A stretch of DNA of 64,000 nucleotides from assembly GCF_002222615.2 (NCBI RefSeq), contig NZ_CP022412.2:1984001-2048000 (forward strand), written 5' to 3'. Under the pieces are notes generated by a model. The model was not told the DNA's origin. It was given only the letters and a program-made list of their open reading frames with translations, and did not search any database. This document shows, piece by piece, positions 1 to 64,000 of this stretch. This stretch comes from Bacteroides caccae. GTDB taxonomy: Bacteria > Bacteroidota > Bacteroidia > Bacteroidales > Bacteroidaceae. Both the position numbers and the translations under genes were made by a program. Position 1 is the first letter of the stretch, and each line of letters starts with the position of its first letter.

Positions 1-1647
1 GAGTTTTAATATGTTTTCTGGGTATACAGGATTGCCCTGAGAATCTTTCTCTTCTCCTTTTAATCCACCTTTCAAGCGTACATAACCTGGTTTTAAGTCA
101 TGTTGGATACCAATGACATTAGAACTGCTACCATAATAACCGTTTGAACTGGCATCTGTTGTTACAAGTACTGGAATTAGTATGGCTTTATTCCAATCAC
201 TGAGTTCTTCCCAGTCTTTTATGTTATTAACAGTATGGTTCTCTATTTTCCCTTCATCATTAAATGTTTGGAAAGTGATAGATTTTTTCTCTTGTATTTC
301 CTTGTCTGCTGCTGCTCTATCTTTTAAACAGTCATTTATCAATTTAGTGATATTATTGTACGTGTATTCAGTGAGATTAGTTGTAGAAGAAGTCTGGGTG
401 AATAGCGATGAAGTAACGCCATCACTTAGTTGATTATTCTCAAAGAAGCTTTCTTTATATTTTTTACGTATCAGTAAAACGTTTCTAGGCATAGACATCC
501 CAAATTTCTTATCGCTAGTTTCGTTATAAATAGGAATTCCTAATTTAACGGCGTTCAATGTATCACCTTCAAGTTTTTCTGCTATTTGGCTAACAGGGAG
601 AGTGACCTGAGTAAAAATACCAGCCGGACTTTTTAAATAGGTCCAATCAGAATTATCAATACACTTCTGAATAGCTTCTGTATCATTTGCTAATCTATTA
701 GCTTGAATAATTTCACGTGTAGAATTGAAGGTGCGGCCAGTATACTGTATAGAGTCCTTTTCCGCATTAACTTTAGATTTTAGCTTAATTCCAGTAATAC
801 TATCTGTTACATATTCAATGGAAACAACATCCATTTGTACTTGACTGATATAAAGTACAGTACCGTCTCCATAGTCACTTTTTACATATATGCCACTGAA
901 TAGATCAGGAAAAGCCTTGTAGAAATCTCTTCTGTCAGCTTTGAAAAGTTTCTGTCCTAATTTCTTTGCTTTGGCTTGATCTAATCGAATACTTACACTT
1001 GGCACGTATGTATCAAGTTTACGAATAGAATCACTTACTGATAAATCTACGGCAGTATATGCTTTAGTTCCTAATAAATCTGATTGTTTGTAATAATCCT
1101 CCGGATTAATATTGGTATAATATGCCTCTTCTTCATTCAACCTTTTATTTAATTCGTAGATGCTTAAACGGCACGCAGTTAGTGAGTCACCGAAATAACT
1201 ACTATACCATAGGTAGATATTTATTTGGCAATTGCCTATTACGTGATTATTCTCATCTTTGATTAAAGTAAATCTATCTTTAATCTTACTATCTATTTCT
1301 ATATTATCAAAACTAGTAACCAAACTTCCTGTGGCTTTAGTCCCTGCTTCATTTTCTTTGTACATTTCAGAGAAACTCAATCCTTCCGGACAGTTCAGTT
1401 CAGATAAAAAGCCTGCCTCATATGTACCGAATGTATCATCTGTGAATTTTCCCACGTATCCGGTGCTGGTCTTTGCATATACTTCACCTGCGTGTACAGA
1501 TTTTGTTGTTACGTCAAATGTAGTCAGTTTTCCATTGATATTCTGGTCACTTCCCGGAAACATTCCCAGTCCTAATCCGGCTGTGTTATCGTCACATCCG
1601 AAAAAAGTGATTGCCAGTAAAGCTATTAAGGCGTATTTTGCTTTCAT
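1..1647 (-). CDS. DUF4270 family lipoprotein (3' end outside window)
   Basis: An open frame of 549 codons runs from ATG 1647 to the window edge without a stop, so the C-terminus is missing. The N-terminus is a short lipoprotein signal (MKAKYALIALLAITFFGC, lipid-modified Cys about residue 18) followed by an Asp/Asn-rich linker and a long beta-rich region. The sequence resembles the DUF4270 family of Bacteroidetes, which are probable surface or periplasmic lipoproteins of unknown function. It lies 19 bp downstream of the glycogen-synthase-like gene on the same strand and is probably co-transcribed with it. No enzyme motif is visible. The family call is from recognition, not from a search. Confidence 0.75.
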   Translation of the reverse strand, partial: MKAKYALIALLAITFFGCDDNTAGLGLGMFPGSDQNINGKLTTFDVTTKSVHAGEVYAKTSTGYVGKFTDDTFGTYEAGFLSELNCPEGLSFSEMYKENEAGTKATGSLVTSFDNIEIDSKIKDRFTLIKDENNHVIGNCQINIYLWYSSYFGDSLTACRLSIYELNKRLNEEEAYYTNINPEDYYKQSDLLGTKAYTAVDLSVSDSIRKLDTYVPSVSIRLDQAKAKKLGQKLFKADRRDFYKAFPDLFSGIYVKSDYGDGTVLYISQVQMDVVSIEYVTDSITGIKLKSKVNAEKDSIQYTGRTFNSTREIIQANRLANDTEAIQKCIDNSDWTYLKSPAGIFTQVTLPVSQIAEKLEGDTLNAVKLGIPIYNETSDKKFGMSMPRNVLLIRKKYKESFFENNQLSDGVTSSLFTQTSSTTNLTEYTYNNITKLINDCLKDRAAADKEIQEKKSITFQTFNDEGKIENHTVNNIKDWEELSDWNKAILIPVLVTTDASSNGYYGSSSNVIGIQHDLKPGYVRLKGGLKGEEKDSQGNPVYPENILKL

Positions 1648-1666
1648 GATCGTCGTATCTTGATTT

Positions 1667-2506
1667 TTATTCTTCTTCTTCTTTGTTCGCAGTGGCATCC
1701 CATACCTGATCGTAGAACTCGTTGCAAGCATCTGCATAGTTCTCCGGGTTCTGATAATCAAGTATCAGTTTACCTGATTGACGGGCATATTCAATGATAG
1801 ATTCATTCACCTTTTTGCTGTTTTGTATCACTCCGTCCGAATAATCCACGGCGAGTTTGCAAAGGGCGGCATAATCTACCGGTTCTTTTAAGTTGCTTAA
1901 ATCATCCTTAGATATTCCTTTCAACATTAATTTAGTTGCAAAGTCGTCACTGAGCGTATTTTTGAAGTCGTCTTCATATACAGAGAATACAACTTTGGCA
2001 TCACGGAACGACGGTTCATCCTTGTACGCTTTCTTAATATAAAGAGGTGCTAACGCTGTCATCCAGCCATGACAGTGAATTACATCGGGACACCAGCGAA
2101 GTTTCTTCACGGTTTCCAATACACCACGCGCATAGAAGATAGCGCGGCTGTCGTTGTCGTCATACTCTATGCCGTTTTCGTCCATAGCCTGCATCCGATT
2201 CTGGAAATAATCATCATTATCGATGAAATATACCTGCATACGTGCGGATTGGATAGAAGCTACTTTTATAATAAGGGGGTGGTCAGTATCATCGATAATC
2301 AGGTTCATACCGGAGAGGCGAATCACTTCGTGCAGTTGGTTCCTGCGCTCGTTAATGTTTCCCCATTTGGGCATAAAAGTTCTGATTTCACGGCCTTTTT
2401 CTTGTATCGCCTGTGGAAGGTTTCTACCTATATTGGCCATTTCGGATTCTGAAACGTAAGGTGTAATCTCTTGAGTAATAAATAAAACTTTATTCGCCTT
2501 TGTCAT
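1667..2506 (-). CDS. Glycogen/starch synthase-like protein, N-terminal GT5 domain only
   Basis: At 279 aa it aligns with the N-terminal Rossmann domain of GT5 glycogen synthases: KVLFITQEITPYV at the start, LPQAIQEKG around 28-36, and PDVIHCHGWMTALAP near 140-154, matching PDVVHAHDWHAGLAP of GlgA. Two things are missing. The ADP-glucose-binding KTGGL motif reads SESEM here, and the entire C-terminal GT1-type domain (about 200 aa) is absent; the protein ends in an acidic tail. Annotation pipelines would call it glycogen synthase, but catalysis looks unlikely. It starts 142 bp from panC on the opposite strand and precedes the DUF4270 gene. A binding or regulatory role is possible. Confidence 0.8.
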   Translation of the reverse strand: MTKANKVLFITQEITPYVSESEMANIGRNLPQAIQEKGREIRTFMPKWGNINERRNQLHEVIRLSGMNLIIDDTDHPLIIKVASIQSARMQVYFIDNDDYFQNRMQAMDENGIEYDDNDSRAIFYARGVLETVKKLRWCPDVIHCHGWMTALAPLYIKKAYKDEPSFRDAKVVFSVYEDDFKNTLSDDFATKLMLKGISKDDLSNLKEPVDYAALCKLAVDYSDGVIQNSKKVNESIIEYARQSGKLILDYQNPENYADACNEFYDQVWDATANKEEEE

Positions 2507-2534
2507 AATAACAATAGTTCTCTATAATATTCTG

Positions 2535-2542
2535 CAAAGATA
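2535..2542 (-). promoter_or_regulatory. -7 box for the glycogen-synthase-like gene
   Basis: On the minus strand the sequence reads TATCTTTG followed by CA, matching the Bacteroidetes primary sigma -7 consensus TAnnTTTG. It is 29 bp upstream of the ATG at 2506. No good -33 TTG was found at the usual distance, so only the -7 box is supported. Confidence 0.5.
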
Positions 2543-2648
2543 CGAAAAAAAAGACACATTAAATAAGATATTCTTTCTTTATGTGGCAAATATTAGTTTA
2601 TTTTGCAGAGTTTTTGCAAACGAGTAAAACATAAACCAATTGACGAAA

Positions 2649-3494
2649 ATGAAAATAGTGCACACTATCAAGGACTTACAGGTCGAATTGACTGCCCTGA
2701 GAGCCCAAGGTAAAACAGTAGGATTGGTTCCTACAATGGGTGCTTTACACGCAGGACATGCATCTCTGGTAAAGCGCAGCGTAAGTGAGAATGGTGTAAC
2801 TGTTGTGAGTGTTTTTGTAAATCCCACGCAGTTTAATGATAAAAACGACTTGGAGAAATATCCGCGTACATTAGATGCGGATTGCTGCTTGTTGGAAGAA
2901 TGTGGAGCTGCATTTGTATTTGCTCCTTCTGTGAGCGAAATGTATCCGGAACCGGACACCCGCCAATTCAGCTATGCTCCATTGGATACTGTAATGGAAG
3001 GTGCATTCCGTCCTGGACATTTCAATGGTGTTTGTCAGATTGTTAGCAAGCTGTTTGATGCGGCACAGCCAGATAAAGCTTATTTCGGAGAGAAAGATTT
3101 CCAGCAATTAGCGATTATTCGTGAAATGGTCCGACAGTTGCAGTATAAACTGGAAATTGTAGGCTGTCCGATTGTGCGCGAGGAGGACGGATTGGCTTTG
3201 AGTAGCCGAAATAAACGTTTATCTGCACAAGAACGTGAAAATGCTTTAAATATTTCTCGGACATTATTTAAAAGTCGTAACTTTGCAGCCTCTCATACAG
3301 TAAATGAAACGCAAAAAATGGTGGAAGATGCGATTGACGTAGCTCCGGGATTGCGTTTGGAGTATTTTGAGATAGTAGATGGAAATACATTGCAGAAGAT
3401 AACCAATTGGGAAGATACTTCGTATGCAGTAGGATGTATCACAGTGTTCTGCGGAGAAGTTCGGCTGATTGATAACATTAAATATAAAGAATAA
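2649..3494 (+). CDS. panC: Pantothenate synthetase
   Basis: PanC joins pantoate and beta-alanine using ATP in the last step of vitamin B5 synthesis. The sequence shows the family hallmarks: [18 protein letters not shown] (ATP-binding HxGH), FVNPTQF, the pantoate-site segment [25 protein letters not shown] and [12 protein letters not shown] (KMSKS-like loop). I chose ATG 2649 ([11 protein letters not shown]) because family members begin this way; a TTG at 2640 would add only three residues. At 281 aa it is full length. panD follows after 18 bp, so the two pantothenate genes form an operon, divergent from the glycogen-synthase-like gene. A weak -7-like TATTTTGC lies at 2599-2606. Confidence 0.97.
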
Positions 3495-3512
3495 CTAAAA
3501 AGACGAAACCTT

Positions 3513-3866
3513 ATGATGATTGAAGTGTTGAAGTCGAAAATTCATTGTGCGCGTGTCACGGAAGCGAATCTGAACTACATGGGTAGTATCACGATAGATG
3601 AAGATCTGCTGGATGCGGCAAACATGATTCCGGGAGAAAAGGTGTATATCGCTGATAATAATAATGGCGAACGCTTTGAAACCTATATTATCAAAGGTGA
3701 ACGCGGTTCCGGCAAAATTTGTCTGAATGGTGCTGCCGCCCGTAAAGTACAACCGGATGATATTGTGATTATCATGTCGTATGCGTTAATGGATTTTGAG
3801 GAAGCGAAGTCGTTTAAACCGTCTGTCATTTTCCCCGACCCTGCGACGAACAAAGTAGTAAAGTAA
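3513..3866 (+). CDS. panD: Aspartate 1-decarboxylase proenzyme
   Basis: PanD makes beta-alanine from L-aspartate and so supplies the second substrate of PanC. It is a pyruvoyl enzyme that cleaves itself between Gly24 and Ser25; the sequence has [18 protein letters not shown] with G24-S25 in exactly the usual place when translation starts at ATG 3513. The [15 protein letters not shown] and LNGAAARK segments of the active site are present. Length (117 aa) is normal. It is directly downstream of panC and is followed by a hairpin terminator shared with the converging oxidoreductase gene. Confidence 0.97.
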
Positions 3867-3892
3867 AAAAGTATCTTTGATATTTTTATAAG

Positions 3893-3936
3893 AAAAACCC
3901 TGTCTTACAGAATGTAAGCAGGGCTTTTCTTTTTTA
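3893..3936. terminator. Bidirectional terminator between panD and the Nfn-like gene
   Basis: A stem of CCCTG-T-CTTAC pairing with GTAAG-C-AGGG (one bulge) lies at 3898-3923. It is flanked by an A-run on the left and a T-run (ttttctttttt) on the right, so it can terminate panCD on the plus strand and the converging gene on the minus strand. Confidence 0.8.
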
Positions 3937-3956
3937 TCTATTCTATTTTCTTGTTA

Positions 3957-6248
3957 CTACTTTGTTTTTAACTGTTCGTTCATAGCCGCCGCTGCCTTAC
4001 GGCCGTCACCCATAGCGAGAATCACAGTGGCTCCACCGCGTACAATATCGCCACCTGCATAAATCATCGGGATAGAAGATGCCATGTGCTCATCTACGGC
4101 AATCGTTCCTTTCCGTCCTAACTCCAGTCCTTTGATAGAACTAGGGACAATCGGGTTCGGCGACACTCCGACACTTACGATAGCTAGGTCAATATCAATC
4201 GTTTCCGTAGCACCTGGGATAGCGACAGGACTACGACGTCCAGAAGCGTCCGGTTCGCCTAATTCCATTTTTTGTAGAATAACCTGTTTTACACAACCCT
4301 GCTCGTCTGCAATATATTCGATAGGATTGTGCAGTGTCAGAAATTCTACTCCCTCTTCTTTTGCGTGTTTAACTTCTTCGATACGTGCGGGCATTTCTTC
4401 TTCCGAACGACGGTAGATAATCATGGCGCGTTCGGCACCCAGACGTTTGGCCGTACGGACAGAGTCCATGGCTGTGTTGCCGCCACCGATTACTGCTACA
4501 TTCTTACCGAAAGCTATCGGAGTATCAGAGTCTTCGCTGGCTGCATCCATTAGATTGACACGGGTAAGATACTCGTTGGAAGACATAATATTGATTGAGT
4601 TTTCGCCCGGAATATTCATAAAGTTAGGAAGACCGGCACCGGAAGCTACAAATATCCCTTTGAAACCTTCTTCTTTCAGGTCTTCTATACTAATTGTTTT
4701 TCCTACAATACAGTCTTTGATAAAGTTAACTCCCATTTTGGCTAGATTGTCAATCTCAACATCAACAATCTTGTTGGGCAGACGAAATTCAGGAATACCA
4801 TATTTCAGTACACCGCCAATTTCGTGCAATGCTTCGAATACAGTTACGTCATATCCATATTTCGCCATATCACCTGCAAACGATAATCCTGCAGGTCCCG
4901 AGCCGATAACAGCCACTTTGATACCATTCTTTTCAGCAATGACTGGTACGGAGATTTGTCCGCTCTCGCGTTCGTAATCAGCTGCAAAACGCTCCAGATA
5001 ACCGATAGCTACCGGTTTCTCATTCATTTTCAGATGAATACACTTTGATTCGCATTGTTTTTCCTGTGGGCAGACACGACCGCAAACAGCCGGAAGTGCA
5101 CTTGTCTCTTTTAATGTCTTTGCTGCTTCCAGAAATTCTCCACGCTCGATGTTCTTGATAAAACGGGGAATGTCAATTCCTACCGGACAACCTTCCATAC
5201 ATCCTGGGTTTGCACAGTCGAGACAACGTTTGGATTCTGTCATAGCCTGTTCAGCAGTCAACCCTTGGTTTACTTCTTCCTTGCGGCTATGTGAACGATA
5301 TTTTGCATCGAGTTCATTCATCTCAACACGCGGGATAGCCGTGCGTTCTTTGGCTTTCATCGACTTACGCAACTCCTGTCTCCAGGCAACATTACGGCTT
5401 TTTTCGTCGGTCTCCTTTGTAGCTTCGCATACAGTGTCGAGTTTGTGCATTTCTTCTCGTTCGATGTTTTTGAATGCCCCCATGCGTTTCAGCATTTCAT
5501 CAAAATCTACTTGGTGACCATCGAATTCCGGACCGTCTACACAAACAAATTTGGTTTTTCCTCCTACAGTGATACGGCAAGCGCCACACATACCTGTTCC
5601 ATCTACCATAATCGTGTTCAATGAGACGTCAGTGGGAATTTCATATTTCTTGGTTAGCAAGCAAACGAATTTCATCATGATAGCAGGGCCGATAGCGAAG
5701 CATTTATCCACTTTCTCGCGTTTGATAACTTCTTCCACACCTTCCGTTACCAGTCCTTTGCGACCATAAGAGCCATCATCCGTCATGATGATAACTTCGT
5801 CGGAGCTTTTGCGCATTTCTTTTTCGAGAATGATAAGGTCTTTATTACGTCCTGCCAATACAGTGATCACACGGTTGCCGGCAGCTTTCAAAGCTTGTAC
5901 GATAGGGAGCATTGGGGCCACACCTACGCCACCACCGGCGCAAACAACAGTTCCGAAGTTTTCAATGTGAGTCGCTTGGCCGAGAGGACCTACTACGTCT
6001 GTAATATAATCACCTTCGTTCAACTCACAGAGGCGGGTAGAAGATAGCCCTACCTCCTGTATCACCAGGGTGATAGTGCCTTTCTTTATATCAGAACCGG
6101 CGATAGTCAAAGGCATACGTTCTCCCTTTTCGCCTACACGTACAATGACGAAGTGTCCGGCCTTACGAGATTTAGCAATTAAAGGGGCTTCAATTTCAAA
6201 TTTGAACACCTTTTCAGAAAAGCGTTCCTTGCTAATGATTTTGTTCAT
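3957..6248 (-). CDS. NfnA-NfnB fusion: ferredoxin-NADP oxidoreductase / glutamate synthase small-subunit-like
   Basis: A 763-aa fusion of two flavoproteins that are usually separate subunits. Residues 1-270 are NfnA/DHODB-like: FAD- and NAD-binding folds (VVCAGGGVGVAPML about 101-114) and a [2Fe-2S] site with C221, C224 and C236. Residues about 300-763 are NfnB/GltD-like: two [4Fe-4S] clusters (C342, C345, C350, C354; C389, C393, C399, C403), FAD-binding GSGPAG at 449-454 and a second dinucleotide site (VIGGGNTAMD). Family knowledge suggests reversible electron transfer between NADH, ferredoxin and NADP+. Pipelines often name it dihydroorotate dehydrogenase electron-transfer/glutamate synthase. 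No GltB-type large subunit gene is adjacent, which favours the Nfn role. It has its own promoter. Confidence 0.88.
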   Translation of the reverse strand: MNKIISKERFSEKVFKFEIEAPLIAKSRKAGHFVIVRVGEKGERMPLTIAGSDIKKGTITLVIQEVGLSSTRLCELNEGDYITDVVGPLGQATHIENFGTVVCAGGGVGVAPMLPIVQALKAAGNRVITVLAGRNKDLIILEKEMRKSSDEVIIMTDDGSYGRKGLVTEGVEEVIKREKVDKCFAIGPAIMMKFVCLLTKKYEIPTDVSLNTIMVDGTGMCGACRITVGGKTKFVCVDGPEFDGHQVDFDEMLKRMGAFKNIEREEMHKLDTVCEATKETDEKSRNVAWRQELRKSMKAKERTAIPRVEMNELDAKYRSHSRKEEVNQGLTAEQAMTESKRCLDCANPGCMEGCPVGIDIPRFIKNIERGEFLEAAKTLKETSALPAVCGRVCPQEKQCESKCIHLKMNEKPVAIGYLERFAADYERESGQISVPVIAEKNGIKVAVIGSGPAGLSFAGDMAKYGYDVTVFEALHEIGGVLKYGIPEFRLPNKIVDVEIDNLAKMGVNFIKDCIVGKTISIEDLKEEGFKGIFVASGAGLPNFMNIPGENSINIMSSNEYLTRVNLMDAASEDSDTPIAFGKNVAVIGGGNTAMDSVRTAKRLGAERAMIIYRRSEEEMPARIEEVKHAKEEGVEFLTLHNPIEYIADEQGCVKQVILQKMELGEPDASGRRSPVAIPGATETIDIDLAIVSVGVSPNPIVPSSIKGLELGRKGTIAVDEHMASSIPMIYAGGDIVRGGATVILAMGDGRKAAAAMNEQLKTK

Positions 6249-6307
6249 TATCTAATTAATTTGTTGGTTTTATTACGTAACTGCTAACAGAATGTTATAA
6301 ATTATGG

Positions 6308-6337
6308 CAAAGATACAGCTTCTTTACGAAAAACAAA
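6308..6337 (-). promoter_or_regulatory. Promoter of the Nfn-like gene
   Basis: The minus strand reads TTTG (6337-6334), an 18-nt spacer, then TATCTTTG (6315-6308), which is close to the Bacteroides TTTG/TAnnTTTG promoter. It lies 60 bp upstream of the ATG at 6248. Confidence 0.6.
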
Positions 6338-6368
6338 AAGAAAAGCCACTCTTTTGAAGAGTGGCTTT
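6325..6368 (-). terminator. Terminator of the MFS sugar transporter gene
   Basis: A perfect 12-bp stem (AAAGCCACTCTT at 6342-6353 with AAGAGTGGCTTT at 6357-6368) has a 3-nt loop. On the minus strand it is followed by TTCTTTTTG. It lies 25 bp past the stop codon at 6393 and overlaps the promoter region of the next gene. Confidence 0.88.
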
Positions 6369-6392
6369 CTATATACAGATGAATCTATCTGT

Positions 6393-7604
6393 TTATTTCG
6401 TACGGATTTTGTACCCGGCTACTCCATAATACAAGATGAACAGGAAGCAAGGTAAACACAGCCAATAAGCTTGTTGCGGGCTTGCTACATCCTTTAGCCA
6501 ACCATACAGGGTAGGGATAACGGCACCACCGAACATTGCCATGATAAGCAATGATGAGCCGGCTTTGGTAAACTTGCCGAGGTCGGCCATGGCAAGCGGC
6601 CACAGTGCCGGCCACATTAATGAACATCCTAATGCCATGAATGAAATAAAATAGATAGATATATGGCTCGGAGTTAGTACTACCAACAATGAACCGATAA
6701 TGGCCAGGATAGAACAAATTTTTAGCGCAGTAGCTTGGCTGAGATATTTCGGAATGAAAATAATACCGCAGATATAGCCGATCACAATACCGATTGGAGC
6801 AATCCAGGCATAATTAGCTGCACCTTCTAGTCCAAGTTCTTTTGCGTAATCGACCAATGTACCCAATGAGACAGTTTCAACACCTACATAAAGGAATAAG
6901 GCCAGGCAGCCTAGTAATAAGTGAGGAAATTGAAAAACAGACGTTTTTGTGGCAGCATATGGACAGGCTTCGGCTTCATTCTCGCTTTCGTCTTCTCCTG
7001 CCGCTTTTACTTCGGGCAGTGGAGCGAAGAATGCCATAATACCCAAAGCTATAAAAGCACAGATGATGATAATGAACGGCTTGTTCAGATCTTCGATACC
7101 AATCAGATTGACATCTTTCCCCAGCAACCATACGATAAAGATAGCGGGGATAGGCCATGCCAACTTATTACAGATACCCATTATGCTAATACGTTTTGCT
7201 GCACTATCCAACGGGCCAAGAATGGTGATGTATGGATTTACAGACGCTTGTAGGTATGCATTGGCTGCTCCGCTGATAAAAGAAGCCAGCAAAAATAAGG
7301 TGAAGCTTTCCTGATCTGCCGATAAGATGAACAGGTAGAATGCTATGGCAAAAATAAAGAAAGACAGCGACATGGTACGTTTGTAACCTATTGCCTTAAT
7401 TGTGAGTCCGGCAGGATAACCGAAAACTAGAAAAGGAATGAATGTCGCAGCGATAATCAGATAAGAAGCCGTATTCGAGATTCCTAATGATTTTTGTAAT
7501 ACCGGGACTAATAATGAATTGATTCCGAGTGCGAAACCAATCGCGAAAAACATAATGCCAATAAATGTCAATGGCAACACAAAGCTTTTAGTGTTTTTTG
7601 TCAT
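6393..7604 (-). CDS. Sugar MFS transporter (FucP/glucose-galactose type)
   Basis: A 403-aa inner-membrane protein with about 12 hydrophobic segments. The N-terminal FIGIMFFAIGFALGINSLLVPVLQ and the segment GAANAYLQASVNPYITILGP are typical of the FucP/GlcP sugar:proton symporters of Bacteroidetes (ALQVAVNPYI-type motif). A charged central loop (about 200-220) separates the two six-helix halves. The exact sugar cannot be read from the sequence. It is monocistronic: terminators lie on both sides, at 6342 and 7636. No clear promoter was found in the 79 bp upstream. Confidence 0.85.
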   Translation of the reverse strand: MTKNTKSFVLPLTFIGIMFFAIGFALGINSLLVPVLQKSLGISNTASYLIIAATFIPFLVFGYPAGLTIKAIGYKRTMSLSFFIFAIAFYLFILSADQESFTLFLLASFISGAANAYLQASVNPYITILGPLDSAAKRISIMGICNKLAWPIPAIFIVWLLGKDVNLIGIEDLNKPFIIIICAFIALGIMAFFAPLPEVKAAGEDESENEAEACPYAATKTSVFQFPHLLLGCLALFLYVGVETVSLGTLVDYAKELGLEGAANYAWIAPIGIVIGYICGIIFIPKYLSQATALKICSILAIIGSLLVVLTPSHISIYFISFMALGCSLMWPALWPLAMADLGKFTKAGSSLLIMAMFGGAVIPTLYGWLKDVASPQQAYWLCLPCFLFILYYGVAGYKIRTK

Positions 7605-7633
7605 GGGGGAAATGTGTTAAAGGTTATATAAAA

Positions 7634-7673
7634 ATCTCTTGTAAGAAAAGGATATACCTGATTCTTACAAGAG
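7634..7673 (-). terminator. Terminator of serS
   Basis: A perfect 12-bp stem (CTCTTGTAAGAA at 7636-7647 with TTCTTACAAGAG at 7662-7673) has a 14-nt loop. On the minus strand it is followed by ATTTTTATATAA. It lies immediately after the serS stop codon at 7684. Confidence 0.8.
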
Positions 7674-7683
7674 TGAAAAATTC

Positions 7684-8958
7684 TTAGTCTATCATATCGA
7701 AACCGCAGTATGGAACCAATGCTTTCGGAATTTTGATTCCTTCAGGTGTCTGGTTGTTTTCGAGTAGGGCCGCAACGATACGTGGCAATGCCAGTGCTGA
7801 ACCGTTTAGGGTGTGACAAAGTTCAGTTTTCTTTTCTCCACTACGATAACGGCATTTCAGACGGTTGGCCTGATAGGTGTCGAAGTTGGAAACGGAACTT
7901 ACTTCCAACCAGCGTTTTTGTGCTTCTGAGTATACTTCGAAGTCGAAGCAAAGCGCAGCGGTAAAACTCATGTCTCCTCCGCAAAGACGAAGAATGCGGT
8001 AGGGTAATTCCAGTTTTTGCAGCAGTCCTTCTACATGGTCGAGCATTTCCTGATGAGATTGCTTGGAGTGTTCCGGTTTGTCGATACGCACCAATTCTAC
8101 TTTGGAGAATTCGTGCAGGCGATTCAAGCCACGCACATCCTTGCCATAAGAACCTGCTTCGCGACGGAAACATTGTGTATATGCACAATTCTTGATAGGC
8201 AATTGTTTTTCGTCTAGGATGACATCGCGATAGATATTAGTAACAGGCACTTCTGCTGTCGGAATCAAATATAAATCATCTACTTCGCAATGGTACATTT
8301 GTCCTTCTTTGTCAGGAAGTTGTCCTGTGCCGTAACCGGAAGCGGCGTTGACCACTGTCGGTGGCATGATTTCAATATATCCGGATTTGCGTGCTTCATC
8401 CAGGAAAAAGTTGATAAGGGCACGTTGAAGTTGTGCACCTTTTCCTTTGTATACAGGAAAACCTGCTCCTGTGATTTTAACACCCAAGTCGAAGTCTATC
8501 AAATCATATTTTTTTGCCAGTTCCCAGTGGGGAAGTGCATCTTTGGGAAGCTCGGTTTCCATTCCTCCCATTTTTTCGACGACATTGTCTTCGGCACCTA
8601 CACCTTCGGGTACACTGTCATAAGGAATATTAGGAATCGTATAGAGTGCATTCTGCATATCGGTGGCAGCTTGTGTCATTGTTGCGTCCAATTCCTTATT
8701 ACCTTCTTTTAATTCTGCTACACGTGCGCGTGCGGTTTCAGCTTCTTCTTTCTTGCCTTCCTTCATCAGTTGTCCGATTGTGCGCGAAAGAGAATTAACT
8801 TCTGCCAGATTTTTATCTAATTGATTTTGGGTACTACGTCTCTTGTCGTTAAGAGCAATAACCTGCTCTATCGTTTCTTTTGCATTTTTGAAATGCTTCT
8901 TTTCCAGTCCGCGGATTACCGCCTCTGTGTTTTCTGTAATTTGTTTAATGGTAAGCAT
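7684..8958 (-). CDS. serS: Seryl-tRNA synthetase
   Basis: This class II synthetase charges tRNA-Ser. It has the N-terminal two-helix coiled-coil arm (about residues 30-105, rich in Lys/Glu, e.g. LMKEGKKEEAETARARVAELK) and the catalytic core. Motif 2 is CFRREAGSYGKDVRGLNRLHEF and motif 3 is LNGSALALPRIVAALLEN, with the serine-binding TAEVPVTN segment. At 424 aa it is full length. A promoter lies 36 bp upstream and a hairpin terminator directly downstream, so it is a single-gene unit. An insertion sequence begins about 90 bp upstream of the start codon. Confidence 0.98.
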   Translation of the reverse strand: MLTIKQITENTEAVIRGLEKKHFKNAKETIEQVIALNDKRRSTQNQLDKNLAEVNSLSRTIGQLMKEGKKEEAETARARVAELKEGNKELDATMTQAATDMQNALYTIPNIPYDSVPEGVGAEDNVVEKMGGMETELPKDALPHWELAKKYDLIDFDLGVKITGAGFPVYKGKGAQLQRALINFFLDEARKSGYIEIMPPTVVNAASGYGTGQLPDKEGQMYHCEVDDLYLIPTAEVPVTNIYRDVILDEKQLPIKNCAYTQCFRREAGSYGKDVRGLNRLHEFSKVELVRIDKPEHSKQSHQEMLDHVEGLLQKLELPYRILRLCGGDMSFTAALCFDFEVYSEAQKRWLEVSSVSNFDTYQANRLKCRYRSGEKKTELCHTLNGSALALPRIVAALLENNQTPEGIKIPKALVPYCGFDMID

Positions 8959-8993
8959 ATCTATACTTTTTATGAACTTTCACTTAATGGATG

Positions 8994-9025
8994 CAAAGAT
9001 ACAGAAAAAACGAACAATCAAGCAA
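8994..9025 (-). promoter_or_regulatory. serS promoter
   Basis: The minus strand has TTG (9025-9023), a 21-nt spacer and TATCTTTG (9001-8994), a good match to the Bacteroides consensus. The end of the insertion sequence lies only about 20-25 bp upstream of the -33 box, so the promoter survived the insertion. Confidence 0.65.
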
Positions 9026-9044
9026 CGAAAATATCTAAAAAAGA

Positions 9045-9088
9045 AAAGAAGGTGTGTCGTAATACACGATGCGCCTTCTTTTTTTTCA
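9045..9088 (+). repeat. Left terminal repeat/hairpin of the IS1182-type element
   Basis: AAGAAGG (9046-9052) and CCTTCTT (9074-9080) form the outer stem. Inside are GGTGTGTC and GATGCGCC blocks that recur inverted at the right end, and a run of eight or more T follows. It could act as a plus-strand terminator. Confidence 0.65.
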
Positions 9089-9115
9089 TTGACTATAAAA
9101 ATCGGTTCATTTTCT

Positions 9116-10771
9116 TTAAGCTGCGATATTTTGAGGATTTCTTTGGTTTATGTGTTCGCAACATCTAAATAGAGCAACTGTAAGCTCATAAAACGGTCTA
9201 ATCAGCCAATCCATACCTTCTTTAGTCATTTTTGCACACATCTTTTTTATATTGAAGGCAATGGCAAAGAAGGAAAAGTCCATGAAGACCTTATCCTTTC
9301 CAAAATGGCGGAAACGTTTGTAATTCATATTGTTTTTCATTTGTCCGAACACGGCTTCCGGTTCTATGCATCTCTGTCCTCTGTGTTTCAGTCCTTCCTC
9401 TGAGCAGAGCAACTCTTTGGCTTTTTGCTTGTATTTTCTGAGTCTGTGATTCAACTCTATCGTTCTGTTCCCCTTTGCTTTAAAACATCGGCATCTTAGC
9501 GGACAGCCTTCACATCTGATGGCTCTGTACGTGGCATTTTCGCTGACATATCCGGATGCTGTTTTCACATGTCTAGTCCCTATCCTTTGCATCTTCTGTC
9601 CCATGGGGCAGATACAAAAGTCTTGTTCTTCATTGTAGTAGAAGTTTTCCGCCCTGAACGGGTCCGGTTTGAATCTCGGCCGCTGTTCCATGTGGAAGTA
9701 GTTGTATTTGACGTAGCCCGCCATACCGTTTTCTGACATGAAGCGGTAATTCTCCTCAGAACCGTAGCCGGAATCGGCCACCACCGTATGGGCCAACCTG
9801 TCATATCTGCTTGAGAAGGATTGCAGGAAAGGTATCATGGTCAGTGTATCCGTAGGGTTCGGAAAGAGTGCAAAATCGGTAATGAACTGGTTCTCGGTGC
9901 CGATCTGGAGGTTGTAACCGGGCTTTGTCTGGCCGTTACGCATGGCATCCTCCTTCATTCTCATGAAAGTAGCGTCCTTGTCCGTTTTGGAATAGGAGTT
10001 CCTGTCCTGTAGCGTGTTCAGACGGTTGTCGTATTCCTGCAGCTTGTCCCTGTGTTCTTCCAGTTCCTTCAGCTGTTTGCGTTTCTTTTTCAACGCAGTC
10101 TTTTCCTCTTTCGTGGAGGGCTCAGGAACCTGTTCAAGTGCTTTCCGCAATTCTCCAGCCATCTCAGTCAGCATGGCCGGAGTGAACTCAATCTCCTCAT
10201 TGCTTTCCGATGAGTTCTCCTGGGCGATGACATCGTCTATCTGCCCTAACAGGACATGTATCTTCTTCATCAGGCGTTCACAGTTCCGCTCAACCGTTTT
10301 TCGCCAGACGAAAGTATACTTATTGGCTTTGGACTCAATCTTTGTCCCGTCAATGTATTCCACATTCAGCCTGATGAAGCCTTTGGAAGAGAGAAGGAGT
10401 ACGGTTTGGGTAAATACCTCGTTGATTTCCTTTTTCACCCGGTTGCGGAAACGGTTGATGGTAATGAAATCAGGTTTCTCATATCCGGCAAGCCAGATAT
10501 AATGGATGTCACGATGAAGGAGCTTTTCAATTTTCCGGCAGGAATAGACGTTGTTCATATAGGCATAGAGAATGACCTTGAGCATCATCCTGGGATGGTA
10601 AGGGCTGCGGCCGCATTCCTTATACAACTTCCTGAAACTTTCAAGGTTCAGGCTCTCAACCAGAGCGTCAACCATCCGAACTGGATCATGCTCTGCAATA
10701 TCCTCGTCAATTCTTTGAGGAAAAAGCACTGTTTGGTTGGAATTATAAGGACGAAAATGTATCTTTGTCAT
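9116..10771 (-). CDS. IS1182 family DDE transposase
   Basis: The 551-aa protein is intact. The DDE triad can be read as D141 (EYIDGTKIESKANKYTF), D333 (VVADSGYGSEENY) and E472 (CIEPEAVFGQMKNNMNYKRFRHFG). The N-terminus (FRPYNSNQTVLFPQ, HPRMMLKVILYAYMNNVYSCRKIE) is the usual DUF772-type helical domain. A Cys-rich segment (CEGCPLRCRCF, about 420-430) and a long coiled coil (about 215-250) separate the second Asp from the Glu, as is normal for the family. Codon use is more GC-rich than in its neighbours. A 9-bp hairpin lies just upstream of the start codon. Confidence 0.93.
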   Translation of the reverse strand: MTKIHFRPYNSNQTVLFPQRIDEDIAEHDPVRMVDALVESLNLESFRKLYKECGRSPYHPRMMLKVILYAYMNNVYSCRKIEKLLHRDIHYIWLAGYEKPDFITINRFRNRVKKEINEVFTQTVLLLSSKGFIRLNVEYIDGTKIESKANKYTFVWRKTVERNCERLMKKIHVLLGQIDDVIAQENSSESNEEIEFTPAMLTEMAGELRKALEQVPEPSTKEEKTALKKKRKQLKELEEHRDKLQEYDNRLNTLQDRNSYSKTDKDATFMRMKEDAMRNGQTKPGYNLQIGTENQFITDFALFPNPTDTLTMIPFLQSFSSRYDRLAHTVVADSGYGSEENYRFMSENGMAGYVKYNYFHMEQRPRFKPDPFRAENFYYNEEQDFCICPMGQKMQRIGTRHVKTASGYVSENATYRAIRCEGCPLRCRCFKAKGNRTIELNHRLRKYKQKAKELLCSEEGLKHRGQRCIEPEAVFGQMKNNMNYKRFRHFGKDKVFMDFSFFAIAFNIKKMCAKMTKEGMDWLIRPFYELTVALFRCCEHINQRNPQNIAA

Positions 10772-10786
10772 AGTGAAAATCTTATG

Positions 10787-10809
10787 CCTAAAGATACAAA
10801 ATCTTTAGG
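10787..10809 (-). promoter_or_regulatory. Hairpin in the 5' leader of the transposase gene
   Basis: CCTAAAGAT (10787-10795) and ATCTTTAGG (10801-10809) form a perfect 9-bp stem with a 5-nt loop, 16 bp upstream of the transposase ATG. Many insertion sequences use such structures to block translation from read-through transcripts; that role here is inferred. Confidence 0.5.
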
Positions 10810-10813
10810 TAAT

Positions 10814-10849
10814 AACAAAGCCCCAGCTTGTGAAAGTCGGGGCTTTGTG
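10814..10849 (-). terminator. GC-rich hairpin inside the right end of the IS
   Basis: ACAAAGCCCC (10815-10824) pairs perfectly with GGGGCTTTGT (10839-10848) around a 14-nt loop. It lies between rpmA and the transposase start and would stop transcription arriving from the rplU-rpmA operon. The T-run on the minus side is weak (TTGTTATTACC). Confidence 0.55.
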
Positions 10850-10852
10850 CTT

Positions 10853-10894
10853 AAAAAAAAGAAGGTGCGCATTTTGACACACCTCCTTCTTTTA
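10853..10894 (-). repeat. Right terminal repeat of the IS, acting as rpmA terminator-like hairpin
   Basis: On the minus strand the sequence reads AAAAGAAGGAGGTGTGTC, a short loop, then TGCGCACCTTCTTTTTTTT. GGTGTG pairs with CGCACC and AAAGAA with TTCTTT, followed by eight T. It starts 20 bp after the rpmA stop codon. It is both the inverted partner of the left IS end and the only visible terminator for rplU-rpmA. Confidence 0.65.
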
Positions 10895-10913
10895 AATATT
10901 CTCAGTTGTGCAA

Positions 10914-11177
10914 TTATGCTTCAGTTGCAGGAATTACAGAAACATATCTTCTGTCTTCTTTACCTACTTTGAAGTTTACTGTACCGTCTACTAAAGCGAA
11001 AAGAGTGTGGTCTTTACCCATACCGATGTTGTCACCCGGGTGGAATTCAGTACCTCTTTGACGAACGATGATGTTACCTGCTTTGCAAGCTTCGCCACCA
11101 AATATCTTAACGCCTAATCTTTTACTTGCTGATTCGCGGCCGTTCTTAGAACTACCGACACCTTTTTTATGTGCCAT
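10914..11177 (-). CDS. rpmA: 50S ribosomal protein L27
   Basis: An 87-aa basic protein beginning [16 protein letters not shown], the standard L27 start without the cleaved extension found in Firmicutes. It contains the conserved [29 protein letters not shown] region. L27's N-terminal tail reaches the peptidyl transferase centre. It follows rplU by 23 bp in the usual L21-L27 operon. Confidence 0.98.
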
Positions 11178-11200
11178 TTCTTTTTACTGTTTTTAATTGA

Positions 11201-11518
11201 TTAAGCTACTACTTCTGTGATTGTTAATTCAGTGAACTGTTGACGGTGACCGTTCAGTTTTCTGTGACCTTTTCTTCTTTTCTTGTGGAAAACAAGAACT
11301 TTGTCACCTTTAACCAAGTTTGAAACAACCTGGCAAATAACTTTAGCACCTTCTACGATAGGAGCACCTACAGTTACGTTTCCGTCTTTGTCTACCAAAA
11401 GAACCTTTTCAAATTCTACTGTTGAACCGTTTTCTGCACCTTCGATGTGGTGAACGAACAACTTCTGACCAGCTTCTGCTTTGAATTGCTGACCGTTAAT
11501 TTCTACAATTGCGTACAT
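11201..11518 (-). CDS. rplU: 50S ribosomal protein L21
   Basis: A 105-aa L21 protein: [24 protein letters not shown] at the N-terminus and the typical C-terminal [20 protein letters not shown] segment that binds 23S rRNA. It is the first gene of the rplU-rpmA operon, driven by a very good promoter with an approximately 85-nt leader. Confidence 0.98.
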
Positions 11519-11609
11519 CTTATGTAATAAATGTATAAGTTAGCTCCGGCGGGTGGTCTTTAATCACTTAGAGAACTCTTTATCAAACCCGTTGCGGAAT
11601 AATCGGGCA

Positions 11610-11641
11610 CAAAAGTACTGTTTTTATTTGTTTTCAACAAA
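11610..11641 (-). promoter_or_regulatory. rplU-rpmA promoter
   Basis: The minus strand reads TTTG (11641-11638), exactly 20 nt, then TACTTTTG (11617-11610), the best consensus match in the window. Transcription should start near 11602, leaving an approximately 85-nt untranslated leader before rplU. Confidence 0.8.
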
Positions 11642-11733
11642 TATTTCTTTTGTTTTTTTAGTTGTGTTGCTATTACTTTGCTCATTTATAGAATAGTATG
11701 CACAAACTTCGTTGTCAACTATTAAGGGGGACT

Positions 11734-12369
11734 TTAAAGTAAATCGCTAAGATTTTTCACAATTATTCGGTGCGGATAAGCGCGAAGTTCGTCAGCGGTA
11801 GTCATTCCGTTGAGTACGCCTGCAAAATCGACTCTTGCATTCCGAGCAGTTTCCGCATCTACAATGCTGTCTCCGATATACAAAGTTTCTTTCGGGGTAC
11901 TTCTCAAATGTTCCAAGGCAAATTTGACTCCTTCCGGTGAAGGTTTTGCAGCTTTGACATCTTCTCCACCTACCACTATATCAAGAAAATCTTCCGGTTG
12001 GTACTCTTCGAGGAAACTCAGTATCCTAAATCGGTATTTAGTAGAGATAATTCCGATACGGGCACTCCGTTTCTTCAGCTCTTTCAGTGTAGATAACGTG
12101 TCGGGGAAAAGCTGGGTGTTCACATTCATGTGTACATCGGCTTCCAATCTGTATTCCTGTCGGAAAGCTTCGAGTTGTACCGGGTCGGTGATTCCGGTAA
12201 GAATACTGAAAGATTCTTCCAATGTTTTGCCGATAGTACGTTTGATTGCTTCATCGGTAACGGTTAAATACTGGTGGCGGGTGAGCACAATTCGGAAACA
12301 CTTAACGATACCACGTGACGAATCGGCTAGTGTATAGTCGAAATCGAATAAATAGGTTTTATAATTCAT
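11734..12369 (-). CDS. HAD family hydrolase, phosphoglycolate phosphatase-like
   Basis: A 211-aa haloacid dehalogenase-superfamily phosphatase. The nucleophile motif is FDFDYTLADS (D9 and D11), followed by a helical cap (about 15-80), motif II IISTK, motif III Lys in AAKPSPEGV and motif IV YIGDSIVDAETARNA. The order and spacing match the Gph/PGPase branch, which removes phosphate from small metabolites. The substrate cannot be told from the sequence. It has its own -7 box just upstream and no operon partner downstream. Confidence 0.85.
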   Translation of the reverse strand: MNYKTYLFDFDYTLADSSRGIVKCFRIVLTRHQYLTVTDEAIKRTIGKTLEESFSILTGITDPVQLEAFRQEYRLEADVHMNVNTQLFPDTLSTLKELKKRSARIGIISTKYRFRILSFLEEYQPEDFLDIVVGGEDVKAAKPSPEGVKFALEHLRSTPKETLYIGDSIVDAETARNARVDFAGVLNGMTTADELRAYPHRIIVKNLSDLL

Positions 12370-12386
12370 TGGGGAGAACTTTTCCG

Positions 12387-12394
12387 CAAAAGTA
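12387..12394 (-). promoter_or_regulatory. -7 box of the HAD hydrolase gene
   Basis: The minus strand reads TACTTTTG at 12394-12387, fitting TAnnTTTG, 18 bp from the ATG at 12369. The leader would be about 10 nt. No good -33 box is visible. Confidence 0.45.
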
Positions 12395-12407
12395 CTAAAA
12401 TCTTTTT

Positions 12408-13292
12408 TTATTTTACAGGTTCTACCGTGTATCCTTGTTTTTTTAATAAGTTTAGCAATCCTTTGTCACCGGGAAGGTGCAGGGCACCAACTGCAATAAA
12501 AGTAGGAGCTGTTTTCATAATAGCCGGAAGTTTTTCAGACCATGCCTTGTTGCGATTATAAATCATTGCGTCTTCTTCACCGGGAGTCGGGTCACATTGA
12601 TTGCCTTTACGCTCTTCGCTGATACGAAGCATTTGGTTTAAGTCCTGTCTCATATAGGCGTTAGTGAGTTTTTTCAGGCTTTCCACTTCTGTATTGATGT
12701 TGTTGATCGTACACATTAGCAGTTGTGCTTGCCGTTGCAGCGAATAACCATTGAATAATAAATTGAATTGAAATTCCGCAGTTTCTAGTCCATCTACTTT
12801 TTTCCCGTTTTGGGTAGCTTGTGATTGGAAGAAGGTATCTAGCTGTTCTTGAGGATTAAATTTGCCTATATGTTTTACGTATGCTGCCACTACTACGTTG
12901 TTCAGCAGGAATGCAGGTTTCAGTTTGGGGGCTGCGCTTAAATCTAGCATCAGGTTTTCTTTGCAGAATTTGTTAGCCGTTGCAAAGTCTTCAGGGGAGA
13001 GGAGGGTGGACAGCGTACTGTCGTTGGCGATCATCATAGCCTGTTGCATTTTCTGCATGGTGACCGGTGACTGCATTTCCGACATTTTCAGCTCTCCATA
13101 TACTTGTTGGGTTTCTTTCATTGCTTTTTGAAGTCCGGCAATGCTGTCCATAATGCTGAATGGTGCCAAGTGATGTGTACCTATAATGTAAGAGGGCTGA
13201 TTTAGTCCGTTGCCGGATACTTTCCATAAAAGTTGGGCGTTTGCGCTAAACGCTACACAGATAAATAGTACTGCTCCGATAAATGATTTCAT
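12408..13292 (-). CDS. TraB/GumN family protein, exported
   Basis: A 294-aa protein with a signal peptide (MKSFIGAVLFICVAFSANA). Family motifs are LNQPSYIIGTHHLAP near the mature N-terminus and AVGALHLPGDKGLLNLLKKQGY at the C-terminus; the paired GxxH motifs are the proposed metal-binding site of TraB/GumN (TIKI-type) proteins. Animal TIKI relatives are metalloproteases, but the bacterial function is not settled. It lies 34 bp downstream of the NlpC/P60 lipoprotein gene, so both probably belong to one envelope-related transcript. Confidence 0.85.
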   Translation of the reverse strand: MKSFIGAVLFICVAFSANAQLLWKVSGNGLNQPSYIIGTHHLAPFSIMDSIAGLQKAMKETQQVYGELKMSEMQSPVTMQKMQQAMMIANDSTLSTLLSPEDFATANKFCKENLMLDLSAAPKLKPAFLLNNVVVAAYVKHIGKFNPQEQLDTFFQSQATQNGKKVDGLETAEFQFNLLFNGYSLQRQAQLLMCTINNINTEVESLKKLTNAYMRQDLNQMLRISEERKGNQCDPTPGEEDAMIYNRNKAWSEKLPAIMKTAPTFIAVGALHLPGDKGLLNLLKKQGYTVEPVK

Positions 13293-13326
13293 AAATTTAT
13301 TTCAATAAGAGTGAATGATTTGATTG

Positions 13327-13839
13327 TTAACGTATTCTACCACCGCTGATCCAATGCCTGAGATAATAGTCTTCGTTTAGCCTACTGACGATTACCCCGC
13401 GACTTGTGCTGGAATGAATGAATTTCCCACTTTTCAGATAAATGCCTACATGAGCTACTCTCTTTCTAGAACGATTACTGCTAAAGAATACCAAGTCACC
13501 TTCTTTGAGGTTTCGTTTAGCTACTTTGTTGCTCTTATTCTTCAGTTCTTCTGTGTTTCGTGGCACTTGGATACGATATACTTTCCGATAGATTTGATAA
13601 ACCATGCCTGAACAGTCGGTCCCTCTTTTCGAATCTCCACCGCCACGATAAGGGGCTCCTATCCAGTCGGCAGCTTCTAGGTAGAGTTTATGGTCGTCTT
13701 CCAAGTTGATGTCTATACCCAATAAGACAGAAGCTCGCGCCAGTGCCTGATAATCCAGACGGGGGGCAGATGTGCGGCAGGAGCTGAAAATGACGGTTAG
13801 CCCTACCAATATGAAAAAGAGTTTAAAGTTAATCTTCAT
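13327..13839 (-). CDS. NlpC/P60 (C40) peptidoglycan endopeptidase lipoprotein
   Basis: A 170-aa lipoprotein (lipobox IFSSC, Cys21) with an NlpC/P60 domain. The catalytic triad is visible: C76 in RGTDCSGMVYQIY, H130 in RVAHVGIYL, and H142 in FIHSSTSRGV. Such enzymes cut the D-Glu to diamino-acid bond of peptidoglycan stem peptides. It lies 30 bp downstream of the ABC ATPase gene. Confidence 0.92.
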   Translation of the reverse strand: MKINFKLFFILVGLTVIFSSCRTSAPRLDYQALARASVLLGIDINLEDDHKLYLEAADWIGAPYRGGGDSKRGTDCSGMVYQIYRKVYRIQVPRNTEELKNKSNKVAKRNLKEGDLVFFSSNRSRKRVAHVGIYLKSGKFIHSSTSRGVIVSRLNEDYYLRHWISGGRIR

Positions 13840-13869
13840 CGGCTGCCTTTCCTTTTTTGTTGATGATAT

Positions 13870-14583
13870 TTATTCTTCTACATTGAAGTACGCTTCCAGC
13901 TCTTTTTCTGCAGAATTATCTTCATTAATTATATCCCGAATGATAATTCCGTATTCCAGCAGAGCAATTCGCGGACACACATCTACAGTATGGTTCAGGT
14001 TATGGCTGGAAATGATAACCGTAGCCTGATGTTCTTCATTATATCTTTTGAGCAGATGCTTGATAATGGATTGCGAACTCGGGTCGAGGAAATTGAACGG
14101 TTCGTCCAATATTAATAATTGTGGATAATGAAGCATGGCGGAGATTATACCGATCTTTTGTTTATTTCCGGCAGAATAGTTACGGATTAATTTTTTTTGT
14201 CCCATTACTTCCCCGTTCATGAAGCGTTCGAAAGGAACGAGGCGTTCATCTACCTCCTCTTTCTTTAATCCATACATTTTTCCGATGAAGTAGAAATATT
14301 CTTCCGGGGTCAGATAATCAATCAAAAAACCACTGTCGATAAAAGCACCGGTGAAGGCTTTCCAGTCCTCGTTTAGGCTTACATCAATATCATTTATAAC
14401 TACTTTCCCATTGTCCGCTTTCAGCAGATCCAGCATTAACCGGAAGAGAGTCGTCTTCCCCGCACCGTTGTTTCCCACCAATCCGAGCATATCGCCTTGA
14501 TTGATTTCGTAGTGTTCTATATCTACGGCAATCTTTTCACCGAAATTCTTTTTGAGCTTGTCAATGGTAATCATGATTTTCAA
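13870..14583 (-). CDS. ABC transporter ATP-binding protein
   Basis: A 237-aa ATPase. Walker A is GNNGAGKT (37-44), the signature loop reads YSAGNKQK rather than LSGGQ, and Walker B is LLILDEPFNFLD. The next in-frame Met (residue 4, MITIDKLKKNFG) is an equally plausible start. The membrane partner is the DUF5687 protein encoded 29 bp upstream. Together they form an exporter-type transporter of unknown cargo. Confidence 0.9.
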   Translation of the reverse strand: MKIMITIDKLKKNFGEKIAVDIEHYEINQGDMLGLVGNNGAGKTTLFRLMLDLLKADNGKVVINDIDVSLNEDWKAFTGAFIDSGFLIDYLTPEEYFYFIGKMYGLKKEEVDERLVPFERFMNGEVMGQKKLIRNYSAGNKQKIGIISAMLHYPQLLILDEPFNFLDPSSQSIIKHLLKRYNEEHQATVIISSHNLNHTVDVCPRIALLEYGIIIRDIINEDNSAEKELEAYFNVEE

Positions 14584-14612
14584 TGTTTATATAATTAATG
14601 ACCCATGTATGT

Positions 14613-16106
14613 CTATTGGCGGCTGTCTCTGAAACCTTCCATATTGTCATATCGCCGTTTCATGAAACGATGATATACATTCTTTATCCATAGCGGAGAA
14701 GTCAGGGTGAATCCTAAACCGATGATCAGTAGGATCGTGTAAGTAATTGTTTCTCCTAAAAGTGAGTTTAACAGGCTATATAGGATAAGCGGCACACCGA
14801 ATGCTCCGAAGTTTACTAACATTTGTATTGCACTATTGGTTTGGCGGCTCGTTACTTTTTCGTTTAGCGGCACAGTTTGTTTATTGTAAACAGCCAGTTG
14901 GAAGAAGCAGAAATAGATGAAGCCGATCGTATAAAAGAACCAGGCAAAAGCTCCCAGCAATGTCAGTTTATTCATAATGATAGCGGGAACCATGAGTAGG
15001 AAAGGAATGATTTCGCCAATACTATATATATAATATTTAGCTTTCAACAGGCTCATAATAGATTCTTTGCGTGACATCAATCCGTCGATATAATTGCCCT
15101 CGAACGACATAATCTGTGACAGGATAATCATTCCGAATACAGCAAAGTTGTATACGCAGATGAAAGAAGTCATCAGGCGTCCATCGTAGACACTTGAGAA
15201 ACTGAGTGCACAGGAAAAAACTACCACCACGATAGCGACACTGCGCAGAGAACTTTTGCAACGGCGGTTACGTAAAAGCATTTTCAGTTCTAGTCTCATA
15301 TATTCACCGACTTCTCCGTAGCGTTCGAAGAATCTATATTCCGAGACGTGTTTGATTTGTGTATCATCTACTTTGGCCAATTCTGCGTAGATAAGTCCCG
15401 ACATAAGCTTGCGGTTAACCAGCCACAAAGTGACTATCACAAGTATAGTGCCGAGAAAGCAGAGAATATTTCCTTGGATATACCCGTCTCCCAAGTCCAT
15501 AAAGAAATAGAAAAGAGGACTGTCCTCGGGAATAAAAAGGAGGCAGGCTATTCCACCATAAAAAACAATGGGCAATAGAACCCACCAAATACGTTCGTTG
15601 ATGAGTGTACGGCACAGCAAGTACCAGTAATTGTTAGCAAGAATCAGCAGTAAGATACCAATAAGATAGGTGATAACACCGAGAATTCCAAAATATTTAG
15701 TAATAGTAATGAAAGAAAAAGGGACAAACATAAACAACCAGAATAGGTTGAATAGGCTAAGTCCGGAGCGGATAAGTAAAAAGTCGATGACACGATTTCG
15801 TTTAACCGGCAACAGGAGGTAAGGTTTTACCTCCTGTGTCGGTGTTTTTTGTAACGGAACACGCAACAGGAAATCCAGTGCCAGAATAAAGATCAGAACA
15901 ACGGCGTTCATTACATGATATGGTTCTCGGTTGGGAACCATATTTGAGAAACCGAACGCGAATGTCGTACCGAAAAATATCAGGTAGCCGGCCCAAAATG
16001 CAGCCATGACATAACCGAGTATTTTAGCAACTTTGTTCTTTTCATACATCGGGTGTCTTTTGGCGGCAAGTCTTCCGTGTTTACGTAGTTCGTTGATTAT
16101 CATCAT
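14613..16106 (-). CDS. DUF5687 family membrane protein (ABC permease)
   Basis: A 497-aa integral membrane protein with about 10-12 hydrophobic stretches and a cytoplasmic loop near 235-290 (RYGEVGEYMRLELKMLLRNRR). It resembles the DUF5687 family, found next to ABC ATPase genes in Bacteroidetes. It lies between the M16 peptidase (16 bp upstream) and its ATPase (29 bp downstream), so all three are probably co-transcribed. The cargo is not inferable. Confidence 0.8.
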   Translation of the reverse strand: MMIINELRKHGRLAAKRHPMYEKNKVAKILGYVMAAFWAGYLIFFGTTFAFGFSNMVPNREPYHVMNAVVLIFILALDFLLRVPLQKTPTQEVKPYLLLPVKRNRVIDFLLIRSGLSLFNLFWLFMFVPFSFITITKYFGILGVITYLIGILLLILANNYWYLLCRTLINERIWWVLLPIVFYGGIACLLFIPEDSPLFYFFMDLGDGYIQGNILCFLGTILVIVTLWLVNRKLMSGLIYAELAKVDDTQIKHVSEYRFFERYGEVGEYMRLELKMLLRNRRCKSSLRSVAIVVVVFSCALSFSSVYDGRLMTSFICVYNFAVFGMIILSQIMSFEGNYIDGLMSRKESIMSLLKAKYYIYSIGEIIPFLLMVPAIIMNKLTLLGAFAWFFYTIGFIYFCFFQLAVYNKQTVPLNEKVTSRQTNSAIQMLVNFGAFGVPLILYSLLNSLLGETITYTILLIIGLGFTLTSPLWIKNVYHRFMKRRYDNMEGFRDSRQ

Positions 16107-16122
16107 CTATACAAAAGAATTT

Positions 16123-18960
16123 TTATTTGTTTTCTTCCGGCATAGTCATAACGACTTGAATTTCGTTGTTCTGTTTCAGCAGCTTGGCAAGGAAGTCTTG
16201 TACTTCTTTGGCTGTAATGCTGTTGACTAACTTTTCATAGTCTTTCGTATTGTCAATACCTGTGTAGAAATATTCGTCCAGATTATTTAGCCAATAGCCG
16301 TTTTCTTTCTGAGCGTCTTTGTATTTCTTCAACATATATTCTTTGATCTTCTGCATGTGTTCGGCAGATGGACCTTCTTTAGCCATTTTTTCTAATTGTT
16401 CCACAACGATAGCAGACAGTTTATCTTTCTTAGCTGGGTCAGTCTGGAATACAATCTGAAGTACCAGTTCTTCCTTCGGATATTTGCTGAGGTTTCCGTT
16501 ACAGCTTACGCCATACGTGCCACCTTCTTTTTCGCGGATTTCAGCGGTGTAAACCATATCTAATGCCTGATCAAGGAAGCTGAGTAGTGTATTGCTACGC
16601 AGGTCGTATTTGCAAGTTCCGCTGTATAGGAACATGATGGTAGCCATTGGCGTTTCCTGTTTCTTTGCAAATTCATTCTTGTATTCCCCTTTGCGAATGT
16701 ACATCTTATTATCCTTGAATGTTTCCTTGCGGTTGATAGAAGGCAGAGCACCCAGATATTTTGCAATCATCGGTTTCATCTGTTCTAGGTTTACGTTTCC
16801 TACCAGATAGAAAGTAAAATCGCTTGCATCTTTATAGCGGTCTTTGTACATTTCGAGGATACGGTCATAGTCGATCTGGTCTACCATGCTTTCTTTCAGC
16901 TTGATAGCGCGTGGATGGTCACCGTATAGAGCACGTGTCACTGTATCGCTGAATGCCGTCATCGGGTTAGCGTCTGAGTTTTGAAGCTGTGCTTTCAGGC
17001 GGTTCTTGTATGATTCGAATGCTTCATTATCTTTGCGCGGAGAAGTGAATGTCAGGTAAGTCAGCTGCATCATTGTCTCGAAATCTTTCGGAGAACAGCT
17101 ACCTGAAATTGTTTCTGTTGTATTACCGATACCGGCTCCTACGGAAGCACGTTTACCGGCAAGGGCTTTGCTTAAGTCTACTTTGCTGAAATTACCGATA
17201 CCGCCTACCAAAGCTACACCGTTTAATTGAGAAATATTGATGATTTCATCGTTCGGGAATACACTGGTACCACCAAGGCTTACACCTTTCATCATGATCT
17301 GGTCAGCTTTGAAATCTGTAGGCTTCACATAGACTGTTACACCGTTAGAAAGCACTAGTTTTGTGCTGCCGTAAACGTCATCGGCCTTTTCGGAAACAAT
17401 CTTTCCGCCTTTAATGTCTTCAGAGATAAGAGGTTCGTTGGAAACTTTGTCTTCGTATGGTTTCAAATCGAATGAACTCATCTGCTTCAATAAAGCTGCA
17501 ATTTCCTCTTTCGTCGGATATTTCAGACCTTCTTTTTGAGGACCCGCGAGCAGTACTACTTGGTTATTATCAGTAACCAGCTGTTTCATCAATTCGTTGA
17601 CGGCCGTCACAGGAATGTTTGGAGCCATCTGCTGTACAAGCATATATTCGAATTCGATACCCGGAATCGGTTCTTTATCGAGGAAATTGTTCACATATTC
17701 ATCGACATAGTTACCACTTTTTGTTTTTTCACGTTCGTTATACGCAGACTCCATAGCTTGCATATAGTTAGCACGCGCGCGTTCATATTCAGTCTCAGTG
17801 AATCCGAAACGACGTGCACGTTCTGCTTCTTCCAGAATAGTTTTCATCGCCAAGTCTACACCGTCAATCTTGCTGTTTGCAGTAAGGCTGAATGCTTCTT
17901 TGGTCTTGGCAAGGAAATACTCTCCATATCCTGCACCGGCACCGGTAAAAGGAGGATTGGCTGTTTGGCGGAGTTCGTTCAAACGGCTATTCAGCATATT
18001 GATAGCCATGTTGAGTACGTACTGTGTAGCATAATAAGAAATCGTATTTTTCAAAGAATCCGGCGTTGCATCTTGTTTGAAGAAGATGTTGATAGAAGGA
18101 TTGGCAACTTCTTTGTCAGTGCCGATATAGATCAACGGTTCCTGATTGTCTGCTACCGGATAGTAAATACGTTCGGCAGGGTTTACCGGAGCTTTTACGT
18201 CTTTGAATACCTCTTTCAACTTGGCTTCCATTTCTTCAGCGTTGATGTCACCGACGATAACGATTCCCTGCAAATCGGGACGGTACCATTTAGCATAGTA
18301 ATCACGGATATCCTGATAAGGGAAGTTGTTGATAACGTCAATACTGCCGATAGGCATACAGTCGGCATATTTAGAATCCGGATACATAGTAGCCTGTGCA
18401 TCAGTCATGATGCGTAGCATACCACTGTTGCGACTTCTCCATTCTTCGCGGATTACACCACGTTCTTTGTCGATTTCTTTGTCGGCAAGGTTGATAGCGC
18501 TCGACCAGTCGTGTAGGATAAGCAGGCAGGAATCTACCACATTCTGGTTTTCTGTCGGTACGTTACTGATGTTGTAAACGGTCTGGTCGACACTGGTATA
18601 GGCATTCAGGTTTGTTCCGAATTTAATACCTTTAGTTTCACACCAGGGAATGATTCCAAGTCCGGTTTCATCACCGGGGAAATGTTTGGTCCCGTTGAAA
18701 GCCATGTGTTCCAGAAAGTGAGCCAAGCCACGTTGCTGTGGTTCTTCCAGAATAGAACCTACTTTTTGTGCGATGTAGAATTCTACGCGTTTTTCCGGGA
18801 GTGCATTGTGTCGGATGTAATAAGTAAGTCCGTTATCCAGTTTGCCGATACGGACATTTTTGTCCACAGGCATTTGTTGCATGGGTTGTGCAAAAACGGA
18901 CTGGAAATTGCAGCATATGATAAGGACTGCAATAAATAATCCACGTAATAAATGTTTCAT
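16123..18960 (-). CDS. M16 family zinc metallopeptidase (PqqL-like), exported
   Basis: A 945-aa protein with signal peptide MKHLLRGLFIAVLIICCNFQSVFAQ. The inverted zinc motif HxxEH is HFLEH (H81, E84, H85), with the third ligand E162 in KEIDKERGVIREEW 77 residues later, as in pitrilysins. Length fits a two-half M16B enzyme; the second half (from about 500) has lost the motif, as usual. It should degrade peptides in the periplasm. It is first in a run with DUF5687, the ABC ATPase, NlpC/P60 and TraB/GumN genes (gaps 16-34 bp). Confidence 0.93.
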   Translation of the reverse strand: MKHLLRGLFIAVLIICCNFQSVFAQPMQQMPVDKNVRIGKLDNGLTYYIRHNALPEKRVEFYIAQKVGSILEEPQQRGLAHFLEHMAFNGTKHFPGDETGLGIIPWCETKGIKFGTNLNAYTSVDQTVYNISNVPTENQNVVDSCLLILHDWSSAINLADKEIDKERGVIREEWRSRNSGMLRIMTDAQATMYPDSKYADCMPIGSIDVINNFPYQDIRDYYAKWYRPDLQGIVIVGDINAEEMEAKLKEVFKDVKAPVNPAERIYYPVADNQEPLIYIGTDKEVANPSINIFFKQDATPDSLKNTISYYATQYVLNMAINMLNSRLNELRQTANPPFTGAGAGYGEYFLAKTKEAFSLTANSKIDGVDLAMKTILEEAERARRFGFTETEYERARANYMQAMESAYNEREKTKSGNYVDEYVNNFLDKEPIPGIEFEYMLVQQMAPNIPVTAVNELMKQLVTDNNQVVLLAGPQKEGLKYPTKEEIAALLKQMSSFDLKPYEDKVSNEPLISEDIKGGKIVSEKADDVYGSTKLVLSNGVTVYVKPTDFKADQIMMKGVSLGGTSVFPNDEIINISQLNGVALVGGIGNFSKVDLSKALAGKRASVGAGIGNTTETISGSCSPKDFETMMQLTYLTFTSPRKDNEAFESYKNRLKAQLQNSDANPMTAFSDTVTRALYGDHPRAIKLKESMVDQIDYDRILEMYKDRYKDASDFTFYLVGNVNLEQMKPMIAKYLGALPSINRKETFKDNKMYIRKGEYKNEFAKKQETPMATIMFLYSGTCKYDLRSNTLLSFLDQALDMVYTAEIREKEGGTYGVSCNGNLSKYPKEELVLQIVFQTDPAKKDKLSAIVVEQLEKMAKEGPSAEHMQKIKEYMLKKYKDAQKENGYWLNNLDEYFYTGIDNTKDYEKLVNSITAKEVQDFLAKLLKQNNEIQVVMTMPEENK

Positions 18961-19039
18961 GTTCTATTTAATTTAATAAAAGTTTCTGTGTTATCTGTCG
19001 TGATTGTCTATGGTAAATCACAAACAGGCAGAAAAAGAG

Positions 19040-19840
19040 TTATTTAATGGCTTGGCGTATCCTTACTAATTTTGTTAACAATCCTTCCAATAAATCAAGC
19101 TTCAGCATATTGGCACCGTCGCTTTTGGCTACGGCGGGATTTTCGTGTGTTTCGATAAAGATACCGTCTGCCCCTACGGCTATGCCCGCTTTGGCAATAG
19201 TTTCTATAAGTTGCGGCATACCGCCGGTCACTCCGCTTGTTTGGTTCGGTTGTTGTAGTGAGTGAGTGACATCGAGCACGACAGGATATCCGAATGATTG
19301 CATTTCAGGAATACCTCGGTAGTCCACTACAAGGTCTTGATAACCGAAAGTTGTTCCGCGTTCGGTCAACATAACATTCTTGTTGCCGGCTTCTATTACT
19401 TTGTCTGCGGCAAATTGCATTGCCATTGGAGAAAGAAATTGTCCCTTCTTGATATTAACGGTCTTTCCGGTTTTGGCTGCGGCTACGAGCAGATCGGTTT
19501 GGCGGCTGAGGAATGCCGGAATTTGAAGTATGTCTACGTATTCGGCTGCCATGTTAGCTTCGTCGGCAGCATGGATGTCCGTTACGGTAGGGATTCCGAA
19601 AGTATCATGTACCTTTTTCAGTATTTTGAGGGCTTTTTCATCGCCGATACCCATGAATGAATCCAGGCGTGAGCGGTTCGCTTTGCGGTAAGAACCTTTA
19701 AATACGTAAGGAATTTGCAATGTTTCGGTGATTTTGACTACTCGTTCGGCAATGCGCATGGCCATTTCTTCACCTTCTATAACACATGGGCCGGCCAGCA
19801 GAAAGAAGTTACCGGCAGGATTGTTTTTAAGTTCGATCAT
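19040..19840 (-). CDS. kdsA: 3-deoxy-8-phosphooctulonate synthase
   Basis: KdsA condenses arabinose 5-phosphate with phosphoenolpyruvate to make KDO 8-phosphate for lipopolysaccharide. The 266-aa sequence has LAGPCVIEGEEMAM, FKGSYRKANRSRLDSFMGIGDEKALKIL, GTTFGYQDLVVDYRGI and DVTHSLQQPNQTSGVTGG. All are family landmarks. It follows the lipid kinase gene by 79 bp and precedes the M16 peptidase by 79 bp, so the genes could be separately expressed; no clear -7 box was found. Confidence 0.97.
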   Translation of the reverse strand: MIELKNNPAGNFFLLAGPCVIEGEEMAMRIAERVVKITETLQIPYVFKGSYRKANRSRLDSFMGIGDEKALKILKKVHDTFGIPTVTDIHAADEANMAAEYVDILQIPAFLSRQTDLLVAAAKTGKTVNIKKGQFLSPMAMQFAADKVIEAGNKNVMLTERGTTFGYQDLVVDYRGIPEMQSFGYPVVLDVTHSLQQPNQTSGVTGGMPQLIETIAKAGIAVGADGIFIETHENPAVAKSDGANMLKLDLLEGLLTKLVRIRQAIK

Positions 19841-19919
19841 ATTGTTAATTACAAATTATAAGTTACATTATATAGGTAATACAGGTGTCTCCTTGTTTAG
19901 AGGAGGCGTGTTTGTTTTC

Positions 19920-20846
19920 TTAGTTCGGGATAATAAGCGTGGTCTTTTCCGGGAGAACGCCTACTTCCAGAGGAAAGTGTTTCGGCAGTATCCGTCCGTC
20001 CAGATCTACTGAAGCACTTTGTGCTCGGAGTACTTTCACTTTCTTTGTCCGATAGCACTTCACGACTTTGTGATTCAGAATCCTTCCCTGTATCAACATC
20101 CACAATCCGGAAATGATTTGCAGGAATTCCGGGCGATAGATCACAGATACATCCAGCCAGCCGTTGTAAGGAACGGCACTCGGTGTCTGTCCCCAGCCCC
20201 AGGCACTTCCCACACATACCGTCATGATGCGTCCACGGATATGTTCGTCGTTGATGCGGAGGTGCATTCTGTACAACTTACGTTCGAATATCAGAGAGAA
20301 CAAGGCGGCAACATACGACAGGAATTTTACGCCCCAGAAACGCTTTGTCTGGTCGGTAATCTTGACGATTCGTGCGCCTAGTCCAATATTAACAGCGTTG
20401 AGGAAGTAACGGCGTTGATGTTCTTTTCCATCGTAGAAGTTGCAATAGCCTACGTCTATTTTCTTGAGTCGATGATTAATGATACAGTCGACAGCTGGCT
20501 TGTATTCGGTACTGAGTCCCCAATATTTGGCAAAGTCATTCCCGATGCCGTTCGGAATCATGCCAAGTGCGATATTGTCTTTATCCTCTGCATCGGATAG
20601 CATAATGCCGTTGATAGCGTCATTCAACGCACCGTCACCGCCCACAACGACAATCGTACGATAACCATTGTTGGCTAAAATCTTAGCGAGACGTTCTACT
20701 GAACCGAAACCTTCGGATTGCACATAGTCATAGTCGACGCCTTTGCTGTCCATGTATTCCTTGATCTCTTTCCAGCGTTTTTTTACCTTTCGGGTACCAG
20801 CTTTCGGGTTGTAAATCACACCCCATTTCTTCGGTTCTACACTCAT
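19920..20846 (-). CDS. Diacylglycerol kinase family lipid kinase (YegS/BmrU type)
   Basis: A 308-aa cytosolic or membrane-associated lipid kinase. The N-terminus WGVIYNPKAGTRKVKKRW is the NPxSG-like ATP-binding start, followed by VVVGGDGALNDAINGI (GGDG at 69-72; the usual following Thr is Ala73) and LGMIPNGIGNDFAKYWGL. The C-terminal half has the beta-sandwich pattern ending in VDLDGRILP. The lipid substrate is unknown. It has its own promoter and is 57 bp from miaA. Confidence 0.9.
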   Translation of the reverse strand: MSVEPKKWGVIYNPKAGTRKVKKRWKEIKEYMDSKGVDYDYVQSEGFGSVERLAKILANNGYRTIVVVGGDGALNDAINGIMLSDAEDKDNIALGMIPNGIGNDFAKYWGLSTEYKPAVDCIINHRLKKIDVGYCNFYDGKEHQRRYFLNAVNIGLGARIVKITDQTKRFWGVKFLSYVAALFSLIFERKLYRMHLRINDEHIRGRIMTVCVGSAWGWGQTPSAVPYNGWLDVSVIYRPEFLQIISGLWMLIQGRILNHKVVKCYRTKKVKVLRAQSASVDLDGRILPKHFPLEVGVLPEKTTLIIPN

Positions 20847-20895
20847 ATCCGTATTTCTATCCTACAATATTAAAAATCTCACTATATTTCACTGC

Positions 20896-20903
20896 CAAAG
20901 ATA
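20896..20903 (-). promoter_or_regulatory. -7 box of the lipid kinase gene
   Basis: The minus strand reads TATCTTTG at 20903-20896, 49 bp upstream of the ATG at 20846 and immediately next to the miaA stop codon (20904). The -33 region is inside miaA and is weak. Confidence 0.45.
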
Positions 20904-21824
20904 CTAATTCCCCTGCAGTTTTTCTTTCACAAACGCTATCTTTTCTTCCATTGGCAGTTTCGCGCTTATCCAATGAATAGTAAATCCTCGTCTTTCCATG
21001 CCGCGAAACCAAGTCATCTGCCGTTTGGCGAATTGATGAATCGCAGTTTCTAATCCGTTGAACATCTCTTCGTATGTCATTTGTCCTGTGACATATAACG
21101 TCAGGTATTTGTATTCCAGACCATAATATATTAAATCTTCCGGTGAAATTCCTTCTCTGATCAGTTGTCGTACCTCATCAACCATACCTTCATCCAACCG
21201 CTGTTTTAATCGTAGCGTAATCTTCTCGCGGCGTAGTTCTCGTTCGATGTCTACGCCAATGATGAGGCTGTTCAGCTTCGGAAATTCCCGTTCGGGGACT
21301 GGGTGGGCGGCATAATATTCTTCAATCTCTATTGCACGAATGGCACGTTTTACTGTGTCTACGTCCGTAGAGTTATGCAACGTTTTGTATTGGCTTAAAA
21401 TTTCCGTCAGTTCTTCAAGAGAATAACTTGCCAAACGGGTACGCAACTCCGGATTTTCCGGTACGGGCATTAGTTTATAACCTTTTAAGACTGATTCCAA
21501 ATACATCCCTGTCCCTCCACATAAAACGGGGAGACAACCTTTTTGTTTGACTGTTTCGTAAGAAACCAGAAAATCTTGTTGATATTCAAAAACATTGTAT
21601 TTGTATCCGGGAGCGGCTATATCAATCAGATGATACGGGATTTTATGTCCATTGACCGTATAATCGGCCAAATCTTTTCCGGTGCCGAGATCCATTCCCC
21701 TGTATATTTGACGGGAGTCGGCACTGATAATTTCTGTATTCAATTCATAGGCCAAAGCAGCGGCAAACGGAGTTTTGCCTGAGGCGGTAGGTCCTAATAT
21801 GGTGATTAAATCATAGTTCGGCAT
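20904..21824 (-). CDS. miaA: tRNA dimethylallyltransferase
   Basis: MiaA adds the dimethylallyl group to A37 of tRNAs that read UNN codons. At 306 aa it has the P-loop ILGPTASGKT, the target-binding ISADSRQIYRGMDLGTGK, YHLIDIAAPG, PVLCGGTGMYLESVLKGY, and the C-terminal RQMTWFRG segment. It heads the minus-strand block and has its own -7 box. On its upstream side lies an array of three palindromes and then the end of the polysaccharide locus. Confidence 0.97.
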   Translation of the reverse strand: MPNYDLITILGPTASGKTPFAAALAYELNTEIISADSRQIYRGMDLGTGKDLADYTVNGHKIPYHLIDIAAPGYKYNVFEYQQDFLVSYETVKQKGCLPVLCGGTGMYLESVLKGYKLMPVPENPELRTRLASYSLEELTEILSQYKTLHNSTDVDTVKRAIRAIEIEEYYAAHPVPEREFPKLNSLIIGVDIERELRREKITLRLKQRLDEGMVDEVRQLIREGISPEDLIYYGLEYKYLTLYVTGQMTYEEMFNGLETAIHQFAKRQMTWFRGMERRGFTIHWISAKLPMEEKIAFVKEKLQGN

Positions 21825-21846
21825 AGTTTTATTTTTTCTACATCTG

Positions 21847-21854
21847 CAAAATTA
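21847..21854 (-). promoter_or_regulatory. -7 box of miaA
   Basis: The minus strand reads TAATTTTG at 21854-21847, followed by CAG, matching TAnnTTTG, 23 bp upstream of the miaA ATG. The -33 box is not clear. Confidence 0.45.
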
Positions 21855-22022
21855 CGAAATAATTTTCACCTGCTTGGTATTCAGTTGTTTTTTTTGGTTG
21901 AAATGCTACATTCATACCTTTACTGCACTTTCTTTATCCGGTAGCTGTGTCGATCGTTCTATTTCTTCCTGTCTATTACCTCCCCTTCATTATTGTTATA
22001 TAACCTTCCGCTTGGTGGAATA

Positions 22023-22081
22023 TAAAGCACCGCTTTAGAGAACGTAAAGCATAGCTTTAGGTAGTCTAAAGCAGTGCTTTA
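22023..22081. repeat. Array of three 15-bp palindromes with 22-bp period
   Basis: TAAAGC-ACC-GCTTTA (22023-22037), TAAAGC-ATA-GCTTTA (22045-22059) and TAAAGC-AGT-GCTTTA (22067-22081) have identical arms and different 3-nt centres. They repeat at exactly 22 bp. The spacers are GAGAACG and GGTAGTC. A second array with the same period, centre size and similar spacers but different arms is at 53253-53309. Confidence 0.9.
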
Positions 22082-22200
22082 TAAAAGTCTAAGTGTTTGT
22101 TTCAATTATAAGGAAGAAAAATATGTGAGGCTTTCAAAAGTCTGTTTTTTACTTTTTCAATCAAGGAATAAGGGTGATTTTATGTATTTTACTTTTAAAC

Positions 22201-22281
22201 GGTAAATTCCCATGTCTTAATATTATTAATGCGAACCAAATACTGATTCGCATTAATAATATTAAGACATGGGAATTTACC
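22201..22281. repeat. Perfect 35-bp inverted repeat with 11-nt loop
   Basis: The arm 22201-22235 (starting GGTAAATTCCCATGTC) is the exact reverse complement of 22247-22281, with loop CCAAATACTGA. The right arm contains the stop codon (22277-22279) and part of the last sense codon of the DUF1735-type gene. It would form a very stable hairpin at the 3' end of that mRNA. No T-run follows on the minus strand, so it is not a standard intrinsic terminator. Confidence 0.95.
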
Positions 22282-23269
22282 ACTCTATGGCAAATTCTTC
22301 GTCATCAATCAGCGTATTGATATTGCGTTGCATGGTCATGCTTCCTTCAACTCTGTAATGCGCCGTGTATCCCTGAGTTTCCCATGGATCTACAAATGTA
22401 TAATTAAGTTCTCTTATCGTAACGGTTCTGCGCATCAGGGCAGGCCGTGAGGCATCCATCATTTCAGAAATCTCATACGTTGCTTGCTTCTTCGATTCAA
22501 ATTCAATGTTTGGATTTTCTGCCCTCAACTCTACCGTACCTTTCATTTTGTCATCCGGGTCCTGATTAAATGTCGCATAAATTTTGAATTTTCTACGGTC
22601 GGTTCTTTTTTCTTTTATAGCACCCGCATAGAAGAATATGGTATTTTCGTCAACCACGTATGCTTCACGAGTGTCAACTACAAGTGGTTTGTTGGTATCT
22701 TCGGGAAAAACATTCAAAGCCGTGGTTCCATAGTTTCCCGAGAAATCATTGAAAGGAGTTATCCATAGTAGAGCATTGTTGAAATTTTTTCGTGGATGAG
22801 AGGTGTAATTATAAGAAGGATCATCCTTTATGATAAGGGGCAAAACCCACTTCTCCGACAAATCAAGCCCGTTAAAATTAAAATTGATATCCATCAGAGC
22901 CTGACATTCGCCGGCCGGAATATGTATGTCATAATTCGGAATAGAATAAAAATTCTCGGGTAACTGTTTGTAGTACAAATCTTCCCGTTCATAGTAATGT
23001 TCATAGTTATAGATGTCGAGTGTATCGTTATCTATACCTACATGTACATCGATGTCTTTATTATTCATCGTGGAACCGGCCACTATAAGAGGAAGACGAT
23101 AGGGAGAAGGTTGTCCCTTTCTATACTTCAAACGGATACGAGATACGGTAGATGTAGGAGCTTTGAACGAAACATAGTGTTCATATTGCTCATCTGAATA
23201 AAATTCGCTGCAAGAACTCAGCATTACAAGTAACGTAACCAAAAGCAAAGAGATATTTTTTTTCTTCAT
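22277..23269 (-). CDS. DUF1735/DUF4973-type surface lipoprotein of a PUL (SusE position)
   Basis: A 330-aa lipoprotein (signal MKKKNISLLLVTLLVMLSSC, Cys20). An N-terminal beta domain (about 30-170, with LRLPL/VPLIVAGS-type strands resembling DUF1735) is followed by a second domain that resembles DUF4973 (about 180-330). It is the last gene of the susC-susD operon, in the place where SusE/F-like glycan-binding lipoproteins occur, so glycan binding at the cell surface is likely. Its stop codon lies within the long inverted repeat. Confidence 0.72.
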   Translation of the reverse strand: MKKKNISLLLVTLLVMLSSCSEFYSDEQYEHYVSFKAPTSTVSRIRLKYRKGQPSPYRLPLIVAGSTMNNKDIDVHVGIDNDTLDIYNYEHYYEREDLYYKQLPENFYSIPNYDIHIPAGECQALMDINFNFNGLDLSEKWVLPLIIKDDPSYNYTSHPRKNFNNALLWITPFNDFSGNYGTTALNVFPEDTNKPLVVDTREAYVVDENTIFFYAGAIKEKRTDRRKFKIYATFNQDPDDKMKGTVELRAENPNIEFESKKQATYEISEMMDASRPALMRRTVTIRELNYTFVDPWETQGYTAHYRVEGSMTMQRNINTLIDDEEFAIEW

Positions 23270-23290
23270 AATCGTTTTTTTTAATAGTAA

Positions 23291-25312
23291 TTACTTTTCA
23301 CTCTGCCAACCCGGGTTTTGAGTCAATCTCACATTTTTTTCCAACTCGGAGCGGTCGATAGGCCAAAAATAAGTTTTCTCGGCAAAACAGGTCAAAACAT
23401 CAGAAACAGGAACCGGTTTATAGAACAAGTCGCGTTCTCCTTTTGTCATAAAAACATTACATCCGTACATAGGCAGAGATTCTTCATCTTTAGCGTCTTT
23501 CCAACGTCTCAAGTCAAAATAGCGTTGCCCTTCAGCCATAAGTTCAATCTGACGTTCGCGTTTGATTTTCTTACGGAATAGTTCCTTATTACCATACTCT
23601 TCTGGCGTAAAATCAGGTATTCCGGCACGGATTCTTACAGGCTGTACTCCTTTCTTCAGTTCATCCTCATTACGTGAAATACTATGAGTACCAGAGTTAT
23701 CCCAAGTTTCAATCTGGTATGAACCATCAAGTTCATTCAATGCTTCAGCGTACATTAACAAGATATCGGCATATCTTATCAAAGGATCCGCCTTCTTTGA
23801 GATATGAGAAAATTCACCATTTATGTTCTTGTCATCATTGGTGTCTGTTGGACGTACGTACTTCATCAATCCTATGCCGGTTTGAAGCCAGTTTAGGCTA
23901 TTGGACATACCTTCCGTCTCGCCCCGATAATACCAGCTTCTATAAGGACCTCTATCACTGCTCTGTGTTGCATTTGTCAACCACCAAGTTACTCCGTTGT
24001 ATGCTACCGATGCATAGAATCGGGGTTCTCGATTGGCATATTGAAGCGATACATTTTCTTCTAGAGGTTTATAAAGTCCTTTGCTCACATCACTTGCGGT
24101 GACAAAGCCGGTAACTCTTTGTGAAGAACCGTCTCCGCGACCTATTTCAATATCTTTGCCCGGAATATCTTTACCATCTTTCATATAATAGGCATCACAT
24201 TGTTTCTGCGTCACACAAGTTGTATTGTTTCCTTTGGCTTTACTGACCGGAAGTTGATAAAAGACCATATAGTTTACTCCATAACTACCCTGATTGTTTC
24301 CTCGTGTAAATATCAATTCGGGATTTTCTACTGTTGACAGTTCACCATTAAAGACTGAACGGTATGATTCAAACGGGTCTATGTCTTTATATCCGTTGGG
24401 CCAGGATTTTGTTGAAAAATTGCCGTCGTCATATGGTGGCAGTGTAACTGGATACCCGTCAAACCCTTCAGTACGTTTATAGGCTACATACAAATTATAG
24501 GCTTTAAGGTCAATCACGTCTTTTGCCGCAGCAGCTGCCCTTGCCCATTTCTTTTCATCATAGGCAGCAGCAAGAAGTCGGTTGCCTTTGTCATCCACCA
24601 ACTTTTCGGCATATCCATCGGTGTTACCGTTCATTAACGGACTGGCTGCATATAATAGTGCTTTAGCACGTACAGCCAAAGCAGCACCTCTTGTGGGACG
24701 TGACACAGACATCAGTTCGCGTTTCAAAGGAAGATCCTTTGCTGCTAAGGCCATTTCTGAAGCAATGTAATCGGCACACTCATCGTAAGTGTTGCGAGGT
24801 ATTGAAAGAGCTTCATAACTGTCAGTGTAATCCTGGCCCTCTTCTGGTACAATGGGCACAGGACCATATTTCTGTAATAGTTTCCAGTAATAATAAGCAC
24901 GCACAAAGCGGGCCTGAGCTTTATAGTCTGCCCGTTCCTCCGAGGTCAGTTCATTACACATATCCACATTCTGGATAAAGATAGCGGCTTGACGTATTCC
25001 CTGATAACTGTATTTCCATGTATACGGCCATTGCTCTTCACCATAAGTCACTTCTTTAAAGCTTTTGTAAATGGGATTATATATATCATCACTGAAATTA
25101 AACGGATTTGAGCCGGTGATACTAATATCGGCAAATTCGCTGTTTGTCAAGTAACTGTATGCATTGGCAAGCCATTGTTCCGTATAGGTTTCATCGGTAA
25201 AGACTTCTTCCAGTGACATTCTGTCCTTGGTATCGGTATTCACATCAAGATAATTACACGAAGCCATACTCAAGCCTGTTGCAATCAATAATATATTTCT
25301 TATAAGTTTCAT
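23291..25312 (-). CDS. SusD/RagB family nutrient-binding lipoprotein
   Basis: A 673-aa lipoprotein (MKLIRNILLIATGLSMASC, Cys19) with the SusD hallmarks: NYLDVNTDTKDRMSLEEVF at the mature start, helical TPR-like repeats (ARFVRAYYYWKLLQKYGPVP) and the C-terminal KIKRERQIELMAEGQRYFDLRRW. It forms the lid over the SusC barrel encoded 16 bp upstream and binds the glycan. It is longer than the common 500-600 aa. The glycan cannot be read from the sequence. Confidence 0.95.
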   Translation of the reverse strand: MKLIRNILLIATGLSMASCNYLDVNTDTKDRMSLEEVFTDETYTEQWLANAYSYLTNSEFADISITGSNPFNFSDDIYNPIYKSFKEVTYGEEQWPYTWKYSYQGIRQAAIFIQNVDMCNELTSEERADYKAQARFVRAYYYWKLLQKYGPVPIVPEEGQDYTDSYEALSIPRNTYDECADYIASEMALAAKDLPLKRELMSVSRPTRGAALAVRAKALLYAASPLMNGNTDGYAEKLVDDKGNRLLAAAYDEKKWARAAAAAKDVIDLKAYNLYVAYKRTEGFDGYPVTLPPYDDGNFSTKSWPNGYKDIDPFESYRSVFNGELSTVENPELIFTRGNNQGSYGVNYMVFYQLPVSKAKGNNTTCVTQKQCDAYYMKDGKDIPGKDIEIGRGDGSSQRVTGFVTASDVSKGLYKPLEENVSLQYANREPRFYASVAYNGVTWWLTNATQSSDRGPYRSWYYRGETEGMSNSLNWLQTGIGLMKYVRPTDTNDDKNINGEFSHISKKADPLIRYADILLMYAEALNELDGSYQIETWDNSGTHSISRNEDELKKGVQPVRIRAGIPDFTPEEYGNKELFRKKIKRERQIELMAEGQRYFDLRRWKDAKDEESLPMYGCNVFMTKGERDLFYKPVPVSDVLTCFAEKTYFWPIDRSELEKNVRLTQNPGWQSEK

Positions 25313-25328
25313 ATTCGTAAGTGTTTCT

Positions 25329-28300
25329 TTATAAACTAATATTCAGACCAAATGTAACAGATTTAGTAATGGGATAGAAGCTACCGTCGTTGCTTCTTGG
25401 TTCTGGATCCCACAATTTGAATTTAGAGAAAGTCAACAAGTTCGTTCCAGTAAAGAATAGTCTTATTTTACTAAAACGTATCTTGCTTACTATATTTTTG
25501 GGTAAAGTGTATCCTATTTCTACTGTCTTAAGACGAAGATAAGAACCGTTTCTCAACCAATGTGTGGAATACTGGTTGTTGTTCACATTATTTTCTCCTC
25601 CAAATTTAAGTCTCGGATATACGGCATTCGGATTTTCGGTTGCCGGGTCGCCCGAAATATCTCTTGAAATCCAGCGGCTTGAATTGACAACATCCGTAGA
25701 TACATTTCCCCAAGTTCCGCGGCTGAAAGGATGCACCAATACACCGTTGATGAAGAAAGAAGATTTACCGGTTCCTTGGAAATGGACACTTGCGTCAAGC
25801 CCCTTCCAATTGGCAGAAATACCCATACCATAAACGAAACTCGGTCTGTTGGTGTTTCCTACAGCCACGCGGTCATTATTGTTTATCACTCCATCACCGT
25901 TCACATCCTTGTATTTGATATCTCCCGGTTCAACGCTTCCCCAAGTATTCTGTGTAGGACTGTTTCTTATGTCGTCCCAGTCCTTGAACAATCCGAGAGC
26001 AATCAATCCTCTTGACTGGCTTACACTGAAACCTGTTTCATACAAATAAGGATATAGCTTATGGCCTTCATCTTTTTCAAGAATTTCATTATCACTATAA
26101 GTAGCATTAGCTCTGATGGTAAGGCTCACGTTTCCGATGTTCTGATTGAATGAAAAGTTACCGTCCCAACCTCTGTTAATTACGCTTCCTACATTAGCAT
26201 AAGGCTTGTCACCATCATAAAGTCCCACAGTAAGAGGCAATGAACCTCTTGACATGAAAATGCCGGTTCTTTTTTCATTGAAATAATCTACGGTAAGAGA
26301 AAAACGTTCGTTGAACAATACGAGGTCCAAACCAATATCATGCTTCTTGGCTATTTCCCAGCTTATACCGTTTGATGCCACACTTGTATAAGTAAGTCCG
26401 TTATAACTTTGGTTAAAGCCAAAATCGGCCCATTGATAGTTCTTGAAACTTCCGATAGTGTACATATAAGGGAAACGTACCGATACATTGTCATTACCTA
26501 CTTTACCCCAGGAATAACGTACCTTAAACATATTCAGCCATTTGAAATTATTCTGTATAAACGGTTCTTCTGCTATATTCCATGCCATAGAGAAAGCTGG
26601 GAAAAAACCAAACTGATTACCTACAGCAAAGTTTTCGGATCCCGTATAACCGAAGTTGAAATTAACAAAGTAACGATATTTCCAGTTATAGGTGAAGCGT
26701 CCTGAGAATCCCTGATGACGAACGGGAACACTATTCTTCAAGTCGCTACCCAGATTATAAGTACGTATTTTTGAATCCTGATTATACTTCAATACAGAAC
26801 CTACATGATGATGTTTGTTGAAAACACGGTTATAATGCAACTCTGCCTCAAAGAATTCATGGCGGTCGCCACTACCTCCTGCACTTTGTGTCATCTTTTG
26901 CTCTTCATTCAGTCGCTTGAAGACCAAATTACCTTCACTGTCTCTGAAACGTTCCGCTTTCCATCTTTCCGGCGCTTTCAACTTGTTTATATAATTAGAG
27001 TTGTTTGTGTCGTAGCCAAAACGTCCGATAAACTTCAATCCTTCGGTTATGAAATCGAGTTTCTGATTTAAGGTCACGTTGGTCTGTATCTGGTTAGTCC
27101 AGTTTTGTCTGTAACCGGTCTGTGTAGACGCAATCCAAGGATTGTCACGATAATTTTCGTTATATTCTGATGCCGGGAAATAACCGTTCGAATAAACTTT
27201 AGGAATGGACACCGGAGTCTGTCCCATAAGGCTGTTCCACACAAGCGACGAACCTCGTCCGGTATCATTTACCTTTTTCAACATTCCGGATATGCCGACA
27301 TTTAATAAAGTAGATTTAGTAATGTCTATATCCGCATTCATTCGATAGTTCCATCTGCGGGCATTGGCATTGGTATTATATTGCTTTTCAATTTCTTTAT
27401 CCGTTTTATACATACCTTCTTCTTCCACATAGCTGGCAGATACAAAATAACGTGTGTTTGTACTACCACCGGTGATGTTGAGTGAAGCCTTGTATGTCAT
27501 GGCTCCTTTCTTCAAAATCTCATCCATCCAGTCTACGTTAGGCAGTAAATCAGGGTCGAGTCCGTTCTTCAATATATACAGTTCATCAGGCTGATAAACC
27601 GGTTCTTCGTTTCTTGTGATTCTTGCCTCATTTATCAAAGATGCGTAAGTGGGTCCATCTATAAATTCCGGTGTTATGGTTCTGGTATTATAAGAAGTTT
27701 CCGCCTTGGCAGATATGGTAATCTTACTGGGTTTACCATGTTTGGTAGTTATCAATACCACACCGTTTGCACCACGGGCACCATAAATGGCGGTTTCTGA
27801 AGCATCTTTCAATACTTGAAACGATTCAATATCTTCAATACTGATATCATCCATATCTCTTTCAAAACCATCGACAAGTACAAGGGCACTTGTTTTGGCA
27901 CCAAAAGTAGAAATACCACGGATCCAGAATTCGGAAGTATTTTGGCCCGGTGCTCCACTGCTCTGCATGGATAATACACCGGGAACATTTCCTGCCAAGG
28001 CATTAACAAGATTTCCTGAAGGAGAAACATTCAGATGTGCTATATTAGCAGAAGAAACAGCTCCTGTAACGGTTATCTTTTTCTGTTCTCCTGTTCCGGT
28101 AATCACAACTTCATCCAATACACTAGATTTTGACTCTTGCATTATCACAGTCAGTGTTTTCTTATCTTTTATAAGTATCTCCTGACTCTCAAAACCAATG
28201 TATGAAACGATAAGACGTTGATATAACTCCACCTTTATCTTGAATTTTCCGTCAATATTGGTTATCACACCAAGTCCAGGCACATTCTTTACTACAATAT

Positions 28301-28451
28301 TAGCACCTATAAGAGGATCTTTATTTGAATCGAGTACAATACCTGATACTTCTATTTCTTTTACGTCTGCATGATTTTGTGCCGTTGCCTGAAACATCAG
28401 CATAAACATACAAAAGAAAATAATAATAATGTTTTTCATTCGAGGTAACAT
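25329..28451 (-). CDS. SusC/RagA family TonB-linked outer membrane transporter
   Basis: A 1040-aa outer-membrane barrel. It has a signal peptide (ends FQATAQ), a carboxypeptidase-regulatory-like domain (about 33-110, ISGIVLDSNKDPLIGANI-type), the plug with TSS-type VLDEVVITGTGEQKK and GFERDMDDISIEDIESFQVLKDASETAIYGARGANGVVLITTK, and a 22-strand barrel ending in ...SVTFGLNISL. A second Met at residue 5 (28439) is an alternative start. It imports oligosaccharides with the SusD partner using TonB energy. The IPT/NHL lipoprotein gene ends 15 bp upstream, so the four genes form one operon. Confidence 0.96.
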   Translation of the reverse strand: MLPRMKNIIIIFFCMFMLMFQATAQNHADVKEIEVSGIVLDSNKDPLIGANIVVKNVPGLGVITNIDGKFKIKVELYQRLIVSYIGFESQEILIKDKKTLTVIMQESKSSVLDEVVITGTGEQKKITVTGAVSSANIAHLNVSPSGNLVNALAGNVPGVLSMQSSGAPGQNTSEFWIRGISTFGAKTSALVLVDGFERDMDDISIEDIESFQVLKDASETAIYGARGANGVVLITTKHGKPSKITISAKAETSYNTRTITPEFIDGPTYASLINEARITRNEEPVYQPDELYILKNGLDPDLLPNVDWMDEILKKGAMTYKASLNITGGSTNTRYFVSASYVEEEGMYKTDKEIEKQYNTNANARRWNYRMNADIDITKSTLLNVGISGMLKKVNDTGRGSSLVWNSLMGQTPVSIPKVYSNGYFPASEYNENYRDNPWIASTQTGYRQNWTNQIQTNVTLNQKLDFITEGLKFIGRFGYDTNNSNYINKLKAPERWKAERFRDSEGNLVFKRLNEEQKMTQSAGGSGDRHEFFEAELHYNRVFNKHHHVGSVLKYNQDSKIRTYNLGSDLKNSVPVRHQGFSGRFTYNWKYRYFVNFNFGYTGSENFAVGNQFGFFPAFSMAWNIAEEPFIQNNFKWLNMFKVRYSWGKVGNDNVSVRFPYMYTIGSFKNYQWADFGFNQSYNGLTYTSVASNGISWEIAKKHDIGLDLVLFNERFSLTVDYFNEKRTGIFMSRGSLPLTVGLYDGDKPYANVGSVINRGWDGNFSFNQNIGNVSLTIRANATYSDNEILEKDEGHKLYPYLYETGFSVSQSRGLIALGLFKDWDDIRNSPTQNTWGSVEPGDIKYKDVNGDGVINNNDRVAVGNTNRPSFVYGMGISANWKGLDASVHFQGTGKSSFFINGVLVHPFSRGTWGNVSTDVVNSSRWISRDISGDPATENPNAVYPRLKFGGENNVNNNQYSTHWLRNGSYLRLKTVEIGYTLPKNIVSKIRFSKIRLFFTGTNLLTFSKFKLWDPEPRSNDGSFYPITKSVTFGLNISL

Positions 28452-28466
28452 TTTAATATTAAAAAT

Positions 28467-29825
28467 TTATTCATCTTTCGCTATATTTCTAATTCTATAG
28501 TTTTCGATATCACCAATGTAAAATATCTTATTTACTTCATCGTAGTGTATTCCGAAAGGATAATTAAAGCGCGCCTCTTGCCTTAAATCACCATCTACAT
28601 AACCATTAGGGTTATTGTTAACCCCCTGACTGCCACGACCGGCGTATGTGTGTACAAATCCTTCGGGAGTTACATAACGAATACAGTGTATCGAAGAGTC
28701 TGTGAAATAAAAATCGTAAATATCATCTTTGCCCTCTTTTATATATTGCTCGTTTTTTATGAATACGCCTTGTGCCGGATTACCTAACTTGGCATTTGTT
28801 CCTTGACCGTCAAGCCATCCTTCCTGTTTTTGTTGACCACATAATATACTGGCGGTTAAAAGCGTCTTGTTCTTCCAGTCATAGGGTATTTTCAATATTG
28901 TCTTCCATTGGGAGAATGAGATATAAGCGTAATTGCCCGACGGATGCATAAAGATAAAAAACATCGGTTCGCCATCTCCTAAGGCATATAAAACCTTTTC
29001 TTCTTTTGTTTGCATATCAAAACGGATAAGTTCTCCGGTCTTTCTCTTTACATAATATAACTCCCCGTTGGGATGTACCGCAACAGAAACGATTTTTCTT
29101 CCGATAACAAGAGGTTGTGGCTTCTTAAAACCGTTTGCTCTGGTAGTATAAGAAATACCTATGGCATTTTCAGTATCCTGCTGATTTGTAATCAACATAG
29201 TGTCACCGCTTAAAGTGAAATCTATGGTACGAATACTTTCCCAGTTACCCTGTCCTTTGGTCAATAATGTTGAGACTTCCTTCTTTTTTAAATCCAGTAC
29301 TCTGATACTTGTCCCGCCATACCTGTTTCCATCGACCACATAAAGTACGTTTGGGTCTTTCGGGTCAACAGTCATATATCCCGGACCGGAAAAGCCGGCC
29401 TCTTTAAATGAACCATCCTGAACCTTTACTTTACCGGTTTCATCCACATAGCCGGCTACGGTTCCGACAATCGTTTTGGAAACATAATTGAATTTCTCTG
29501 CCGCAGTAATGGGGTCTTGCCCTTTTATGCTTACTTCAATAGTTCCTTCTGAGGCTTTGAAAGGAACCATACAATATATAATATTTCCATTACTACCTAT
29601 AACCTTGGCTGGTAAACCGCCGATTTTTACCTTTATATCATCTGTATTACTTCCAAAGTTATTTCCTTGGATATACAATCTTGTGCGAGCTCCTCCTTCC
29701 GTAGGTTCAAAACCTGTAATTTGAACCGGTTTTGAAGGATCGTGAATTGTACTAGTTGTAGTAGTTTCATCTTTACAACCAATAATCAATAAAGAAATTA
29801 GGAAAAAAATTAATGTATTTCTCAT
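28467..29825 (-). CDS. IPT/TIG domain and NHL-repeat surface lipoprotein
   Basis: A 452-aa lipoprotein (MRNTLIFFLISLLIIGC, Cys17). An IPT/TIG immunoglobulin-like domain (about 32-115, VQITGFEPTEGGARTRLYIQGNNFG) is followed by an NHL/SMP-30-like beta-propeller (about 130-450, e.g. FNYPFGIHYDEVNKIFYIGDIENYRIRNI). Such proteins occur beside SusCD pairs and are thought to be surface glycan-binding proteins. It is the first gene of the susC operon. About 250 bp upstream contain no exact -7 box. Confidence 0.82.
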   Translation of the reverse strand: MRNTLIFFLISLLIIGCKDETTTTSTIHDPSKPVQITGFEPTEGGARTRLYIQGNNFGSNTDDIKVKIGGLPAKVIGSNGNIIYCMVPFKASEGTIEVSIKGQDPITAAEKFNYVSKTIVGTVAGYVDETGKVKVQDGSFKEAGFSGPGYMTVDPKDPNVLYVVDGNRYGGTSIRVLDLKKKEVSTLLTKGQGNWESIRTIDFTLSGDTMLITNQQDTENAIGISYTTRANGFKKPQPLVIGRKIVSVAVHPNGELYYVKRKTGELIRFDMQTKEEKVLYALGDGEPMFFIFMHPSGNYAYISFSQWKTILKIPYDWKNKTLLTASILCGQQKQEGWLDGQGTNAKLGNPAQGVFIKNEQYIKEGKDDIYDFYFTDSSIHCIRYVTPEGFVHTYAGRGSQGVNNNPNGYVDGDLRQEARFNYPFGIHYDEVNKIFYIGDIENYRIRNIAKDE

Positions 29826-29856
29826 AAAGTTTAAATATTACATGAGTTCGTGATAA

Positions 29857-30012
29857 TTTCAAAATAGAATAAGCCGATTTTTCAGGTTAAAAGGTCTGAT
29901 TTCGGATAATGCGCTCGAATCTCTGATTCTGACCGAAAACATGCAACAGGATATTGCAGATGCCGTAAAAGATTTTTTCTTACTTAAAATAAATGTTTTC
30001 TGTTTCATATAG
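29857..30012 (+). pseudogene. Possible gene remnant, AAA-ATPase-like linker
   Basis: In the 250-bp gap between two minus-strand genes, the plus strand reads RLKGLISDNALESLILTE followed by NMQQDIADAVKDFF, with Bacteroides-like codons and clearly less AT-rich than its flanks. It lacks a start and ends at TAG 30010. The text resembles the helical segment that precedes the ATPase domain in some AAA proteins, but this is a guess. If real, it is scar material from the locus that was here before. Confidence 0.3.
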
Positions 30013-30076
30013 CTTGAATTTAAGATTAAATATTAAATAATGGAATGAAAGTTTTTTCTCTGTTTTATATATTACT

Positions 30077-31297
30077 TCAATACTCAACTTTATAGTCTTT
30101 TCTGCTTGGTTTACCGCTCCAGATCTTGCAAGAAGTCCATTCTTCAAAACTATTTGTCCAAAAGTAATCATCTGCCGGAAGTCCCAGTGCTAAAAAACCA
30201 AGTGTTGCCATATACAAACTACCGGTAGTAGTATAATAATCAGCCAATTCAGGTTGATGACCATTAAATCCCAGTACCAACCAGCCGTTTTTGTCGAAAT
30301 TCTGATTACCGTCGTACATATTCACAAATACGGCAGTGAGCGCACAACGTACTTGTGCAGGATGTATATAAGAAGGCAGTATTTTCATCAATGCTACTTG
30401 TGATAAGCTTTGAAATGCCCCTGTACGATAAGTAGCCGAACGTCCAAAAGCCGGAAAAACTCCGTCAGGCATTATCATACGCTCAGAAAAATCAGAATGG
30501 CGTATCATCCTTTTAACAGCTGTATTATATTGCCTTTCCGAGACTATTTTTTTTTCCTTTAATACCTGATAAATGTCTACCAGCATGGGATGAATAACAT
30601 AATCATTATAATAATCCATAGAGAAACTTGGTCCGTCACTATACCAGCCGTCACCCACATACCATTCTTCTATTTTTTTACAAGCTAAGAATACTTTAGC
30701 TTGATCAACTTGTTCACCGACTTTCAACAAAAAAGTTTCTATGATAGCCGCAAATAACAAATGATTATTATACACGGGTTTATTTCTACGGAGTGACTTA
30801 AATGCGGTCACATATCTTTGTTTGGTGAGCGTATCCAGTGGCTCCCATAAAGCCTTGGGGGCACGTAGAAAAGCTTGTGCTAAATAAGCTGCATCTACAG
30901 TGGGCTGATAATTGCGGGTAAAGTTCAGACAATCGGGAGATTCGGGAGAAACACCATTTTTCAGTCCTTTAAGTACTGAAGTTCTAAAACTTTTCCTTAG
31001 TTTACCCTCTTCTGTATTGTCATCAGGTAAAGCCAACCAAGGAGCAATGCCGGCAAGTGTTCTTCCTACAGCCTCTAAGTAGGTAACGTCACGTGGATTA
31101 CCATAGAAATTTTTTCCGGTCTCTACGGGCATGTTGGCCTCCAATGTTCCCTTGGCTAAATTGTCAATAACCGGTGAGGCTATACGACACAAATACTTTA
31201 CCCATAACTCGCGGTCTTGCGTACCTGTACGCTTTGAAGCTACCATAGAACTGAAGGAACAAATGCAAAATAGTATAAAAAGAATTTTACGCTTCAT
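30077..31297 (-). CDS. DUF2264 family protein, exported; possible glucuronidase
   Basis: A 406-aa protein with signal MKRKILFILFCICSFSSMVAS and the DUF2264 landmarks NPRDVTYLEAVGRTLAGIAPWLALPDD and WYVGDGWYSDGPSFSMDYYNDYVIHPM. The family has an alpha/alpha-barrel look. Some members are, as I recall, classified with the GH154 beta-glucuronidases acting on arabinogalactan side chains; this link is from memory. It begins 2 bp after the GH88 gene ends, a tight pair suggesting that both process uronic-acid-containing oligosaccharides in the periplasm. Confidence 0.75.
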   Translation of the reverse strand: MKRKILFILFCICSFSSMVASKRTGTQDRELWVKYLCRIASPVIDNLAKGTLEANMPVETGKNFYGNPRDVTYLEAVGRTLAGIAPWLALPDDNTEEGKLRKSFRTSVLKGLKNGVSPESPDCLNFTRNYQPTVDAAYLAQAFLRAPKALWEPLDTLTKQRYVTAFKSLRRNKPVYNNHLLFAAIIETFLLKVGEQVDQAKVFLACKKIEEWYVGDGWYSDGPSFSMDYYNDYVIHPMLVDIYQVLKEKKIVSERQYNTAVKRMIRHSDFSERMIMPDGVFPAFGRSATYRTGAFQSLSQVALMKILPSYIHPAQVRCALTAVFVNMYDGNQNFDKNGWLVLGFNGHQPELADYYTTTGSLYMATLGFLALGLPADDYFWTNSFEEWTSCKIWSGKPSRKDYKVEY

Positions 31298-31299
31298 AA

Positions 31300-32598
31300 T
31301 TATAATATCGGTTTATTGTTTATCATTCGATTGTAACGTAAAAGAGCCTCTAAAAAATAATAGTCCGCATAAATTAATGGCACGTCTACTTCTGAACCGT
31401 GAGGAATAGCTCCTGTGCTGTGTTTTAAAATAAAGTTTCCGTTTTTACCTTCTTCTGCACGATATTCAGGACTCGATAATGAGGTGAGTATTTGTAGTGC
31501 TGTCTCTGTATAAATTTTCTTCTTGTCATCCTTTACATAAGAGGATAATTCTAACAAAGCAGAAGCGGTAACAGAAGCAGCGGAGGCGTCACGATAGTTT
31601 TGTATGTATTTATTGGTCTTAGAGAACTTGCCAGGGATAAACCCCGGTCTATGCGTATCAAAATCCCACCAAGGAATTTTATCAGACGGAAGATTCGGGT
31701 GATTGATGTAATAATCCGCCATACGCTGGGCTGTTTTCAAGAAACGCGGATCCTTTGTTTCACGATAACATAATGTAAAGCCATATATTCCCCAACCTTG
31801 TCCGCGAGACCACGTAGACTCGTTGGAGTATCCCTGTGATGTTTCGCCTTTAATGAAATTCCCGGTCTCAGGGTCATAGCATGCCAGATGATAACTGCTA
31901 CCGTCTTTTCTTATCTGATATTTCATGGTCTTTTCCGCATGCGATATCGCTATGTTTCTGAATGAAGGGTCACCGGTTGCTTTTGAAGCCCAGAACAGCA
32001 ATTCCAAGTTCATCATATTATCTATGATAACGGGATATTTAAAAACGTGTTTGTTTTCCCATGAACGCCATGAGTCCCAGGACTTGATTGTACCTACTTG
32101 AGGATTAAAGCGTGTAGCCAAAGAGTATGCGGATTGTATAAGTATATCCTTGTATTTTTCATTCTGCGTAAGGCGATAAGCATTACCGAAGCTACAATAC
32201 ATCATGAAACCTATATCATGATTACCTTTGAATGTTTTAACTGGTTCAAGCTTTTCTGTCCATTTCTTGGCAAAGCTTTCAAAAGCTTTATCACCTGTAT
32301 ATTCGTTTATATACCATAATATTCCAGGAAAGAATCCGGAGGTCCACCAATAGATGCTCCGACATGAAGTATTTCCTTTACCATTTATGGAGTGCGGCAT
32401 TTTAGCTTCTCCTTGCGGTATATTTTCAAGCATGTGTACCATTTGCCTTTTGGCAAAATCAAAGTTATCACTTACTAATTTGTTTCCGTTATTCTGTGCC
32501 AAGGCATTACTTGAACATACTAAAACTGTGATAGCCCCCAATAATAGCAGCTTATTTGTTTTAAATAAGGAAAAATGTCTTTGTACTTTATTCTTCAT
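31300..32598 (-). CDS. GH88 unsaturated glucuronyl hydrolase
   Basis: A 432-aa exported enzyme (signal ends SSNALAQ). The two catalytic aspartates of GH88 are visible: D128 in KGNHDIGFMMYCSFGNAY and D193 in YPVIIDNMMNLELLFWAS. WSRGQGWGIYGF is the conserved substrate-binding stretch. GH88 enzymes hydrate and remove the 4,5-unsaturated uronic acid left by polysaccharide lyases. No lyase gene is in this locus, so the substrate must come from elsewhere. It is the first gene of a two-gene unit with DUF2264. Confidence 0.92.
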   Translation of the reverse strand: MKNKVQRHFSLFKTNKLLLLGAITVLVCSSNALAQNNGNKLVSDNFDFAKRQMVHMLENIPQGEAKMPHSINGKGNTSCRSIYWWTSGFFPGILWYINEYTGDKAFESFAKKWTEKLEPVKTFKGNHDIGFMMYCSFGNAYRLTQNEKYKDILIQSAYSLATRFNPQVGTIKSWDSWRSWENKHVFKYPVIIDNMMNLELLFWASKATGDPSFRNIAISHAEKTMKYQIRKDGSSYHLACYDPETGNFIKGETSQGYSNESTWSRGQGWGIYGFTLCYRETKDPRFLKTAQRMADYYINHPNLPSDKIPWWDFDTHRPGFIPGKFSKTNKYIQNYRDASAASVTASALLELSSYVKDDKKKIYTETALQILTSLSSPEYRAEEGKNGNFILKHSTGAIPHGSEVDVPLIYADYYFLEALLRYNRMINNKPIL

Positions 32599-32651
32599 AA
32601 TTTGGTAAATATAGATTTAGTTATAATGGCTAAAACGATTCTTTGCGAAGG

Positions 32652-32659
32652 CAAAAATA
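32652..32659 (-). promoter_or_regulatory. -7 box of the GH88-DUF2264 operon
   Basis: The minus strand reads TATTTTTG at 32659-32652, followed by CC, matching TAnnTTTG, 54 bp from the GH88 start codon. The -33 spacing is poor, as expected for an activator-dependent promoter. Confidence 0.4.
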
Positions 32660-32729
32660 GAAATAGCGTTTTCTATAACTGTACCAAAATGTCCGAACAA
32701 AGTATCCAAAAAATATGAGTGCCTATTTT

Positions 32730-32752
32730 AACGTTCTATGAATTAGAACGTT
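32730..32752. promoter_or_regulatory. Palindrome between the sensor gene and GH88
   Basis: AACGTTCTA (32730-32738) and TAGAACGTT (32744-32752) are a perfect 9-bp inverted repeat with a 5-nt centre, 5 bp past the stop of the sensor gene and about 70 bp upstream of the GH88 -7 box. There is no T-run after it. It could be an operator or a weak terminator. Confidence 0.5.
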
Positions 32753-32757
32753 TTAGA

Positions 32758-35700
32758 CTATCCCTGGTCTTGTTTCCTATATTGTAGCGGAGAAATTCCA
32801 AAATGATTCTTAAAGCATTTACAAAAATAGCGTCCTGAACTAAAGCCCAAATATGCAGCAATATCATCCATGCGAAGTGTCGGGTTCTTTATCAGTAATG
32901 CAGTAGCTTTATTAAGTCTACATTCCAAAATGAAATTGGCAGGGGTTGTACCTGTAATGTCTTTTATCTTTTCAAAAAAAGCACTACGTCCCATACATAC
33001 CTCTGATGCAAGTTGCTCTATATTAAAATCAGGATTCTCGATATTTTTCTCTACTATCTCTTTTATTTTATCAAGTAGTTTTTTGTCACTTTCATTTTGA
33101 ACCACTCCTGGAACATTTGTAGACTGGCTGTTATCAATATTTGTATGATGAAGCAACTCTCTATTACGGAGTATGTTATTAATTTTAATCAGAAGAATTT
33201 TAGCATTAAAAGATTTGGTAATATAATCATCTGCCCCCGACATTAATCCCTCCACTTGTTGTTCGGGAGATATTCTTGCGGTTAGCAGAACTACCGGAAT
33301 GTGACATGTGTGTATATTATTCTTTATTCTTCTACACATTTCATTTCCACTTATACCGGGCATCATTACATCGCTTAATACAATATCCGGTTGTTCCTTT
33401 ATTGTAATTCTCAAGCCATCGTCCCCATTTGTTGCTTTGTATACCTGATAAAGTGGAGAAAATATCTCCGCAAGCAAATTCAGGAGTTCTACATTATCTT
33501 CAACAATAAGTATTCGTCTGACATCGGCTTCATCAGGATCATTTTTATGATAGACTATCTTATTATTCTCTTTTAGTGTTTTCATAAAATCACTGTCCGG
33601 TATTGAATTCTGCACAATAGACTTGCTTTCTTTTATATCATGCTGTATGTCTACAAGCGGGTCATTTATAAAATGTTCATTACCGGTTTTCAGCATGACG
33701 CTGAATATGCTGCCATAGCCGGGTTTGCTTTCCACTGTAATTTTACCATGATGCAAATTGATAATCTCCTTACATAAAGCTAGTCCTATGCCTGAACTGA
33801 ATGTGTAGAATTTACCTTTAGATTGATAATAACGTTCAAATATCCTATCAATCTCTCCTGCTTCGATTCCTATGCCATTATCTATTAATCGTATGATAAA
33901 CATTTCATTGTTTTTAATCAAAGAAAGTTCAACGCTTCCATTGTCGTTGGTAAACTTTAAGGCATTAGAAATCAGATTCGAGAACACTTTTCTTAATTGT
34001 ACACTGTCAAACCAGCAAAACGCCGATTCGCAGCTTGTTGTAAACAGGTATTTGATGTTATGTGCTTCTGCCTGTTCTTTAAATGACAAATACACTTCAC
34101 CTAAGAAAGGAATAAGATTTTTTTCTTGGACAGATAAACGCATTTGTTTTTGATCTAGCTTATGAAAATCAAGTAATTCGCTAATCTGGTTCCGCATATC
34201 AGATGCATGTTTGTGTAATTTTAATATTTTATCATAAACAGGTTTGGAAATATCCTTGCTGTTACTCAAGAGTAGTTCAATCTGAGTAGTTATTAAAGTA
34301 AGCGGAGTACGAAGTTCATGGCTTACATTTGTAAAAAAGTCAAGTTTGAACCGATTGATTTTCTCTATATTTTCTTTTTCTCTTTTTTCATTATCCAATA
34401 AGAGTTTAAATTTGAAAGATGTTATCTTTTCCTTTGCTATAATGAATAGTATTGATAAAACTATTATAAAATAAATCAACCATGCCCACCAAGTGTTCCA
34501 CCAAGGTAATTTTACAACAATATCGAGACTTATTCCTTCGTCCTGTTCATTACCATAAATATTGTTTTCTCTGATATGCAACGTATAATTGCCAGGAGGA
34601 ATATTGGTATAGGTGATATGATGTCCATTAGTTTTTATCCATTTTTTATCCAATCCGTCTAATTTATATTCATAAAATGTCGGAAATATAGAATAATAAA
34701 AATCGTTGTCCGAGAAAGTAAATTCCAGATTGTTCTGATTGTGTTTCAATACAATTTTATCTGTATATGAAATAATACGCTTCAGAATTTTGTTACTGTC
34801 ATTGGGTAACATTAATGCGTTATTTACAAATAATTTTGAAAGATACAAGGACTTTTTGTTAGCTGAATTCTTTAAATTATCCACAGAAAATGCAGCCAGC
34901 CCCTCCAAACTGCCCGCATATATATCCTTATTTTCGGAAACGTAAAGTCCGTTATCTACACCAAACGATGAAACTGGCAGTTTTTTCCCCGATATAGAAT
35001 ATTTCACTCTCTTTTCTTTTGTATCGAAAAAAGAAAGTCCGTTACTACACATAATTATCATAAATCTTTCATCGAGAGAAATACAATTAAAGCAATAATC
35101 ATCCAATATTAGGGAATTCTTGGAATTATATATTTGAAAAGTATCTTCTTTAGCATTATATCCTAACATTCCACCACCTTCCGTACCTACATAAATCTCA
35201 CCGTTACTTGTTTCACATATACATAAGAGTACATTGTGCTTTATGCCAAAATCACTCGATTGGTATCGTTTCATTGAATCTGGCACACCTATTTTCATAC
35301 AAACTATATTTTTATTATATATCGCCCATATCTGGTCTGATTGATCGATAACAAACGCAAGTACTCCCTTAATACATAATAGCGGGGTAACTTCGTTGGT
35401 TTTTTCATTAAACACATAAATACCATCACTTGAAGAAAATACAATTTTATCGCCATACATATATACATGTGTCACAGTGTGATGTAACACTCTATCCTTT
35501 GGAGACTTAAAACACTTGGTGAATTTTCCGGAAGGTATGTCATAAGCTATCAATCCCGATAAATAGGTACCAATATATAATTTATCCTTATTCTTATCAT
35601 AACAGATAGATTTCATATTATCTGCTACAAGACCGGAGTCTTTCGTACTGAGGTGACGGAATATTTCAGTCTTATGATTCATATAATTAAGTCCTCCGCC

Positions 35701-36798
35701 ATCTGTACATATCCACAAATCATCCCGTTTGTCTTTTACAATTCCACTGACAAATGGAAAATTGAGACAATCAGAGCGTTCCTTGTTTGCGGGATAGTAT
35801 TTAAAAATTCTACTCTCTGGGGAAAAGACACTGACCCCTCCATAATAAGTGCCGACCCATAATCCTCCCTCCTTGTCCAAATAGAGGGCGAATATGGATG
35901 AATGTTTCATGTCACCGGAAAAACCTCCTGAGGCATAGGACTCTATATTACCGGTTGAGATAGAGTATTTGTTCAGTCCTTCACGAGTTCCGATCCATAA
36001 ATTACCGGACTGGTCTTCGGTTACCACCCTTACGTCATTGCTGCAAAGACTATTCGCTGTTCCGGGATTATTGACAATATGGTTTACACAAATATCATTG
36101 TCAAACTGATACAGCCCGTTTGAACGAGTTGCCATCCAAATAGAACCATCTTTACTTTCATAAAGCATTTCGATGGAAGGTATGTCCAATATACATTTCC
36201 ATAATCCATTTTTATATTCTTTGTAACATCCTTTTGACGTGACGATATACCATTCACTACTTCTATTGCAAAATATAGAACTTATTCTTCCTGAAGAGAT
36301 TTCTATTTTTTTGAAGAAATCCCAACGATTATCGCCTTCATTCCATTCCAAAATTGAATCTTTAGCAGCTATATAAATTTTGCCACCAATAGAATTAACA
36401 GCGTTTATATCTCTTTCTCTGATACACTGAAAACGGTCTTCAGTCAATTTATAACAAACCAAAGAATTGTCAGCACGCAAAAATATATTGTGATTTGAAT
36501 CTTCAACGATTCGATAAATTGTATTATTTTTAATATAGTTGTCAAAACGTTCTTCACCTCCTTTCAAGGTTATCATTTCATTTCCGTCATAGATACTCAA
36601 ACCTTGCAATGTTCCGAACCACATCCTTCCCAATTCATCCTGATGAATACTTAGTATTGAAGGTTGCGAGAGTCCGTCTTTTACTCCTATATTTTTAAAA
36701 TAATATCCGTATAAAGGAAAATGTATGAAGTTTATGCACAAAAACAAAATAATACGAATAAGACTTTTTTCATATAAGCCGGATTTCTGTTTCTTCAT
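32758..36798 (-). CDS. Hybrid two-component system sensor/regulator of the PUL
   Basis: A 1346-aa single-chain sensor and transcription factor. N-terminal Reg_prop beta-propeller repeats run from about 35 to 640 (e.g. LGRMWFGTLQGLSIYDG). A Y_Y_Y domain (about 680-765) and one transmembrane helix (about 771-788) follow. The histidine kinase has phospho-acceptor H827 in FFTNVSHELRTPLT and ATPase boxes NLISNALKFT and GIGLALCKEI. The receiver has D1143 in IVLSDVMMPG. The C-terminal AraC-type HTH is at about 1240-1340. Such regulators bind the periplasmic oligosaccharide and switch on the adjacent PUL. The receiver KPF motif reads KSF (K1195). Confidence 0.96.
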   Translation of the reverse strand: MKKQKSGLYEKSLIRIILFLCINFIHFPLYGYYFKNIGVKDGLSQPSILSIHQDELGRMWFGTLQGLSIYDGNEMITLKGGEERFDNYIKNNTIYRIVEDSNHNIFLRADNSLVCYKLTEDRFQCIRERDINAVNSIGGKIYIAAKDSILEWNEGDNRWDFFKKIEISSGRISSIFCNRSSEWYIVTSKGCYKEYKNGLWKCILDIPSIEMLYESKDGSIWMATRSNGLYQFDNDICVNHIVNNPGTANSLCSNDVRVVTEDQSGNLWIGTREGLNKYSISTGNIESYASGGFSGDMKHSSIFALYLDKEGGLWVGTYYGGVSVFSPESRIFKYYPANKERSDCLNFPFVSGIVKDKRDDLWICTDGGGLNYMNHKTEIFRHLSTKDSGLVADNMKSICYDKNKDKLYIGTYLSGLIAYDIPSGKFTKCFKSPKDRVLHHTVTHVYMYGDKIVFSSSDGIYVFNEKTNEVTPLLCIKGVLAFVIDQSDQIWAIYNKNIVCMKIGVPDSMKRYQSSDFGIKHNVLLCICETSNGEIYVGTEGGGMLGYNAKEDTFQIYNSKNSLILDDYCFNCISLDERFMIIMCSNGLSFFDTKEKRVKYSISGKKLPVSSFGVDNGLYVSENKDIYAGSLEGLAAFSVDNLKNSANKKSLYLSKLFVNNALMLPNDSNKILKRIISYTDKIVLKHNQNNLEFTFSDNDFYYSIFPTFYEYKLDGLDKKWIKTNGHHITYTNIPPGNYTLHIRENNIYGNEQDEGISLDIVVKLPWWNTWWAWLIYFIIVLSILFIIAKEKITSFKFKLLLDNEKREKENIEKINRFKLDFFTNVSHELRTPLTLITTQIELLLSNSKDISKPVYDKILKLHKHASDMRNQISELLDFHKLDQKQMRLSVQEKNLIPFLGEVYLSFKEQAEAHNIKYLFTTSCESAFCWFDSVQLRKVFSNLISNALKFTNDNGSVELSLIKNNEMFIIRLIDNGIGIEAGEIDRIFERYYQSKGKFYTFSSGIGLALCKEIINLHHGKITVESKPGYGSIFSVMLKTGNEHFINDPLVDIQHDIKESKSIVQNSIPDSDFMKTLKENNKIVYHKNDPDEADVRRILIVEDNVELLNLLAEIFSPLYQVYKATNGDDGLRITIKEQPDIVLSDVMMPGISGNEMCRRIKNNIHTCHIPVVLLTARISPEQQVEGLMSGADDYITKSFNAKILLIKINNILRNRELLHHTNIDNSQSTNVPGVVQNESDKKLLDKIKEIVEKNIENPDFNIEQLASEVCMGRSAFFEKIKDITGTTPANFILECRLNKATALLIKNPTLRMDDIAAYLGFSSGRYFCKCFKNHFGISPLQYRKQDQG

Positions 36799-36822
36799 GA
36801 TTGATTAGACTTTATGAGGTTC

Positions 36823-36843
36823 ACGCAATTAAATAAATTGCGT
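36823..36843. promoter_or_regulatory. Palindrome upstream of the hybrid sensor gene
   Basis: ACGCAATT (36823-36830) and AATTGCGT (36836-36843) form a perfect inverted repeat with centre AAATA, 25 bp upstream of the sensor ATG. Its position suits an operator for expression of the sensor gene; a terminator role for the gene ending at 36914 is less likely because no T-run follows. Confidence 0.45.
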
Positions 36844-36913
36844 ATACAAATATCCTATTTAATTTAGAAATATCAAAAAAATATATGTCTTTTGAGGATA
36901 TAGGAATAGATTT

Positions 36914-39562
36914 TCATTTATTTATTGTCTGCGTTAGCCTGTATACTTTCCCGTTCTCATCTATACCCTCAATAATAATGTCCTCCGGTGCGGTGCTGTC
37001 TGGAGTGTAATATTCTATTATTGCATTTCCTTCTTCATCCAATTGCAGTGCCGGATTCCAATAGATAGTACTCCTTAAATCTGAACGCCGGGCATCTTTC
37101 TTTTCGGGAGTATCATAGGTTGGGTGATAAAATTCCACCGAGTCACTGTACCCGAGTGGAGAGTAAGTGATGATTCCTTGTGCCGGTCTGGCCGGAAGAT
37201 CTCTTCCGTCTTTTAATGTGATAACAATGGCACCGGCAGCACCACGGGAACCTAATATTGCCGCATCTGCTCCGCGGAGCAGACTTAAACTGGACATATC
37301 ACTGGCTTGCAGGGTGGTCAGGATCTCATTGTCATCCTCGTACACTACATCGTCAATCACGATAACAGGCTGTTGCGGATTGTTGCGTATATGTATTTCG
37401 TTTCCATTCATTACGCTAACTCCCGGCAGTCTCATTACTGCATCAAAGGCTGTATGTGCACCGTATTTTTCCAGTTGCTCTCCTTCGACAGTATAGGTGT
37501 TGATTCCTCCTGTATAAATACTTGTTGAACTGGGCTTTTTCCGGTTTCCTGTAATCAGTACTTCTTTCAGATTGTAGACTCTCATGCCGCCTTCCATGTA
37601 ATATTGGTCGCGGGTATTGAGCAAATAGTCTTCCATAAAGGTTGCTGCTCCGTCACGGAAAGGGGATTTATGGAAGGCAACCGGATACTCAGGTTTTTCT
37701 ATTTCAATATCAACTCCGGCAAAACCTCTCTTTGTACGTGCTTGTATGAGGAAAGTGGTACTGTCTCTGAATGAGGTATTGACTATAAATTCTCCTTTCT
37801 CGTCTGTGGTTGTTGTGGCGATAATGTTTTGTTTAGGAGCTAATAATACGATAGGTCCTTTTTTTACATTCCCTCCGAAGAAACCTTTAATACGCCCACT
37901 GATAGTCTGTCCTTTCTCAATATAATTAGTGAAGTTCAATGAGGGAGCACGCAGTACATTATCAAATTTGTATCTGCGCCAGCCATGTGTCATCATCAAG
38001 AAATCTAACGAGCGTAGGGTTCGTGCATCTTGGCGGAGAAAATAGAACCCCGGGTCTTCCACATATCCTTTCAGATCGGAAGTCAACAGTAGGTTTGATA
38101 CAATGTTGTCAGCGAGAGAATCCGGTTGGATACTTTTCCGGTTGGTAATGCTGACGGAGAAACTACCGTTTACAGGATTTCCCTTGTCGTCTTTTATTGA
38201 AATATTTAATGATACTTTTTCTCTTTTTCCGTATGTCGGTCGGTCCGGAGTTATTTGCCATTGGGGAGTTTTGCGGTCGGGAACAAAGACTAGCCGTTCG
38301 CTGAGCACATTCCCTTGCTGGTCGATTAACATGAAATGAGTGATCCCTTCTGTAAACAGGCTGTCATTCATTTTTCCGAAAGTCCTTGTCGGATTAATAG
38401 GTTGAAGTATGGAAAGTTTACCACGGGTGTGAGCAATGAGAAATAGCTTTTGAGGCCATTCTGTTGCCTCTGTTTTCTGAATCTCATAACGTATTTCCTG
38501 TTTATAGTGACTTATGGAAAGTGTGATTCCCTTTTGTTCGATAGCCGGGAGGTCAAATCGTTTGGTAACTCCATCGCTGGACGTAGCCATTACGTAATAG
38601 GAACTGCCGTTGGAAGGGTTTAATGTGAAAATCCCCATTCCTTTGTGCTCGGAATGAAAAGATGTCAGTGTATCTCCTTGGGAATCCAGTAAGAAACCTT
38701 CTATTTCTTTGGAGAATCCGTCTGCTCCCTGAGCTTTGAACGCTATGTTCTGGTGCTGAACAGCAAGTAGTGCGCCTCCTTCCGGGAAAAAAGTGACGTC
38801 AAAGTCATTTGTAAATGCCGGCAAATAAAAAGTCTTTTTATAGATGTATTGCGGGTCGTCAAATTCCACTTCAATGCTGCGGGCAGCAGTTGGCTTCAAA
38901 TCCGGTAAGGAAATGGAAATCAGTCCGTTTTCATCTGTCTTTTTTCTCCCTTTATCTTTTATTTTTCCGTTTACGATAAACCGATACCGGATTGCTGTGT
39001 TCTTAAAAACCTCTTGGGTATTGCTGGTAAACTTGACTTTTGCTGTATAATGGGTATCGTCCTCTTGTTGATATTCGATGTTTGAAAGGATGGTGTTATC
39101 TATGGAGTTTCCGATTTTCAGATTACGTGAATAGAAGAATTCCGGTCCTTCATTCAACATCCAGTTACTGTATCCTCGCAGGTAGTAATCACCGGCGGGG
39201 AGGGTAGGAGGCAGGGTAAAAGCATTGTGGAAACCTAAAGAGTCTCTACGGATTTTTTTTCGTTCTACGATCGAGTCGGAACGATTGATTAATTCTGTAA
39301 TGATAAAGTTACTCTGGCTATCATCTTGGTGGGTAATGGCATTTATCAGGTAGCCTTTGAACCAGATTTTCTCTCCGGCACCGTAAAATGGTTTGTCCAG
39401 GTGGAGATAAACCTTCTCATGGGGTATTTTCTCTAACAGGCTAAAATTGGCAATAACCGTATCTTGCATACTTTGTGCTGATAGCATTGAAGTTGATAAT
39501 AACATTCCTGTTATCAGAGCTATTTGACATATTTGTGTCAGTAAGGTAGTTTTGCTTTTCAT
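36914..39562 (-). CDS. MG2-like domain protein with TonB-receptor plug but no barrel
   Basis: An 882-aa exported protein (signal ends STSMLSAQS). Residues about 48-150 look like a macroglobulin MG2 domain (HEKVYLHLDKPFYGAGEKIWFKGYL). A carboxypeptidase-regulatory-like domain lies near 570-640. A TonB-dependent-receptor plug is at about 690-785 (GVSVMNGNEIHIRNNPQQPVIVIDDVVYEDDN; ILGSRGAAGAIVITLKDG). The usual approximately 600-aa barrel is missing; only about 100 residues follow. Related proteins occur widely in Bacteroidetes with unknown function. It is last in the operon, 21 bp from the FtsX-like permease gene. Confidence 0.8.
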   Translation of the reverse strand: MKSKTTLLTQICQIALITGMLLSTSMLSAQSMQDTVIANFSLLEKIPHEKVYLHLDKPFYGAGEKIWFKGYLINAITHQDDSQSNFIITELINRSDSIVERKKIRRDSLGFHNAFTLPPTLPAGDYYLRGYSNWMLNEGPEFFYSRNLKIGNSIDNTILSNIEYQQEDDTHYTAKVKFTSNTQEVFKNTAIRYRFIVNGKIKDKGRKKTDENGLISISLPDLKPTAARSIEVEFDDPQYIYKKTFYLPAFTNDFDVTFFPEGGALLAVQHQNIAFKAQGADGFSKEIEGFLLDSQGDTLTSFHSEHKGMGIFTLNPSNGSSYYVMATSSDGVTKRFDLPAIEQKGITLSISHYKQEIRYEIQKTEATEWPQKLFLIAHTRGKLSILQPINPTRTFGKMNDSLFTEGITHFMLIDQQGNVLSERLVFVPDRKTPQWQITPDRPTYGKREKVSLNISIKDDKGNPVNGSFSVSITNRKSIQPDSLADNIVSNLLLTSDLKGYVEDPGFYFLRQDARTLRSLDFLMMTHGWRRYKFDNVLRAPSLNFTNYIEKGQTISGRIKGFFGGNVKKGPIVLLAPKQNIIATTTTDEKGEFIVNTSFRDSTTFLIQARTKRGFAGVDIEIEKPEYPVAFHKSPFRDGAATFMEDYLLNTRDQYYMEGGMRVYNLKEVLITGNRKKPSSTSIYTGGINTYTVEGEQLEKYGAHTAFDAVMRLPGVSVMNGNEIHIRNNPQQPVIVIDDVVYEDDNEILTTLQASDMSSLSLLRGADAAILGSRGAAGAIVITLKDGRDLPARPAQGIITYSPLGYSDSVEFYHPTYDTPEKKDARRSDLRSTIYWNPALQLDEEGNAIIEYYTPDSTAPEDIIIEGIDENGKVYRLTQTINK

Positions 39563-39583
39563 ACGATATATAATGTTAGAGTG

Positions 39584-40789
39584 TTAACTTTTGTGCATCC
39601 AGATAGAAAGTACTTTTCGTTTGACTGCGAGTATATTAATGATTGATACGATAAGGAACAGAAGAATACCCATGCCGATAGCTGCCCATAGTGAACCTGT
39701 TTCCAATTGGGGGAATAGCAGGCGGATACTTTCTATGTAATAGCTACGCAGCCAGGTTACTAATCCGATAGATAGCAGTAATACAACGATGTTCAACCCT
39801 ACTGTGAGTATCTGATAAGGCAATGCTACTCTATTGGGGCTGTATCCTATTAATAAAAGACTTTCCAGCTTGGTCGTATTTTTTTGTAGCAGTAAGAAGA
39901 TGCTTAACATCAGGATATAGAATGAAAGGATACTGATAAATAGGCCGACTCCCAGCACAATACCTACAATCAGGCGAAGGAAATAGGTAGTCTTGCCTGC
40001 ATCCAACTTTCCGTCTTCCGTTTCATATCCTTTCTTTTGAAAATAACCGGCAATGGAGGAATCCGCAGGATTGCTGACTTCAATAATCAGTCGTGCTGGT
40101 TGTGCTTCCGCATTCGGGGCAAAGTTCTTGTTGGCCCATTCCATAAAAGACTGGGGGACCAAAATGGTGTTCAGTCGATTGGAGAAACCGACGATATTTC
40201 CTTTATACTGCTCTACCCGGCCATTTCCGCGCATCATGATGTCCATTTGGATCAGACTCATTAAGCCTTCCGATAGCTTGGGCAGGCTACGGCTTTGGGC
40301 AAAGCCGAAGTTATAAAGATTCAGGTAATTGCGGGGAATAATGATAGGAATGGTGTGTGTGGCTTCATCAAAGTGCCATTTATCGAGTTTAATATCAACA
40401 AATTCATCGGGAACCGATTCGAAAAACATATCGGTGGAAAGATGAATACCAGCTTCCTGCATACCCAGTCCCGCCGAAACTTTGAATTGGGAGGGGGTAA
40501 AAGCTCCGATTGTCTTGGTAAACGATTGTTTCTTCAGGTCGGCGATGTCTTCGGCAGAGAATGTGTTGTTTTTTCCTGCAAAAGAGCCGAGCGTGCTAAT
40601 CTTCTTTGTGGCTATGATGAAATCTTTCTTCATAAAGCTGTCTCCTTCGGTGAATACCGGAATGATATCTTTATAAAACTGTACACTAAGCAATACAATC
40701 ATCATACCGAATAGATTGGCTAAAAAGAAACCGGCTAACTGGCCGATACTGATATGTTGGCGGAGAAGTTTCCAGACAAGGGCTGACAT
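39584..40789 (-). CDS. FtsX/MacB-like ABC transporter permease
   Basis: A 401-aa inner-membrane protein with one N-terminal helix (about 18-38), a large periplasmic domain (about 40-265) and three C-terminal helices (about 268-300, 318-345, 370-392). This is the MacB/LolC topology. Its ATPase is encoded 53 bp upstream. Family knowledge suggests mechanotransmission or lipoprotein-related transport, not classic import. Confidence 0.82.
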   Translation of the reverse strand: MSALVWKLLRQHISIGQLAGFFLANLFGMMIVLLSVQFYKDIIPVFTEGDSFMKKDFIIATKKISTLGSFAGKNNTFSAEDIADLKKQSFTKTIGAFTPSQFKVSAGLGMQEAGIHLSTDMFFESVPDEFVDIKLDKWHFDEATHTIPIIIPRNYLNLYNFGFAQSRSLPKLSEGLMSLIQMDIMMRGNGRVEQYKGNIVGFSNRLNTILVPQSFMEWANKNFAPNAEAQPARLIIEVSNPADSSIAGYFQKKGYETEDGKLDAGKTTYFLRLIVGIVLGVGLFISILSFYILMLSIFLLLQKNTTKLESLLLIGYSPNRVALPYQILTVGLNIVVLLLSIGLVTWLRSYYIESIRLLFPQLETGSLWAAIGMGILLFLIVSIINILAVKRKVLSIWMHKS

Positions 40790-40842
40790 TTTATTTATGA
40801 TTTACAAATTATAATTTACAATAACTCATTACTCGCCACTTA

Positions 40843-41487
40843 TCATAGCTGGAGTATGCGTTGATAAGGCAACTCAATATGTTTTCCTATGGAAGTGGCG
40901 ATTACTCCGGCTTGTTGCTTTTCAGCTTCGCCAATAATAAGTTCTCCCATAATGCGGCTGTTGTCATCATCCAGATGACTGATAGGTTCATCCAGAAAAA
41001 GGAAATCGAAAGGCTGGCAGAGTGCTCGGATAAAGGCAACCCGTTGTTGCTGTCCGAACGAGAGTTTACCGGTCTTTACATTCAGCTTGTCCGAAAGTCC
41101 CAGTTTCTCGAAGAAGGCTAGGATTTCTTTCTTCTTTTTGTATCCGGTAAGATTATTTTTCAGTTGTACATTTTCAAGAGCAGTCAGCTCGGTGAAGATA
41201 CGTAAATCTTGAAAAAGCATACTCAGTGAATGCTTTCTCAGGTCTACCCATTGCTTCACAGAATATGCTTTGATATTAGTCTCATCGAAATTGATAATCC
41301 CCTGATAGTCGTTGCGATAGCCATAAATATAGCTGCACAATGAAGATTTTCCGGTGCCGGAAGCCGCTTCTATCAGATACATTTCCCCTTTCCGGAAGAT
41401 AAGATCCTGATGCCATATATCCGAAGTCACCGAATTACGGTCAGCAAACACTTGGGGAAGTGTTTGCTGTAAATGAATGCTATTCAT
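40843..41487 (-). CDS. ABC transporter ATP-binding protein (LolD/MacB type)
   Basis: A 214-aa ATPase. The P-loop reads AASGTGKSS (41-49), the signature LSFGQQQR and Walker B FLFLDEPISHLDDD. It is the partner of the FtsX-like permease encoded downstream. It follows the DUF4836 gene by 16 bp, inside the long operon that begins with the nucleoside transporter. Confidence 0.9.
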   Translation of the reverse strand: MNSIHLQQTLPQVFADRNSVTSDIWHQDLIFRKGEMYLIEAASGTGKSSLCSYIYGYRNDYQGIINFDETNIKAYSVKQWVDLRKHSLSMLFQDLRIFTELTALENVQLKNNLTGYKKKKEILAFFEKLGLSDKLNVKTGKLSFGQQQRVAFIRALCQPFDFLFLDEPISHLDDDNSRIMGELIIGEAEKQQAGVIATSIGKHIELPYQRILQL

Positions 41488-41503
41488 GCCGTTTGTTTAC
41501 GAA

Positions 41504-43057
41504 TTACATACCGGTAAATTGTTTACCGAAGTCAACGATTAATTTGAGCGCATTGACGTCTTTATCTTTCAGGCAAAGGTCGATTTCGCTTGTTTCTCCT
41601 TCTGAACTAACGGACAGATAGGAAACTTTTGATAACATCTCAGAACCGGTCCGGAACTTTTCACCACCAAATCCGATCAGCATTTTAACAACAGGAAGTT
41701 CAAGTATAGCTTCTGCGTTGATAGCCATGAATACGTTTTTTCCCTTCATTTCCGATGCATACGGAGCGTCTTTGATAGACTTGTCTGCCGCTTTTTCTAT
41801 ATTTTTGTAGAGTAACTCGTCATTGGTGGCATACATTTGTTTGTCTTTGATACCAAAGAATACGTTCATTCCTTTACTCTTATAGACATATTCGTTTTTG
41901 CCCAGTTCCAGAATATCTTCTCCTTTTTTCAGTCCCAATGCCTGCTTGTTCTTATAAAGAGCTTCGAGTGCATTGCCGTTTTTTACGTCTGCATACACTA
42001 TAAAGGTAGGAGCGCTGTTCATGGTTACGTTGATTAACCCTGCGGAGATATCACCGTTGAAGGAACTGAACAATTCTTTAACTTCATCTGCTTTGGAGAT
42101 AGATACTGTGTTACGGAATTCCTTATTTTCACTTAGGAGATTATAAAGACCTTCTCCTTTTATACCCAGATTGACAAACATCAGGGTAGAAGCCGGGAAG
42201 TATTTTACGAACGTATTGTTTGCTTTTCCAAATGCTTCCAATTGTTTTTTCATTAAAGCTTTTACAGCCTCGTTCTCCGTGTAATTTTCTGTTTTCAAGG
42301 CAATTCTTCCTTTTTCAAAGTTTAATCCGGCTATTATGGTTATGTCTTCTGCTTTCACTTCAGCGGGAAGTCCCATACTGACTTGCTCTTGATAAGGTGC
42401 AGGAATAGCTGCCATGGAAGCGAAGAAATTGATGTCACTTTTTTGTTTTTCCATTTTCTGGAAAGCGCCGGATTTCGCAATGCTGTTATCTGCGGTTTGC
42501 TTCAACAGATTGGTGATGCCTTCTTTGGCTTTCTCTATTTGAGATGTTCCTTTTACGGAAATGAGCATTACGGTAGAATTGTTGAAAGCGACTAAACCTC
42601 CGTTCATGGTTGTAAAGCTATATCCAGCTGCTTCGTTGATTGGTTGGCAGATTTGCTCTTTTACCATTATTTCCAAGGAAGCGTGCAGGTCATCTTCGCT
42701 TTTGATTTTCGCAACTGCGGTAGAGTATGGAAAAGAGGGCGAAGTAAATACGTAGACAGGAGCTTCTACGTCAATTCCCGATTCACTGGGGTTATTCATC
42801 ACTTTTTCTAATTGTTGGAAAGTGGCAGCGTTCATTCCACTTTTTAGTGCTTCCAATACTTTTTGCTTGGCAGCTTCATTCTCTTTATCATTCAATCCGG
42901 CCTTACTAGTCAAGGATTTTAGATTTATAGAGGTAACAACCGTAGCATCAGCCGGTATTATATTGGTATATTCCACTGTTTTGGAACATGCTGCCAGGAA
43001 AACAATCAGTACTGTAAGTACCGAGAGTCGTGAAATCATTTTCTTTGCCATACTCAT
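41504..43057 (-). CDS. DUF4836 family lipoprotein
   Basis: A 517-aa lipoprotein (lipobox LAAC, about residue 24) beginning KTVEYTNIIPADATVVTSINLKSLTSKAGL, typical of DUF4836. The family is confined to Bacteroidetes and has no known function. Two roughly repeated halves of alternating beta strands and helices are apparent. It is 39 bp downstream of rsmE. Confidence 0.8.
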   Translation of the reverse strand: MSMAKKMISRLSVLTVLIVFLAACSKTVEYTNIIPADATVVTSINLKSLTSKAGLNDKENEAAKQKVLEALKSGMNAATFQQLEKVMNNPSESGIDVEAPVYVFTSPSFPYSTAVAKIKSEDDLHASLEIMVKEQICQPINEAAGYSFTTMNGGLVAFNNSTVMLISVKGTSQIEKAKEGITNLLKQTADNSIAKSGAFQKMEKQKSDINFFASMAAIPAPYQEQVSMGLPAEVKAEDITIIAGLNFEKGRIALKTENYTENEAVKALMKKQLEAFGKANNTFVKYFPASTLMFVNLGIKGEGLYNLLSENKEFRNTVSISKADEVKELFSSFNGDISAGLINVTMNSAPTFIVYADVKNGNALEALYKNKQALGLKKGEDILELGKNEYVYKSKGMNVFFGIKDKQMYATNDELLYKNIEKAADKSIKDAPYASEMKGKNVFMAINAEAILELPVVKMLIGFGGEKFRTGSEMLSKVSYLSVSSEGETSEIDLCLKDKDVNALKLIVDFGKQFTGM

Positions 43058-43096
43058 ATTTTTTAATGGTGTATAAATTTCAATTTAACTGTTCTT

Positions 43097-43798
43097 TTAT
43101 TGTTGATTTAGCAGATTCAACGTGTGGCAAGCCACCAATGCCGCTGTTTCTGTCCGAAGTCGTGATTTACCCAGGCTGATCGGCGTGAATCCCCGTTCAA
43201 TAGCTTTTTCTACTTCGCCCTCACTGAAATCTCCTTCCGGGCCGATCAGCACCAAGGCGTCTTCTCCGGCTTTTAGTACGTCCTTCAGCAGAGGTTTCTC
43301 ACCTTCGTAGCAGTGAGCGATAAACTTCTGTCCCTTAAACTCCTGATTGATGAATTTATTGAAATCTGTCATCTCATTCAGTTTCGGCAGACGGGCTTTG
43401 AGTGATTGTTTGATTGCCGAGATAAGAATCTTTTCGATCCGTTCGTTCTTGATAACTTTACGTTCCGAGAACCGGCAGTTGAGAAATGTCAGTTCGTCGA
43501 ATCCTATTTCAGTGGCTTTCTCGGCAAACCATTCATTACGGTCCATATTTTTAGTTGGTGCCATGGCGATGTGCAGGTGGCACGGCCATAGTGGTTTTTG
43601 GAAAATTGTCTCTTTGATAGCTACCAGACAACGTTTGTTGGTTGCTGCCGTAATTTCTGCCTTGTAGAAACTACCCTTTCCATCGGTAAGGGTGATTTCG
43701 TCTCCGATACTTAACCGCAAGACACGGGTACAGTGCTGTGCTTCTTCTTCCGGAAGCTCATTGGTTTTCTGTATATCGGGAGTATAAAAAACGTGCAT
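43097..43798 (-). CDS. rsmE: 16S rRNA (uracil-1498-N3)-methyltransferase
   Basis: RsmE methylates U1498 of 16S rRNA. I use the ATG at 43798 (MHVFYTPDIQKTNELPEEEAQHC), where the family begins; the frame is open upstream but overlaps the preceding gene. The 233-aa product has the N-terminal PUA-like domain and the SPOUT knot: HIAMAPTKNMDRNEWFAEKATEIG, LIGPEGDFSEGEVEKA and LGKSRLRTETAALVA. The gap to the preceding gene is 7 bp. Confidence 0.95.
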   Translation of the reverse strand: MHVFYTPDIQKTNELPEEEAQHCTRVLRLSIGDEITLTDGKGSFYKAEITAATNKRCLVAIKETIFQKPLWPCHLHIAMAPTKNMDRNEWFAEKATEIGFDELTFLNCRFSERKVIKNERIEKILISAIKQSLKARLPKLNEMTDFNKFINQEFKGQKFIAHCYEGEKPLLKDVLKAGEDALVLIGPEGDFSEGEVEKAIERGFTPISLGKSRLRTETAALVACHTLNLLNQQ

Positions 43799-43805
43799 AT
43801 AGTAA

Positions 43806-44408
43806 TTATTGATTTTTATTTCTTTGATTGATCTGGTCGCGTATTTTAGCGGCCAATTCATAGTTCTCGTCTTTAATAGCCTGCTCCAATGCTTGTTCAA
43901 GTGTTTTGGAAGTGGCACTGCGCGACGACGATTCATGTTCTTCTTCCATAGATTCCTTGTCACCAACTGTTTCTTCAGAACGGTTCCTTTCTTCATCCGG
44001 TATGCGCAGGCATTCCCGGTCGAGGATAGATTCATAAATCAGAATCGGGCAGTCGGCACGTACCGCCAATGCAATGGCGTCCGATGTACGTGCGTCAATA
44101 CGTATAATATCTTCGTCTCTTTTCAGGTAAACATAAGAGTAGAAAATACCGTCTTTAGCTTTGTAAATCAGCACACGTATCAGGCTTACCCCCAATACGG
44201 TAAGGCTTGTGGTGAATAAATCGTGTGTTAACGGGCGTGGAGTTTTAATTCCTTTCAGATACAACGCGGTAGCCTGGGCTTCGGCGGGACCGATGATGAT
44301 AGGCAGTTGCCGTTCACCGTCCACTTCACCCAATAGCATTGCGAATGCACCTACCTGCGCTTGGCTATTTGTGATATTTAAAACTTGTAATTCTACCTTT
44401 TTATCCAT
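43806..44408 (-). CDS. Bifunctional nuclease (BFN) domain protein with C-terminal UVR motif
   Basis: A 200-aa protein. Residues 1-130 form a DUF151/BFN domain (LPIIIGPAEAQATALYLKGIKTPRPLTHDL; IDARTSDAIALAVRADCPI). After an acidic Ser-rich linker the C-terminus (about 168-198, LEQALEQAIKDENYELAAKIRDQI) is a UvrB/UvrC interaction motif. BFN proteins have reported DNase/RNase activity; the UVR motif suggests a link to protein quality control or DNA repair. It lies between the nucleoside transporter (10 bp) and rsmE (7 bp). Confidence 0.88.
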   Translation of the reverse strand: MDKKVELQVLNITNSQAQVGAFAMLLGEVDGERQLPIIIGPAEAQATALYLKGIKTPRPLTHDLFTTSLTVLGVSLIRVLIYKAKDGIFYSYVYLKRDEDIIRIDARTSDAIALAVRADCPILIYESILDRECLRIPDEERNRSEETVGDKESMEEEHESSSRSATSKTLEQALEQAIKDENYELAAKIRDQINQRNKNQ

Positions 44409-44418
44409 TGTTTTTTAC

Positions 44419-45669
44419 TTAATTTGTTTTACTCTCCCGTCGGTGCTTATACTTGAATACCAAGGCAAACAGAATTCCGATAACCAACGCATACGCAGCA
44501 AAAATCAGCCAGATATCCGTCCATTCCCGACTCACCAATTTGCCGTCGGCATATACCGAGAAAGCATCTACCACAGCTCCGCTGGCATATCCTCCGATGA
44601 TAGCTCCCAGACCGTTAGTCATCATAAAGAACAACCCTTGAGCACTGGCACGAATGGAGGAATTAGTCTCTTGTTCAACAAACAAGGAACCGGAAATGTT
44701 GAAGAAATCAAACGCCATACCATAAACAATCATGGAAAGAATCAACATCCACAATCCGCCTCCCGGATCTCCGAAGCCGAACAAACCGAACCGGAATACC
44801 CATGCAAACATACTGATTAACATCACTTGCTTGATGCCGAAATGCTTCAGGAAAAACGGTATAGCAAGAATAAACAGTGTCTCGGACATCTGTGATATGG
44901 ATAGCAGGATAACCGAATGTTTCACCCCGAAAGAATCTGCAAACTCCGGAATACCGGCAAAACTGCCTAGAAACAGGTCACCGTATGTATTGGTTATCTG
45001 TAAAGCCGCCCCCAAAAGCATGGAGAAAAGGAAGAAAATTGCCATTTTCTTTCTTTTAAATAACACCAATGCATCCAGCCCGAAAGCCGAAAGCAGTGAT
45101 TTGTTTTCTGTTTTGGCGGGTTTACAAGCCGGAAGGGTGAAAGAATAAACTCCCAGTAACAGCGCGGATATGGCACCGACATAAAGTTGGGCGCTTGAGT
45201 TTTTGAATCCGGTAAGGTCTACCGCCCACATGGCACAGATAAAACCGATCGTTCCCCATACGCGGATAGGGGGGAAATCTTTGATTAAATCACATTTATA
45301 TTGCTCCAATGCATTGTATGAAACGGTATTGGCTAATGACAAAGTAGGCATATATACCAATAGATTGAGTAACATGGCCCAATACATCTGGTCGTATCCC
45401 GTAGCGGTGGAAGCGTAGAAAAGACAGGCTGCACCTACAATGTGGCAAAGTCCGTATAAACGCTCTGCATTAAACCATTTATCGGCAATGATACCGATAA
45501 TGCCGGGCATCACCAAAGAGGCAATTCCCATAGTGGCGAAAATGGCTCCGATTTGTCCACCTTCGAAATGGAGTTCTCTGCCCATATAGCCACCTAGTGA
45601 AATTAACCATGACCCCCAGACAAAAAATTGCAGGAAGTTCATAATAATCAAACGAACTTTTATGCTCAT
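44419..45669 (-). CDS. Nucleoside MFS transporter (NupG/XapB-like)
   Basis: A 416-aa protein with 12 predicted helices. The N-terminus MSIKVRLIIMNFLQFFVWGSWLISLGGYM and the segment NTVSYNALEQYKCDLIKDFPPIRVWGTIGFI are characteristic of the nucleoside:H+ symporter family. It should import nucleosides across the inner membrane. It is the first gene of the long minus-strand operon, with its own promoter. Confidence 0.9.
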   Translation of the reverse strand: MSIKVRLIIMNFLQFFVWGSWLISLGGYMGRELHFEGGQIGAIFATMGIASLVMPGIIGIIADKWFNAERLYGLCHIVGAACLFYASTATGYDQMYWAMLLNLLVYMPTLSLANTVSYNALEQYKCDLIKDFPPIRVWGTIGFICAMWAVDLTGFKNSSAQLYVGAISALLLGVYSFTLPACKPAKTENKSLLSAFGLDALVLFKRKKMAIFFLFSMLLGAALQITNTYGDLFLGSFAGIPEFADSFGVKHSVILLSISQMSETLFILAIPFFLKHFGIKQVMLISMFAWVFRFGLFGFGDPGGGLWMLILSMIVYGMAFDFFNISGSLFVEQETNSSIRASAQGLFFMMTNGLGAIIGGYASGAVVDAFSVYADGKLVSREWTDIWLIFAAYALVIGILFALVFKYKHRRESKTN

Positions 45670-45710
45670 GACTTTTTAAATTTGTGTTTCTCTTTTGCTA
45701 ATAATAGATG

Positions 45711-45743
45711 CAAATATAATATTTTCGTTGATTGGGTGAGCAA
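45711..45743 (-). promoter_or_regulatory. Promoter of the nucleoside transporter operon
   Basis: The minus strand has TTG (45743-45741), a 22-nt spacer and TATATTTG (45718-45711), close to consensus, about 42 bp upstream of the ATG at 45669. Confidence 0.55.
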
Positions 45744-45829
45744 GTTAATTGATAAAAAGGCGATAAAAAAGGCATAAATGCAAAGAAGGAAGAATATCTA
45801 TGATAAAAAATAAGAATGGAAAGGGTATA

Positions 45830-45898
45830 TAAAAAAAGAAGGCTATCTATCCCAGACAGCCAATCTTTGTTAACCTTAAATCTAATACCATGAAAAAC
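45830..45898 (-). ncRNA. Small RNA or leader unit with its own promoter and terminator
   Basis: The minus strand has a -7 box TATCTTTG (45912-45905), predicted start near 45898, then about 37 nt without a plausible reading frame and a terminator. The terminator stem is GGCTGTCT/AGATAGCC (45861-45854 with 45848-45841), loop GGGAT, followed by TTCTTTTTTT. The product would be about 70 nt. The wording around ATGGTATTAGATTTAAGG looks familiar from intergenic regions of other Bacteroides, but I cannot name the RNA. It could also be an attenuated upstream leader of the transporter operon. Confidence 0.5.
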
Positions 45899-45904
45899 AC
45901 AGTG

Positions 45905-45912
45905 CAAAGATA
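45905..45912 (-). promoter_or_regulatory. -7 box of the small RNA unit
   Basis: TATCTTTG on the minus strand, followed by CACTG. A possible TTG lies 16 nt upstream (45931-45929), shorter than the usual 19-21 nt. Confidence 0.5.
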
Positions 45913-46075
45913 AGTGGTTTATGTTATACAACATAATGTTTTATTGAAAAACTGCATGCTGTTAACTCTAATTAACTTTGAATACTCCTTTTTTCTGTTA
46001 CTGCCTCCTGATTTCCTCTTATAATATTCTTTTTTATCCTTCGAGTAGAAATCTGGTTCCGACATCTTGCCGGAC

Positions 46076-47254
46076 TTATTCTACGTAGAGTACAAGTCCT
46101 TTCAGATATTCGCCTTCCGGATGATAGATATTCACCGGATGATCGGCAGGTTGGGTGAGCTGGTGCAAGATACGCACGCTGCGTCCCGACATGGCGGCTG
46201 CGGTGAATACTGCTGTGCGGAAATTATCTTTGGTTACTACCTGTGAGCAGGAGAAAGTAAACAAGATACCACCCGGCTTGATTTTCTCGAATGCTTTGGC
46301 GTTCAGTTTCCGATAACCCTGCAATGCGTTCCGCAACGCATCCTTGTGTTTGGCAAATGCGGGTGGGTCGAGGATAATCAGGTCATACTGGTCGCCCATA
46401 CGGTCGAGGTATTTGAAGGCGTCTTCAGCGAATGCTTCATGGCGGGGATCACCAGGGAAGTTCAGTTCCACATTCTTGTTGGTCAGGTCGATTGCTTTCG
46501 CAGAGCTGTCTACCGAGTGGACGAGCTTTGCACCTCCGCGCATGGCGTAGAAAGAAAAGCCTCCGGTGTAGCAGAACATATTCAGTACCGAGCGATCTTT
46601 GGCATACCGTTCCAATAACGAGCGGTTTTCGCGTTGGTCTACAAAGAATCCCGTTTTCTGGCCTTTCAGCCAGTCTACATGAAACTTCAGGCCGTACTCT
46701 TGTGCGATATTATCGTTGCTTCCTCCTTTCAGGAAACCATTTTCGGGGAAAAGGTCGGCTTTGAAAGGGAGCGTTGTTTCTGATTTATAATAGATATTTT
46801 CAATCTTGTCACCCATGACTTCGGACAAAGCCTCGGCGATCACCATGCGGTCTACGTGCATTCCTGCCGAGTGAGCTTGCATGACGGCAGTTTTGGCATA
46901 AATATCAATCACCAGTCCGGGGAGATTGTCACCTTCACCGTGTACGAGACGATAGGTGTCGTTGACCGGATTGATAGCGATTCCAATGGCACAACGCATG
47001 TCGTATGCAATTTCCAGTTTGCGTTTCCAGAAATCATGGTTGATCGGTTCTTGCCGGAAAGAAAGCACACGTACGGCGATACTTCCGATCTGGAAGTGTC
47101 CTTCGGCGATAAATTCTTTCTTGGAGGTGTATACTTCTACAACTTCACCTTCTTCGGGTTCTCCGTCGAAACGGGAGATAGCACCGGAGAAAATCCAGGG
47201 GTGAAATCTTTTCAGCGACTCTTCTTTACCGGGTTTGAGGTATACTTTATGCAT
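46076..47254 (-). CDS. Class I SAM-dependent rRNA methyltransferase (RlmI-like)
   Basis: A 392-aa protein. An N-terminal PUA domain (about 1-75, RFHPWIFSGAI) and an RlmI-like connector (GEGDNLPGLVIDIY) precede the Rossmann domain. Motif I is VLNMFCYTGGFSFYA (223-237) and the catalytic-loop motif is LDPPAFAK (295-302); TGFFVDQREN (201-210) is the family insert. E. coli RlmI makes m5C1962 in 23S rRNA; the same target is likely but not certain. It is last in the operon with the exonuclease and DUF5063 genes. Confidence 0.9.
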   Translation of the reverse strand: MHKVYLKPGKEESLKRFHPWIFSGAISRFDGEPEEGEVVEVYTSKKEFIAEGHFQIGSIAVRVLSFRQEPINHDFWKRKLEIAYDMRCAIGIAINPVNDTYRLVHGEGDNLPGLVIDIYAKTAVMQAHSAGMHVDRMVIAEALSEVMGDKIENIYYKSETTLPFKADLFPENGFLKGGSNDNIAQEYGLKFHVDWLKGQKTGFFVDQRENRSLLERYAKDRSVLNMFCYTGGFSFYAMRGGAKLVHSVDSSAKAIDLTNKNVELNFPGDPRHEAFAEDAFKYLDRMGDQYDLIILDPPAFAKHKDALRNALQGYRKLNAKAFEKIKPGGILFTFSCSQVVTKDNFRTAVFTAAAMSGRSVRILHQLTQPADHPVNIYHPEGEYLKGLVLYVE

Positions 47255-47260
47255 AGTGTT

Positions 47261-47905
47261 TTATTTATCTGATTCTATTAAATGTTCTTCTTTCTTTTCT
47301 TCGGGAGCTATTTCATAATTGCCTGTCCGCTTTAGTTCTTGCAGCAGGTTGTAGATGTTGAGGCATGCCCAGGCGTCGGTGGCGGCGTATTGTTTTTGTC
47401 CATCACTCAACACATCCGCTTCCCAATTGGACAGTCGTTGCGATTTGGAAATTTTTTCCTTAAATAAAATGGCATAAATCTTTTGGAGGCTTTTGTCCTG
47501 TATGCCGAACTGACGTACATAGTCCTGCAATTCGATACAACTCTGTTGGTTGAAAGGAGCACGTTTATGCAACATCATAAAGTCGTCTTTCAGCGAAAGC
47601 CCCACCTTAATAATTCCCGGGTTCTCAAGCAAGTCAACCAATGGCTGTGTAAGTCCCGTCATATTGAGCCGGAACAGAAAACAACATTCTTCGGAAGAAA
47701 TCTGGAGAAGCGCTACTTTGTGTGATTGCCCTTTTGTGAAAGAGGGCCGCGTTTCGCTGTCGATACCCAATATCGGCTGCGACAACAGGTAGGCTACCGC
47801 CTTTTCCGTTTCCGATTCCGATTGGATAACATGGATTCTTCCCGGAAAAACTACTTTCGGGAGTTCCTTTAATTCGTCTTTATCAATGGTTCTTCTTACA
47901 ATCAT
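47261..47905 (-). CDS. 3'-5' exonuclease, DEDDy family
   Basis: A 214-aa protein with a DnaQ/RNase D-type exonuclease domain. Exo I is LGIDSETRPSF (D49, E51), Exo II VGLSLKDDFMML (D107/D108) and Exo III YAATDAWA (Y173, D177), giving the DEDDy set. No HRDC domain follows, so it is shorter than RNase D. It lies 6 bp from the RlmI-like gene and 2 bp from the DUF5063 gene, an rRNA- or nucleic-acid-related operon. Confidence 0.9.
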   Translation of the reverse strand: MIVRRTIDKDELKELPKVVFPGRIHVIQSESETEKAVAYLLSQPILGIDSETRPSFTKGQSHKVALLQISSEECCFLFRLNMTGLTQPLVDLLENPGIIKVGLSLKDDFMMLHKRAPFNQQSCIELQDYVRQFGIQDKSLQKIYAILFKEKISKSQRLSNWEADVLSDGQKQYAATDAWACLNIYNLLQELKRTGNYEIAPEEKKEEHLIESDK

Positions 47906-47907
47906 TT

Positions 47908-48573
47908 TTATTTTTCATCATCGTGACAATGGCAACTGCCTTCGTGGCAGTGACATTCGTCGTCATGGCAATGACAACCGCCTTCTTCACAACAACTGTC
48001 GTCTTCGCTTGGTTCGTAAAATCCTTCTTCGTTGTTTTCTTCCTCTTCTTCGTTGTCCTGCAGATTATACTTCACGTCGTGGAGGGCGCGCAGTGTATTA
48101 ACCAGCTTTTGTCCCCACAACATTCCGAAGTTTTCCTGACAAATGGCCAGCGAATCGTTCATCGTTTCGTTCAATCCCAGTTGGAAAACAAAAATAAAGT
48201 CTTTGATATCTTGATAAATATCAGCCAAATCTTCAGATATGGACTTCTTGATAGGCTGGTCGCTGTATACCATATCCTGCACAAATACGTCCAGATAATC
48301 ATCCTTGTCTCCCATTAATCCTGCAAGGTTGATACGAAGAATTTCATAAATTTCTTCAGTCACATACGTCTCGGGTGCCTCATCCCCGATCGTCTCACAC
48401 TTCGGCAGCATGGAGGCTTTGAGATAGAGTAAAGGCAGTATTTTCAATGATGTATCAACGAAAGTGCTGCGCTTCATGCTTTCGGCACGTTCGAGGAATG
48501 CACAAAATTCGGCGGCTACCGTTACGAACTCAATTACATTCTTATCAAATATCGTTTGGCTTTCTTTTTCCAT
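47908..48573 (-). CDS. DUF5063 family protein with Cys/His-rich tail
   Basis: I start at ATG 48573 (MEKESQTIFDKNVIEFVTVAAEFC), because the in-frame Met 24 bp upstream would overlap the promoter. The 221-aa product is mainly helical, matching DUF5063 (YVTEEIYEILRINLAGLMGDKDDYLDVF). The last approximately 28 residues are extraordinary: repeats of CHCHDDE/CHCHEGS with a leading CC, plus Asp/Glu, which looks like a metal-binding tail. First gene of the operon with the exonuclease and the RlmI-like methyltransferase. Function unknown. Confidence 0.8.
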   Translation of the reverse strand: MEKESQTIFDKNVIEFVTVAAEFCAFLERAESMKRSTFVDTSLKILPLLYLKASMLPKCETIGDEAPETYVTEEIYEILRINLAGLMGDKDDYLDVFVQDMVYSDQPIKKSISEDLADIYQDIKDFIFVFQLGLNETMNDSLAICQENFGMLWGQKLVNTLRALHDVKYNLQDNEEEEENNEEGFYEPSEDDSCCEEGGCHCHDDECHCHEGSCHCHDDEK

Positions 48574-48594
48574 AATCAGCGTTGATTTGAAACG

Positions 48595-48602
48595 CAAAGG
48601 TA
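48595..48602 (-). promoter_or_regulatory. -7 box of the DUF5063 operon
   Basis: The minus strand reads TACCTTTG (48602-48595), then CG, 22 bp upstream of the chosen ATG 48573. This supports that start rather than the one at 48597. The -33 box is not clear. Confidence 0.45.
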
Positions 48603-48644
48603 AGAAAAAGGATTGAATGAGCGTAGCGCTCGTTATTTTTTTAT

Positions 48645-48652
48645 TATTTTTG
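48645..48652 (+). promoter_or_regulatory. -7 box of ftsK
   Basis: TATTTTTG at 48645-48652, followed by CGGC, fits TAnnTTTG and is 46 bp upstream of ATG 48698. It excludes the in-frame start at 48617, which would lie upstream of transcription. A GAGCG-TAG-CGCTC palindrome lies just upstream (48619-48631). Confidence 0.5.
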
Positions 48653-48697
48653 CGGCTTAGATTACGATTCCAATTTTATAAAAAGAATAAAAGACTC

Positions 48698-51196
48698 ATG
48701 GCAAAAAAAAAATTAGATAAGGAGGTCGAACGTACTCCCTCTTCTCCGGGTAAAATCGCAGCAATTTTAAAGAATGAGACTGTCCACTTTGTTATCGGAT
48801 TAATGTTGGTCATTTTTTCCGTTTATTTATTGTTGGCTTTTTCCTCTTTCTTTTTCACGGGAGCTGCCGACCAGAGTATTATCGACAGTGGAAATCCGGC
48901 AGACCTGTCGGCGGTCAACAATCATGTGAAGAACTACGCTGGTTCGCGTGGGGCGCAGTTGGCTCATTACTTGATTAATGATTGCTTCGGTGTCTCTTCC
49001 TTCTTTATTCTTGTCTTTTTGGCGGTGGCAGGATTGAAGTTGATGCGTGTGCGTGTTGTCCGTCTGTGGAAGTGGTTTATAGGTTGCACATTGTTACTGG
49101 TATGGTTCTCTATATTCTTCGGATTTGTGCTTATGGATCATTATCAGGATTCTTTCATTTATCTGGGCGGTATGCACGGATACAATGTCAGCCGTTGGCT
49201 GATCTCTCAGGTCGGTGTACCCGGGGTGTGGATGATTCTGTTGATAACGGCTATTTGCTTCTTTATATATATAAGTGCGCGTACAGTGATTTGGTTGCGC
49301 AAACTCTTTGCATTGAGTTTCCTGAAACGAAAGAAGAAGGAGGAAGAAGAGCTTGCCACTACCGGAGAAGAACCGCAGGAATTTACGACCTCCCAACCGC
49401 AGGAAGTAGAATTTAACTTGAAACGGACATACAAACAGACACCGCCTCCGGCACCTGTAATGGATATACAGGCGGAAGAACCCCAAGAAGAATTTCCGGT
49501 GAGTGAACCGGAAACGGACGATATATCCTCCGCTTCATCCGATGAGAGTGAAGGAGTAACCATGGTGTTCGAACCAACCGTTTCCAATGTTGTTCCTCCT
49601 TTGGGGGGAGAGTCTTCGGAGGATGAAGAACCCGGTTTTGAAGTGGAGTCTGCCGCTTCGGAAGAAGAATATCAGGGACCGGAAATGGAACCTTATAACC
49701 CGACAAAAGATTTGGAGAATTATCGTTTCCCCACGATCGACCTGATGAAGCATTTTGAAAACGACGATCCGACAATTGATATGGATGAACAGAATGCCAA
49801 TAAAGACCGTATCATCAATACGTTGCGCAGCTTCGGCATTGAAATCAGCACGATTAAGGCAACGGTCGGTCCTACGGTTACTCTGTATGAGATAACTCCC
49901 GAACAAGGCGTGCGTATCTCCAAAATTCGCGGATTGGAGGATGATATTGCGTTGAGCCTGTCTGCTGACGGTATCCGTATCATTGCCCCGATACCGGGCA
50001 AGGGAACCATCGGTATTGAGGTACCGAACAAGAATCCGAAGATTGTTTCCGGGCAAAGTGTTATCGGAAGCAAGAAATTCCAGGAATCCAAGTTTGACCT
50101 GCCTATTGTGTTGGGAAAGACTATTACGAATGAAGTCTTTATGTTCGACCTTTGCAAGATGCCGCACGTATTGGTGGCAGGTGCAACCGGTCAGGGTAAG
50201 TCTGTCGGTCTGAATGCAATTATTACTTCCTTATTATATAAGAAACATCCGGCTGAACTGAAGTTTGTCCTGGTCGACCCGAAGAAGGTAGAGTTCAGCA
50301 TCTACTCGGTCATTGAAAACCATTTCCTTGCCAAACTTCCCGATGGCGGTGAACCGATTATTACGGACGTGACGAAAGTAGTGCAAACTCTGAATTCCGT
50401 CTGTGTGGAAATGGATACCCGTTATGACCTGTTGAAAATGGCTCATGTACGTAATGTCAAGGAGTATAATGAGAAGTTTATCAACCGTCGTCTGAATCCG
50501 GAGAAAGGACATAAGTTCATGCCGTATATTGTCGTTGTTATCGACGAGTTCGGTGACCTGATTATGACGGCAGGTAAGGAGGTGGAACTTCCGATTGCCC
50601 GTATCGCCCAGTTGGCGCGTGCTGTCGGTATCCACATGATTATCGCTACACAGCGGCCGACGACGAATATCATCACGGGTACGATTAAAGCCAACTTCCC
50701 GGCCCGTATCGCTTTCCGTGTATCCGCCATGATGGATTCCCGAACGATTCTTGACCGTCCGGGTGCCAACCGTCTGATTGGTAAGGGAGATATGCTTTTC
50801 TTACAGGGAGCTGATCCGGTGCGTGTGCAATGTGCCTTTATCGATACGCCGGAAGTAGAGGAAATCACGAAGTTTATTGCCCGTCAGCAAGGATATCCTA
50901 CTCCTTTCTTCCTGCCCGAGTATGTGAGTGAAGACAGCGGTAGCGAAGTAGGGGATATTGATATGGGGCGTCTTGACCCGTTGTTTGAAGACGCTGCCCG
51001 GTTGGTGGTTATTCATCAGCAAGGTTCCACGTCGTTAATTCAACGTAAGTTTGCTATCGGTTATAATCGTGCCGGCCGTATCATGGATCAACTTGAAAAG
51101 GCTGGAATCGTCGGTCCTACGCAGGGAAGCAAAGCGCGTGACGTACTTTGCATCGATGATAATGATCTTGAAATGCGTTTGAACAATTTGCAGTAA
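48698..51196 (+). CDS. ftsK: DNA translocase FtsK/SpoIIIE
   Basis: I use ATG 48698 (MAKKKLDKEVERTP), downstream of the -7 box; the product is 832 aa. N-terminal membrane helices (about 27-180) anchor it at the septum. An acidic Pro-rich linker (about 200-340) leads to the motor: alpha/beta domains, Walker A GATGQGKS near 493-500, Walker B IVVVIDEFGDL and RPTTNIITGTIKANFPARIAFRV. A gamma winged-helix at the C-terminus (GSTSLIQRKFAIGYNRAGRIMDQLE) would read KOPS-like sites. It pumps chromosome ends apart before division. lolA-like and trxB genes follow. Confidence 0.97.
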   Translation: MAKKKLDKEVERTPSSPGKIAAILKNETVHFVIGLMLVIFSVYLLLAFSSFFFTGAADQSIIDSGNPADLSAVNNHVKNYAGSRGAQLAHYLINDCFGVSSFFILVFLAVAGLKLMRVRVVRLWKWFIGCTLLLVWFSIFFGFVLMDHYQDSFIYLGGMHGYNVSRWLISQVGVPGVWMILLITAICFFIYISARTVIWLRKLFALSFLKRKKKEEEELATTGEEPQEFTTSQPQEVEFNLKRTYKQTPPPAPVMDIQAEEPQEEFPVSEPETDDISSASSDESEGVTMVFEPTVSNVVPPLGGESSEDEEPGFEVESAASEEEYQGPEMEPYNPTKDLENYRFPTIDLMKHFENDDPTIDMDEQNANKDRIINTLRSFGIEISTIKATVGPTVTLYEITPEQGVRISKIRGLEDDIALSLSADGIRIIAPIPGKGTIGIEVPNKNPKIVSGQSVIGSKKFQESKFDLPIVLGKTITNEVFMFDLCKMPHVLVAGATGQGKSVGLNAIITSLLYKKHPAELKFVLVDPKKVEFSIYSVIENHFLAKLPDGGEPIITDVTKVVQTLNSVCVEMDTRYDLLKMAHVRNVKEYNEKFINRRLNPEKGHKFMPYIVVVIDEFGDLIMTAGKEVELPIARIAQLARAVGIHMIIATQRPTTNIITGTIKANFPARIAFRVSAMMDSRTILDRPGANRLIGKGDMLFLQGADPVRVQCAFIDTPEVEEITKFIARQQGYPTPFFLPEYVSEDSGSEVGDIDMGRLDPLFEDAARLVVIHQQGSTSLIQRKFAIGYNRAGRIMDQLEKAGIVGPTQGSKARDVLCIDDNDLEMRLNNLQ

Positions 51197-51215
51197 TCAA
51201 TCGTTTATTAATCAA

Positions 51216-51863
51216 ATGAGGAAATACATTTTTAGTGTTTTAATAGCTTTACTGTCATTGCCTGTGATTGCTCAACAACAGCAGTCGCAGGCTAAAGCTG
51301 TTCTTGATAAGACAGCCGAAGCATTTCGTAAGGCAGGCGGAGTGAAGGCTGATTTCATTATTAAATCTGTGACTAACGGTTTGGTGGAAGGGTCGGAAAG
51401 CGGTACGATTCAGTTGAAAGGAGAGAAGTTCGTATTGAAGGCGTCCGAAGTGATAACCTGGTTTGATGGGAAAACGCAATGGAGCTATGTAGTCAGGAAT
51501 GATGAAGTGAACGTCAGCAATCCGACACAGGAAGAACTGCAACAGATTAATCCGTATACATTCCTGTATATGTATCAGAAAGGATTTTCCTATAAACTGG
51601 GAACAGTAAAGACTTACGGGGGAAAGGCTGTCTGGGAAGTAATTCTCATAGCGAAGGATAAGAAACAGGATTTGGAGCGTATCACTCTTTATGTGACGAA
51701 GAATACGTATGAGCCTCTATATATTCTGCTTCAGCAGCGTGATCAGCAGACGCGTAATGAGATTACCGTGACAGGTTATCAGACACGGCTGAATTATGCG
51801 GATAGTATTTTTTCTTTTGATAAAAAACAATATCCGAATGCAGAGATTATTGATTTGAGATAA
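51216..51863 (+). CDS. LolA-like outer membrane lipoprotein carrier
   Basis: A 215-aa periplasmic protein with signal MRKYIFSVLIALLSLPVIAQ. The body matches the LolA half-barrel: KTAEAFRKAGGVKADFIIK, TQWSYVVRNDEVNVSNP and INPYTFLYMYQKGF. LolA-type proteins carry lipoproteins through the periplasm; Bacteroidetes versions are diverged, so the exact role is inferred. It starts 19 bp after ftsK, an arrangement common in Bacteroidetes. Confidence 0.88.
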   Translation: MRKYIFSVLIALLSLPVIAQQQQSQAKAVLDKTAEAFRKAGGVKADFIIKSVTNGLVEGSESGTIQLKGEKFVLKASEVITWFDGKTQWSYVVRNDEVNVSNPTQEELQQINPYTFLYMYQKGFSYKLGTVKTYGGKAVWEVILIAKDKKQDLERITLYVTKNTYEPLYILLQQRDQQTRNEITVTGYQTRLNYADSIFSFDKKQYPNAEIIDLR

Positions 51864-51902
51864 AATGTTTTTGAATAACAAAACGATAAAGGTATAATTA
51901 AA

Positions 51903-52853
51903 ATGGCAGAAATAGAAAAAGTTAAGTGCCTGATTATTGGTTCAGGACCTGCCGGATATACGGCAGCGATTTATGCGGGACGTGCAAACTTGTGTCCGGT
52001 GCTTTATGAAGGATTGCAGCCCGGCGGTCAGTTGACGACAACTACGGATGTTGAAAACTTCCCCGGTTATCCGGAAGGTATCAGCGGACCGCAGTTGATG
52101 GAAGATTTGCGTGCACAGGCGAGCCGCTTTGGGACAGATGTACGTTTCGGTATTGCTACTGCAGCGGATTTGAGCAAGGCTCCTTATAAAATAACGATTG
52201 ACGGAGAAAAAGAAATCGAAGCGGAGACGTTGATTATCTCTACCGGGGCAACAGCTAAGTATTTGGGACTGGAAGACGAAAAGAAATATGCGGGAATGGG
52301 TGTCAGCGCTTGTGCTACCTGCGATGGTTTCTTCTATCGTAAGAAAGTGGTTGCCGTAGTCGGTGGCGGTGATACGGCTTGTGAAGAAGCGGTTTATCTT
52401 GCCGGACTTGCATCGAAAGTATATCTGATTGTCCGTAAGCCTTTCCTGCGTGCATCGAAGATTATGCAGGAGCGCGTGATGAATCACGAGAAGATTGAAG
52501 TTCTTTTTGAACACAATGCTGTCGGTTTGTACGGTGACAATGGAGTGGAAGGTGTAAACCTTGTGAAACGTTGGGGTGAACCGGATGAGGAACGTTACAG
52601 CCTGCCTATCGACGGTTTCTTTCTGGCTATCGGTCATCAACCGAATTCTGATATATTCAAGGATTATCTGGATACGGATGAAGTGGGTTATATCATTACA
52701 GATGGTGCCAGTCCGCGTACGAAAGTTCCCGGAGTGTTTGCTGCCGGAGATGTGGCCGACCCTCATTACCGTCAGGCTATTACAGCGGCGGGAAGCGGAT
52801 GCAAGGCTGCTATTGAGGCAGAACGTTACCTTTCTGCAAAAGGACTTATCTGA
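51903..52853 (+). CDS. trxB: Thioredoxin-disulfide reductase
   Basis: A 316-aa flavoprotein. FAD-binding GSGPAGYTAAIYAGRA is at the N-terminus, the redox-active pair is C137 and C140 in SACATCDGFFYRKK, NADPH-binding VVGGGDTACEEAVYLAG follows, and GVFAAGDVADPHYRQAITAAGSG closes the FAD site. It reduces thioredoxin with NADPH. It is third in a ftsK-lolA-trxB run (gap 39 bp) and ends in a strong terminator. Confidence 0.97.
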   Translation: MAEIEKVKCLIIGSGPAGYTAAIYAGRANLCPVLYEGLQPGGQLTTTTDVENFPGYPEGISGPQLMEDLRAQASRFGTDVRFGIATAADLSKAPYKITIDGEKEIEAETLIISTGATAKYLGLEDEKKYAGMGVSACATCDGFFYRKKVVAVVGGGDTACEEAVYLAGLASKVYLIVRKPFLRASKIMQERVMNHEKIEVLFEHNAVGLYGDNGVEGVNLVKRWGEPDEERYSLPIDGFFLAIGHQPNSDIFKDYLDTDEVGYIITDGASPRTKVPGVFAAGDVADPHYRQAITAAGSGCKAAIEAERYLSAKGLI

Positions 52854-52925
52854 TAAATATAATGTTCAGTATAAAACCGAAGGATAGTAATCACACAATT
52901 CCGGTGTGGTAACTCTTAAAATAAA

Positions 52926-52969
52926 AACGGTGGACATCGGTTAGAAACTAGTGTCCACCGTTCTTTTTA
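52926..52969 (+). terminator. trxB terminator
   Basis: A perfect 11-bp stem (AACGGTGGACA at 52926-52936 with TGTCCACCGTT at 52952-52962), 15-nt loop, followed by CTTTTTAT. Confidence 0.9.
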
Positions 52970-53002
52970 TATTGGGTTTACTCTAAGATGATTTACACTT
53001 GG

Positions 53003-53101
53003 TTAATACGCTTCAATCTCGTCCAGCCATAATTCGGCAGGAATCACTTCCGGACCATTGATAAAGATAAAAGAAGAAGAGAAATACTTTCCTTCATGAT
53101 C
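53003..53101 (-). pseudogene. C-terminal remnant of a lost gene
   Basis: The minus strand encodes 33 residues, DHEGKYFSSSFIFINGPE followed by VIPAELWLDEIEAY, then TAA, closed upstream by an in-frame TAG. The LWLDEIE ending is like the last strand of beta-sandwich carbohydrate-binding domains in Bacteroides surface lipoproteins; this identity is a guess. There is no start codon or upstream domain, so it is a decayed gene end. Confidence 0.5.
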
Positions 53102-53252
53102 CTAAAATGTGTGTTAAGTTATAAATAGATTTGACACGACAAATTTGTAATTTCTGTTTGTACAAAATTATTTGTGCCTATTGCTTTATGCGTATAAAAG
53201 AATGGATCTTGTTTCTCTTTCTTATACAAGTTGTTTAAAGAACAGACTTTGT

Positions 53253-53309
53253 GTTTATAATAAAAAGTGAGAACGTTTATTATAAACGGGTCTTAAGTTT
53301 ATTATAAAC
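53253..53309. repeat. Second array of three palindromes with 22-bp period
   Basis: GTTTA-TAA-TAAAA (53253-53265, one mismatch), GTTTA-TTA-TAAAC (53275-53287) and GTTTA-TTA-TAAAC (53297-53309) repeat at exactly 22 bp. The first spacer contains GAGAAC, continuing to GAGAACG as in the 22023 array, and the second reads GGGTCTTAA against GGTAGTCTAA there. Confidence 0.85.
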
Positions 53310-53332
53310 GATTATTGGCTGAACTCTTGAAA

Positions 53333-53388
53333 AATGGGTGAAGAATTTAAACAAAATGGGGCGAAATCCTTGCAGACTTCACCCCATT
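53333..53388 (-). terminator. Terminator of the peptidase-fold locus with two alternative stems
   Basis: On the minus strand AATGGGGTGAAG (53388-53377) can pair with TTCGCCCCATT (53365-53355, followed by TTTGTTT) or with CTTCACCCATT (53343-53333, followed by TTTTC). The two stems exclude each other. The array of palindromes starts beyond the second. Confidence 0.65.
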
Positions 53389-53586
53389 GTTAGTTCTTAC
53401 AGTACACTTGCGTGTATGCAATCTGATGATTTATGTCTTTATTTTTGTATGTTTCATACCTGTTGTTTCTGATTCGTTTCTGCAAATATACAAAATAAAA
53501 AAGGAAAAGTCAATACCCTGTTTCCGTTTTGAAGCTGAATACATAGGCAATGGTGGCTGGCATCAATACCTCTTTCTCCATTGCTA

Positions 53587-54882
53587 TTATTTGAGAAGCT
53601 GTTCCTCAATGATTTGCACGTACTTCTCCGGAGTAGCTCCGACTTCGACGATAGGTTTGCCGCCTACCGGAATAAAGAAAAGAGTCGGCAGCGCCTGTAC
53701 TCCGAAATGTTTGCACAAGTCTTTCTCTTTATCCGCATTCACTTTATAAAACATGACTTTTCCCTTATACTTTTCAGCCAATTCTTCCATTTTCGGAAGC
53801 AGTCTCATGCAAGGGCCGCACCAAGTTGCCCAAAAGTCAACAACCACAGGTTTGTCTCCATTATAAACGAAATCATTTCCTGTCCGGTAATCAAAAATAT
53901 GTTCCAGAAAGAATTGGCGGGTAATCGGATTCATCTTGCCGTCTTCCGCTTTGACTTCCGTTACTTTAGCTTCCGATTCGGGAATAGGAACCAAGTCGAA
54001 AGGCTGGAAGTATATTTTTTGATGAACATAATCAATGGACAAAATGCCGTAGTCCAATAGTTTCTTTCCTAAAACAGAATGTTTCAGAGATGGATTCCTC
54101 ACGGCAAAGGCATCGTCTATCTTTGTTTTCACGAATATTGTTTCCGGTAAGGTCAGGCTTTCTTCTTCTTGTGCCGTCTCTTTATAGCCGATTGAAACTT
54201 TTTGCGGAGTTCCCTTCGGATAAAGTGTGCTACACTCGTTAAAGTCTTTTTCAGTGAGGTTGATTAATCCGTCGCTCCATGTATCTAAAATAGGAAAAAT
54301 TGTTTTATCTTGAATCGATATCGAACATACTATACCTAAACCTGTTATCAATTCAAAATTTTCTCTATAGTTTAGTTTCATGTACGAAGGTCGGTACGGC
54401 TGAGTGATAGTGATCTTTTTTCGTCGCATGTCAATGGTCAAGACGGAAGTTCGGAATACTGCAGAATTCAATACTCCCATTACTCCCAGTTTGCGTAGAT
54501 AAGGTTCATCTTCTAATATGAATGTTGGCAGACTATTGCTGAATGTATTATTGCCAATAGTTAAGGTTCCTATTTCATAGATCTTCTTTACGGGAACCTG
54601 TTTGAATTTGAAATTCTGATAACTTCCAAAACTACTGGCGTTTTTCGTGTTGATTTTCAGTTGGTTGACAGCTTCCGGAAGTAATGCATTATGTCCGGCT
54701 AAATCAAGTACAAAATTTGCTGTTTCTCCATTTATATTGGCTTCTATGATAATCTTTCCATCGATTGTTTTAAATGGAATGATTTCCGTCATACTGTTCT
54801 GTGTTTGTGCTTTTATGCCTGAAATAAAACAAAAAGCAATCAAACATATATGTATTTTTATTATCATATTTCTCAAATTCAT
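53587..54882 (-). CDS. Degenerate aspartyl-protease-fold (retropepsin-like) protein fused to thioredoxin
   Basis: A 431-aa exported protein (signal ends SGIKAQ). Residues about 35-295 are two retropepsin-like lobes, similar in plan to the neighbouring 388-aa protein. The catalytic Asp-Thr-Gly motifs are altered: FVLDLAGHNALLP (D60-L-A) and FPILDTWSDGL (D200-T-W). Aspartates remain, but the flap-supporting Gly is gone in both. Residues about 325-431 form a thioredoxin domain, VVVDFWATWCGPCMRLLP with C355 and C358. The fusion suggests a redox-active periplasmic protein that binds peptides. It is last in the operon, 13 bp from the preceding gene. Confidence 0.82.
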   Translation of the reverse strand: MNLRNMIIKIHICLIAFCFISGIKAQTQNSMTEIIPFKTIDGKIIIEANINGETANFVLDLAGHNALLPEAVNQLKINTKNASSFGSYQNFKFKQVPVKKIYEIGTLTIGNNTFSNSLPTFILEDEPYLRKLGVMGVLNSAVFRTSVLTIDMRRKKITITQPYRPSYMKLNYRENFELITGLGIVCSISIQDKTIFPILDTWSDGLINLTEKDFNECSTLYPKGTPQKVSIGYKETAQEEESLTLPETIFVKTKIDDAFAVRNPSLKHSVLGKKLLDYGILSIDYVHQKIYFQPFDLVPIPESEAKVTEVKAEDGKMNPITRQFFLEHIFDYRTGNDFVYNGDKPVVVDFWATWCGPCMRLLPKMEELAEKYKGKVMFYKVNADKEKDLCKHFGVQALPTLFFIPVGGKPIVEVGATPEKYVQIIEEQLLK

Positions 54883-54895
54883 ATTGTTTTAAAGT

Positions 54896-56062
54896 CTATC
54901 TTTCTTTTTTGATTTCTATTTTTCTCTCCTGATTGTCCTTTTTAATAATAATATATCCTGTATCTCCGGGAATAGCGTTCATTATCTCTTCTATAGCAAT
55001 CTGGCTCATCGGACAGTTGCTTAATGAGGTTCCGTTGATATTGATTACCTGATCACCGAAAGATACTTGGTCTTTCATACTATCCCATATCGTTGTGATT
55101 TCAAATCGTTCGTTGCGTGGCAATATACTCACATTCCAAAGAACGGGAGCACCTCCCATATCAGTTTTCCCTTTTTCGAATGGGAGGAAGAAGAAGCGTT
55201 TACGCATATAGTCTATAATCACTTTTCCATATTTCAGCAAGTCTACTCCTATGATTGTTTCATTCATTATGCTTGTCGTGCAGCCTATGTTTGTGAATTC
55301 CTTATCCATGATACGAATAGAAGGTATGTTCAGTTTTTTGATTTCTACAGGACTTCCCAGTCCGGTTAATCCGGCAGATACAATCCCATGTGCATGATTT
55401 GTTTCTTTTATATCGGATATATCAGCCAGCCTGTTATAATCTTGTATCGAATATAGTAGAAAACCTTCTGCACCAGTGTCAAACAATATTTTCATTGTCT
55501 GTTCTTCTTGCTTGACAGTGATAAATGAGTGATATTCCGTTTCATCCAGAAGAGGAACTCCGTCTGTTAGTTTCAGTTTCTCGGGGCGATAGGGATAGTT
55601 GATGACCATGATTCTATAGCGAGAGTCGAATGTTACTACAGATTGTGAGAATGCGTCTCCACCGAGAATGCCGGCGACTCCTAAATCTGTGAAAAAAGGA
55701 TCTTTGGGCAGCACCATTGTTTTTAATAGCTTGATTTGGTAACTATTGCCGATGGATACATTGGAGACATATGCTTCTTGATAGTTTTGTCCCTGTCCGT
55801 TCACATCAGAAATGCGTGTATATCCTGCAGCGTTTGCCTGCATTTCAAGGGCTATATCGTACATCGTTCCAGTTTTGCCACCGGTGTCGACGATATATTT
55901 CGTTTTAACGCCGTTGATTGTGACAGGAATAATGATTTTGTTGTGTACCAATTCATAGGGAATAGTGTCGCAAACCTTATTTTGGATTTGCGACATACAT
56001 TCCTTTCCATAGATTAGAAACATTAACAGCCATAAACCGGTGAGTATCTCTGCTCTTTTCAT
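54896..56062 (-). CDS. Two-lobed retropepsin-like aspartyl protease with C-terminal PDZ domain
   Basis: A 388-aa exported protein (hydrophobic N-terminus, about residues 5-20). Both lobes keep the catalytic triplet: YIVDTGGKTGTMYD (D59-T60-G61) and ILFDTGAEGFLLY (D195-T196-G197). IIGVDLLKYGKVIIDYMRKRFFFLPF ends the second lobe. Residues about 300-388 look like a PDZ domain (FGDQVININGTSLSNCP; GDTGYIIIKKDNQERKI), which usually binds C-terminal peptide tails. It is the only peptidase-fold protein of the locus with an intact active site. It starts 1 bp after the subtilase-like gene ends. Confidence 0.85.
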   Translation of the reverse strand: MKRAEILTGLWLLMFLIYGKECMSQIQNKVCDTIPYELVHNKIIIPVTINGVKTKYIVDTGGKTGTMYDIALEMQANAAGYTRISDVNGQGQNYQEAYVSNVSIGNSYQIKLLKTMVLPKDPFFTDLGVAGILGGDAFSQSVVTFDSRYRIMVINYPYRPEKLKLTDGVPLLDETEYHSFITVKQEEQTMKILFDTGAEGFLLYSIQDYNRLADISDIKETNHAHGIVSAGLTGLGSPVEIKKLNIPSIRIMDKEFTNIGCTTSIMNETIIGVDLLKYGKVIIDYMRKRFFFLPFEKGKTDMGGAPVLWNVSILPRNERFEITTIWDSMKDQVSFGDQVININGTSLSNCPMSQIAIEEIMNAIPGDTGYIIIKKDNQERKIEIKKER

Positions 56063-56063
56063 A

Positions 56064-57779
56064 TCATTTCTTTTGCGAATTCATTTTTTCTGCTTCTAGA
56101 ATAGCTTGATAGGCGTTAACAATACCTCCGGAGATACATAAATCATCAAAAAGGAATAAATCTTGTGAAGGTCTGTCGTCTACTCGAATGCCTTTTTCTA
56201 CTTCTACTCCTTTGCGTGAGGTTACACTTTTTAATAGAATATCACGGATTTGTGAGCCGGTAAGCTTTGGAAAATAAGATTTTATGAGTGTGGCTACTCC
56301 GGCTACGGTAGCGGCCGCTAGTCCTTCTCCTGTTCCTGTTCGGTAAGTGTCTCCCATGTATGCAGAATATATATCTGTTCCCGGAGCATAGATATCTAGT
56401 GTATTTGCTCCATAATTTGTATCCATAACCGGATTTCCTTTTTTATCAGAAGAGGCGACTATCATAAGATTGGTGAGTTCTTTGTCTTTACTCATTTTCC
56501 GGTTCGGGAAGAATTCTACTTTGTCCATATCGATAGATGTATTCCACGCGGGAACTATCACTATGGCTCCTTTCTTTTCCGCTTCTTTCAATTCATGGAT
56601 TATCCATTGTTTTTGTTCCTCGGGGTATAACATATTCTGTTCAGGCAATACAATCACATCTGCTCCGTGGCTGACTGCATAATGAATGGCTAATGCCATA
56701 TCTTTCAGGTAAGGTTCCCCTTCTCCTGTACAGATACGTAGCGTCATGATTTCTGCTTGATCGGCAATGCCATCGCTTCCTATTTTATTGTCACGTTTAG
56801 CAGCTATAATTCCTGCCTTCATTATGTTGGTTGCTGCATCGGATGTAAGTAGTATATTATTTCCATAATTGTTGTCATTTATGTCCATTGGGTTGTCACC
56901 TGTAATTTCTTTTCGTTGGTCCGTACCATATTTTCTTAAGGCTTCTTCGTAAGAGGCTTTAGCTGTTTCCACACTTTTCTTACCCATATTTTGGTATACA
57001 GGTTCCCATTTATCTGTATTATATAAACTGAAATAATAGGCTGTACATACAAAGGCTACTTCAGAGAGGCTGTCCCTTTCCGCTTTAGGGTCATAACAAC
57101 TTTGAAACTCCTCGACGGTTAATTCTTTTCTAGGGAAGCGCTGCTTCATGTCTCTATTAAATTTTTCAACGTATTCTTCGATGACATAAGCAAGTTGCAG
57201 ACCACTGTAAGTACTTCCTATTCTGGATTCGGGCATTACTTTATATCGATAATAGTTATATTCTTCCATGTTTTCCGGTGCAGCTACTTCCTGACGTGTT
57301 CCATTAATAATTTTATAATACTTTTTCCCATCAAAAATATAGTCTGCATATTTATCTTTCAAGCGGAAGAATTCACGTTCTCCTTCTCTCGTCAAAGACT
57401 CCACAACTTGAGCATCTTTGCCCCCGAGGAAGTTCCAACCATTAATATCATCAATGAGACCATTTCTATCATCATCTTTTTGATTTAATTTTTCTTTGGG
57501 ATTGATCCATATAGCCTGTCTCAGATCTTCGTGTTCCACGTCCATTCCGGTTCCGATTAATGCGACAATCGGCCTTTTCTTGAGTTTCTTTTTGTTAGCA
57601 TTCAAATATTCATAGGCTTTGTTAACTTCAGCGCCATATACACTGTCTCTGTCGAAAGAACAATTGTACCAGTCCAGTTCGGATTGTTTTTTTTGTTTTT
57701 CAACTTTTTGTTTTATTAATTGAGCTGATGTAATTCCACAAATAAGGCAGCATAAGATAAGGGATATAAGTTTTTTCAT
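56064..57779 (-). CDS. Subtilisin-fold (S8) protein lacking all three catalytic residues
   Basis: A 571-aa exported protein (signal MKKLISLILCCLICGITSAQ) clearly related to Bacteroidetes S8 peptidases: VALIGTGMDVEHEDLRQAIWINP, IDDINGWNFLGGKDA, AGIIAAKRDNKIGSDGIAD and YFPKLTGSQIRDILLKSVTS. Each catalytic residue is replaced. The Asp of VIDSG-type motifs is Gly76 (LIGTG), the His of HGTHVAG is Thr317 (TNIMKAG), and the Ser of GTSMA is Gly486 (GEGLA). The oxyanion Asn is kept (N413, PAWN). It is therefore probably a pseudoprotease that binds peptides or proteins. It is 33 bp from the TlpA gene. Confidence 0.88.
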   Translation of the reverse strand: MKKLISLILCCLICGITSAQLIKQKVEKQKKQSELDWYNCSFDRDSVYGAEVNKAYEYLNANKKKLKKRPIVALIGTGMDVEHEDLRQAIWINPKEKLNQKDDDRNGLIDDINGWNFLGGKDAQVVESLTREGEREFFRLKDKYADYIFDGKKYYKIINGTRQEVAAPENMEEYNYYRYKVMPESRIGSTYSGLQLAYVIEEYVEKFNRDMKQRFPRKELTVEEFQSCYDPKAERDSLSEVAFVCTAYYFSLYNTDKWEPVYQNMGKKSVETAKASYEEALRKYGTDQRKEITGDNPMDINDNNYGNNILLTSDAATNIMKAGIIAAKRDNKIGSDGIADQAEIMTLRICTGEGEPYLKDMALAIHYAVSHGADVIVLPEQNMLYPEEQKQWIIHELKEAEKKGAIVIVPAWNTSIDMDKVEFFPNRKMSKDKELTNLMIVASSDKKGNPVMDTNYGANTLDIYAPGTDIYSAYMGDTYRTGTGEGLAAATVAGVATLIKSYFPKLTGSQIRDILLKSVTSRKGVEVEKGIRVDDRPSQDLFLFDDLCISGGIVNAYQAILEAEKMNSQKK

Positions 57780-57812
57780 TGTAGGATGAGTTATGATATT
57801 TATATAGTCAGA

Positions 57813-58826
57813 TTAATTTCTAGCTTTTAATATGGCTTCACGTACTTGTTCTCCGCGGACATTACGTGCTATTAGTTTTCCTTCTTTGTCAATGACTACA
57901 AGGAAAGGGATGGCATAAAAGCCATAAGCTGTCTGGATAGCACTTGGAGCTTCATTACTTTTCGGAAAGCCTGTTTTATCCCACAGCATTACCCAGGGAA
58001 GTTTTTCTTCGTCCAGCATCTTTTTCCACTTAGCTTGGCTATCGTCTAGTGATACGCTGATGAACTCCAAATCGTCAGCTTTCAGTTCATTATATATTTT
58101 TAGCATACTACGCATCTCCTTACGACAAGGGCCGCACCAGGAAGCACAGAAATCCAAAACGACAATTTTACCGCGAAAGTCTTTTAAATTGACCTTCTGA
58201 TCATTGACATTCGTGAAAGTAAAGTCCGGACATTCTGCACCAATAATTTGGTGGGAAAGGATTTTGACTCTTTCTACCAGCCAGCGGGCAGATAAAGAGT
58301 TTCGCTCATCATCGGAAATCATATCCAATAATTTCTTATTAGAGTAATAGTCATTTACATTGGCCAGATAAGCAAGCGCGGATACCATATTAGGTGACAG
58401 TTGCGCGTTAGCTGGAAGAGAAACAGTTGCTGTGTCCGGGTCTTTATCTGCGGGTAAATATTCTTGCAGAGTGAGAAACGAGTCGATACCTTTAAACGAC
58501 AGGGAACTTTGTTCGGGATTTGTCTCATCATAGTAGCCGATGATGTTCACTTCATGGTTCTCGAAATATATTTTTTCTTCCGTTTTTCCGATTCGCAATG
58601 TGTAGATATCGGGTTGAATCAGCTTCTGTTCTGTGGCGAACTCTTTATTGGGTTGGAGTTCACAGCTAAGAATAAGTGTTCCGTTCAGGTCATTCACTTG
58701 CAAAGTGGTTGGTTTCAGTATTCTTAACTTGCCTTTAATTTGTAGTCCATCTTTGCACCACGAACTTGTCGTGGCGCATAAGAAGGACGAAAAAAATAAA
58801 ATGAAAAGTTTCTTTGTTGATATCAT
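57813..58826 (-). CDS. TlpA family thioredoxin with N-terminal DUF4369-like domain
   Basis: A 337-aa exported protein (signal ends TTSSWC). Residues about 27-180 form a beta-rich DUF4369-like domain followed by helices. Residues about 196-337 are a TlpA/ResA thioredoxin domain with active-site C231-G-P-C234 in VVLDFCASWCGPCRKEM and the cis-Pro loop AIPFLVVIDKEG. It probably reduces disulfides in the periplasm. It lies between the metallohydrolase-like lipoprotein and the subtilase-like gene. Confidence 0.88.
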   Translation of the reverse strand: MISTKKLFILFFSSFLCATTSSWCKDGLQIKGKLRILKPTTLQVNDLNGTLILSCELQPNKEFATEQKLIQPDIYTLRIGKTEEKIYFENHEVNIIGYYDETNPEQSSLSFKGIDSFLTLQEYLPADKDPDTATVSLPANAQLSPNMVSALAYLANVNDYYSNKKLLDMISDDERNSLSARWLVERVKILSHQIIGAECPDFTFTNVNDQKVNLKDFRGKIVVLDFCASWCGPCRKEMRSMLKIYNELKADDLEFISVSLDDSQAKWKKMLDEEKLPWVMLWDKTGFPKSNEAPSAIQTAYGFYAIPFLVVIDKEGKLIARNVRGEQVREAILKARN

Positions 58827-58864
58827 AGAATTGTATTTAAATAATAATCGTCACAGGAGAATAG

Positions 58865-59908
58865 TTACCAGTCAAATCCTGGCCAGGGATCGTCATCGTC
58901 TCCACCGTCTTCATCGTTGTTACCCGGTATTTCTGGATGAGGCTGAATATCCCAGTCATTCGGACCTTTAGCTATGGCTTCCAAATCAATTCCATAATTC
59001 TCCTTCATGTATTTGCGTACGAAAGCGAATTTCTCAATAATAAGCGGGAATTGACTGTATCTTTCGGTACTTTCGGCTTCCGTATAATATAATGATAGTA
59101 AGGCATATCCGGCAAATGTTGCTTCCCGGGTCGGGTTGCTGCCGTCATATTCTTCATTCAGTGTGAATTTATTTGTATTTACAGTACCTGGAAATCCCCT
59201 GTTCAAGTGAAAATCAGGACTGTCTGTTTCCCAAAAATAGAATGATATAGGAGTCACGTAATCCAAACCACGGTTGAATTCTTCGGGAATGGTAATTAGC
59301 CTTTTTTCTACAGCAGCCTTTATGATATTACCGAGAATCATTTTCCGACGTTGGCTGAACGTTACTTGGTCGTCCGGCATAATATATTTGTCGGTCATTT
59401 CTGCCTGAGGTCCGAATAAACAGGTACTCCAGTAATCCAGACCATTAATGATTTCGTGCATGGCATTATTTTGTTTGATAACGACTGCTCCCAAATCTAT
59501 TTCCGTTGCTATATGCACATTATAAGCCATATACCAATATAACGGTAATAATTTGCTTGTAACCTTTTTACACTTTTCGTTATTGAGGTAGGAGAATACA
59601 TGTTTCTTCATAAATTCCGTATAGAACTTCGCCATTTCATCGTTGATACACCCTTCCCCTTTATAATTTGTGGATGCACCTCCTGTCCAGCTACGATTGA
59701 AATCTTCATCTTGCAAATCTTTATAAATCAGATAGACGCCGAAATCTTTTTGTATTTGTGAGATGTCATCATCCCAGCTATTCGTTCCTTGGGGAACTTT
59801 GAAACGTAATTCAATGCCTCCTTCTGTGGGGGTAAGTGCATCTTCTTCATAGCATGAGGTGAATGCTATGCAAGTGAGGAGTCCCCATAATAAATATATA
59901 TTTCTCAT
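58865..59908 (-). CDS. SusCD-associated metallohydrolase-type lipoprotein lacking HExxH
   Basis: A 347-aa lipoprotein (lipobox AFTSC, Cys19). Overall text, including the C-terminal LIIEKFAFVRKYMKENYGIDLEAI, matches the substrate-import-associated zinc metallohydrolase lipoproteins that travel with SusC/SusD. In those, HEFAH lies before a P-x-x-F. Here the equivalent place reads MILGNIIKAAVEKRLITIPEEF, so HExxH has become GNIIK (193-197). The tail is Asp-rich (DEDGGDDDDPWPG). Likely a binding protein on the cell surface. First gene after susD (36 bp). Confidence 0.75.
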   Translation of the reverse strand: MRNIYLLWGLLTCIAFTSCYEEDALTPTEGGIELRFKVPQGTNSWDDDISQIQKDFGVYLIYKDLQDEDFNRSWTGGASTNYKGEGCINDEMAKFYTEFMKKHVFSYLNNEKCKKVTSKLLPLYWYMAYNVHIATEIDLGAVVIKQNNAMHEIINGLDYWSTCLFGPQAEMTDKYIMPDDQVTFSQRRKMILGNIIKAAVEKRLITIPEEFNRGLDYVTPISFYFWETDSPDFHLNRGFPGTVNTNKFTLNEEYDGSNPTREATFAGYALLSLYYTEAESTERYSQFPLIIEKFAFVRKYMKENYGIDLEAIAKGPNDWDIQPHPEIPGNNDEDGGDDDDPWPGFDW

Positions 59909-59944
59909 ATTTGTTTCTTTTTTAAGTTACTGAAATTATTAGCA

Positions 59945-61501
59945 TTAGTTTTCTCGTTTAGGAGCCAAAGGATTTTGTTCCAGTCTTTTATTTTTAATCA
60001 ATACTTCATCCGGAATCGGCATGGTATAAGAAGGGTCGTTAGATTTTAGCGTATATGTTTTACCTTCCCATTCGTGTGTGATTTGAGGCATTCCGTAGCG
60101 TCTCAGGTCGAACCAGCGTTGTCCCTCAAAACAGAGTTCTTTTCTTCTTTCTGCCTTGATAAAGTTTTTCAACGTCTCACCGGTCAATCCGGCAGGGACA
60201 ACTAACTTTTCTGGTTCGTAACGATTCTCCAATAAAGTTCTCATAGCTGAAAGCGCCTTACTTTCTTCGTTATTGTAGGCAGCAGCTTCTGCAAGATTCA
60301 GATATGCTTCACTCAGTCTAAAAGAGAGTGCAAAATTCTCTGAACCATTAGGCTCGCCCATTGCAGATAGTTGGTATTTCCCGAAAGAACTGTAATAGTC
60401 CGGATAAAAACTGTTATTTATTCTGTTATATTCTTTAGCTATGTATTTTTCTTTTCTTAAGTCTCCAACTTTAAAACTTTCCAACAGATCATCGGAAGCT
60501 GTGAAGGCTTTCCGATAGTAGGTAATATTTATTCCCCAACCGGGATAATCGGGGTCTTCCTCTTCACGAGATACTGTTTCGTTATTAAATTCTGTGAGAT
60601 CAGATACATTTCCATATAGCCAGATTACTTCTGATGATTTCAAAGACGTGAAATTGTAATAAGGTTCTACTGTTGACGTAGAAGGCAGATTATTCAAATT
60701 GATTAAAGAGAAAGACCACTCATTGATTACCTTGTCGGCATATATCGCTGCATCCTTCCAATTTTCCATGTAAAGGAAAACACGGGATTTCAATAATTGT
60801 ATCATAGGAAGGCTGATTAAATAGTTCGGTTCGTATTGCTTATCTTTCGATAAAGTGAGAAACAACCGTTCCGCTTCGCTCAAATCTTCTATAATCTGGT
60901 TATAAACTTCTTCTACACTATTACGTGTCATTAATAAATCTTCTTCGGGCAGTAGGTTACTTGTCAATTTAAGAGGTACTCCCGCTGCTTGCTTGTCATA
61001 ATTATAAGGTGCACCGAAGTGATTGACTAACATGAAGTAGTAGAATGCTCTTAGACCTAAAGCTTGGGCAATCACATAGTTCTTTTCAGCTTCTGTTCCG
61101 TTTACATCACCAATATAATCAAGTGCGGCATTTGCCCCTAAAATAAATTTATAGTAACCTTCCCAGATATTGTAAACAACGGGACTGTTCTTTTCCATTA
61201 TGAAGAACATATCCGGTTGCCATGTGAAAACTGCTTTCTTGGATTCTACATATCCTGATGAGTTGGAATCGAACTCATACCCGGTTTTGTGGAACTGGAC
61301 ATCATCATCGAGGAAACTTAAAAAACCTAGTAAATTGTTGCCTGACTTATGTTGGGGGTAAGCACTGCCGATTAGCATCTCTTGGAGGGCGTTAGCGTCT
61401 TTAGGAACATATTCGCTTTGGGATTTCGGTTCCAGAAAGTCGGAGCAGGAGGACAGTGATAATAAAACGATTCCTATAATTGTATATATAAATTTTTTCA
61501 T
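59945..61501 (-). CDS. SusD/RagB family lipoprotein
   Basis: A 518-aa lipoprotein (MKKFIYTIIGIVLLSLSSC, Cys19). SusD landmarks are CSDFLEPKSQSEYVPKDANALQEML, the TPR-like ALGLRAFYYFMLVNHFGAPY and the C-terminal FIKAERRKELCFEGQRWFDLRRYG. The SusC partner is encoded 12 bp upstream. RagB-type relatives bind peptides instead of glycans, and the peptidase-fold neighbours favour that here. Confidence 0.95.
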   Translation of the reverse strand: MKKFIYTIIGIVLLSLSSCSDFLEPKSQSEYVPKDANALQEMLIGSAYPQHKSGNNLLGFLSFLDDDVQFHKTGYEFDSNSSGYVESKKAVFTWQPDMFFIMEKNSPVVYNIWEGYYKFILGANAALDYIGDVNGTEAEKNYVIAQALGLRAFYYFMLVNHFGAPYNYDKQAAGVPLKLTSNLLPEEDLLMTRNSVEEVYNQIIEDLSEAERLFLTLSKDKQYEPNYLISLPMIQLLKSRVFLYMENWKDAAIYADKVINEWSFSLINLNNLPSTSTVEPYYNFTSLKSSEVIWLYGNVSDLTEFNNETVSREEEDPDYPGWGINITYYRKAFTASDDLLESFKVGDLRKEKYIAKEYNRINNSFYPDYYSSFGKYQLSAMGEPNGSENFALSFRLSEAYLNLAEAAAYNNEESKALSAMRTLLENRYEPEKLVVPAGLTGETLKNFIKAERRKELCFEGQRWFDLRRYGMPQITHEWEGKTYTLKSNDPSYTMPIPDEVLIKNKRLEQNPLAPKREN

Positions 61502-61513
61502 CTTTTATTTTTT

Positions 61514-64000
61514 TTAGAAACCAATGTTAATACCTAGTGAGTAATTGCGCGGAAGTACACTATTGCTGATTTCCGGGTCGAACCCGTTGAAACGTTTGCT
61601 GGCGATAACGAAGATATTATCCATGTTGAAGTTGAGTGACAAGTTCTTCATGTATATCTTTTCGCACCATTCGCGTTTCATTTGCCAAGATAAACCGATA
61701 TTACGGCAGCGTAGGAATGAACCACTTACAACCATAGCATCAGACTGCTCCCATACCGGGATTTTGAAAGTACTCTCTCCATTAGGTAATTGTATGAGAG
61801 ACATATTGCCCTTAGGCAGTGAAGGTATGATAGTATGTGCTTCGTCTCCCGGCTCTTTCCAACGGTTTAACAAATCACGGTTTATATTCGTATATGGGTC
61901 TGGCATATAGTAGGAACTGCTAAACTGCGAGTAGGGCGAGGGCAGACGTTTTTTGTTGCCAAGCAAGAGTGAGAAACTGCTGTTCAGAGTCAGTGATTTA
62001 TACCGGAAACTTAAACTTAATCCACCTGTAAAATAGGGATCTCTTTGCCCTGAATAAACCAGGTAGGTGGTCGGGTCTATCAATCGGCTTCGTTGGTCAT
62101 CCGGAATATCCAGAAGGTTGAATTGAGGTTCTCCGGTTTGTCCATTCAGACCGGCAAATGAGTATGACCAGAAACTACTAAGGGGATAACCTTGTTTGAG
62201 TATGATATCCGAGCGTCCGTTCAGAAAATCACTAGCCTTGACTTCGATATCCGTATGCCCGCCCTCGTTCCAGTTTTTAGATGCATTCAGGCTGACACTT
62301 AATGCATAGTCACGTTTTTGTATCGGAGTAAAAGTCAATGTATATTCGATACCTCTGTTGTGGATAATACCTCCGTTACGTTTCATAGAAGAAATTCCAT
62401 ATTCATAAGGCAGGTCTAATTCGACAATCGCATTAGAGCGTCTTGTGTAATATTCCAGATTCATGTTGAACAGATTAAATAATTCCAGATCGATTCCGAA
62501 ATTCCATGATTTGGTACGTTCCCAAGACAGAGTCGGGTTCGGAATCTGGGAAATAGTAGATTGATATCTATTGTATAGATCAGCTACTGTTCCTTGATTC
62601 AGAATTAGATCCGGGCTAAGACGTGTGAGTGCATTTCCCTGAATACCATAAGTGCCGCGGAAGTTTAAGTTAGTTATCCAGCCCACATATTTTCTCATAA
62701 ACCTTTCTTCTGAAGCCCTCCATGAGAAACCAAATGAGTAGGTTGGGTCAATACGATGATTGGTATCTTGTCCGAAGCGGTTGGATGCGTCATTACGTAC
62801 ATTGGCATTTATTACATAGCGATTTTTGAATGAATAGGCCAGTGTGGCAAATACAGAGAAGAAATTATCTGTAGTATTAACTTTTCTCCAACCACCGTCA
62901 TATATTCTTTGTAGAATGCCCCAACCGCTGTTTTGAGAACCGGTAATCGGTTCGAAAGCTTGTAAGGTGGTCGGGCTTGTGATGACTTCTCCTCTATCGG
63001 GAACATATCCCCATACCGTATTGTTGATTCCTTTGTTGGTAGTAGAACGCAATTCCATACCTATTAGTGCATTCAATCGGTTCTCATCATTAAAAGCCTT
63101 ACTGAATTGCAACTTGTTCTGTATGTTGTAAGAGTATTGATGTGTGTTGTTAGTAAACAATTCACCACCAAAAGGAAGTAAGGCGGCTTTGAATTCTTTA
63201 CTGGCTGGTGAAACCGAGTTAAAGTCATATCCGCGATAATTCTCGGCAATGTAAAATGTCCGTTCCGATTCCCATGCCTCGTTTGTACTATTATTATCCG
63301 AATATCCTCCGGTGAATTGATAAGTCAGCCAGTCTAGAATGTTCCATTTTAAGTCAAGTGAGGCGGACAGATAGCTGGATGCTGATTTTGAGCCGCTATT
63401 CTCCCGTTCATTAATGAAATTGTATGATAACGATCTTACTCCTTCATTATATGGATAGGAGGCTTTCATCTGATAATAGACATCAGGGTCTATTGAGCGG
63501 TTAGTGGTAGTGGCATATCCTAAAGGATTGACTCCTCCCGCAAATCCTTTATTCGTGTTTACACTTCCATTGATAGCTGCATTTATGGTTAGTTTCTGTA
63601 CCGGACGTATAGTGATAGCAAGACGGCCGGTCATGCGTTCACTATCATTTCCAATTTCTTGTCCTTCGCTTTTGGAATATCCCATAGAAGCCGAATAACT
63701 GTATTTGTTTGTTCCGCCGGAAACACTTAGATTGTGATTATGGCTGAAAGCGCGGCGGGTTAGTAGTTTGAACCAATCTGTGTTTTGTGTTTCCAAAACA
63801 TTCCGTTGGGCAAGGAACTCTTCAGAGGATATATCATGTGATAAATACATATTCAATAATCCTTCGTACGTGTACATTTGTTTGATAGGTTCAGCACTGT
63901 AAGGAGTTCCCCAGTTGAAAGCTTCTTGTGAGAACAGTACCCTTTCTTTTGAATTCATATAATTGAACTGATCGTAATTAGGTCGTGTTCCTATTATAAA
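61514..64000 (-). CDS. SusC/RagA family TonB-linked outer membrane protein (5' end outside window)
   Basis: The frame is open from the stop at 61514 to the window edge. The part present (829 codons) is the barrel and end of the plug: FNYMNSKERVLFSQEAF, HNHNLSVSGGTNKYSYSASMGYSKSEGQ, NFRGTYGIQGNALTRLSPDL and the barrel end NYSLGINIGF. The signal, regulatory domain and most of the plug lie beyond the edge, so ATG 63958 is an internal Met and not the start. First visible gene of the peptidase-fold operon. Confidence 0.93.
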   Translation of the reverse strand, partial: FIIGTRPNYDQFNYMNSKERVLFSQEAFNWGTPYSAEPIKQMYTYEGLLNMYLSHDISSEEFLAQRNVLETQNTDWFKLLTRRAFSHNHNLSVSGGTNKYSYSASMGYSKSEGQEIGNDSERMTGRLAITIRPVQKLTINAAINGSVNTNKGFAGGVNPLGYATTTNRSIDPDVYYQMKASYPYNEGVRSLSYNFINERENSGSKSASSYLSASLDLKWNILDWLTYQFTGGYSDNNSTNEAWESERTFYIAENYRGYDFNSVSPASKEFKAALLPFGGELFTNNTHQYSYNIQNKLQFSKAFNDENRLNALIGMELRSTTNKGINNTVWGYVPDRGEVITSPTTLQAFEPITGSQNSGWGILQRIYDGGWRKVNTTDNFFSVFATLAYSFKNRYVINANVRNDASNRFGQDTNHRIDPTYSFGFSWRASEERFMRKYVGWITNLNFRGTYGIQGNALTRLSPDLILNQGTVADLYNRYQSTISQIPNPTLSWERTKSWNFGIDLELFNLFNMNLEYYTRRSNAIVELDLPYEYGISSMKRNGGIIHNRGIEYTLTFTPIQKRDYALSVSLNASKNWNEGGHTDIEVKASDFLNGRSDIILKQGYPLSSFWSYSFAGLNGQTGEPQFNLLDIPDDQRSRLIDPTTYLVYSGQRDPYFTGGLSLSFRYKSLTLNSSFSLLLGNKKRLPSPYSQFSSSYYMPDPYTNINRDLLNRWKEPGDEAHTIIPSLPKGNMSLIQLPNGESTFKIPVWEQSDAMVVSGSFLRCRNIGLSWQMKREWCEKIYMKNLSLNFNMDNIFVIASKRFNGFDPEISNSVLPRNYSLGINIGF

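What the first reader, a model, noticed from the sequence alone, without database searches (positions are those of the whole stretch)
53587..64000. A SusC/SusD locus whose peptidase-fold partners are mostly catalytically dead
Behind one SusC/SusD pair the same strand encodes four peptidase-fold proteins from three unrelated folds (zinc metallohydrolase lipoprotein, subtilisin, and two aspartyl proteases) plus two thioredoxin domains. The metallohydrolase has lost HExxH, the subtilisin all three catalytic residues, and one aspartyl protease both D-T-G motifs; only the PDZ-containing aspartyl protease keeps its active site. Independent loss in three folds within one operon argues for selection towards binding. 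Inference: a peptide or small-protein capture and redox-handling system using peptidase folds as receptors, with one working protease.
Basis: partly seen in the sequence, partly recalled or inferred. Interest (0 to 1): 0.85.

Follow-up and report, generated by a model that had tools for sequence, protein, structure and literature searches.

The report
Uptake operon with repurposed protease folds
A gut Bacteroides gene cluster for importing an unknown, perhaps peptide- or protein-like nutrient carries several protease-shaped proteins, at least two of which lack their cutting residues yet are kept under selection, which suggests they now hold or sense something rather than cut it.

Summary
Real, and part of a conserved cassette (about 13.3 kb here) running past the window end: FecI-FecR-SusC(STN)-SusD-LP-Trx-S8-(AspX)-AspPDZ-AspTrx, found in Bacteroides, Butyricimonas and other Bacteroidales. 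Two of four peptidase folds clearly lack catalytic residues: LP, a remote TIGR04549 homologue without HExxH, and the subtilisin, whose clade shares a changed, conserved pocket. AspTrx was over-called: it keeps both aspartates in 116 of 118 sequences; only Thr-Gly positions changed. AspPDZ is intact. dN/dS of S8 and AspTrx is as low as that of SusC, so recent decay is refuted. Triad loss probably happened twice in such operons; a sister operon with an intact triad survives. New: SusC, SusD and LP are exchanged as a block between otherwise near-identical operons, with breakpoints in FecR and Trx, while the periplasmic part stays constant. Best reading: a TonB-dependent uptake system, probably for peptides or small proteins, with a swappable receptor that includes non-catalytic LP and a constant periplasmic hold-reduce-cleave module. 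Cargo unknown; binding untested.

The parts
61514..64000 (-). SusC/RagA TonB-linked transporter, C-terminal 828 aa; the full ORF (1189 aa: STN, CarbopepD_reg, Plug, barrel) continues beyond the window (L005:1515-5084)
   Evidence: TIGR04056 345 bits for the window part (below its cut-off of 368, as the part is incomplete); full-length domains; ORF
59945..61501 (-). SusD/RagB lipoprotein lid, 518 aa (lipobox LSSC)
   Evidence: PF14322 74.8 bits, PF07980 74.4 bits; lipobox
58865..59908 (-). LP: lipoprotein of the TIGR04549/Peptidase_Mx1 zincin fold without HExxH; inferred surface co-receptor
57813..58826 (-). TlpA/ResA-like thioredoxin, 337 aa, CGPC intact
   Evidence: PF00578 82.8 bits; W-C-G-[PG]-C in the 10 loci aligned
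56064..57779 (-). Subtilisin-fold (S8) pseudoprotease, 571 aa; Gly76, Thr317 and Gly486 at the Asp, His and Ser positions
   Evidence: PF00082 79.7 bits; orthologues; changed pocket; trees
54896..56062 (-). AspPDZ: two-domain retropepsin-like aspartyl protease with both DTG motifs, plus a C-terminal PDZ-like part
   Evidence: PF13975 37.6 bits; motifs; PDZ weak
53587..54882 (-). AspTrx: pepsin-like bilobal domain with D-L-A-G / D-T-W-S, fused to a TrxP-like thioredoxin with CGPC

Best explanation
A FecI/FecR-controlled, TonB-dependent uptake system for a peptide or small protein, probably cysteine-containing. Outside, SusD and LP (a zincin fold without the HExxH metal motif) capture the cargo for SusC; SusC-STN and the FecR C-terminus report occupancy and switch on the operon. 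In the periplasm the TlpA-like thioredoxin and the TrxP-like domain of AspTrx reduce the cargo, AspPDZ (or AspX) cuts it, and the subtilisin pseudoprotease (perhaps with the pepsin-like cleft of AspTrx) holds or presents the chain, or regulates the cutting, without cutting itself. Shown: gene content, motif loss, changed conserved pocket, purifying selection, block exchange of SusC-SusD-LP against a constant periplasmic part. Inferred: cargo class, reduction of cargo, holding or presenting, division of labour.
For: Conserved gene order in Bacteroides and Butyricimonas. Full-length SusC with STN, next to FecR and FecI. S8: comparing 33 clade rows with 42 rows that keep the triad (the grouping itself used the triad), the oxyanion Asn is Glu or Asp in 31 of 33, and other pocket positions differ in a fixed way: Gln381 in 32 of 33 and Pro356 in 33 of 33, where the relatives have Gly 42 of 42 and Glu 42 of 42. 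Low dN/dS. LP: no HExxH in 40 of 40, nearest structure the zinc lipoprotein 4l7a, highest median dN/dS of the operon genes (0.192), exchanged together with SusC and SusD. At least one aspartyl protease with two D-[TS]-G motifs in 23 of 25 loci that hold a triad-less or partial S8, counting the frameshifted copy of L009; the two exceptions are L012, which has an intact S8 paralogue, and L137, whose copy stops after the first motif. S8 relatives with intact triads lie beside SusC, SusD and an S9-like gene with an intact G-H-S-G-G motif in 5 of 9 contexts chosen and read with flanks, and an M16 protease with intact HxxEH follows in 2 distant versions of the operon, which points to protein or peptide processing. 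SusC-type transporters for oligopeptides exist (RagAB, Bt2263-64; passages of PMC7782687).
Against: No cargo, binding or expression data. FecI/FecR-STN loci serve many substrates (recalled), so regulation does not name the cargo. Thioredoxin-like proteins are common in Bacteroidales operons (recalled) and may serve the operon's own cysteines. AspTrx keeps both aspartates, so it may still cut. A GH85 gene in L133 and a GH20 gene beside L006, with same-length ORFs beside L007 and L008, leave a glycopeptide or glycan cargo open.
Confidence: 0.45

Rival explanations
1. The subtilisin pseudoprotease is a regulator or signalling node, not a cargo holder: it binds and gates the working aspartyl protease or signals through FecR, as CspC and CspA act with CspB in C. 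difficile.
For: NCBIfam's CspC pseudoprotease model is among the S8 matches (35.1 bits; far below its cut-off of 675). [quoted passage not shown] A conserved but non-catalytic pocket fits a protein-protein or small-ligand site.
Against: The other S8 gene found in this genome has a triad-like set (IDAG, SHGM, GTSFSSP) and is not beside this operon, so no related S8 partner is at hand. S8 does not co-vary with the exchanged FecR C-terminus, SusC, SusD and LP, which weakens a direct signalling contact with the receptor block.
Confidence: 0.25
2. AspTrx is still a protease with an altered motif, and only LP and S8 are non-catalytic; the locus is a peptide-digesting uptake locus with two scaffold proteins.
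For: Both catalytic-position aspartates are kept in 116 of 118 sequences. Plasmodium histo-aspartic protease, whose site is altered, is among the best fold matches (that it is altered and active is recalled).
Against: Thr-Gly of the first motif is Leu-Ala (Leu 116 and Ala 103 of 118) and Gly of the second is Trp (116 of 118). The distant AspTrx of L060 has lost both aspartates.
Confidence: 0.3
3. The cargo is a metal-bearing peptide or protein (iron or haem piracy), as in the Fus ferredoxin system, and the thioredoxins and protease release the metal.
For: FecI/FecR control. M16 proteases with intact HxxEH in L061 and L063, the family of FusC and PqqL (abstract of PMC6793856). A TIGR04549-SusD-SusC gene run of Riemerella anatipestifer is in a table of genes that change under iron limitation (table passage of PMC5429918).
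Against: No M16 gene is among the ORFs listed for the window, L006-L009 and L059, and L073-L076 hold no ORF over 700 aa except SusC. The Riemerella gene is named as the zinc-binding family, not this LP clade. No iron-box or expression test was done.
Confidence: 0.15
4. The peptidase genes are decaying leftovers kept by hitch-hiking.
For: Catalytic residues are lost; S8 matches of this kind are in only 10 of 149 Bacteroides genomes searched.
Against: Median dN/dS 0.045 (S8) and 0.047 (AspTrx), open reading frames intact in the window; position 76 is Gly in 112 of 112 full-length homologues examined; gene order kept between genera. Single copies elsewhere are broken (L009 frameshifts; L137).
Confidence: 0.02

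Closest known systems
SusCD-type oligopeptide importers (RagAB of P. gingivalis, Bt2263-64)
   Same: SusC barrel plus SusD lid; oligopeptide ligands in the known cases (passages of PMC7782687)
   Different: The passages read mention no periplasmic pseudoprotease or pepsin-like/thioredoxin fusion; the two primary papers were not held; cargo unknown here
Protease-associated import systems (Fus of Pectobacterium; YddB/PqqL)
   Same: TonB-dependent transporter genetically linked to a periplasmic protease (abstract of PMC6793856); M16 members occur in two relatives, L061 and L063
   Different: Transporter is SusC, not FusA-type; the working protease in the window is aspartyl, not M16; pseudoproteases are prominent. 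The main text of PMC6793856 has no occurrence of SusD, thioredoxin, subtilisin or aspartyl
CspC/CspA subtilisin pseudoproteases of C. difficile
   Same: Subtilisin fold with lost catalytic residues and a new role (PMC6636752 abstract and introduction)
   Different: Scores far below the family cut-off; spore protein of a Gram-positive; here the protein has an export signal and sits beside a SusCD transporter, with all three residues changed
TIGR04549 substrate import-associated zinc metallohydrolase lipoproteins (structure 4l7a; L027 in this genome)
   Same: Fold, lipoprotein signal, and by name an association with substrate import
   Different: LP lacks HExxH and fails the family cut-off
TrxP of Bacteroides fragilis (3hxs)
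   Same: C-terminal domain of AspTrx, 46% identity, CGPC
   Different: Here fused to a pepsin-like domain

Membership tests
SusC/SusD uptake locus | Adjacent SusC (STN/Plug/barrel) and SusD genes | tested here: met
SusC/SusD uptake locus | Dedicated regulator at the locus (ECF sigma and anti-sigma) | tested here: met
   FecI and FecR directly upstream
SusCD oligopeptide importer (RagAB-like) | Binds and imports peptides | not testable with these tools
   no binding data
Peptidase S8 as an active protease | Asp-His-Ser triad | tested here: not met
   Gly, Thr, Gly at 76, 317, 486
Peptidase S8 fold | PF00082 above gathering score | tested here: met
   79.7 versus 21.8 bits
TIGR04549 zinc metallohydrolase lipoprotein | HExxH and score above cut-off | tested here: not met
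   no HExxH; 14.8 versus 75 bits
TIGR04549 zinc metallohydrolase lipoprotein | Common ancestry (fold) | tested here: met
Clan AA aspartyl protease (AspPDZ) | Two D-[TS]-G motifs | tested here: met
   DTGG and DTGA
Clan AA aspartyl protease (AspTrx) | Two D-[TS]-G motifs | tested here: not met
   D-L-A and D-T-W; both Asp kept
Clan AA aspartyl protease (AspTrx) | Pepsin-like bilobal fold | tested here: met
Protease-associated import system (Fus type) | FusA/YddB-type transporter | tested here: not met
   transporter matches TIGR04056 SusC/RagA
Protease-associated import system (Fus type) | M16 protease in the cluster | tested here: not met
   none among the window ORFs listed; present in L061 and L063
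CspC-type pseudoprotease | Score above the family cut-off | tested here: not met
   35.1 bits against a cut-off of 675

The most novel reading that the evidence does not exclude
A so far undescribed protein-import machine of Bacteroidales: a swappable receptor cassette (FecR C-terminus, SusC, SusD, pseudo-zincin LP, N-terminus of Trx) is recombined between species to change the cargo, while a constant periplasmic module of pseudo-subtilisin, pepsin-like/thioredoxin fusion and working aspartyl protease acts as a hold-reduce-cleave chaperone for disulfide-bearing small proteins.
Probability: 0.28. Interest if true: 0.85.

Novelty: new variant of a known kind. Interest (0 to 1): 0.62.

Why it matters
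SusCD loci are mostly read as glycan systems (recalled). This one is a conserved, protease-fold-rich SusCD locus without a glycoside hydrolase in its core, in which two enzyme folds have lost their catalytic residues and are kept under selection. If the model holds, it gives gut Bacteroides a dedicated route for peptides or small proteins, with receptor alleles exchanged by recombination, and a natural series (intact, half-lost and fully lost subtilisins in the same kind of operon) in which the change from enzyme to binding protein can be followed. The AspTrx correction also warns against calling an altered motif dead.
Full report
WHAT IS THERE. The window is bases 1984001-2048000 of a 4.57-Mb single-contig genome. 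Its only TIGR04549 match (L027) equals or nearly equals the solved structure 4l7a (635 bits over 270 residues), whose title names Bacteroides caccae ATCC 43185, so the organism is B. caccae or very near it. The reported genes lie head to tail on the minus strand down to 53587. The operon goes on past the window end: full SusC (1189 aa, with STN, CarbopepD_reg and Plug), FecR and an ECF sigma factor, then a Crp-like regulator and a large glutamine synthetase as neighbours (names by recall). From FecI to AspTrx the cassette is about 13.3 kb.

NOT DECAY BUT CHANGE. Comparing 33 clade members with 42 relatives that keep the triad (grouping by the triad, exclusions under Tried and rejected), positions outside the triad also differ in a fixed way: the oxyanion Asn (42 of 42) is Glu or Asp in 31 of 33 (the window and L006 keep Asn); the S1-wall Ser and Gly (42 of 42 each) are Pro in 26 and Gln in 32 of 33, followed by Asn in 29; Asp-Glu-x-Asp (42 of 42 at its three fixed positions) is Glu (30 of 33)-Pro (33)-Tyr (30)-Leu (29). 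In the 112-row set Gln381, Asn382, Glu355, Tyr357 and Leu358 are invariant. The role of these positions in subtilisin is recalled. Median pairwise dN/dS (NG86, up to 10 Bacteroides loci) is 0.045 for S8, 0.047 AspTrx, 0.051 SusC, 0.069 AspPDZ, 0.076 FecI, 0.087 FecR, 0.091 SusD, 0.097 Trx and 0.192 LP, against 0.016 for Crp, 0.031 for TrxB and 0.091 for LolA next door. All 10 S8 copies in that set lack the triad.

ORIGIN OF THE LOSS. In a 51-row tree the 16 triad-less rows form one side of a branch (100/99). With paralogues from the family of G405 added (60 rows) 22 triad-less rows form one clade (100/100); L018 (no triad) and L127/L128 (Asp kept, His to Glu, Ser to Arg or Lys) form another (98/98), whose weakly supported sister (89/64) is L110, with intact triad. 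L110's operon (L139) has the layout LP-Trx-S8-hypothetical-Asp. The least number of changes is two; one origin appears in 10% of bootstrap trees. So an active subtilisin was probably ancestral in this kind of operon and was lost twice.

CONTEXT. In 26 tabulated loci (25 with triad-less or partial S8, plus L139) LP never has HExxH (26 of 26). An aspartyl protease with two D-[TS]-G motifs is present in 23 of the 25, if the frameshifted copy of L009 is counted. L012 has none but carries a triad-intact S8 paralogue and a C25-like ORF. L137's copy is a 189-aa ORF that stops after the first motif, 63 bases from the contig end. Two relatives (L061, L063) add an M16 protease with intact HxxEH. Of nine contexts read around triad-intact S8 genes with flanks (L065-L072 and L134), five (L065, L067, L069, L070, L134) have SusC and SusD and a gene of 761-809 aa with G-H-S-G-G, S9-like (Pfam confirms DPPIV_N and Peptidase_S9 for L069 and for the like gene of L131), and four (L066, L068, L071, L072) have no SusD beside them. 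L130-L132 and L139, also with intact S8, are not in this count: they show FecI/FecR, S9-like or LP genes but no SusC-SusD pair beside S8 in the stretch read.

DISTRIBUTION. S8 matches at E 1e-60 occur in 10 of 149 Bacteroides genomes. In the family of G405, 13 of 56 genomes match at 1e-40, some with several paralogues; of 28 S8 proteins read there 19 lack the triad, 2 are partial and 7 intact. In five Bacteroides loci with both flanks read (window, L007, L009, L073, L075) the cassette sits between crp and trxB, with the GH20-sized ORF between it and trxB in L007; in L006 and L008 the right flank differs beyond that ORF and trxB was not reached. In G696 (L140) only about 0.3 kb lies between crp and trxB, and in G688 (L141) a GH20 gene: two empty sites. 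So the cassette is gained or lost as a unit, as far as these seven show.

RECEPTOR SWAP. B. xylanisolvens XB1A (L007) and G726 (L075) are near-identical in FecI (98%, dS 0.13), S8 (97%, 0.12), AspPDZ (97%, 0.15), AspTrx (98%, 0.21) and TrxB (99%, 0.18), but SusC is 76%, SusD 58% and LP 44% identical, with dS not computable or 2.2. DNA identity in 300-base steps is 90-98% up to L007 base 2400, falls to 78% near the FecR C-terminus, stays at 53-82% through SusC, SusD, LP and the start of Trx, and returns to 91-99% from inside Trx through AspTrx. Gene trees agree: L075 groups with L059 and L074 for SusC, SusD and LP, but with L007 for S8 (97/97) and AspTrx (93/91). I infer homologous exchange of a receptor block. 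It makes LP part of the receptor and the pseudo-subtilisin part of a constant, cargo-tolerant module. The pair was chosen because it shows the pattern most clearly; the other pairs computed are.

MECHANISM. SusC with its lid SusD, and LP beside them, take up the cargo; STN-FecR-FecI regulate (established FecIR logic, recalled). LP and SusD have lipoboxes, and LP's following acidic residues fit surface lipoproteins (recalled). S8, AspPDZ, AspTrx and SusC have signal peptides whose likely cut exposes Gln, as the Bacteroidetes Q-rule predicts (start of the abstract of PMC5837995 in the listing; cut sites judged by eye), so the first three should be periplasmic. There the two CGPC domains would reduce, AspPDZ cut, and S8 hold, present or regulate. 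The last sentence is inference. Confidence 0.45.

NOVELTY. Known kinds nearby are SusCD peptide importers, Fus-type protease-associated import and CspC-type pseudoproteases; none met all defining features tested (membership table). The ten paper searches listed no paper that I recognised as treating this operon; the library is open-licence PMC only.

Noticed in passing
L007:2400-9300 versus L075: Receptor block (FecR C-terminus, SusC, SusD, LP, N-terminus of Trx) exchanged between otherwise near-identical operons.
   Followed up: yes
L012:13244-14683 and L133:13493-14974: C25(gingipain)-like exported ORFs, unmatched by Pfam, beside the pseudo-S8 loci of Butyricimonas-type genomes (resemblance recalled).
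   Followed up: partly
L061:12863-15691, L063:13111-15927: M16 peptidases with intact HxxEH at the end of distant versions of the operon.
   Followed up: partly
L133:8264-9892 (L127; also L128): S8 paralogue with Asp kept, His to Glu and Ser to Arg/Lys: a possible second, partial loss.
   Followed up: partly
L133:11158-13392: GH85 (endo-beta-N-acetylglucosaminidase family) gene inside a pseudo-S8 locus, a hint of glycoprotein cargo.
   Followed up: no
window 52854-53586: The GH20-sized ORF that follows AspTrx in L006-L008 is missing; about 0.7 kb without a long gene lies between AspTrx and trxB.
   Followed up: partly
L136:4789-7325: Two ORFs that look like transposases lie between SusD and an LP with cut N-terminus (family not checked).
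   Followed up: no
L009: Crp, FecR and AspPDZ are split by frameshifts in B. reticulotermitis JCM 10512; assembly error or decay not decided.
   Followed up: no
L010:15360-19547: Three extra thioredoxin-like genes downstream in Butyricimonas synergistica.
   Followed up: no
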